A stretch of 22,858 nucleotides of DNA, taken from positions 1 to 22,858 of the IMG/VR virus record IMGVR_UViG_3300017986_000145; one strand, 5' to 3'. Positions 1 to 22,858 of the stretch are shown piece by piece (the stretch's first letter is position 1; every line of letters begins with the position of its first letter). The notes beneath the pieces were generated by a model. The model saw nothing but the letters and a program-made list of their open reading frames with translations, had not been told where the DNA came from and did not search any database. The stretch is from a virus. A program made the position numbers and the translations under genes.

Positions 1-336
1 ATATTCCTGAGATCCACCGAAACCGATAAAATCCCCCTGGAAAATGCTGTCTGTATGAGGCAACCAATCAAGACAAGCGTGCAGAATGTTTGCAACTTCG
101 CCCACGTGGTTTTGATCGATTTCTTCATGAGAATGATTGATTTTGATTTTTACTTTGTTGAACACACTTTTAGTGCCAACGAAGAACTTACCGTTCGCAG
201 GGTTTGTGCCCCAAACTATAGCGGGCGCACCGTCAATTTTCAGGGAAAGATTACCCTCTGCCACGAACCAATCAAGGGCGCTCAAATCACCGGAAAGGAT
301 GGTGTCTTCGGGATGTTCGATGTGGGTGTTTTTCAT
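1..336 (-). CDS. Nucleotidyltransferase/ligase-like KxDG protein (3' end cut by window)
   Basis: The start and first 112 residues are present; the gene runs off the left edge. It begins MKNTHIEHPEDTIL and carries SLKIDGAPAIVWGTNP at residues 31-46, in which K33-x-D35-G36 matches motif I (the nucleotide-accepting lysine) of ATP-dependent ligases and mRNA capping enzymes. FVGTKSVFNK (52-61) and GDFIGFGG (101-108) could be later motifs of the same fold. I recall similar proteins of unknown function in T4-like cyanophages. An adenylated-lysine enzyme is an inference: the remaining motifs (IV, V) lie outside the window. A perfect terminator and a TATAAT box sit just upstream, with only 6 bases between box and ATG. 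Confidence 0.8.
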   Translation of the reverse strand, partial: MKNTHIEHPEDTILSGDLSALDWFVAEGNLSLKIDGAPAIVWGTNPANGKFFVGTKSVFNKVKIKINHSHEEIDQNHVGEVANILHACLDWLPHTDSIFQGDFIGFGGSQEY

Positions 337-342
337 ATCCGG

Positions 343-353
343 ATTATAGGGAC
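343..353 (-). promoter_or_regulatory. -10 element GTCCCTATAAT upstream of the KxDG gene
   Basis: Perfect TATAAT on the minus strand at 343-348 preceded by GTCCC, matching the CCCTATAAT promoters elsewhere in the window. It directly follows the T-run of a terminator, and AACCGTCACA lies 30 bases upstream (379-388). The ATG is only 6 bases downstream, so a transcript from here would be nearly leaderless. No -35 hexamer is visible. Confidence 0.6.
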
Positions 354-379
354 AAAAAAGCGCCCTGTGGGGGGCGCTT
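354..379 (-). terminator. Rho-independent terminator after the 115-aa gene
   Basis: On the minus strand, AAGCGCCC and GGGCGCTT form a perfect 8-bp stem with a 6-base loop. The stem ends in a run of six T. It lies 11 bases after the stop codon of the gene at 391-738. Confidence 0.9.
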
Positions 380-390
380 GTGACGGTTCC

Positions 391-738
391 TCAGGCGAAC
401 ACGTATCCAGACTGGAATGGCACGTTTTGAAACTTGCTCTCACCGTTGATAGCGCCCACGAACTTGCGAACGTACCAGGTCCAGTCCTTTTGAAAAACGC
501 CCTCGCCTGCAATGCAGAATGCATCGCACAGGGCATTCAGACGGGATTTCGTGGTGTTGGACTGCCAGCCCCCATCATAGATCGTCATGTCGTTGTCGGT
601 GACGGTGGCGATCAGGTTCCCGTGAAGGTAGACAGAAGACGTTCCCGTTTCGGCGTCGAATTGAACAGAGGTGTTAGCGTTTCTCCAGTTGCGGTTGCTC
701 TGGACTGCCTGGCACATCTGGGATTCGATTTTGCGCAT
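391..738 (-). CDS. Conserved phage protein, unknown function (115 aa)
   Basis: The reading frame is open back to 849, but ATG 738 (MRKIESQMCQAVQ) is the better start. A TTGGCA-N17-TATTGT promoter lies 26 bases upstream of it, and the extension would translate through a terminator hairpin. The middle reads SVYLHGNLIATV then MTIYDGGWQSNTTKSRLNALC, a pattern I recall from small proteins in many marine phages, with no known role. The C-terminal half is rich in W, F and Y. No membrane segment or catalytic motif is seen. A strong terminator follows the stop. Confidence 0.85.
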   Translation of the reverse strand: MRKIESQMCQAVQSNRNWRNANTSVQFDAETGTSSVYLHGNLIATVTDNDMTIYDGGWQSNTTKSRLNALCDAFCIAGEGVFQKDWTWYVRKFVGAINGESKFQNVPFQSGYVFA

Positions 739-764
739 TTGAGTCGTTTGTTTGACTTGATAGA

Positions 765-793
765 ACAATAGGCGATTCTGGGAGCAGTGCCAA
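765..793 (-). promoter_or_regulatory. Sigma70-like promoter TTGGCA-N17-TATTGT
   Basis: Minus-strand TTGGCA (788-793) and TATTGT (765-770) are 17 bases apart, with 26 bases to ATG 738. The -35 overlaps the end of the T-run of the preceding hairpin. The -10 is weaker than others here (4 of 6 consensus bases). Confidence 0.5.
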
Positions 794-821
794 AAAATTG
801 TGACACTACGCCAACTGTCAC
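792..821 (-). terminator. Probable terminator overlapping a stop codon
   Basis: Minus-strand GTGACA and TGTCAC pair as a 6-bp stem around a 10-base loop, followed by AATTTTTT. The hairpin begins at the stop codon of the gene at 818-1003. The stem is short, so this is weaker than the terminators at 354 and 7258. Confidence 0.5.
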
Positions 822-1003
822 TCTCCGAAGAATGAGAAGTGGGCATCAACCACGAAATCGATCACGTCATCCGTGGCATTCACGCCGAACTGCTCACAGA
901 ACCAGTCCACTGCCATATCAGCGGGTAGCATCGTGTCGAATAGGAAATCCTGCAGGTCCTGCAGGGTTTGGGGATTGGAGAGAATGGTTTTTGTTTTGTT
1001 CAT
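818..1003 (-). CDS. Small acidic protein, unknown function (61 aa)
   Basis: Encodes MNKTKTILSNPQTLQDLQDF onward, ending VVDAHFSFFGE; it looks like a compact helical protein. The frame can be extended to a GTG at 1054, but a TATAAT box lies inside that extension, so ATG 1003 is preferred. Only 6 bases separate the box from the ATG, and no Shine-Dalgarno sequence is visible. I do not recognise the family. Confidence 0.75.
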   Translation of the reverse strand: MNKTKTILSNPQTLQDLQDFLFDTMLPADMAVDWFCEQFGVNATDDVIDFVVDAHFSFFGE

Positions 1004-1009
1004 GCCACC

Positions 1010-1015
1010 ATTATA
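1010..1015 (-). promoter_or_regulatory. -10 element TATAAT
   Basis: Perfect TATAAT on the minus strand in a GC-rich 76-base gap between two genes, 6 bases before ATG 1003. No matching -35 is seen. With the element at 343 it is one of two boxes placed for a leaderless transcript. Confidence 0.5.
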
Positions 1016-1079
1016 AGCACGGGGTTGGGCGCTTTGGTTGCCGCATTGTGCCACCTTGCGAATTGGTTGAGCGGCCGAC

Positions 1080-1211
1080 TTAGTTTGTGTTAGTCAGTGC
1101 TTCAATTTGCTGGTTTCGTTTTTCAATGACTTCCAACATGTTTGAGTCAAGTATACTGAGCATCAGATTTGCACCCAGCATAATGAACATAACCGTGAAC
1201 GCAATTCGCAT
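1080..1211 (-). CDS. Small membrane protein (43 aa)
   Basis: Found by reading the gap. The ATG is preceded by a strong Shine-Dalgarno (TTGGAGGAAAACTG), one of the best in the window. Residues 3-20 (IAFTVMFIMLGANLMLSI) form a single hydrophobic segment followed by a short charged helix (LEVIEKRNQQIEALT). It is probably an inner-membrane or signal-anchored peptide. It overlaps the upstream gene as TGATG, which suggests translational coupling. Function unknown. Confidence 0.8.
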   Translation of the reverse strand: MRIAFTVMFIMLGANLMLSILDSNMLEVIEKRNQQIEALTNTN

Positions 1212-1393
1212 CAGTTTTCCTCCAAAAGTTCGGGATAATACTCTTTAACTTCTTCCATCAATTCATCATCGGTATACTTATCATAACTCTGGTCCATGAA
1301 ATCATAAAGAACTGCCCACATAGTTTTGAAGTCCATTCCATCAATCACGTTGTCGATGAGTTGATCTTGAAGTTCCTGACGGTTCATGTTCAT
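1211..1393 (-). CDS. Small acidic protein with DDELxEEV tail (60 aa)
   Basis: Starts MNMNRQELQDQLIDNV and ends in TDDELMEEVKEYYPELLEEN. Both ends resemble the product of 5977-6228 (NRDELQQKF at the start of its conserved part, DDDELIEEVRNYAPDLV at its end), so the two are likely paralogues. Strongly acidic and helical, with no catalytic motif. It overlaps its upstream neighbour as ATGA and its downstream one as TGATG. The start could be the first or third codon, both ATG. Confidence 0.85.
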   Translation of the reverse strand: MNMNRQELQDQLIDNVIDGMDFKTMWAVLYDFMDQSYDKYTDDELMEEVKEYYPELLEEN

Positions 1394-1560
1394 TTGGTGG
1401 GGAAGTTTTTGCAGACGGCATCACACAAGGTCTCAATGAGTTCGTCTCTCAATTCATCATAATCTTCTGTATGTGGAAATACCTCACTGAACTTTGATTC
1501 GATGATACAATCAATGTCCTCCATGAGTTGTTCACGTTGTTTGAGAATTTCGAGGTTCAT
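1390..1560 (-). CDS. Small acidic protein, unknown function (56 aa)
   Basis: Found by reading the gap between two genes. It encodes MNLEILKQREQLMEDIDCII and ends DAVCKNFPTK. The central YDELRDELIETL resembles the RDEL/RQEL helices of the neighbouring acidic small proteins, which hints at an old duplication. Stop and next start overlap as ATGA. No domain is recognised. Confidence 0.8.
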   Translation of the reverse strand: MNLEILKQREQLMEDIDCIIESKFSEVFPHTEDYDELRDELIETLCDAVCKNFPTK

Positions 1561-1562
1561 GT

Positions 1563-1697
1563 TCAATAATCAGTGTTGCCGTTGATGTAATTTTCTACGT
1601 CAAACTTTTCTTCTTTTTCCCATTCTTCCTTGAAATCTATCACGTCGAAAATCTCACCTTGGGAGTCATTGATTTCGCTCCAGAGTTCATCGAACAT
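1563..1697 (-). CDS. Small acidic protein, unknown function (44 aa)
   Basis: The frame is open from 1763, but that extension would translate through a 10-bp hairpin, so ATG 1697 (MFDELWSEINDSQGEIFDVI) is chosen. The protein is short and acidic and ends YINGNTDY. No clear Shine-Dalgarno lies next to the start. Transcription from the operator-like promoter at 1825 would give a leader of roughly 120 bases containing the hairpin, which leaves room for leader-based control. Confidence 0.65.
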   Translation of the reverse strand: MFDELWSEINDSQGEIFDVIDFKEEWEKEEKFDVENYINGNTDY

Positions 1698-1727
1698 TTG
1701 AAATTTTTGATTACTCCGTAACAATAA

Positions 1728-1753
1728 CCCCTCACGGACGAAACCGCAAGGGG
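1728..1753 (-). other. Leader hairpin or weak terminator
   Basis: Minus-strand CCCCTTGCGG and CCGTGAGGGG pair over 10 bp (with two G-T pairs) around the loop TTTCGT. It is followed by TTATTGTT, a poor T-run. It lies between the tandem operator-like repeats and the 44-aa gene, so it may be an attenuator, an RNA-stabilising 5' hairpin or a weak terminator. Confidence 0.6.
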
Positions 1754-1780
1754 TAGTGGACACTCTGCCAATTGTCCTAC

Positions 1781-1830
1781 TGATACGAATTCGTATTATC
1801 TAATATTGTCTGATACGAATTCATATTATA
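1781..1830 (-). promoter_or_regulatory. Tandem palindromic operator with TATAAT box
   Basis: TGATACGAATTCGTATTAT (1781-1799) and TGATACGAATTCATATTAT (1811-1829) are 19-bp direct repeats 30 bp apart. Each contains ATACGAATTCGTAT, a perfect 14-bp palindrome in the first and one base off in the second. ATTGTC precedes both. On the minus strand a TATAAT box (1825-1830) overlaps the second repeat. A repressor site covering a promoter is the natural reading; the regulator is unknown. Confidence 0.6.
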
Positions 1831-1851
1831 TCCAATTCACGTACTGGCACA

Positions 1852-1983
1852 CTACCAGTCGATATCGTATTCCTCGATGTTAATATTAATATCCTCGTCG
1901 GAATTTAAATTTAGTACTTCTCGCCAATCGAGAGTTTCTAAATCTAAATCCTCGTAACACATGACATCTAGTGTGACGCGCAT
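1852..1983 (-). CDS. Small acidic protein, unknown function (43 aa)
   Basis: Encodes MRVTLDVMCYEDLDLETLDW, then REVLNLNSDEDININIEEYDIDW. The frame is open further upstream to 2094, but that part reads as a string of M, H, R and I overlapping the next gene; ATG 1983 gives an ordinary compact acidic protein. I recall cyanophage peptides of the form LDWxxVLxLxxDE. No Shine-Dalgarno is seen, so the start is uncertain. Very AT-rich. Confidence 0.6.
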   Translation of the reverse strand: MRVTLDVMCYEDLDLETLDWREVLNLNSDEDININIEEYDIDW

Positions 1984-2041
1984 TAGGCGTTTTGTGTATA
2001 ACGCGGGCATGTGAATCTCGTGCGACGTGTACTGCATTATA

Positions 2042-2221
2042 TCATGCATAATGTCTATACGCAAGCGCATCATAGTCTTGCGTATCTCGTGCATAATCCT
2101 CGTCTATTGTATACTGATCTAGAGGCATATATGATTGCATATACACGTCATACATCTCGACGAGATCATTGTGATAATAATAATTGTTATGTGTATAGTC
2201 GAGATCGTGTTCGTAATACAT
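2042..2221 (-). CDS. Small D/Y/H-rich protein, unknown function (59 aa)
   Basis: Encodes MYYEHDLDYTHNNYYYHNDL onward and ends EDYARDTQDYDALAYRHYA. The open frame reaches 2275, but a TATAAT box 25 bases upstream of ATG 2221 matches the promoter spacing seen elsewhere and fixes this start. Composition is unusual: rich in Y, D and H, acidic and aromatic. Two TCTCGWCGAGA palindromes flank the promoter and a third lies inside the coding region (2155-2165). Function unknown; it is somewhat less certain than most because of the low-complexity sequence. Confidence 0.6.
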   Translation of the reverse strand: MYYEHDLDYTHNNYYYHNDLVEMYDVYMQSYMPLDQYTIDEDYARDTQDYDALAYRHYA

Positions 2222-2269
2222 AATTCTCGTCGAGATGTATGATGTTATTATACTGTGATCTCGACGAGA
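2155..2269. repeat. Three TCTCGWCGAGA palindromes
   Basis: Eleven-base palindromes TCTCGACGAGA (2155-2165), TCTCGTCGAGA (2225-2235) and TCTCGACGAGA (2259-2269). Half-site variants occur near 2195 and 2297. The second and third bracket the TATAAT box at 2247, an arrangement expected of operator sites. Inference only. Confidence 0.6.
2247..2252 (-). promoter_or_regulatory. -10 element TATAAT between two palindromes
   Basis: Perfect TATAAT on the minus strand, 25 bases before ATG 2221. Palindromes lie 6 bases upstream and 11 bases downstream of it. No clear -35 hexamer. Confidence 0.6.
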
Positions 2270-2315
2270 ATGCAAGCCCTAATGCCCGCCAGATCTAGTC
2301 GAGATTCATAACCAT

Positions 2316-2323
2316 TATTTATA
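2316..2323 (-). promoter_or_regulatory. T4-type late promoter TATAAATA
   Basis: Exact match on the minus strand to the T4 late promoter core TATAAATA. It lies 94 bases upstream of ATG 2221, so the 59-aa gene would have both an early-type and a late-type promoter. The region is AT-rich, so chance is possible. Confidence 0.5.
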
Positions 2324-2440
2324 ATACCTTTGTATTATTTGTGTCGATTCTGTAACTTTTCGCCGTCCCGGTGGTTGACAGAGAGCGCTTCTTATGATAC
2401 GCTCGCTAAACTTGCATCAGGGAGGCACCTTTTCATGAGG

Positions 2441-2446
2441 TATAAT
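2441..2446 (+). promoter_or_regulatory. Candidate plus-strand promoter TATAAT
   Basis: The only TATAAT on the plus strand that does not lie inside a gene. No -35 is seen at 17 bases. It would fire against all genes of the window into T-rich sequence near 2560, so a short antisense or non-coding RNA is possible. Confidence 0.3.
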
Positions 2447-2618
2447 AGAGTCTTATAAGGATAAGATGAGGTGCTTTATGAGAGTCTTAATTCATATCAT
2501 AATCACCCTTTAATACGAATAATTATCATCACAACAAAAAACGAAAGTATATTTATTTAACCTTTTTTATTTAATTTTTAACATATTTAAGTAACAACGG
2601 ATACAGAAACCTCCCCCC

Positions 2619-2843
2619 TTACCTACTCTTGACATACTCCAATTCCTTCCAGTTCTCTGGATAACAACACACCAAACACCTTTCATTCCTGTGCAGAGTA
2701 CAATCCTTATAGGACTCATCACTCTTCTCTCTTACCATAATCTCTATAGTAAGATACCTCTTCTCCGTATCAATCCAATATATCCATCCTTCCATTCCTT
2801 TCCACTTGACATAATCATGAACCTTTGGCACATAAGTGTACAT
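2619..2843 (-). CDS. Conserved cyanophage small protein (74 aa)
   Basis: The first ATG of the frame is at 2849, but AGGGA stands 6 bases before ATG 2843, so MYTYVPKVHDYVKWKGMEGW is preferred. The pattern of VKWKGMEGWIYWID, a central LTIEIMVREK and the ending YPENWKELEYVKSR is one I remember from small cyanophage proteins. It looks like a small beta domain; role unknown. It overlaps the upstream stop as TAATG, so translation is probably coupled. Confidence 0.85.
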   Translation of the reverse strand: MYTYVPKVHDYVKWKGMEGWIYWIDTEKRYLTIEIMVREKSDESYKDCTLHRNERCLVCCYPENWKELEYVKSR

Positions 2844-3001
2844 TACCATTCCCTCTTGAGTTGTCTAATATCACTAACACCATATAATGCTCTACACCTT
2901 TGTTCTGCATCTTCTCTTAAGTTAGATGGTACTGTAAACTCTACCTTAGTCAACCTATTAGATTGTAATAGAACATATGCGCTCCACTTAGTTTCAGGCA
3001 T
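2843..3001 (-). CDS. Small conserved protein, unknown function (52 aa)
   Basis: Found by reading the gap. It encodes MPETKWSAYVLLQSNRLTKV, then EFTVPSNLREDAEQRCRALY, and ends VSDIRQLKREW. Two beta strands followed by a helix are likely (VEFTVPSNLREDAEQRCRAL). It overlaps the neighbours on both sides (8 bases upstream, TAATG downstream). No function is known to me. Confidence 0.85.
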   Translation of the reverse strand: MPETKWSAYVLLQSNRLTKVEFTVPSNLREDAEQRCRALYGVSDIRQLKREW

Positions 3002-3296
3002 ATAGAAGTTGTTGCAATGCATTATGATTTATGCTCATTGCACTATAGGGAGTTGTATCCTCTAATCTTACTTCTTTACCTACTGTTTTAGAATTGATTG
3101 GGGCATGGAAACATTTTGTTTTGGTATTGTAGAATCCCCAGATACTACGTGGAGTGCTATCAGTGTAAGAGAACTCACCATGATTAAGAATCCAGATAGC
3201 AATAATGTTACGTTTAAATTGTCCCGTCTCATACGAGTAAGATACTGGTGGTTCATGAAATTCTGACAATACGCAGTCTTTTAGGATTGTGTCCAT
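2994..3296 (-). CDS. Conserved protein, unknown function (100 aa)
   Basis: The frame is open from ATG 3350, with other ATGs at 3311 and 3296. MDTILKDCVLSEFHEPPVSY at 3296 gives the least overlap with the upstream gene (44 bases) and looks like a protein start, but no start has a strong ribosome site. Residues 35-70 contain IIAIWILNHGEFSYTD and RSIWGFYNTK, a beta-rich aromatic stretch. Unknown function; the start is the main uncertainty. Confidence 0.75.
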   Translation of the reverse strand: MDTILKDCVLSEFHEPPVSYSYETGQFKRNIIAIWILNHGEFSYTDSTPRSIWGFYNTKTKCFHAPINSKTVGKEVRLEDTTPYSAMSINHNALQQLLYA

Positions 3297-3453
3297 CTCT
3301 GAGGAGTTCATGATACAATTGATTAGTTTGTTCTTTACTGAGTCCTTCATAGTCCTCTACAAGAAACCACCCATTAGTTCCTTCTTCCTCTATCCTATAA
3401 AGTGGTTCTGAAGGTTGTGGTGGTTTTGCATTAATACTGAATCCTTTAGTCAT
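3253..3453 (-). CDS. Conserved cyanophage small protein (66 aa)
   Basis: Encodes MTKGFSINAKPPQPSEPLYR followed by IEEEGTNGWFLVEDYEGLSKEQ and ends in a basic stretch (NPKRLRIVRIS). The order LYRIEEE, GW, then LSKEQ and a C-terminal LR-R matches small proteins I remember from marine cyanophages. Likely a small alpha/beta fold: two strands, a helix and a strand. Overlaps the upstream gene by ATGA. Confidence 0.85.
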   Translation of the reverse strand: MTKGFSINAKPPQPSEPLYRIEEEGTNGWFLVEDYEGLSKEQTNQLYHELLRDGHNPKRLRIVRIS

Positions 3454-3644
3454 CTTTCTTTCCTTCCTTGTTGTTCTAGTTTATGCGAATGAAGTAGATT
3501 TGTCAACTGCCTTTTGATTTCGTACCTGACTGGCATAAGATGAGACCTAACATATGCATCACCTTTCATTAGATGAATAACATTATCAATTTGTTGTTCG
3601 GCAGCCATTAGACTATACCTTTTCTTTTGAAACTCTGTATACAT
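3450..3644 (-). CDS. Small basic protein, unknown function (64 aa)
   Basis: Encodes MYTEFQKKRYSLMAAEQQID onward and ends HKLEQQGRKER. Predominantly helical and basic, unlike the acidic majority nearby, so nucleic-acid or protein binding is possible but unproven. Two bases separate it from the upstream stop, and its stop overlaps the next ATG as ATGA. Confidence 0.8.
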   Translation of the reverse strand: MYTEFQKKRYSLMAAEQQIDNVIHLMKGDAYVRSHLMPVRYEIKRQLTNLLHSHKLEQQGRKER

Positions 3645-3646
3645 GA

Positions 3647-4033
3647 TTAGAAGCAGAATTGAATTAATTTTTCACCGACTGCCTGAGGACGACCTTCATA
3701 TGATTGTGCCTCTAATTCATTATCGGTAGTCATATCATCTGAAACAGATCCAGGATAATAATCGTTCTTACAAAACTGTGCCGCATGAAGTGCCTCATGA
3801 TCGACTGTCTTATTAATTTCAAGTGCACGACGAACACGATTGTTCATGTGTTGACTAATTGTACTGGTGCAAATAATCACCTCAATATGTCGAGTACCAG
3901 GAGTCGCAATCGTGAAACCAGCATACTTATCACCACGTTCATAACATATTGGTGCATTTTCTACAATTTCAATATCCGCCAGTTCCATTAGTGCAAGCAG
4001 ACTTTCTCTTTCTGGTGTCAGATAGGGTTCCAT
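3647..4033 (-). CDS. HExxH metallopeptidase-like protein (128 aa)
   Basis: ATG 4033 (MEPYLTPERESLLALMELAD) is chosen because AGGAG lies 10 bases upstream; the longer frame opens with a TTG inside the preceding gene. Residues 78-86 read DHEALHAAQ: H79, E80 and H83 form an HExxH zinc-binding/catalytic motif. NELEAQSYEGRP (105-116) could supply the third ligand (E106 or E108). The same order, HExxH then E(L/I)EA, occurs in the protein at 5300-5719, although the two are otherwise dissimilar. A zinc peptidase is inferred; the substrate is unknown. It could also be a non-catalytic phage protein that keeps the fold. Confidence 0.8.
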   Translation of the reverse strand: MEPYLTPERESLLALMELADIEIVENAPICYERGDKYAGFTIATPGTRHIEVIICTSTISQHMNNRVRRALEINKTVDHEALHAAQFCKNDYYPGSVSDDMTTDNELEAQSYEGRPQAVGEKLIQFCF

Positions 4034-4034
4034 T

Positions 4035-4190
4035 CTATAGAAACTCCTGCATGTAATAATCAACCGTCACTTCTAACTTAGCTGCCTCTTCTTCATAATT
4101 CAGAGGAACAATCAATTCACGTTCAAGTGTACCAACCTTTCGGCGATAGACAGTCTTACCACCATCGGGTGATTCATAACAATAGTTCAT
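4035..4190 (-). CDS. Small protein, unknown function (51 aa)
   Basis: Found by reading the gap. It encodes MNYCYESPDGGKTVYRRKVG, then TLERELIVPLNYEEEAAKLE, and ends VDYYMQEFL. The first part suggests a beta hairpin. It begins within the upstream stop codon (TAATG) and ends one base before the next ATG, typical of a coupled translation unit. Function unknown. Confidence 0.8.
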   Translation of the reverse strand: MNYCYESPDGGKTVYRRKVGTLERELIVPLNYEEEAAKLEVTVDYYMQEFL

Positions 4191-4408
4191 TAGAAACTTG
4201 CCTCCTCGAATTGACGAATACCCGTTTGGGAAGTGTCCATTTTATCCATGAGTTGAATCATTTTGTAGTACAGTGCACTCGTACTCCCGTATTCCCGTGC
4301 AATGAGTTTTTCTTCACTGAGTTCAAGTAACTGAAGAGCAGAAATGATAATACCCAGTTCATGAACATTTAGATTGACATTAACATCACCCATAATTGTT
4401 CTGTGCAT
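4190..4408 (-). CDS. Small helical protein, unknown function (72 aa)
   Basis: Encodes MHRTIMGDVNVNLNVHELGI, then IISALQLLELSEEKL and further helices, ending IRQFEEASF. The second ATG (4393, MGDVNVNLNVHELGI) is an equally good start, since neither has a clear ribosome site. The segment NVNVHELGIIISALQLLEL resembles the 10235-10444 protein (FQLSMEDYTIIVNALHYYKK) in pattern: a short strand, E(L/D), II..AL, then a helix. The two may be distant relatives. Confidence 0.8.
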   Translation of the reverse strand: MHRTIMGDVNVNLNVHELGIIISALQLLELSEEKLIAREYGSTSALYYKMIQLMDKMDTSQTGIRQFEEASF

Positions 4409-4425
4409 TGGTTGTATTATCTATT

Positions 4426-4593
4426 CTACCACATCATCGTCCATCGTGCATGGTTTGCACTACTGATTTTTCCTTCCTTCAACATATTATCACAGACATT
4501 ACAAAAAACACGAAACTTTTCTTCTCTTGTCAAATAGTGTGCACTTGCGGCATCCTTAATCACTCTGAGCATTTGTGCCTTGTTGGTAATCAT
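4426..4593 (-). CDS. Small protein with a CxxC pair (55 aa)
   Basis: Found by reading the gap. It encodes MITNKAQMLRVIKDAASAHY, then LTREEKFRVFCNVCDNMLKE and ends ANHARWTMMW. C31-N-V-C34 is a CxxC knuckle; one zinc half-site plus a histidine (H19 or H48) could bind metal, but that is a guess. The start overlaps the upstream stop as TGATG. I recall similar EGKIS...H.RWT endings in cyanophage peptides. Confidence 0.8.
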   Translation of the reverse strand: MITNKAQMLRVIKDAASAHYLTREEKFRVFCNVCDNMLKEGKISSANHARWTMMW

Positions 4594-4745
4594 CAGAACA
4601 GTTCCAGTTGGGAGAACAGAATGTGATCGCAGCAGCTATCATCATCCTGCAAATCAATCATGTCACTATCAACATGTTTGAAGAGTTTGTCGAACAGAAA
4701 ATCAACAAACTCCTTATTATCAGCAGTAGACGGGAGAGTAGTCAT
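4593..4745 (-). CDS. Small acidic protein, unknown function (50 aa)
   Basis: Found by reading the gap. It encodes MTTLPSTADNKEFVDFLFDK, then LFKHVDSDMIDLQDDDSCCD, and ends HILFSQLELF. It starts 26 bases inside the upstream gene in another frame and runs on into the TGATG junction with the next gene. Amphipathic helix followed by an acidic turn. Function unknown. Confidence 0.75.
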   Translation of the reverse strand: MTTLPSTADNKEFVDFLFDKLFKHVDSDMIDLQDDDSCCDHILFSQLELF

Positions 4746-4956
4746 CACCAGTGTATTCGTTGAGGTTGAAGTCAGTTACGGTTGCACCATTGGCAATATA
4801 CTGATTGATGTCATACATTGCATCAGACTTAACACGGGTGGTGAAAGATGTCATCTCAGTCACATCACCCTTGTGCCAGATGGTACGCTTCACAAAACGC
4901 TTGCCAGTACCAACAGGGTAGAAGTCGATGGTGGTGGCAGAAGTCAGGAGTTGCAT
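4720..4956 (-). CDS. Small protein, unknown function (78 aa)
   Basis: Encodes MQLLTSATTIDFYPVGTGKR and ends NEYTGDDYSPVYC. A CTGCCCTATAAT promoter element lies 22 bases upstream, and the leader ends in GCGAAACACCCC, almost the same as before the genes at 5231 and 7220. The protein looks beta-rich with a cysteine at the very end. No family is recognised. Confidence 0.8.
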   Translation of the reverse strand: MQLLTSATTIDFYPVGTGKRFVKRTIWHKGDVTEMTSFTTRVKSDAMYDINQYIANGATVTDFNLNEYTGDDYSPVYC

Positions 4957-4978
4957 GGGGTGTTTCGCTTATGTGCTT

Positions 4979-4989
4979 ATTATAGGGCA
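4979..4989 (-). promoter_or_regulatory. Promoter element TGCCCTATAAT
   Basis: TATAAT at 4979-4984 preceded by TGCCC, identical to the elements at 5257, 6639, 7246 and 12167. There are 22 bases to ATG 4956. No -35 hexamer. Confidence 0.65.
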
Positions 4990-4997
4990 GAAAGGAG

Positions 4998-5231
4998 TCA
5001 GCGGATGTCCCCGTGTACCACCACATCAGCTGGCACACGGGAGATGGTGTAGCGACGGATTTGCTGGGAGAATGGGCGCCAGGCATCAACAGTCTCATTC
5101 ACCATACGATTGTGCTGACGATCGGCACCCTTGGCAGTCTTGCAGCGCTTTGCCTTACGGAAGTAGATGATGGGTTGCACTGCATCCTTGGTGTCGATCT
5201 CAACCTTGTAGAAAACGGTGCTGGTGCTCAT
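4998..5231 (-). CDS. Small basic protein, unknown function (77 aa)
   Basis: Encodes MSTSTVFYKVEIDTKDAVQP, then a basic stretch IIYFRKAKRCKTAKGADRQH, and ends VPADVVVHGDIR. AGGGAG lies 8 bases before the ATG and a TGCCCTATAAT element 25 bases before it, so expression signals are good. The basic centre might bind nucleic acid. Not recognised. Confidence 0.8.
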   Translation of the reverse strand: MSTSTVFYKVEIDTKDAVQPIIYFRKAKRCKTAKGADRQHNRMVNETVDAWRPFSQQIRRYTISRVPADVVVHGDIR

Positions 5232-5256
5232 AAGGTGTCTCCCTGTCGATGCTCTT

Positions 5257-5267
5257 ATTATAGGGCA
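5257..5267 (-). promoter_or_regulatory. Promoter element TGCCCTATAAT
   Basis: TATAAT at 5257-5262 preceded by TGCCC, 25 bases before ATG 5231. A weak -35 (GTCACA, 4 of 6) is 17 bases upstream, and AACCGTCCTG lies 28 bases upstream (5291-5300). Confidence 0.65.
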
Positions 5268-5299
5268 TCAGGAGCGCCGTGTGACGGAACCAGGACGGT

Positions 5300-5719
5300 T
5301 CAATGACTGGCACAGTACAACTTATACAATTCTTTCTCTTTAGTATATGCTTCAATCTCATGCGGTTGGTTTTCATAATCCCAGTTTGATGCCAACTCTT
5401 TGTGCCAACACATCTTACCGTGCTTCACTGTCAACGAACCCTCCACCCATTGTTTTACATGAATCAGTTCATGTATCAGTGTCTGTATATACTCTTCTCT
5501 GGACAGGTTAGATTGAATCTCAATCAAAAACTTGCGCGGACGGTTCATGTTGTACCTAGAAATATCACACCATCCATTGACATTATCACGTACCATTCCG
5601 CGATGATTGACATTAATGGTGATGTGATGTCTGGGAAAATGGGTATTCAGAAACCAAGAGGTAATATCCTCACAGAGCCTCTTAGAATAACCATATCCAT
5701 AAGTGAAGATGCTAGACAT
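5300..5719 (-). CDS. HExxH (SprT-like) metallopeptidase (139 aa)
   Basis: ATG 5719 with GGGGAAC directly upstream is the start; a longer frame begins with TTG. Residues 81-91 read LIHELIHVKQW, the HExxH motif (H83, E84, H87). NQPHEIEAYTKEKELY (117-132) supplies a likely third metal ligand (E121 or E123). Length and order fit the minimal SprT/M48-like zinc peptidase core found in phages. The target is unknown. A second, shorter HExxH protein lies at 3647-4033. The stop is followed by AACCGTCC, part of the promoter cassette of the next gene. Confidence 0.85.
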   Translation of the reverse strand: MSSIFTYGYGYSKRLCEDITSWFLNTHFPRHHITINVNHRGMVRDNVNGWCDISRYNMNRPRKFLIEIQSNLSREEYIQTLIHELIHVKQWVEGSLTVKHGKMCWHKELASNWDYENQPHEIEAYTKEKELYKLYCASH

Positions 5720-5770
5720 GTTCCCCAATGTAGAAACCAGACGAATGAACTAATGAAAAGAAGTTTCTCT

Positions 5771-5980
5771 TTAGATGTCACCGAACCTCTCCATGTATTC
5801 ATCGAGAGTATAATACTGATCGGTTGATGTTTCTGCAATCAAGTCTTCATTACTGTAGCACTCAAGTTTGAGACGATATTCTTCTGGGGTGTCATCTTCC
5901 TCTGGGACAAAATCGTCATGGCAGAGATATTCCCACTCTGCCACAAGTGCTTCAATTAGTTGTTCTCTGGTGTAAATCAT
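5771..5980 (-). CDS. Small acidic protein, unknown function (69 aa)
   Basis: Encodes MIYTREQLIEALVAEWEYLC, then HDDFVPEEDDTPEEYRLKLE, and ends LDEYMERFGDI. Strongly acidic and probably all helical. The TREQLIEAL...EWEYLCHDDF pattern is familiar from cyanophage small proteins. It overlaps the upstream gene as ATGA. Confidence 0.85.
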   Translation of the reverse strand: MIYTREQLIEALVAEWEYLCHDDFVPEEDDTPEEYRLKLECYSNEDLIAETSTDQYYTLDEYMERFGDI

Positions 5981-6228
5981 ACCAAATCGGGTGCATAGTT
6001 CCTGACTTCTTCAATCAGTTCATCATCATCCAGACAATCAAGTTCTGCATTTTGAGTATTAATGAAAAACTCTTTCAAGTCTTCCAATGACATTTGATTG
6101 AGATCCCATTCAATAAACTTTTGTTGAAGTTCGTCGCGGTTCACTGCTTTTGCTTTGTTGGCGTTGGATTGCATTACTAATTCAATGAAAGGGTTTAACT
6201 CAAATGGATTATCTCCTGCTGTTGGCAT
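5977..6228 (-). CDS. Acidic protein with DDELxEEV tail (83 aa)
   Basis: ATG 6228 overlaps the upstream stop as TAATG, which fixes the start; the longer frame (6258) reads through the end of the neighbour. The conserved part begins VNRDELQQKFIEWDLNQMSL and ends in CLDDDELIEEVRNYAPDLV. The same ends occur in the product of 1211-1393, suggesting paralogues 4.6 kb apart. Helical; role unknown. Confidence 0.85.
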   Translation of the reverse strand: MPTAGDNPFELNPFIELVMQSNANKAKAVNRDELQQKFIEWDLNQMSLEDLKEFFINTQNAELDCLDDDELIEEVRNYAPDLV

Positions 6229-6617
6229 TAGCGGATGTAGAGATAACCACCAGCCCAATCAGCACGCTCAAACATTTCCTCACGGGATTGAATATTCAGA
6301 ACATTGTAGCGTGCAATCTTAGCAGGTGCTTTGAATGATGAAGGTTTAAAAACATCACCAGTCTTCTTATCAACGAAGGCATGGACGGATTTAGAACCAT
6401 TATCATACTCCATCACAATTTTGTGATACTTACGCCCACCTTCTTGAATATAAAACTTATACTCAGGAGCAGGACGACCACCAAGTTCACCATGATTACG
6501 CTGTTTGAAGTTCATCTCCAGCGCATCACACAACATCAGAGCATACTTACGGATATTCAGTGCAATGGTGTTCCTGGCGTCTTGAGTGGCGCGGTAGTCA
6601 GCAAAAGAAGCAGTCAT
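6228..6617 (-). CDS. Conserved phage protein, unknown function (129 aa)
   Basis: ATG 6617 (MTASFADYRATQDARNTIAL) is chosen because the promoter TATAAT lies inside the longer frame, 21 bases upstream. The second half contains PEYKFYIQEGGRKYHKIVME, then VHAFVDKKTGDVFKPSSFKA and ends WAGGYLYIR. The DKKTGDVFKPxSFKAPAKxARYN string is one I recall from hypothetical proteins of many cyanophages. Probably a beta-sheet domain after an N-terminal helix. No catalytic motif. Confidence 0.85.
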   Translation of the reverse strand: MTASFADYRATQDARNTIALNIRKYALMLCDALEMNFKQRNHGELGGRPAPEYKFYIQEGGRKYHKIVMEYDNGSKSVHAFVDKKTGDVFKPSSFKAPAKIARYNVLNIQSREEMFERADWAGGYLYIR

Positions 6618-6638
6618 GTCGTTTTCTGAACTGTGTTT

Positions 6639-6649
6639 ATTATAGGGCA
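6639..6649 (-). promoter_or_regulatory. Promoter element TGCCCTATAAT
   Basis: TATAAT at 6639-6644 preceded by TGCCC, 21 bases before ATG 6617. AACTGTCCAC lies 28 bases upstream (6673-6682), inside the end of the preceding gene. Confidence 0.65.
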
Positions 6650-6662
6650 TTCTAGGTGCCTC

Positions 6663-6785
6663 TCAGAGGATGGTGGACAGTTCTTCAACTGCCTCATCGT
6701 CTTCCAAATAACCCATCCAATCGTGTGGGTTAGTCTCATGCAATTCATGCTCACGAAACTCTTCAATCAACTCAGACAAGTCCAT
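6663..6785 (-). CDS. Tiny acidic protein, unknown function (40 aa)
   Basis: Found by reading the gap. It encodes MDLSELIEEFREHELHETNP and ends DDEAVEELSTIL. A TATAAT box with an extended -10 (TGC) stands 24 bases upstream of the ATG. It is very acidic and helical. The last codons overlap the AACTGTCCAC motif of the next promoter. Confidence 0.7.
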   Translation of the reverse strand: MDLSELIEEFREHELHETNPHDWMGYLEDDEAVEELSTIL

Positions 6786-6809
6786 GGAAAACCTCAACAA
6801 CATGATGTA

Positions 6810-6828
6810 ATTATAGCAGAAATGTCAA
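6810..6828 (-). promoter_or_regulatory. Extended -10 promoter element with TTGACA 7 bases upstream
   Basis: Minus-strand TTGACATTTCTGCTATAAT. TG one base before TATAAT makes an extended -10. TTGACA is too close (7 bases) to be a classical -35 and contains the TGA stop codon of the preceding gene. The element at 13055-13073 is the same in 17 of 19 bases. ATG 6785 is 24 bases downstream. Confidence 0.6.
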
Positions 6829-7220
6829 GCAGGAATCTCAACAGATTCTGGTGCTACACTATCTTCAAACTGGTGCATGTCATAGGCAAACCAGTTACCA
6901 TTACGGAAGATGTAGGAGTATTCTTCACCATCAGAGAAGAACTCTTCCATGTCATTGTCATAACGAGGAGGAGTATTCTCACCGCGCATAGAATAATACT
7001 CGGGAGCATATTCACCTTCAGGAAGTTGCTTACCCCAGAGAGAATCACTCCAGCAGCATGACATATCGCCACCATCAATCAGTGCTGCTGCTTTCTCTTT
7101 GCTATTGTATTGCTCAACAAGAGTCTTACCCAACCACTGCGGATAACCATCCCAGTGGTGATAAGCGCTCAGGATGCTGCCATCTTTGAGTTCAATACCG
7201 ATGCGAGAGCGAGTTCCCAT
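6825..7220 (-). CDS. Conserved cyanophage protein, unknown function (131 aa)
   Basis: Encodes MGTRSRIGIELKDGSILSAY followed by HHWDGYPQWLGKTLVEQYNS, a pattern I recall from hypothetical proteins of marine phages. Later parts include ALIDGGDMSCCWSD and YSYIFRNGNWFAYD, an alternation that suggests a beta-sheet enzyme-like or binding domain. H21, H22, W23 and D24 are candidate functional residues. AAGGGA precedes the ATG, and a TGCCCTATAAT box lies 25 bases upstream. Acidic C-terminus. Function unknown. Confidence 0.88.
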   Translation of the reverse strand: MGTRSRIGIELKDGSILSAYHHWDGYPQWLGKTLVEQYNSKEKAAALIDGGDMSCCWSDSLWGKQLPEGEYAPEYYSMRGENTPPRYDNDMEEFFSDGEEYSYIFRNGNWFAYDMHQFEDSVAPESVEIPA

Positions 7221-7245
7221 GGGGTGTTCCCTTGATTACCTTCAT

Positions 7246-7256
7246 ATTATAGGGCA
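7246..7256 (-). promoter_or_regulatory. Promoter element TGCCCTATAAT
   Basis: TATAAT at 7246-7251 preceded by TGCCC, 25 bases before ATG 7220. It follows the T-run of the terminator at once. Its TGTGCC (7253-7258) pairs with GGCACA (7281-7286) outside the terminator stem. Confidence 0.7.
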
Positions 7257-7257
7257 C

Positions 7258-7279
7258 AAAAAAGGGGCGTCGCCGCCCC
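7258..7279 (-). terminator. Rho-independent terminator after cp12
   Basis: Minus-strand GGGGCG and CGCCCC form a perfect 6-bp GC stem closed by the GCGA tetraloop (GNRA type). It is followed by six T. It lies 22 bases after the stop codon of cp12 and ends transcription just before the next promoter. Confidence 0.92.
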
Positions 7280-7301
7280 GTGTGCCACCTATTAAACTGT
7301 C

Positions 7302-7514
7302 CTAATTATCATAGATTTTACATTCATCTGCGTCAGGATTTTCATCGCAGTACATTTCAAACGCGGTAGGATCGTGATGATCTTCAGGGTGTGCCTCATG
7401 GTATTTTTCCAAATGCTCCAATTCGTCTTTAGTGTGACGACGCATTTGAGGAGAAAGTTCTGCATTTTGTAGCAAATCCTTGTCCTTTTCGATATGCTGC
7501 TCGATACTTTCCAT
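7302..7514 (-). CDS. cp12: CP12, Calvin cycle inhibitor
   Basis: 70 aa. CP12 of the host bridges GAPDH and phosphoribulokinase and shuts the Calvin cycle; cyanophages carry it to direct carbon and NADPH into the pentose phosphate pathway and nucleotide synthesis. The signature is the C-terminal MYCDENPDADECKIYDN (54-70), with the disulfide pair C56-C65 and the GAPDH-binding tail. The N-terminal cysteine pair of plant CP12 is absent, as in other phage and marine cyanobacterial forms I recall. The middle (LSPQMRRHTKDELEHLEKYH, then HPEDHHDPT) is helical and His-rich. An ATAAATA element lies 21 bases upstream, and a strong terminator follows, so it can be a single-gene transcript. Confidence 0.93.
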   Translation of the reverse strand: MESIEQHIEKDKDLLQNAELSPQMRRHTKDELEHLEKYHEAHPEDHHDPTAFEMYCDENPDADECKIYDN

Positions 7515-7535
7515 CGTTTTGTTACGGGATAAACT

Positions 7536-7542
7536 TATTTAT
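7536..7542 (-). promoter_or_regulatory. Late-type promoter candidate ATAAATA before cp12
   Basis: Minus-strand AAATAAATAAG, 21 bases before ATG 7514. It shares bases with the stop codon TAA of the upstream gene. AT-rich context makes chance possible. Confidence 0.4.
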
Positions 7543-7700
7543 TTGGATTTAACGTTATTTTTTAACTTTTCAACCAGATGAGCACCAAATGCCTCCATTC
7601 TTTCTGGGTGAATCGCACGAATATCTGCCTCTTTTAGAGCAATTTCCATACTTTTCTGCTCATTTTTGGTGAGTTTTTTACCGTTTCGGGGGAGAGTCAT
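7539..7700 (-). CDS. Small basic protein, unknown function (53 aa)
   Basis: Found by reading the gap. It encodes MTLPRNGKKLTKNEQKSMEI, then ALKEADIRAIHPERMEAFGA, and ends KNNVKSK. It is basic with a long helix, so a nucleic-acid role is possible. A TATAAT box (7748) lies 47 bases upstream, farther than for other genes. No family is recognised. Confidence 0.75.
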   Translation of the reverse strand: MTLPRNGKKLTKNEQKSMEIALKEADIRAIHPERMEAFGAHLVEKLKNNVKSK

Positions 7701-7747
7701 AGGTTGGTGCCGTTACTAAGGTATTTTAGCGTTTCCGCATAAAAGTA

Positions 7748-7753
7748 ATTATA
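7748..7753 (-). promoter_or_regulatory. -10 element TATAAT in a 78-base gap
   Basis: Perfect TATAAT on the minus strand (GGTTATAATTAC), 47 bases before ATG 7700. No -35. A very short GCG-GAAA-CGC hairpin lies in the leader. Confidence 0.4.
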
Positions 7754-7778
7754 ACCTTAATGTTTTCTTTAGGATTGT

Positions 7779-8006
7779 TCAGTCCTCGTCAGTCCAAGAA
7801 CCGTAGTTACCGCTACTTCCTTCTTCACGATTCTCCAACATGTCAAGAATTCCATCAACTGAGTTGATTGCTTCAATGTCTTTAATCATCTTTGCTATTG
7901 TAGTGCAAACTACTGGACGTTCGCATCTGGCAGCAAATGCAAGTGCATTGCGTAAAGAAGATTCAGCTTCTTTCAAAGAGTCTTCAACAGTTTTAGATAG
8001 TGCCAT
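7779..8006 (-). CDS. Small helical protein, unknown function (75 aa)
   Basis: ATG 8006 (MALSKTVEDSLKEAESSLRN) has GAGG 6 bases upstream, so the longer frame from 8060 is rejected. The protein is an all-helical string with ALAFAARCERPVVCTTIAKM in the middle and an acidic tail (GSSGNYGSWTDED). It resembles the adenylate-binding-free helical hairpin peptides of phages, but I cannot assign it. It overlaps the upstream gene by 14 bases. Confidence 0.8.
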   Translation of the reverse strand: MALSKTVEDSLKEAESSLRNALAFAARCERPVVCTTIAKMIKDIEAINSVDGILDMLENREEGSSGNYGSWTDED

Positions 8007-8190
8007 CTTTTGCCTCATTTTTATTATATTGTGCATCAAGCATGGCACGCTTACGTTCATACTCTCGCTCTTTCAACTCAAACTCACGTTTTTGTTCCTT
8101 AGAATAATCCCATGTGCCAGATTTCTCAGGGGAGTACCAAAAGTCTTCCCAATCTTTGGGAGAATCAGTTACATCTTCAATCCTTGACAT
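7993..8190 (-). CDS. Small charged protein, unknown function (65 aa)
   Basis: ATG 8190 (MSRIEDVTDSPKDWEDFWYS) is chosen because the longer frame opens with TTG inside the preceding gene. The C-terminal half (KEQKREFELKEREYERKRAM) is a long charged helix, likely a coiled coil. It overlaps both neighbours by 14 bases. Unknown function. Confidence 0.8.
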   Translation of the reverse strand: MSRIEDVTDSPKDWEDFWYSPEKSGTWDYSKEQKREFELKEREYERKRAMLDAQYNKNEAKDGTI

Positions 8191-8338
8191 CAAGACGTTC
8201 TTTGAGTGCTTTCTCAACTATACTCTGGATTTCCTTCTGTGTCAACCCATTCATCCAACTCCATCGTTTATCTTGCGGATCCCAATCCATTGTGAAAGAA
8301 CCGTCTGCATTCTGGGTTATCTTAAGTGAATCATCCAT
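8177..8338 (-). CDS. Small conserved cyanophage protein (53 aa)
   Basis: Found by reading the gap. It encodes MDDSLKITQNADGSFTMDWD, then PQDKRWSWMNGLTQKEIQSI, and ends KERLDVKD. I remember the pattern ITxNxDGSFTxxWDPxDxxWxWxNxLT from many cyanophage small proteins: a beta hairpin followed by a helix. Function unknown. It overlaps the upstream stop by 8 bases. Confidence 0.85.
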   Translation of the reverse strand: MDDSLKITQNADGSFTMDWDPQDKRWSWMNGLTQKEIQSIVEKALKERLDVKD

Positions 8339-8516
8339 TTTTACTCTTCTTTTGGAATTTCTTACGACATTTTTTAAGTGATTTAAGTTCTCCTTTGATT
8401 ATTTGATACGCACTCTCAGGTGTAATTCTGCGTGACATTTCCATGGCAACGGCAAAATCTACTCTTGTACCAAACTGTCTTAGTGCCTCTTCAAAATCAT
8501 TAAGATCGTCATACAT
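8331..8516 (-). CDS. Small basic-tailed protein, unknown function (61 aa)
   Basis: Encodes MYDDLNDFEEALRQFGTRVD, then FAVAMEMSRRITPESAYQII, and ends in a lysine-rich tail (LKKCRKKFQKKSKNG). An acidic front and a strongly basic tail suggest binding to nucleic acid or to a charged partner. Overlaps neighbours on both sides. Not recognised. Confidence 0.82.
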   Translation of the reverse strand: MYDDLNDFEEALRQFGTRVDFAVAMEMSRRITPESAYQIIKGELKSLKKCRKKFQKKSKNG

Positions 8517-8749
8517 TACAACTTACCACTAACTACACCACTATTTACAACTCTGCTAGTATCTCCCCATCCTTCCTGTCTACCTTTAAGATAGAATCGT
8601 GTCATACTAATGCACAACTCTTTATCCATTGCAGTGACAAGTTCTTCACCATCTTTTGCTACACTAATCCACATTTTAAATCTATTAGCATAGACACGGA
8701 AACAATCATCAAACCATTCATATTCTGCAATTTCAGGATGTTCAGGCAT
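8516..8749 (-). CDS. Small protein, unknown function (77 aa)
   Basis: Encodes MPEHPEIAEYEWFDDCFRVY and ends VVNSGVVSGKL. It contains KMWISVAKDGEELVTAMDKE then LCISMTRFYLKGRQEGWGDT, a pattern of strand, helix and strand. The ATG follows an AAAGAAAGAAG purine run. The stop overlaps the next ATG (TAATG). Function unknown. Confidence 0.82.
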   Translation of the reverse strand: MPEHPEIAEYEWFDDCFRVYANRFKMWISVAKDGEELVTAMDKELCISMTRFYLKGRQEGWGDTSRVVNSGVVSGKL

Positions 8750-8761
8750 CTTCTTTCTTTT

Positions 8762-8971
8762 TTATTTTCCGTTAGTATCATAGTTAAGTTCATCATCCTT
8801 CTTCTTAATATCAGGATGTGGTGCATACAGAGGACCCTGATAATCATGAGGTCTTTTAATTCTGTTTTCAACAGATGTTCTATGGAGTTGTTTTAGTGCC
8901 TCTACAACTTCAGGAGTTTCTTCCCACTCCCATGTTTCTCCACCTTTACCCGTAAAAGTTCTTCTAGTCAT
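8762..8971 (-). CDS. Small protein, unknown function (69 aa)
   Basis: Encodes MTRRTFTGKGGETWEWEETP, then EVVEALKQLHRTSVENRIKR, and ends KKKDDELNYDTNGK. The N-terminal GKGGETWEWEETPEVVEAL could form a hairpin and helix; the tail is charged and probably flexible. It starts inside the stop codon of the upstream membrane peptide (ATGA). Confidence 0.82.
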   Translation of the reverse strand: MTRRTFTGKGGETWEWEETPEVVEALKQLHRTSVENRIKRPHDYQGPLYAPHPDIKKKDDELNYDTNGK

Positions 8972-9102
8972 TGTCTTAGTGTCTCCAATACTTTGGCGAA
9001 ATGTGCATCGCCGTGGATGTAACCTGCAACGATTATACCAAGAGTTGACACAAAAAGCAACCCCAGCATTAGTACAATCTTGACGTTATCCTGCAATTTC
9101 AC
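8968..9102 (-). CDS. Small membrane protein (44 aa)
   Basis: Found by reading the gap. From a GTG at 9102 it reads VKLQDNVKIVLMLGLLFVST then LGIIVAGYIHGDAHFAKVLE. Residues 8-29 form one clear membrane helix with a basic N-terminus, so the C-terminal tail would face the periplasm. The alternative ATG at 9069 would cut the helix. The start is uncertain because no ribosome site is visible. The role may be membrane or lysis related, unproven. Confidence 0.65.
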   Translation of the reverse strand: MKLQDNVKIVLMLGLLFVSTLGIIVAGYIHGDAHFAKVLETLRQ

Positions 9103-9265
9103 TTTTAACAGTGAGTAATGTTTTCATTGCTGCCTCTAAAGTATCCATAGGAATCCATGCTGGTTCTTCATCAGCAAACTGAACTTGCACTTCAGTGATG
9201 TTTTTTTCTTTGAACCTATTGTAAGTAACTCTAGTGTTCTTGACAAATGCGATAGGGTTAGTCAT
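9086..9265 (-). CDS. Small protein, unknown function (59 aa)
   Basis: ATG 9265 overlaps the upstream stop, and the longer frame starts with TTG, so MTNPIAFVKNTRVTYNRFKE is the start. The middle EVQVQFADEEPAWIPMDTLE suggests a small beta barrel (SH3-like), and the tail is helical. Function unknown. Confidence 0.8.
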   Translation of the reverse strand: MTNPIAFVKNTRVTYNRFKEKNITEVQVQFADEEPAWIPMDTLEAAMKTLLTVKSEIAG

Positions 9266-9440
9266 CAAACTTGTATCCAATAAAAGTAATGTCTTTTTTC
9301 TTCACATTATACCGTTTAATGTGAGTGTTTCTATGTGCCTCGGTTTGAAAGAAGCACTTTCTTACCACTTTATCATCTTTATAAATGAGTTTCCAAGGGA
9401 ACTCATTGTACGGAAATTCTTCTTCTAAATCCATAGTCAT
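9258..9440 (-). CDS. Small protein, unknown function (60 aa)
   Basis: Encodes MTMDLEEEFPYNEFPWKLIY and ends KKKDITFIGYKFDD; ATG is possible at codon 1 or 3. The central KVVRKCFFQTEAHRNTHIKR is basic, with one cysteine and two histidines, which could be part of a metal site but not a known motif. Overlaps both neighbours. Confidence 0.8.
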   Translation of the reverse strand: MTMDLEEEFPYNEFPWKLIYKDDKVVRKCFFQTEAHRNTHIKRYNVKKKDITFIGYKFDD

Positions 9441-9637
9441 TTATCAATTATCATTTGAGTCACTATCTCTTGATGTCTCATGTGGAGTTTGATGTAACAT
9501 CTTAAAGCTCTCTTCAAAGTTTCTACACTGTTACACTCTTCTATCTCTCTAGAGAGTTTCTCATATTCAAACATTTTTGAGGTGCTTTGTAGTTCTATGC
9601 CAGAGGGATCTAAATCATTCATCCCTGTGTCCTCCAT
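9437..9637 (-). CDS. Small helical protein, unknown function (66 aa)
   Basis: Encodes MEDTGMNDLDPSGIELQSTS, then KMFEYEKLSREIEECNSVET, and ends RHQEIVTQMIIDK. ATG 9622 (MNDLDPSG) may be the true start, since the purine-rich AGGGA precedes it rather than the first ATG. Two helices are likely. Not recognised. Confidence 0.78.
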   Translation of the reverse strand: MEDTGMNDLDPSGIELQSTSKMFEYEKLSREIEECNSVETLKRALRCYIKLHMRHQEIVTQMIIDK

Positions 9638-9656
9638 TCCTTACGTTGGTATGTAG

Positions 9657-9860
9657 TCAAGCACCTTCATCTGATAGGTAATGTTCTAATTGATTAATTC
9701 TATTGAACTCTTGGTATGCTGCTTCTGAACGAGAGTGCAGAACATCCCGAATGTCGTCCATAATGACAGTAGGATCTACATAGTCGTCAAGGTACTTATC
9801 CAGTGCTTCCTTCAGGTAGCGTCTTCTATGCCACTCTGGGGAATAGGGTTTGTAATCCAT
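9657..9860 (-). CDS. Conserved cyanophage small protein (67 aa)
   Basis: Frame open from 9911, but a consensus promoter (TTGACA-N17-TATAAT) lies within the first codons, and ATG 9860 sits 22 bases after its -10 box, the spacing seen for other genes. The start is therefore MDYKPYSPEWHRRRYLKEAL. The MDYKPYSPxWHRxRYLKEAxDKYLDD pattern is one I recall from cyanophages. Helical and acidic (DDYVDPTVIMDDIRDVL). Function unknown. Confidence 0.82.
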   Translation of the reverse strand: MDYKPYSPEWHRRRYLKEALDKYLDDYVDPTVIMDDIRDVLHSRSEAAYQEFNRINQLEHYLSDEGA

Positions 9861-9876
9861 AACAATGCTGTATTTG

Positions 9877-10032
9877 CTATCTATTATAGCGGTTCTGATT
9901 TTCATTGTCAAGCTCTTTCAAGTAATCAATCCACCACTGAGGATCTTTTTTCCTCTTCCAATTTGGTACTGGCAATCCTAATTCAGAGTAATGTTCAAAG
10001 AGTGCATCATCTATAATCTGTGCGATCTCCAT
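9877..10032 (-). CDS. Small protein, unknown function (51 aa)
   Basis: ATG 10032 follows a purine-rich GAGGAAGAGGAGT, so the longer frame (10140) inside the upstream gene is rejected. It encodes MEIAQIIDDALFEHYSELGL, then PVPNWKRKKDPQWWIDYLKE, and ends ENQNRYNR. The final codons contain the consensus promoter of the next gene, so its terminal residues may be shaped by the promoter. Confidence 0.8.
   Translation of the reverse strand: MEIAQIIDDALFEHYSELGLPVPNWKRKKDPQWWIDYLKELDNENQNRYNR
9883..9911 (-). promoter_or_regulatory. Perfect sigma70 promoter TTGACA-N17-TATAAT
   Basis: Minus-strand TTGACA (9906-9911) and TATAAT (9883-9888) with exactly 17 bases between, the consensus on all twelve hexamer bases. 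It lies entirely within the 3' end of the gene at 9877-10032, and ATG 9860 is 22 bases beyond the -10. Confidence 0.8.
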
Positions 10033-10219
10033 ACTCCTCTTCCTCTTCATCAACATCTGCATATGCATCTGCCAAATAGGGTCCGTGTGGTTTGAGTGAT
10101 TCATCTTTGACATGTTTCCGCTCCTGATTAATAGCAGCAAACCACAGTGCCAATTTCATTACCAACCAAATAACTGCCAGTGGTAGGAAACATAATGATA
10201 CTACAAGTGCGTTTTTCAT
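10007..10219 (-). CDS. Small membrane-anchored acidic protein (70 aa)
   Basis: Encodes MKNALVVSLCFLPLAVIWLV then MKLALWFAAINQERKHVKDE. Residues 4-29 are one membrane helix or an uncleaved signal, followed by a polar tail ending in EEEEEYGDRTDYR. Its C-terminal codons supply the ribosome site of the next gene. Function unknown; a membrane or envelope role is an inference. Confidence 0.8.
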   Translation of the reverse strand: MKNALVVSLCFLPLAVIWLVMKLALWFAAINQERKHVKDESLKPHGPYLADAYADVDEEEEEYGDRTDYR

Positions 10220-10234
10220 TACACTGAAAGGACA

Positions 10235-10444
10235 TCACTTTTTATCTATGACATCATTATACTCTGAAAAATTAAATTCGTTAGGAATAAGTTGATTCGC
10301 TAACTTATCTCTCAATTCATTGATTCTACTCTCATCATACTGACGAAAGCGTTCCACTTTCTCTACTTTCTTATAGTAGTGCAATGCATTTACTATAATC
10401 GTATAATCTTCCATCGACAATTGGAAGTCAAAGTTTTCATTCAT
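10235..10444 (-). CDS. Small helical protein, unknown function (69 aa)
   Basis: Encodes MNENFDFQLSMEDYTIIVNA, then LHYYKKVEKVERFRQYDESR, and ends SEYNDVIDKK. The start resembles the 4190-4408 protein in pattern (short strand, E, II..AL, helix). Overlaps the upstream gene as ATGA, so it is likely coupled to it. Confidence 0.82.
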   Translation of the reverse strand: MNENFDFQLSMEDYTIIVNALHYYKKVEKVERFRQYDESRINELRDKLANQLIPNEFNFSEYNDVIDKK

Positions 10445-10680
10445 AACATGTTATTCTCTGACAAGAAATGTAGTGTTTCTTTCATATCACCAATATGAAC
10501 ATTATCAATAGAAACTTGTGGATAGGTTGCCTCTTCACCAAACTCTTTGGTGAATGCCTTTTGATCGAAGTGTTCACCTAGTTTATACTCATGAAATTCA
10601 TCACCAAGTGCCTTGAGCAGCATACCCATCCGCTCACACTCTTGACTTCCGTTGCTATAAATTACCGCCGTATTAGTCAT
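10441..10680 (-). CDS. Glutaredoxin-like thioredoxin-fold protein, altered active site (79 aa)
   Basis: The N-terminus VIYSNGSQECERMGMLLKAL (6-25) matches strand-loop-helix of glutaredoxin. The cis-proline signature is TYPQVSID (52-59) followed by HIGDMKETLHFL (62-73), like TVPQIFIDGxHIG in true glutaredoxins. The active site CPYC is replaced by SQEC (S12 to C15): only the second cysteine remains. A dithiol reductase is therefore doubtful; a monothiol-like, redox-sensing or binding role is more likely. Length fits the single-domain family. It overlaps its neighbours at both ends. I recall similar NGSQECERM proteins from cyanophages, so the change is inherited rather than a sequencing error. 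Confidence 0.85.
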   Translation of the reverse strand: MTNTAVIYSNGSQECERMGMLLKALGDEFHEYKLGEHFDQKAFTKEFGEEATYPQVSIDNVHIGDMKETLHFLSENNML

Positions 10681-10826
10681 TTCTGTTCGTAATCGTATTC
10701 AATGACAATTTTCTTGTGCTTGCTGGTTCTATCAGAACACTCATAATGTTTGAGTTCACCACCAATATCCTTTGCAATCTTCTCCAGTCTCCACCCTATA
10801 CTCCATGTTGGATGTTCACTTTGCAT
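10677..10826 (-). CDS. Small protein, unknown function (49 aa)
   Basis: ATG 10826 has GGAG shortly upstream; the longer frame begins with TTG inside the neighbour. It encodes MQSEHPTWSIGWRLEKIAKD then IGGELKHYECSDRTSKHKKI and ends VIEYDYEQK. The ending (KKIVIEYDY) resembles the KIVMEYDN strand of the protein at 6228-6617, perhaps by chance. Function unknown. Confidence 0.8.
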   Translation of the reverse strand: MQSEHPTWSIGWRLEKIAKDIGGELKHYECSDRTSKHKKIVIEYDYEQK

Positions 10827-11043
10827 CGTTCTTTCTCCTATACTCTTCCCATATCTGAGCAACCATATCTACCTCTGGAGGGCGTGTATATGGTTCAGGT
10901 GTCTTACTCTTCCAGGCATCAATTTGCTCCTGTGTGGGAACTTTTATACTAAATGCTGTGCCCTCTTCAATGAACTCTTCGTTCATCTTCTTATATGTAT
11001 CAACTGTAATCTTATCAAATTCAGTCTCTTTGTCTCCAGTCAT
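10816..11043 (-). CDS. Small acidic protein, unknown function (75 aa)
   Basis: Encodes MTGDKETEFDKITVDTYKKM and ends AQIWEEYRRKNDAK. It contains FSIKVPTQEQIDAWKSKTPE then PYTRPPEVDMVAQIW. Helical and charged. It overlaps the upstream gene by 23 bases and the downstream gene by 11. Not recognised. Confidence 0.82.
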   Translation of the reverse strand: MTGDKETEFDKITVDTYKKMNEEFIEEGTAFSIKVPTQEQIDAWKSKTPEPYTRPPEVDMVAQIWEEYRRKNDAK

Positions 11044-11338
11044 CGCTTCTATCCTGCTTGAACCAATCTACAATTTCATCAGCACTACCGAACCCCGTTC
11101 TATGATTGGATGGGTCGGGGTCTCCTAATCCCATCCTATTCATAAAATCGTCAAGTCCACCCTCCTTCATATCAGGATTAGCAGCTTGTCTACGTGCTTT
11201 TCTTAACCATTCACGAGCAGTTGTATTTGCCTTTGATAACTTCTCTGCCCATATCATGTCCTCAAGTTTTACATCTTCTCCATTAGCAATACATTTACAG
11301 ATAAACTCCAAGCGGAGTCTGTATTGAGTAGATAACAT
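11021..11338 (-). CDS. Conserved cyanophage protein, unknown function (105 aa)
   Basis: Encodes MLSTQYRLRLEFICKCIANG, then EDVKLEDMIWAEKLSKANTT, AREWLRKARRQA and an acidic, proline-containing tail ending SDDWRQRD. The MLSTQYRLRLExICxxIAxGExVxLEDMIWAEKLxKAN pattern is one I recall from many cyanophage genomes. A basic helical domain (R/K-rich) suggests nucleic-acid or virion binding. An ATAAATA element lies 21 bases upstream. Confidence 0.87.
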   Translation of the reverse strand: MLSTQYRLRLEFICKCIANGEDVKLEDMIWAEKLSKANTTAREWLRKARRQAANPDMKEGGLDDFMNRMGLGDPDPSNHRTGFGSADEIVDWFKQDRSDDWRQRD

Positions 11339-11358
11339 AACTTTATGTTTCTTTGTTT

Positions 11359-11598
11359 TTATTTATTTTTTTCGTCGAAGTATTTCTTCAGGTTCTTTGC
11401 CAGTTTCATATTTCGACGCCACATAAAATATTTTACCACAGGATTCTCTGGGTTCTGTGTCATCCACCACCAACGCTGTTTTATTTTAGCGTTTACTAAC
11501 TCAATGACATAATAAAAAGCGGCAGCAACGTTTTTGTCAGTGAAGACAAAGTACGCTACTACCACAAATAATCCGAACCAGACACCTTGAGCGTTCAA
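11359..11598 (-). CDS. Conserved membrane protein with TTG start (79 aa)
   Basis: The start is TTG at 11598 (MNAQGVWFGLFVVVAYFVFT): AGAGGA lies 6 bases upstream and no ATG fits before the hydrophobic segment, so the non-ATG start is supported. Residues 6-20 form a membrane helix, followed by a second weaker aromatic stretch (AAAFYYVIELVNAKIKQRWW) and a basic C-terminus (MWRRNMKLAKNLKKYFDEKNK). I recall similar peptides in cyanophages. TTGA overlap with the upstream stop, so translation is probably coupled. Confidence 0.85.
   Translation of the reverse strand: MNAQGVWFGLFVVVAYFVFTDKNVAAAFYYVIELVNAKIKQRWWWMTQNPENPVVKYFMWRRNMKLAKNLKKYFDEKNK
11360..11366 (-). promoter_or_regulatory. Late-type promoter candidate ATAAATA
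   Basis: Minus-strand AAATAAATA, 21 bases before ATG 11338. It contains the stop codon of the upstream gene. AT-rich, so only suggestive. Confidence 0.35.
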
Positions 11599-11774
11599 CT
11601 GAATTCCTCTTGGCGACGCAATTCAAGGTAATCAATTACCTCTTGCCTCCACTCCATAAGTTCATTAAAACACTCATTTTCATGAGCAAATGAACGGAGA
11701 TTGGAATCTGGTTCTAGAACACTTTCAATGAATACATCCAGTGCATCACGTCTTTTCTCATGTTTGCTACTCAT
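11595..11774 (-). CDS. Small acidic protein, unknown function (59 aa)
   Basis: Found by reading the gap. It encodes MSSKHEKRRDALDVFIESVL, then EPDSNLRSFAHENECFNELM, and ends ELRRQEEFS. Helical. Its last codons (CAAGAGGAATTCAG) provide the ribosome site of the downstream TTG start. It begins at the upstream stop (ATGA). Confidence 0.85.
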   Translation of the reverse strand: MSSKHEKRRDALDVFIESVLEPDSNLRSFAHENECFNELMEWRQEVIDYLELRRQEEFS

Positions 11775-12004
11775 CGTTTCCTTTTGTTGAGTGTTTTTAG
11801 TTGATTCTTAATAAAATCAACAGATTGTTTATAGGTATTAAAATCTTTGACATATTTACCATTATGTATAACGGCGAACCCTTTCTTACCCACAAAAGGA
11901 ACCGCTGCCCACATACCATCGTTGGTACAATATCCTTGAGGATCTCCAGGTTTGGGATCTAAGATACCTGGGCAGTCTATAAACGGTTTCTGAAACTTAC
12001 TCAA
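11771..12004 (-). CDS. Small basic protein, unknown function (77 aa)
   Basis: Encodes MSKFQKPFIDCPGILDPKPG, then DPQGYCTNDGMWAAVPFVGK, and ends NQLKTLNKRKR. The central GFAVIHNGKYVKDFNTYKQS looks like a hairpin plus helix. Two cysteines (C11, C26) could pair or bind metal. ATGA overlaps on both sides. Not recognised. Confidence 0.83.
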   Translation of the reverse strand: MSKFQKPFIDCPGILDPKPGDPQGYCTNDGMWAAVPFVGKKGFAVIHNGKYVKDFNTYKQSVDFIKNQLKTLNKRKR

Positions 12005-12141
12005 AACTTAGCATTAACACTCATAACAGTTGCTTTGGGATTGCGTGCTAGTGCAGTTTCTTTAGCATCCTGATAATCACGAGCATGAACAGTCTCATAG
12101 AAGACTTTACCTGCAACATAGAGTTTGACTTCGCAAATCAT
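12001..12141 (-). CDS. Small conserved protein (46 aa)
   Basis: Found by reading the gap. It encodes MICEVKLYVAGKVFYETVHA, then RDYQDAKETALARNPKATVM, and ends SVNAKF: a beta hairpin, a helix and a final strand. I recall the pattern from cyanophage small proteins. It starts 25 bases after a TGCCCTATAAT element and heads a long chain of overlapping genes down to about 11359. Confidence 0.85.
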   Translation of the reverse strand: MICEVKLYVAGKVFYETVHARDYQDAKETALARNPKATVMSVNAKF

Positions 12142-12166
12142 GGTGATTTCTTTTGAATACCTTAGT

Positions 12167-12177
12167 ATTATAGGGCA
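12167..12177 (-). promoter_or_regulatory. Promoter element TGCCCTATAAT
   Basis: TATAAT at 12167-12172 preceded by CTCTGCCC, 25 bases before ATG 12141. AACTGTCCAC lies 29 bases upstream (12202-12211). Confidence 0.7.
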
Positions 12178-12203
12178 GAGTGGGGCAGAGTCAGGGGCAG
12201 AGT
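12173..12203 (-). repeat. Three copies of ACTCTGCCC
   Basis: The nine-base unit ACTCTGCCC occurs at 12173-12181, 12183-12191 and 12195-12203 (minus strand), 10 and 12 bases apart, about one helical turn each. The lowest copy runs into the -10 box. It may be a tandem binding site or a slippage product. Confidence 0.7.
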
Positions 12204-12212
12204 GGACAGTTA

Positions 12213-13031
12213 TTAAATTGGCAACCGTGCCATCCGCTGCTCCACTCTCCGCATGGCAATATCGTAATACTTTTCATCAATCTCAAAACCGATGAAGTTT
12301 CTATCACTCTCCATTGCCATTGCAGCAGTGGTGCCTGCTCCCATGAAAGGATCGAGCACTAAATCACCCTCTTCACTCCATGTTTTGATGTGATCTGTGG
12401 CAAGTGCCTCAGGATACATTGCAGGATGCTCAAAAGCATAATTATCCTTTGTTGTAAATCCTTTGCCATTGTTGTAGCGCCAGATATTATTACGAGGAGA
12501 ATATGCAGGAGTTGGCTTTTGCTTACGTTCGACAAGGTTGCCATCCTTGTCACGATAAGTTCCCTTACCCCAGTTAGTATGTCCTGCCCACTTGTTTGGT
12601 TTATCGGCAATCAGATTTGCAGTCTTTGGTTTCACCCTCTTACTGAAGACAAACATGTATTCAAAGATTTGAGAATACCGATTGCTGTCCTTTCTTGCGG
12701 GGAAAGAACTACCATTCTTCTCATAAATCATGGTGTCATGAAGAAGAAAACCCAACTCTCCAAAGTATAGTGCCTGACGGAATGATGACATACTTTCACC
12801 ACCCTTGATGACTGCATCACCAACAACCCATACAACTACACCACCAACTTTCATCACACGATACAACTCTTGTGCGACTTGTTTGAATACTTCAAAGTCC
12901 CACTTGGATGAATCGTTATAAGTTCTCAAGTCATCATAGGGAGGTGATGTGACACATAAGTCCACAGACTCTGCATCCATCCGTTGCATCCCAGTGATAC
13001 AATTTTCCTTGTAAACTTGGTTGATTTCCAT
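12213..13031 (-). CDS. Beta-class DNA methyltransferase (N4-cytosine or N6-adenine)
   Basis: 272 aa. TSPPYDDL at residues 28-35 is the catalytic (D/S)PPY motif IV, and DPFMGAGTT at 227-235 is the AdoMet-binding motif I. Motif IV before motif I is the beta-class order, with the target-recognition part between them (including KPNKWAGHTNWGKG near the middle). SPPY fits N4-cytosine slightly better than N6-adenine, but sequence alone does not decide. No restriction nuclease is adjacent, so it is an orphan enzyme, probably protecting phage DNA from host restriction or marking it. The DEAH helicase gene lies just upstream. A TATAAT box lies 23 bases before the ATG. I recall close relatives in cyanophages. 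Confidence 0.93.
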   Translation of the reverse strand: MEINQVYKENCITGMQRMDAESVDLCVTSPPYDDLRTYNDSSKWDFEVFKQVAQELYRVMKVGGVVVWVVGDAVIKGGESMSSFRQALYFGELGFLLHDTMIYEKNGSSFPARKDSNRYSQIFEYMFVFSKRVKPKTANLIADKPNKWAGHTNWGKGTYRDKDGNLVERKQKPTPAYSPRNNIWRYNNGKGFTTKDNYAFEHPAMYPEALATDHIKTWSEEGDLVLDPFMGAGTTAAMAMESDRNFIGFEIDEKYYDIAMRRVEQRMARLPI

Positions 13032-13054
13032 GAAAAGAGAGTTGGGTATCCTAC

Positions 13055-13073
13055 ATTATAGCACACATGTCAA
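13055..13073 (-). promoter_or_regulatory. Extended -10 promoter element with TTGACA 7 bases upstream
   Basis: Minus-strand TTGACATGTGTGCTATAAT. It matches the element at 6810-6828 in 17 of 19 bases, including the stop codon of the upstream gene inside TTGACA. ATG 13031 is 23 bases downstream. Confidence 0.6.
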
Positions 13074-14236
13074 CGGCGGACAACCGACACTGCTGCCTCA
13101 CCCCGCTCAAACACAGTGTCTACGACTGCCTGAACGCTCCGTGCGGTGCTGATACCCACCTTGTCATAAACAGGCACGCAAACCAGTCCAAACGTCTTCT
13201 CAGCGCCTCCCAGACGGATGACACGCCCGATTGACTGACTGATACCGATATAATCCATGTTACGCATGAACAACACAGCTTCTAGTCCCTTAACATTGAT
13301 GCCTTCAGACAGAATAGAATGATGCAAAACAACAAACTTTTTGTGTGAAGTGCGTCCCCAACTGTTCAGAGTGGCAAAGAATACATCACGAGTAACTTTC
13401 TGTCCGTCAATCACAGCACCAGTCTTACTGGTAATATACATGACAGAATAACCACGATGTTTCATTTGCTGAGCAAAGTCAGACTGTGAAATCAATTGAG
13501 TAATCTGCTTTGTAGAGCGAGCACAGACAAGAATCTTACTAAGAGAGTTGTCATCAATAGTCTCAAGTAGATTCTGTGAATCACTAAGTTTGAAATCACC
13601 CTGAGGCAATTCCTTGACAACAACCTTAGGAGGAAGAATATAACCTTCTTCTACCAACTTAGGAGCAGGAACATTACAAATGACATTGCCATAAACCTCT
13701 CCGTCATTCATGCCTGGTTTGAATACAGTCAGTGAGTGCTTAGGCGTAGCAGTAAAGAAGTAAGCACGACTAGAGTTAGCACTGAAGAACTCAGTAGCAG
13801 GAAAGAAATTGCGCTGACAGGAGTTATGTGCTTCATCAAAATAAATGGTATCTACGTTGATACCTGCCTCTTGAATACGATGCAGAGAGTGATAGGTAGT
13901 AAAGATTAGTTGGTGAGCACCAAGATCCTTACAGATAGTGTTGTAGTAACTGATATAATCGGGTTTAGTAGTGCTACGATGCTTAGTCTCACCACTATGA
14001 ACGTGAAGAGCGTTCACATCATCAATAAGTTCTAAGAACTCGGAACAGAGTTGATTCGCCAACAATATACGAGGAGCAACAACAACAATAGTCTTAGGAT
14101 TGTTACTCTGTAGTTCTTTCTTAGCATCTTCAATCATGCAAATTGTCTTACCACCCCCAGTGGGGATAATAATCTGCCCTTTATCATGCACCAGCATGGC
14201 ATCCAGAGCAGTCTGCTGGTGTGGGCGGAGTTGCAT
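13070..14236 (-). CDS. DEAH-box (superfamily 2) helicase/ATPase
   Basis: 388 aa from ATG 14236, which has GAGGAA upstream; a GTG one codon earlier is less well placed. Motifs: LRPHQQTALDAM (3-14), Walker A PTGGGKT (25-31), VVVAPRILLA (51-60), DEAH (134-137), FTATPKH (161-167) and QSIGRVIR (334-341, motif VI). This is the two-RecA-domain core of SF2 translocases related to type I/III restriction subunits. It is shorter than T4 UvsW and lacks its N-terminal domain, so I do not call it UvsW. Cyanophages carry such a gene beside a methyltransferase, as here. The role is unknown: recombination, repair or defence. It begins 23 bases after a TATAAT box. Confidence 0.93.
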   Translation of the reverse strand: MQLRPHQQTALDAMLVHDKGQIIIPTGGGKTICMIEDAKKELQSNNPKTIVVVAPRILLANQLCSEFLELIDDVNALHVHSGETKHRSTTKPDYISYYNTICKDLGAHQLIFTTYHSLHRIQEAGINVDTIYFDEAHNSCQRNFFPATEFFSANSSRAYFFTATPKHSLTVFKPGMNDGEVYGNVICNVPAPKLVEEGYILPPKVVVKELPQGDFKLSDSQNLLETIDDNSLSKILVCARSTKQITQLISQSDFAQQMKHRGYSVMYITSKTGAVIDGQKVTRDVFFATLNSWGRTSHKKFVVLHHSILSEGINVKGLEAVLFMRNMDYIGISQSIGRVIRLGGAEKTFGLVCVPVYDKVGISTARSVQAVVDTVFERGEAAVSVVRR

Positions 14237-14259
14237 CACTTCCTCATTACGATAAACAT

Positions 14260-14265
14260 ATTATA
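14260..14265 (-). promoter_or_regulatory. -10 element TATAAT of the helicase gene
   Basis: Perfect TATAAT on the minus strand, 23 bases before ATG 14236. AACTGTCACA lies 28 bases upstream (14294-14303). Between them, CACAGAG and CTCTGTG (arms 14267-14273 and 14291-14297) form a 7-bp inverted repeat with a 17-base loop. Confidence 0.65.
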
Positions 14266-14359
14266 ACACAGAGCTGCCTCTACCGGCGAACTCTGTGACA
14301 GTTATTTAAGTGACCTAGACTCTCATCTCCAACCGGGACAAAGGTAGTCTACAGGGTTT

Positions 14360-15766
14360 TTATGCCAGTGTCAAGCTAGTGCTAGCACCACCAACAGTAA
14401 AGGTTAATGTAGAACCAGAAACACTAATTACAACAGGATCTCCTGTACCACTGGTAAATCCACCAGCAGCAGTAACTACACCAACAAAGTCTTGTGTGCT
14501 ACTAACAGTATTATCTTGTACTGTTATATTAGTTCCAGCAACAATAGAGGTGACTACTCCTGTTAAACTAGAACCATCACCAGTTGTTGTAAGATAAGTG
14601 TTACTATCAACAGAACCATCTGCTTTCAAGAACTGACTAGATGTTCCATCAACTTTTTCAATGGTGGTTGCTGATATGATACCCGAAACAGAAACATTAC
14701 CAATGACATCAAGTTTTTCTGTTGGTGTAGTTGAATCAATACCAAGATTTCCTGCTTGTGTCAGAACCATTGCACGGTTCGAGCCATTTGTCATGAAGTT
14801 AAATGCAGTACCTAAACCACTTGGATTCAAATAGAAGTTAACATTGCCAGTGGCATAGTTAATAAAGTCTAGAGATGCATCTGTACTCTGTGGGAATGAA
14901 CCACCACTGTTACCATGTCCATAGCGAATTTGTCCACCATCTGTAGTCGGACTAATATTTCTTCCAACATTAATGATTGCTTCATTATCACCGTCACTGG
15001 TAACTGATATAGATGAAATACCAGTCTTTCTTACATGAAGTTGAGAGAATGCTGTATCAGTACCAATACCAAGTGAGTCTATACGGGCACGGGTTGTTGC
15101 CGTTAAAACACCAACACTTGCTTGACTAACAGTAATACTCGCTGACTCTGTGATACTAGATGCAGTGGTTGCAGTTCCAGATAAGGCAGCAGTGATTGTT
15201 CCTGCACTGAAGTTTCCACCAGCATCTCTAGCAACAATTGTGCTTGCAGTATTTCCTGAGTCTGCAGTTGTTGCACTATTAGGAATGCTAGTTAAGTTAG
15301 CACCAGAACCAGTAAAGGTAGTGGCAGTTAGAACGCCAGTGACACTAACATTACCTGCTACGGTAAATTCGACATCAGAACCACCAGGACTGGAGGTTGT
15401 ATTAATACCAACTTTTGATGATGTATGAAGTCCTACTCCACCATTATCAGTGATGAATGTTGTTCTAGCAAATCCAATTATATTATCAACAATTTCACCA
15501 CCACCCAACTGCAACTGAGCAGCAGTGACAATACCAACTACATTTGCATTAGATGCAGTAAATTGTGCAAAAGTTCCTATACCAGTAACCTGCAACAGAT
15601 TAGTTGTTACAAGTCCTGTGACTCTAGTGTCTCCATAAACATTTAACAAATACCCTGAAGGAATCGATGTGCCGATTCCAACAAGACCGTTTGAGTTTAC
15701 AACAAAGTTGTCATTATCAACCTGAAGTCCAGTTCTAAAATTGAATGACTTACGGATATTTGCCAT
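14360..15766 (-). CDS. Fibre-like virion structural protein (468 aa)
   Basis: Starts MANIRKSFNFRTGLQVDNDN, then FVVNSNGLVGIGTSIPSG, an N-terminus I recall from cyanophage fibre proteins. The rest is low-charge and rich in S, T, G, V and A, with repeats of the form (N/S)VTGVLTATTFTGSGANLT and GIGT..., typical of trimeric beta-helix fibre shafts. The end is STLTFTVGGASTSLTLA. No chaperone or receptor domain is recognised. It lies 17 bases after the stop of the giant collar protein, and a GATAAATAAC (late-type) element overlaps that stop. Expected to be late-expressed and part of the tail or baseplate fibres; the exact site is unknown. Confidence 0.88.
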   Translation of the reverse strand: MANIRKSFNFRTGLQVDNDNFVVNSNGLVGIGTSIPSGYLLNVYGDTRVTGLVTTNLLQVTGIGTFAQFTASNANVVGIVTAAQLQLGGGEIVDNIIGFARTTFITDNGGVGLHTSSKVGINTTSSPGGSDVEFTVAGNVSVTGVLTATTFTGSGANLTSIPNSATTADSGNTASTIVARDAGGNFSAGTITAALSGTATTASSITESASITVSQASVGVLTATTRARIDSLGIGTDTAFSQLHVRKTGISSISVTSDGDNEAIINVGRNISPTTDGGQIRYGHGNSGGSFPQSTDASLDFINYATGNVNFYLNPSGLGTAFNFMTNGSNRAMVLTQAGNLGIDSTTPTEKLDVIGNVSVSGIISATTIEKVDGTSSQFLKADGSVDSNTYLTTTGDGSSLTGVVTSIVAGTNITVQDNTVSSTQDFVGVVTAAGGFTSGTGDPVVISVSGSTLTFTVGGASTSLTLA

Positions 15767-15779
15767 TATAGTTTTTAGT

Positions 15780-15786
15780 TATTTAT
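15780..15786 (-). promoter_or_regulatory. Late-type promoter candidate ATAAATA
   Basis: Minus-strand GATAAATAAC, 13 bases before ATG 15766, overlapping the stop codon of the giant gene. T4-type late genes have TATAAATA. The distance to the ATG is short. Confidence 0.5.
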
Positions 15787-18700
15787 CGGATTCTTATAAT
15801 GTAATATAATCCCATATATGGTGGAAGGTTTGCATCAGTTCCAGAAGAACCTTGACTATTAACAGTCACACTGTGATTGTGCCCAGCGTGGGTGGAAGTG
15901 TTACCACCATTGGCAGCATAACCAGAACCAAACTGAACATTGTTGCCACCAAATCCAACGTTACCACCAATAGAGTGGTTGTGTATACCACCAGTGGCAG
16001 TGCTTGCTGTATGAGTGTGTGACACCACTATAGCGTCTTTGCTACCACCAGTTCCACCCTGACTATAATCATCACCAGCACCAACAGGGAATCTATTTTG
16101 TAAGTTTGGTAGGTTGAAGGTGGTTGAACCATCACCAGATCCATATGTGGTTCCCAAAATCGTGAACAAGTTAGCGTATGTTGTTCTTGAAAGTGCCGCA
16201 CCATTGCACTGTCTCCATGTTGCTGTGGGCCAGCTATCTGTTCCACCAGGCCACAACATGATGCTTCCAATTGGTGATATGTTTGGAACATCCAATTCAT
16301 CGGCAGTAATCTTTCCAGTTGCCTCAAAGTCACCATCAACTTCTGTATGTGTTCCGATGGCAACTTTATTGCCAACAGGAGCATCAATCTTCAAATCACC
16401 ACTGGTAGAATTAATTGTACTTGTGCTTCCATTAATGGTAACATCACCCGCAGTTATGTTTGCTGCTGTTATTGTCTTACCAACACCAACTCCACCAGTA
16501 ACTATGAGTGCTCCAGTTTTAGTGCTGGATGAATCAGTCTCATCAGTAATTCTAACCTGATCGTTGAATCTTGTATTGTTATTGAATGTGACGGGTCCAT
16601 CAAACTGTGATAAGAGTTGATTAGAAGCTCCACCCTCAACTACAAGATTATTCTTAATAATAACTTCATCAAAGACTACACTGAGTGTAGCAGGATCTTG
16701 TCCAGTGACTGTTGGGATTGGCGTATCAAATGTGATTTCTTCACCAGTTGCAGAAGACTTCTTCTGGTTACCAACAAAGAAATCACCTTTGTTGTTCATA
16801 CCAGTGTATACTACAGTACCACCAGCTCTTTCTTGTGCCTGTGTTAAAAACTCTTCTGTTTCAGTTGGTGCTCTATCCTGAAGTTGAGGAAGTCCAGTAG
16901 AGTAGTTACCAGGACCGAAACCAAGATATTCAAATGTATGTCCAGAAGCACGAACGATTGAAGGTCTACGGAATTCAATTGAAGGAACTTTTATCTTCTT
17001 GATTAAAGAACCATTGACGTGTGCTGTCTGTCTAGAACCAAGTGCTCCACGAATAACGGTGAGTTCATCACTATTCAAACCACTAAGAGTGCTGCTAGCA
17101 ACTCTCATGATTTCATTATCAATTTGAATGTAAGAACCAAGTGGGAATCTGGTTGCAGTTCCTAACCCAACATGACTTACAGAGAATGCTGTATCTGTTG
17201 TTGTTACTGCTTCAGATAGGGTTAAAATATCCCCATCAAAGATGGTAATCGCTCTTGCCTCAAGATTTTCATTTCCAACATTAGAATCGCCAGAATTAGA
17301 GGATAAACCGTGCTTCAGAATGAATCCAGAAGTGGTACTAATTCCAGAACTAATTGTGAATGTAGAGATACCAACTTTTGTCGCAACAATAAAATCACCA
17401 AGATTATTGTTCTCGGTATCAAGAACTCTAAACTTATTACCAACAGTCAATCCATGAGGTTCACCTGATGTGAATGTGCTGATACCACCAGAAGACGTTG
17501 CAGTAAATGCTTGTGATGGAGAGACAACCAGTGCATACTGATCTGCAGTGATGAGTGTATCACCTGCAGTCTTAGCGATGGAAATCTGATTAGCGGCAGG
17601 AACTGAATTGATACGATAGTAGGTATCTGATGTTGTTCCAGCACCAGTGAACTGAACTACTTGTCCTATAGAAGTTGTAATACCACCAGTGGAGACTGTA
17701 ACTTCAGCACCAGAGAATCCATCAATGTCTAATACTTCACCAGCAGCATATCCAGAACCTGGAGATACAATAGTTGCAACACCAACAGCACCACCCGAAA
17801 CATTAATGTTTGCTGTGGCACCATCCCATGTAGATGTTCCATTGTTTAGCAGTTTTACGTTAAAGTGATTGCCGTTTGCAAATCCACTTCCTGCATTTGT
17901 AACACTTACATCAACAATACCATCCAATCCATGTCTTCTATCGAAGGTAATTGTGGTAATACCAGGAGTGGCATTGTTGACTGAGGAAATATCAAGTCCA
18001 ACTCCAAATTTTGTTAGAAGTGTATCAGACGCTTCTCTAGTAACACTCTTCTTAAGATCGTTAGTTGTGACATCTCCAAGTGGAGATCTTAGAGCGAATG
18101 ACTTAGCAGAATTTGGATTATCATTAATGTTATCTCTATCCAATTGTGGATACAAGTCCACGACATTCTGACTATATTTTAAGTCAGTAAATTCTACAGG
18201 AACTGCACTATCAGCTTTCAGAACATAGAGATGATAGATGCCATTTTGTTCTCCATCATCATACTCAGAAACCACTTCATTTCTGTAAATATTAAGGTTG
18301 GCTTTTAAGTCAATTCTATCAAATCTTGGAAGAGATGTGGTTCTCTGTGTGGTGTCATTTGTAAATGTACCAGGGGTTCTAGTGCTCAAAGCATACTTAA
18401 AGGTTAAGTCATCAGTAATCTCAGTGACTGTAAACTTACCATTATATCCCTTATTAAAGTCTCCAGTGCTGCTCAGTGTGCTATCAGTGACATTTCTGAT
18501 ATTGACATCATCACCTAAAGTAAGGTTGTGAGGTTGTTCAGTAATAACCGTTACAACATCAGATGAGAATGAACATGTGCTAATGAATCTTGGATTTCTT
18601 GAGAAATCGTAATCTGTAGAATCAATAGAAGTTTTAGTAAAATCAGCGTCTGTTCCGAATCCAGTTGTGCTAGATTCTTGGATGATAAATGCTGACTCTG

Positions 18701-21065
18701 GTGTTTTTGAGTTTGAAAGTTGTTTTGGAATAACAACTCTATACTTGTAAATCTTCTCGTCTAAACTTCTGGTATCAGCAATTCTCTTGACGAAGGTTGC
18801 CTCCGAAGCACCAGTCCCTGAGAGATTACTAAAGATATCACTTCCAGTGTTGGTGTTAATATACCAATGATTATTTGTGGAGTCCCACTGCACTGGACTG
18901 CCAACATCTCCCGATTCTTTATCAGAAACTCTAGTTGTAATTGTGAGATTAGTTCCACCATAAACGGTAATGGCATCATCATTGTTTGCATCAGATTCAG
19001 ATGATGCTAACTTAAGTTCTGTGGAAGACTCGCGAATTGCATAGTAAACCTTATTTACTTTAATATTCTCTGGCATATCGCCATCGTCACTAAGGACGAT
19101 AACCTTTTCAGCAGTTTGAATATCATGTGTTCCAGATGAAATTGTAAATACGTTAGAAGATGGAGCATCTACAGAATATGTCTTAAATGAGGATGAACCA
19201 TCCTCCATTAGGATATCCGCAGAGTAAGTTGTTGAACCAATGGATAGGTAAAGTTTATCTTCTTTACGAGCACCAATTCGATATCCCTGTGTTAAGACAA
19301 CAGGCTTAACCTCTTCATCTTCAAATCCAAATAGATACAGGTGACTGGTGATACCAACGGTTGTTGTCTTACCTCGATCTATAGTCACCCAATCAACATT
19401 CTCTTCTGAAGCAGTGATTGCTTTTGGTGGAATAACGTGTGTGAGGAATGCCTTATTATCCTTGGCAAATGCTTCTGCCTTAAATCCATCAGCAATAAGT
19501 GCTAATTGTCCAAAGTTAGAGTTAGAGTTGGTGATAGATGCGTCACCACCGGATTGTATGTCAAAGTGCTTATTGTAACCAATAGCAAATACTGATACAA
19601 TTTGCAGAATTGCATCATTTGAAATCTTAATGTGAGAACTTTCCCATCCAGATCTATAAATGGAGTCTGATTCTAAGTGATAGACTCTTCCACTAGATGA
19701 AGAACCTGCCGATAAATCAGCACCAGTTACTTTTGATGTGCTGAGTGTACTTGAATATGTACGAGTTGATGGAATATATTGTACGAACGCTCTATCATCC
19801 TTTTGTAGGGATACACCGGTGAACTGAGCCACAACCATTGAACGGAATCCAGTTGCCTTACTTCCGTCAGCGTGCATACCCTGCATACCCCATACAGAAC
19901 GCATGGAGATATTAAAGATATATGGTGATGCTCCAGTTACAGTATCAGTCTCTACGGTGACTAATTCGTCGCCAGAAATAGTTCCTGGTGTCTGTAGAGT
20001 GACAGGAAAAGATTCTAAGTTATAATAGAATACTTTAGTATTTGTTGCATCAACTTCTGCAACCTTTGTTGAAATATTATAGTTGGTTGGAGATACACCA
20101 CTGATACGAATTGGTGTGCCTGTAGTAAGGTTATGATCTAATGCAGTGGTAACAGTAACTCTATTGGTTGGTGTTCCACCTGAACCTGCTTCGATAGAAG
20201 TAATCTTAAGAGGATCTGATGCAAATGCACCAACAATCTCATATTCTGGGCGTTGTGGTTCAAACCCTTTTGGTTTAGCAGGAAACTTATCATCAATATC
20301 TCTATCAGTTCCTGTACCATATGCGATGGATAACTTCGCATAATACATTTCAAGATCAGTCAGTTCTGTTGAACCAACTTTATTAACACCATCAGCATAT
20401 TCAAATACTGTTAGTTTGTGGTGAGAGAAGTTAGGTACAGACTGAATAGTAAAGTCATCAGACTGTGTATAAACAAGTCCAAACTCATCACCATCAAAGA
20501 CACAGAACTGCCAGAAGTAGCATGTACCTGTGATTCTAAAGATGGCAGAGTAATCTACATCATCATCAGTTGGGTTTGGAACATATTTTGGTTTAATCTT
20601 TGTCTTTCTTAAGTCAAGTCCAACGATAGATGTACCGCGAGGTACAATAACCCCACCGTAAATACTGTTGAACTTAATTAAGTCATTACCTTCTTGTGTT
20701 ATATCAAAATTAGAATCAAGTGTTAGTGGTAAATGATCTGCTGCTGCCGCATTGCTGACGCTACCATCCGCCGCAGTTACTTTTGCACCACTATCATTGA
20801 AAATCTGATATCCTGGGCGGTTATCAATCTCATGAACACCAGGCATCAAGAGAATCGTGGTTTTCTCTATCGCATCATTGGCATTCCCCTTAACATATGA
20901 GAATCTTGCTGCCTCAATCAGTGCTCTCTGAATGGTTTTAAAAGGACGAGCAAGAGAGTTTCCAGTGTTTAAAATACTGTCAGTTGAATCTAAATCCGCT
21001 GGACTTACATATAGAATTCTACCTTCAGTGTTCTTAATAAAGTTGTCTAACTTATTCAGAGGCAT
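15783..21065 (-). CDS. Giant fibre/baseplate protein with C-terminal tail-collar domain (1760 aa)
   Basis: The largest gene here, 5.3 kb. The N-terminus (MPLNKLDNFIKNTEGRILYV, then NSLARPFKTIQRALIEAARF at 35-54 and TILLMPGVHEI) is the pectate-lyase-like parallel beta-helix start I recall from cyanophage structural proteins. The middle is a long beta-rich, low-cysteine stretch with VTTALDHNLTTG-type repeats. The C-terminal ~160 residues are a phage tail-collar domain (T4 gp12-like/microcystin-dependent-protein family): PIGSIMLWPGG starts at 1598, with CNGAALSR and FNLPNLQNRFPVGAG. Three HxH motifs follow (HTH, HNH, GHNH), as in metal-binding fibre tips. It ends YYIIRIR. An adhesin or receptor-binding role is inferred. 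A CATAAATA element lies 32 bases upstream. Confidence 0.92.
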   Translation of the reverse strand: MPLNKLDNFIKNTEGRILYVSPADLDSTDSILNTGNSLARPFKTIQRALIEAARFSYVKGNANDAIEKTTILLMPGVHEIDNRPGYQIFNDSGAKVTAADGSVSNAAAADHLPLTLDSNFDITQEGNDLIKFNSIYGGVIVPRGTSIVGLDLRKTKIKPKYVPNPTDDDVDYSAIFRITGTCYFWQFCVFDGDEFGLVYTQSDDFTIQSVPNFSHHKLTVFEYADGVNKVGSTELTDLEMYYAKLSIAYGTGTDRDIDDKFPAKPKGFEPQRPEYEIVGAFASDPLKITSIEAGSGGTPTNRVTVTTALDHNLTTGTPIRISGVSPTNYNISTKVAEVDATNTKVFYYNLESFPVTLQTPGTISGDELVTVETDTVTGASPYIFNISMRSVWGMQGMHADGSKATGFRSMVVAQFTGVSLQKDDRAFVQYIPSTRTYSSTLSTSKVTGADLSAGSSSSGRVYHLESDSIYRSGWESSHIKISNDAILQIVSVFAIGYNKHFDIQSGGDASITNSNSNFGQLALIADGFKAEAFAKDNKAFLTHVIPPKAITASEENVDWVTIDRGKTTTVGITSHLYLFGFEDEEVKPVVLTQGYRIGARKEDKLYLSIGSTTYSADILMEDGSSSFKTYSVDAPSSNVFTISSGTHDIQTAEKVIVLSDDGDMPENIKVNKVYYAIRESSTELKLASSESDANNDDAITVYGGTNLTITTRVSDKESGDVGSPVQWDSTNNHWYINTNTGSDIFSNLSGTGASEATFVKRIADTRSLDEKIYKYRVVIPKQLSNSKTPESAFIIQESSTTGFGTDADFTKTSIDSTDYDFSRNPRFISTCSFSSDVVTVITEQPHNLTLGDDVNIRNVTDSTLSSTGDFNKGYNGKFTVTEITDDLTFKYALSTRTPGTFTNDTTQRTTSLPRFDRIDLKANLNIYRNEVVSEYDDGEQNGIYHLYVLKADSAVPVEFTDLKYSQNVVDLYPQLDRDNINDNPNSAKSFALRSPLGDVTTNDLKKSVTREASDTLLTKFGVGLDISSVNNATPGITTITFDRRHGLDGIVDVSVTNAGSGFANGNHFNVKLLNNGTSTWDGATANINVSGGAVGVATIVSPGSGYAAGEVLDIDGFSGAEVTVSTGGITTSIGQVVQFTGAGTTSDTYYRINSVPAANQISIAKTAGDTLITADQYALVVSPSQAFTATSSGGISTFTSGEPHGLTVGNKFRVLDTENNNLGDFIVATKVGISTFTISSGISTTSGFILKHGLSSNSGDSNVGNENLEARAITIFDGDILTLSEAVTTTDTAFSVSHVGLGTATRFPLGSYIQIDNEIMRVASSTLSGLNSDELTVIRGALGSRQTAHVNGSLIKKIKVPSIEFRRPSIVRASGHTFEYLGFGPGNYSTGLPQLQDRAPTETEEFLTQAQERAGGTVVYTGMNNKGDFFVGNQKKSSATGEEITFDTPIPTVTGQDPATLSVVFDEVIIKNNLVVEGGASNQLLSQFDGPVTFNNNTRFNDQVRITDETDSSSTKTGALIVTGGVGVGKTITAANITAGDVTINGSTSTINSTSGDLKIDAPVGNKVAIGTHTEVDGDFEATGKITADELDVPNISPIGSIMLWPGGTDSWPTATWRQCNGAALSRTTYANLFTILGTTYGSGDGSTTFNLPNLQNRFPVGAGDDYSQGGTGGSKDAIVVSHTHTASTATGGIHNHSIGGNVGFGGNNVQFGSGYAANGGNTSTHAGHNHSVTVNSQGSSGTDANLPPYMGLYYIIRIR

Positions 21066-21097
21066 TGTATTACTGCTTCTATACTATTTGCTAGTTT

Positions 21098-21104
21098 TAT
21101 TTAT
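21098..21104 (-). promoter_or_regulatory. Late-type promoter candidate ATAAATA
   Basis: Minus-strand ACATAAATAAAAC, 32 bases before the ATG of the giant fibre gene, directly after the upstream stop. Resembles the T4 late core. Confidence 0.55.
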
Positions 21105-21107
21105 GTC

Positions 21108-21749
21108 TTACGAAATAACGTAGTTTCCAGAAACAGAAATTCTATATTCATCAGAAGTATAGAATGGATAAACACAATGATTGACGGTTGCAGGAAAAAT
21201 AAAAGCACAACCTTCCATTTTCCTATCAGTTGGAATTACTCTTTGCACAATATCACCTAGAGTATTTGTGCAAAAATATGCAAAATGTCCCGCACACTGA
21301 TAATTAGATTTTCTTGAATGTGGTTGTACCATTTCATCCTCAGTATCATAAGGATTTTTTAACCATATCACAAAACTAAAAATACCATTATGAGAATGAA
21401 CTGGATTAAATTCTGTTTTCTTTTGAAAGACTGCCCATGTTTGAACTAAGTTTAGGAGATATTTTTCACCTTCAAACTGCCTTCCAATTCTAGTTGCATA
21501 ATCAAATGTCTTTGTGTGACTCTCAACTATAGGTGTCAATAGTTTATCAATTGATTCTCTAATTTCCTCTGGCAAAACAATTTGCCTTTCAATGTTTCCT
21601 GCTAGTCTGATATTATTAGACTCGTAATTATCGAAATCCTGTTGAATCTTATCTACGGCATCATATAGAAATTTCAAATCATCCTTCTCAAAACGAACTA
21701 AAATTCCACCATCAATTTCAGGTTGTAATATTTGTGCTTCAACTTTCAT
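21108..21749 (-). CDS. 2OG-Fe(II) oxygenase-like protein (213 aa)
   Basis: The C-terminal half has the double-stranded beta-helix pattern of 2-oxoglutarate oxygenases: NPVHSHNGIFSFVIWLKNPY (115-134, H118 and H120), then FPATVNHCVYPFYTSDEYRI (185-204, H191 and R203), followed by SVSGN. H...H...R gives the metal and 2OG ligands; the usual HxD has become HxH or HxN, so the ligand set is uncertain. I recall the same signature in cyanophage proteins annotated as 2OG-Fe(II) oxygenases near tail-fibre genes. The N-terminal half is helical. It may modify a virion protein, lipid or nucleic acid. The ATG follows the preceding stop directly. Confidence 0.82.
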   Translation of the reverse strand: MKVEAQILQPEIDGGILVRFEKDDLKFLYDAVDKIQQDFDNYESNNIRLAGNIERQIVLPEEIRESIDKLLTPIVESHTKTFDYATRIGRQFEGEKYLLNLVQTWAVFQKKTEFNPVHSHNGIFSFVIWLKNPYDTEDEMVQPHSRKSNYQCAGHFAYFCTNTLGDIVQRVIPTDRKMEGCAFIFPATVNHCVYPFYTSDEYRISVSGNYVIS

Positions 21750-22055
21750 TTAACCCATCAAATCCTCTTCATTATAATCGTACTCTTCCTCCTCTGGCAT
21801 GTCTTCTGGATTCTCAATATCCATCATGAACAGACAAGGGTGTGCTTCTTCATCTATTAGATAAAAAGAAGACTTATACAAATCATTTGGTTCATAAGAC
21901 AAATTCTTGTTTGCAAACTCTATCAAATCTCTGTCATATAAGTGTCCAATGGGTAGCTCATCAAAAGTAAATGGTACTCCCTGAATAAAATACATCTTGA
22001 CTATCCTACTGTCGTTTTCATACCAGCAGAATGCAGTCTCTATCTTATATGACAT
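21750..22055 (-). CDS. Acidic protein, unknown function (101 aa)
   Basis: Encodes MSYKIETAFCWYENDSRIVK onward. The C-terminus is very acidic (NPEDMPEEEEYDYNEEDLMG). The middle HLYDRDLIEFANKNLSYEPN and SSFYLIDEEAHPCLFMM suggests an alpha/beta fold. The stop is followed at once by the ATG of the oxygenase-like gene, so the two are likely coupled. An ATAAATA element lies 18 bases upstream. Confidence 0.82.
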   Translation of the reverse strand: MSYKIETAFCWYENDSRIVKMYFIQGVPFTFDELPIGHLYDRDLIEFANKNLSYEPNDLYKSSFYLIDEEAHPCLFMMDIENPEDMPEEEEYDYNEEDLMG

Positions 22056-22073
22056 AGGATGCGGGTTTTGTCT

Positions 22074-22080
22074 TATTTAT
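22074..22080 (-). promoter_or_regulatory. Late-type promoter candidate ATAAATA
   Basis: Minus-strand AAATAAATAAG between two genes, 18 bases before ATG 22055. Would drive the acidic protein and the oxygenase-like gene. Confidence 0.5.
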
Positions 22081-22081
22081 T

Positions 22082-22858
22082 TTAAGTCCTGTCAATCATT
22101 TGTATAGTCCTAACCAATACTTCTAAACCGTTGATACACATCTCATCAGTGGTTTTTTCTTTGGGAGAATGACTGATACCACCGATAGATGGAACAAATA
22201 TCATACCCATAGGACAGAAGTTAAAGTTTTGTGCGTCATGTGATGCTCTTGATGGCATACGAATTGCTTTCAAGTTCAAATCACGACTTGCGGCATCAGC
22301 AATGAACTGCTTGATTTTACCATTGCACAGTGCAGGTTCAGACTGGTGGATGAGCTCATATTGTAAATTAAACTTATCAGTAACGTCTTTAACAAACGCA
22401 TCCATAACAGATGCATCCAAATCTCTTACCTGCAATGTAAAGTCTACCCTGCCAGGTACAACACTAAAAGCGTTGGGACTGACATTAAGCACCCCCACAG
22501 TAGCCACCAAACCGTCATGTTCTAATGCCCTCTTGTTAATGTAAGTGATAATCTCTGCTGTCTTTACCAGTGCATCATCTCTCATATCCATGGGAGTTGT
22601 GCCTGCATGGTTCTCTTGACCATATACAGTAATAGCACAGCGTCTTTGTCCTACAATACCCTGAACGACACCAATATCAAGTTTTTGAGAATCTAATATT
22701 GGTCCTTGTTCTACGTGCAATTCTAAGAATGCTTTGATATCAGGTTTGCTAGAAGTATAACCCTTAGAACCTTTCATTGTATTCTCTTCGTCACGGAAGA
22801 TAACAACTTCTAGTGGGTGCTTCAACTTACCTTTCAGCATCCTTGCTGCCTCTACACC
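22082..22858 (-). CDS. M20-family N-carbamoyl amidohydrolase (allantoate amidohydrolase-like), 5' end cut
   Basis: 258 C-terminal residues are present; the frame stays open to the window edge (GVEAAR before the first ATG at 22840), so the true start is outside. Motifs: FRDEEN (catalytic Glu and metal Glu), FLELHVEQGP (metal His), GQENHAGTTPMDMRDDA (dimer-domain His/Arg), PNAFSVVPGRVDF, SRASHDAQ and GGISHSPKE (second metal His). The family hydrolyses ureido/carbamoyl groups (allantoate, ureidoglycolate, N-carbamoyl amino acids, beta-ureidopropionate) to release ammonia. The string DIKAFLELHVEQGPILDSQK resembles E. coli AllC, but SRASHDA differs from its SGAGHDA, so substrate is open. From the DEE motif to LELH there are only about 20 residues, well short of the spacing I recall. 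All visible key residues are kept. A nitrogen-scavenging host-metabolism gene is likely. Confidence 0.9.
   Translation of the reverse strand, partial: GVEAARMLKGKLKHPLEVVIFRDEENTMKGSKGYTSSKPDIKAFLELHVEQGPILDSQKLDIGVVQGIVGQRRCAITVYGQENHAGTTPMDMRDDALVKTAEIITYINKRALEHDGLVATVGVLNVSPNAFSVVPGRVDFTLQVRDLDASVMDAFVKDVTDKFNLQYELIHQSEPALCNGKIKQFIADAASRDLNLKAIRMPSRASHDAQNFNFCPMGMIFVPSIGGISHSPKEKTTDEMCINGLEVLVRTIQMIDRT

Follow-up and report, generated by a model that had tools for sequence, protein, structure and literature searches.

The 22,858-nucleotide viral contig analyzed here (IMG/VR record IMGVR_UViG_3300017986_000145, referred to as the window) ends within a gene that we consider likely to encode a phage-adapted member of the M20 N-carbamoyl amidohydrolases with cyanobacterial origins. 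The new features are the phage-specific loss of a two-helix insert, the replacement of a conserved Asn by Ser, the single clade formed by the phage copies, and the occurrence of the gene in three genome contexts. By analogy with characterized relatives, the enzyme very probably hydrolyzes an N-carbamoyl compound with release of NH3 and CO2. Its substrate is somewhat more probably an N-carbamoyl-L-amino acid, such as carbamoyl-glutamate, than a purine ureide, and we tentatively suggest that the benefit to the phage may be a supply of nitrogen or amino acids.

The minus-strand ORF at 22082–22858 represents the 3' 258 codons (residues 84–341 of 341) of a gene of the M20 hydantoinase/carbamoylase family. 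The virus record stops at this point, which leaves the ORF open at the 5' end. The identical stretch, together with the rest of the gene, is present in five other IMG/VR contigs. The complete gene is found in contig L005 (positions 9752–10777), where the overlap with the window is identical; it encodes an intact 341-residue protein with all of the catalytic residues, and its ATG start overlaps the stop codon of an ORF for an HNH endonuclease. The recovery of the full gene advised in the first-pass annotation was achieved with these identical overlapping contigs, and the whole 341-residue frame rules out a truncated or frameshifted gene. The features of the enzyme and of its neighbors, in full-length numbering, are collected in Table 1.

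Table 1. Features of the M20 gene and adjacent genes in the window
Feature	Position	Strand	Evidence or remark
M20 carbamoyl-amidohydrolase gene, residues 84–341	22082..22858	(-)	ORF and Pfam; cut at contig end
DEE motif, catalytic Glu107 and metal ligand Glu108	22784..22792	(-)	Sequence; conservation
Shortened 20-residue segment	22724..22783	(-)	Segment counts; structure models; two short host-enzyme helices absent
ELHVEQG, metal-ligand His131 and carbamoyl-orienting Gln134	22703..22723	(-)	Alignment; Gln196 of Rhizobium enzyme (PMC10952681)
His167, dimerization domain, HAGTTPM motif, invariant	22607..22609	(-)	Alignments
Ser215, phage-specific, at the N-[VI]-[VI]-P position where the family has a conserved Asn	22463..22465	(-)	Alignments
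Arg228, equivalent of substrate-carboxylate Arg291/Arg292 of characterized carbamoylases	22424..22426	(-)	Alignments; PMC10952681, PMC10107544
His313, equivalent of Rhizobium enzyme His385	22169..22171	(-)	Alignments; PMC10952681
101-aa cyanophage protein of unknown function, phrog_4134, M20 neighbor	21750..22055	(-)	Profile match
2OG-Fe(II) oxygenase, phrog_81, M20-region neighbor, separate from the enzyme	21108..21749	(-)	Pfam and phrog match

The position of the gene at the extreme end of the contig and its cyanobacterial relatives might point to a misassembly, or to host DNA instead of phage, a reading whose probability is negligible. It is refuted by the identical stretch in the five other contigs, by the phage genes on both sides of the gene in L005, by a homologue in Synechococcus phage S-B68, a cultured cyanophage, and by the absence of the short form from all host genomes sampled (386 cyanobacterial and 201 of the picocyanobacterial family). 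The phage carriers comprise this one isolate in the collection searched and 26 or 27 IMG/VR contigs, and the proposal of a cyanophage carrier, specifically a T4-like phage of the Synechococcus type, is supported.

The protein from the window matches the Pfam families Peptidase_M20 (PF01546) and M20_dimer (PF07687). The NCBIfam hydantoinase/carbamoylase model TIGR01879, with a curated cut-off of 204 bits, scores 217 bits with the partial ORF and 290.5 bits with the full-length protein, and the other two full-length phage proteins scanned also exceed the cut-off (282.9 and 315.8 bits). Among 19 PDB sequence matches, 18 are chains of carbamoylases, AllC, UAH/ureidoglycolate hydrolase or beta-alanine synthase, or unnamed amidases of the same family. 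A Foldseek search with the phage model gave Geobacillus stearothermophilus L-N-carbamoylase (3n5f) as the best match (E 3.8e-39, TM 0.86), and the first 38 matches all belong to the carbamoylase family, after which the score falls to generic M20 enzymes with DapE, aminoacylase and YxeP folds. The initial assignment to the M20 carbamoyl-amidohydrolase family is therefore borne out. None of the NCBIfam equivalogs was reached by the phage protein, all scores being below the respective cut-offs, and the substrate is therefore not readable from the sequence.

The alignment with relatives that had been recommended allowed the catalytic residues and the spacing between the DEE and ELHVEQG motifs to be compared in phage and bacterial proteins. 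The residues His65, Asp76, Glu107, Glu108, His131 and His313, together with the substrate residues Gln134, His167 and Arg228, are invariant in 12 phage proteins and in a set of 46 phage and bacterial proteins. In the Rhizobium enzyme, the equivalents of Glu107, Gln134, Arg228 and His313 have been assigned to orientation of the carbamoyl group and to a salt bridge with the carboxylate, the substrate-binding Gln and Arg being Gln196/Arg291 and the counterpart of His313 being His385 (PMC10952681), and in the Sinorhizobium enzyme the Arg is essential to substrate recognition (PMC10107544). The invariant residues and the intact frame agree with the earlier view that the product is a likely active hydrolase.

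Exactly 20 residues separate the DEE (22784–22792) and ELHVEQG (22703–22723) motifs in the window, and the segment has 20–22 residues in all 22 phage proteins, one of which is 5'-truncated and a few of which are identical to each other. In the 61 bacterial proteins measured, taken from the best 80 bacterial matches listed, it has 56 residues in 48, 57 in nine and 50–61 in the rest; picocyanobacterial relatives have 56, with 64 in two loci, and alignment gives ~61 residues between DEE and ELHIEQG in 3n5f. The spacing of about 20 residues against roughly 60 noted at first reading is thus confirmed, nearly all measured bacterial homologues having 55–57. When 386 cyanobacterial genomes and 201 genomes of the picocyanobacterial family were searched with the phage protein, no listed match was in an open frame shorter than 414 residues, and in the latter set nearly all matches break in two at the point of the insert. 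A short segment that is normal for a bacterial subfamily, the alternative that had been foreseen, is absent from these genomes and from the best 80 bacterial loci, the scan patterns being derived from the phage alignment. In the samples searched, it is the phage clade, and no bacterial subfamily, that is marked by the short form, in accordance with the suggestion of a streamlined phage form. No forms of intermediate length were found in other viral contigs. A few other viral M20 carbamoylase-type genes (L221–L225) are distant and of the long form; three of them, in viral contigs of 135–145 kb (L223, L224 and L225), have an EESAWFG motif and are unrelated to the cyanophage clade.

The AlphaFold2 model of the phage protein has a pLDDT of 96.2 and a pTM of 0.90, and the core is predicted to be well ordered and to close without the insert. 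In the model of the host (Synechococcus) enzyme, two helices (residues 173–179 and 184–190) lie between the DEE helix and the following strand; in the phage model, helix 112–117 runs directly to strand 126–132, and both host helices are gone. The phage form is accordingly predicted by the models to lack a two-helix insert of ~36 residues that adjoins the DEE helix. The phage proteins do not have the two-helix segment of ~55–60 residues of the family but still exceed the cut-off of the curated TIGR01879 model and thus represent a variant form.

A second change is found in the dimerization domain. The Asn of the N-[VI]-[VI]-P motif is present in 19 of 19 cyanobacterial and 14 of 14 other rows of the alignment, and in all 47 host matches that were readable at this column in a further comparison, but is replaced by Ser in 13 of 13 phage proteins. 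This is a departure within the family at a column conserved in these alignments and is not a published defining feature. The Asn at this position presumably lines the substrate pocket. Together, the loss of the insert and the Asn-to-Ser change probably alter the range of substrates, the closure of the domains or no more than the size of the gene, and the loss of 36 residues combined with the substitution might lower or redirect activity.

These two changes, the absence of the insert from all phage copies and the Ser where every host row has Asn, could also indicate that, once the insert was lost, the enzyme drifted from decarbamoylation toward an activity of M20 enzymes at large (aminoacylase, deacylase or peptidase). 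Segments about as short occur in other M20 enzymes, for example carboxypeptidase G2, and the DapE, aminoacylase and YxeP folds are the next group in the structure search. However, the carbamoylases are far closer in sequence and fold (E ~1e-31 or better versus 1e-19 or worse), and the Arg that binds the carboxylate and the Gln that orients the carbamoyl group are invariant, so that such a drift appears improbable in comparison with retained N-carbamoyl hydrolysis.

A tree of 59 proteins places the phage proteins in one clade (support 100/99), separates phages and cyanobacteria from other phyla (100/98), and unites the cyanobacterial enzymes with support of 97/93; the bacterial set was drawn from the best 80 matches listed in a scan with patterns from the phage alignment, and long branches and rough bootstraps were flagged by the program. 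A separate tree gave a similar grouping. The construction of a tree with bacterial and phage homologues, also advised at the outset, has therefore yielded a single phage clade beside the cyanobacterial enzymes. Phe127, Val132 and Arg287 are common to phages and cyanobacteria as against most or all other bacteria. The stem of the phage clade is long (0.9 changes per site), which indicates either an old transfer or fast evolution and does not point to a particular donor. As far as the sequences indicate, this is a genuine auxiliary gene that came from cyanobacteria long ago.

The phage copies are found in three contexts: (i) between tail genes beside a cluster of tRNA and HNH genes (the window and L016–L027); (ii) between the sliding clamp and clamp loader genes (L008 and L028–L033); and (iii) downstream of primase/mazG in the isolate S-B68. 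The location beside late virion genes described in the first-pass annotation applies to the window, with a tail fiber gene at 15783–21065, and to L005, where proteins of the tail-collar type are encoded upstream of the M20 gene, but not to the gene in general, which adjoins replication-type genes (sliding clamp/clamp loader and primase/mazG) elsewhere. ORFs resembling the phrog_4134 neighbor also follow the M20 gene in L016, L017, L019 and L020. The 2OG-Fe(II) oxygenase gene of the window is situated between the phrog_4134 neighbor and the tail fiber gene; in the majority of the other viral loci it is not seen beside the M20 gene. In L005 (9118–9375) and L016 (5711–5984), the M20 gene is flanked by genes for tRNA-Ile/Met/Leu and by ORFs for HNH endonucleases. 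In L032, between the sliding clamp and the clamp loader, the second gene upstream of M20 (5145–5480) encodes a phage SpeD-like S-adenosylmethionine decarboxylase. Elsewhere in the window, an N6/N4 DNA methylase gene adjoins a DEAD/ResIII-type helicase gene downstream of the tail genes (12213–14239), and a protein resembling SprT-like zinc metalloproteases, slightly below the Pfam cut-off, is encoded at 5300–5728.

The tRNA/HNH cluster between tail genes is an apparent insertion hotspot in T4-like cyanophages. The gene might thus be a passenger, acquired from a host, that travels with HNH homing endonucleases in the tRNA hotspot without a selected function in the phage. The tRNA-Ile/Met/Leu genes and HNH ORFs that adjoin the late-gene context are consistent with this, as is S-SKS1, the isolate nearest to the window, where the first site is occupied by tRNA-Leu and no M20 gene is listed. 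In contrast, of the 16 pairs of phage copies usable for dN/dS, 15 give values of 0.06–0.13 and one gives 0.23, the frames are intact, the catalytic residues are invariant, and the gene is maintained in two other contexts that have no adjacent HNH gene. Purifying selection and the several contexts are a strong argument against a decaying passenger, and this explanation is largely refuted and very unlikely. As judged by selection, the phage copies are functional. The gene combines cellular ancestry, location in phage genomes, an intact frame and purifying selection, which are among the properties expected of cyanophage auxiliary metabolic genes.

The first reading of the sequence proposed that the enzyme could free ammonia from allantoate or from products of purine or pyrimidine breakdown. 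The phage enzyme would then be an allantoate deiminase or a ureide hydrolase, in keeping with several well-scoring NCBIfam models named allantoate amidohydrolase (NF006771, 327 bits) and with the alignment of E. coli AllC (2imo and 1z2l) at a TM of ~0.90. However, the score with the AllC equivalog TIGR03176 is 220.5 bits as compared with a cut-off of 597.75, and the other allantoate equivalogs failed too. Because the close, full-length host relatives also fail the AllC equivalog (273–282 bits), the deletion is not the reason for the failure of the phage protein. The corresponding host gene cluster has ATCase-like and asparagine-synthetase-like genes and no obvious purine-catabolism gene in the flanks examined. 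A role in allantoate or purine use is thus not specifically supported, and we consider it unlikely. The model for N-carbamyl-L-glutamate amidohydrolase ErtE (NF058540) is the second-best family model for the protein of the window (306 bits) and the best for the host protein of L037 (422 bits), the equivalog cut-off being 520 bits.

The picocyanobacterial cluster encodes an ATCase-like carbamoyltransferase, a glutamine-dependent asparagine-synthetase-like protein, a full-length M20 carbamoyl hydrolase and a DUF1028 protein (L050:669–5857, L037, L044, L052 and L118–L135); in Cyanobium-like genomes it also includes a GMC oxidoreductase gene. A literature search found no paper describing this cluster. 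Its ATCase-like, AsnB-like and DUF1028 genes suggest that a carbamoylated amino acid is the substrate of the host enzyme, and, by extension only, of the phage enzyme. There is also a small chance that the phage protein is a minimized enzyme in which the lost insert and the changed residue produce activity with a substrate used by no characterized member of the family, for example a metabolite of the host ATCase-like/AsnB-like/M20/DUF1028 cluster, so that the phage would tap or cancel an undescribed host nitrogen pathway.

Under the preferred assignment as an N-carbamoyl amidohydrolase, family chemistry suggests that the protein would act as a dimer. His65, Asp76, Glu108, His131 and His313 would hold two divalent metals that activate water, and Glu107 would be the base; apart from the equivalents of Glu107, Gln134, Arg228 and His313, the individual roles of the metal and catalytic residues are those generally known for the family. 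Gln134 would orient the carbamoyl group and Arg228 would hold the carboxylate of the substrate, and hydrolysis would yield NH3 and CO2 together with an amino acid or a comparable product. During infection, the enzyme may supply amino acid and ammonia, or clear carbamoylated metabolites, in Synechococcus-type hosts, most of which would be without the gene. A homologue at E 1e-20 is present in 34 of the 201 sampled genomes of the picocyanobacterial family, which means that the activity brought by the phage may be missing from many possible hosts; the actual host is known for S-B68 only.

These results add a carbamoyl-nitrogen hydrolase to a set of cyanophage genes that is dominated, in the literature found, by genes for photosynthesis, carbon, phosphate and cofactor metabolism. 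They also draw attention to an uncharacterized picocyanobacterial cluster that combines carbamoyltransferase-like, asparagine-synthetase-like, carbamoyl hydrolase and DUF1028 genes. The structural change is a clean one, the loss of one subdomain and one substitution, fixed in the whole phage clade; because the family has many crystal structures, it can be tested directly how specificity responds when a phage shrinks a gene. The gene had been thought to be outside the known cyanophage repertoire. This is incorrect in that the S-B68 copy is already annotated in GenBank as an N-carbamoyl-L-amino acid hydrolase (QBP06029.1), a name that fits the family, but holds in that searches of the literature for a cyanophage carbamoyl or allantoate hydrolase, or for the S-B68 gene, found no paper discussing it; in papers that set S-B68 against other cyanophages, the tally of auxiliary genes is low and the M20 gene goes unmentioned.

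The S-B68 protein (353 residues) belongs to the same phage clade as that of the window, with which it is 55–56% identical, and has the 20-residue segment and Ser at the Asn position. Its gene, unlike that of the window, is in the replication region near primase/mazG and not beside tail genes; the G+C content is 53% for the gene and 51.7% for the genome. No further S-B68-like copies were found in IMG/VR with patterns from S-B68. The closest cellular relatives among the matches listed are cyanobacterial M20 "Zn-dependent hydrolases" (Synechococcus CPC35, L037; Prochlorococcus, L050; Cyanobium, L052), which are ~41–48% identical to the phage protein over the aligned stretch and share AF-x-ELHVEQG and, usually, PSRA-x-HDAQ with the phages. 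They differ from the phage proteins in the 56-residue segment, the Asn and the length of 425–460 residues, and their genes belong to the operon-like cluster, whose ATCase-like, AsnB-like and DUF1028 genes are not present in the phage loci. E. coli AllC has the same family membership and fold, whereas the phage protein has the short segment and falls below the AllC equivalog cut-off; it is likewise below that of ErtE, in spite of the rank of that model. The best solved match by both sequence and fold is 3n5f, which is 34% identical in the fold alignment and differs in its longer segment and conserved Asn, but has the same catalytic set as the phage enzyme.
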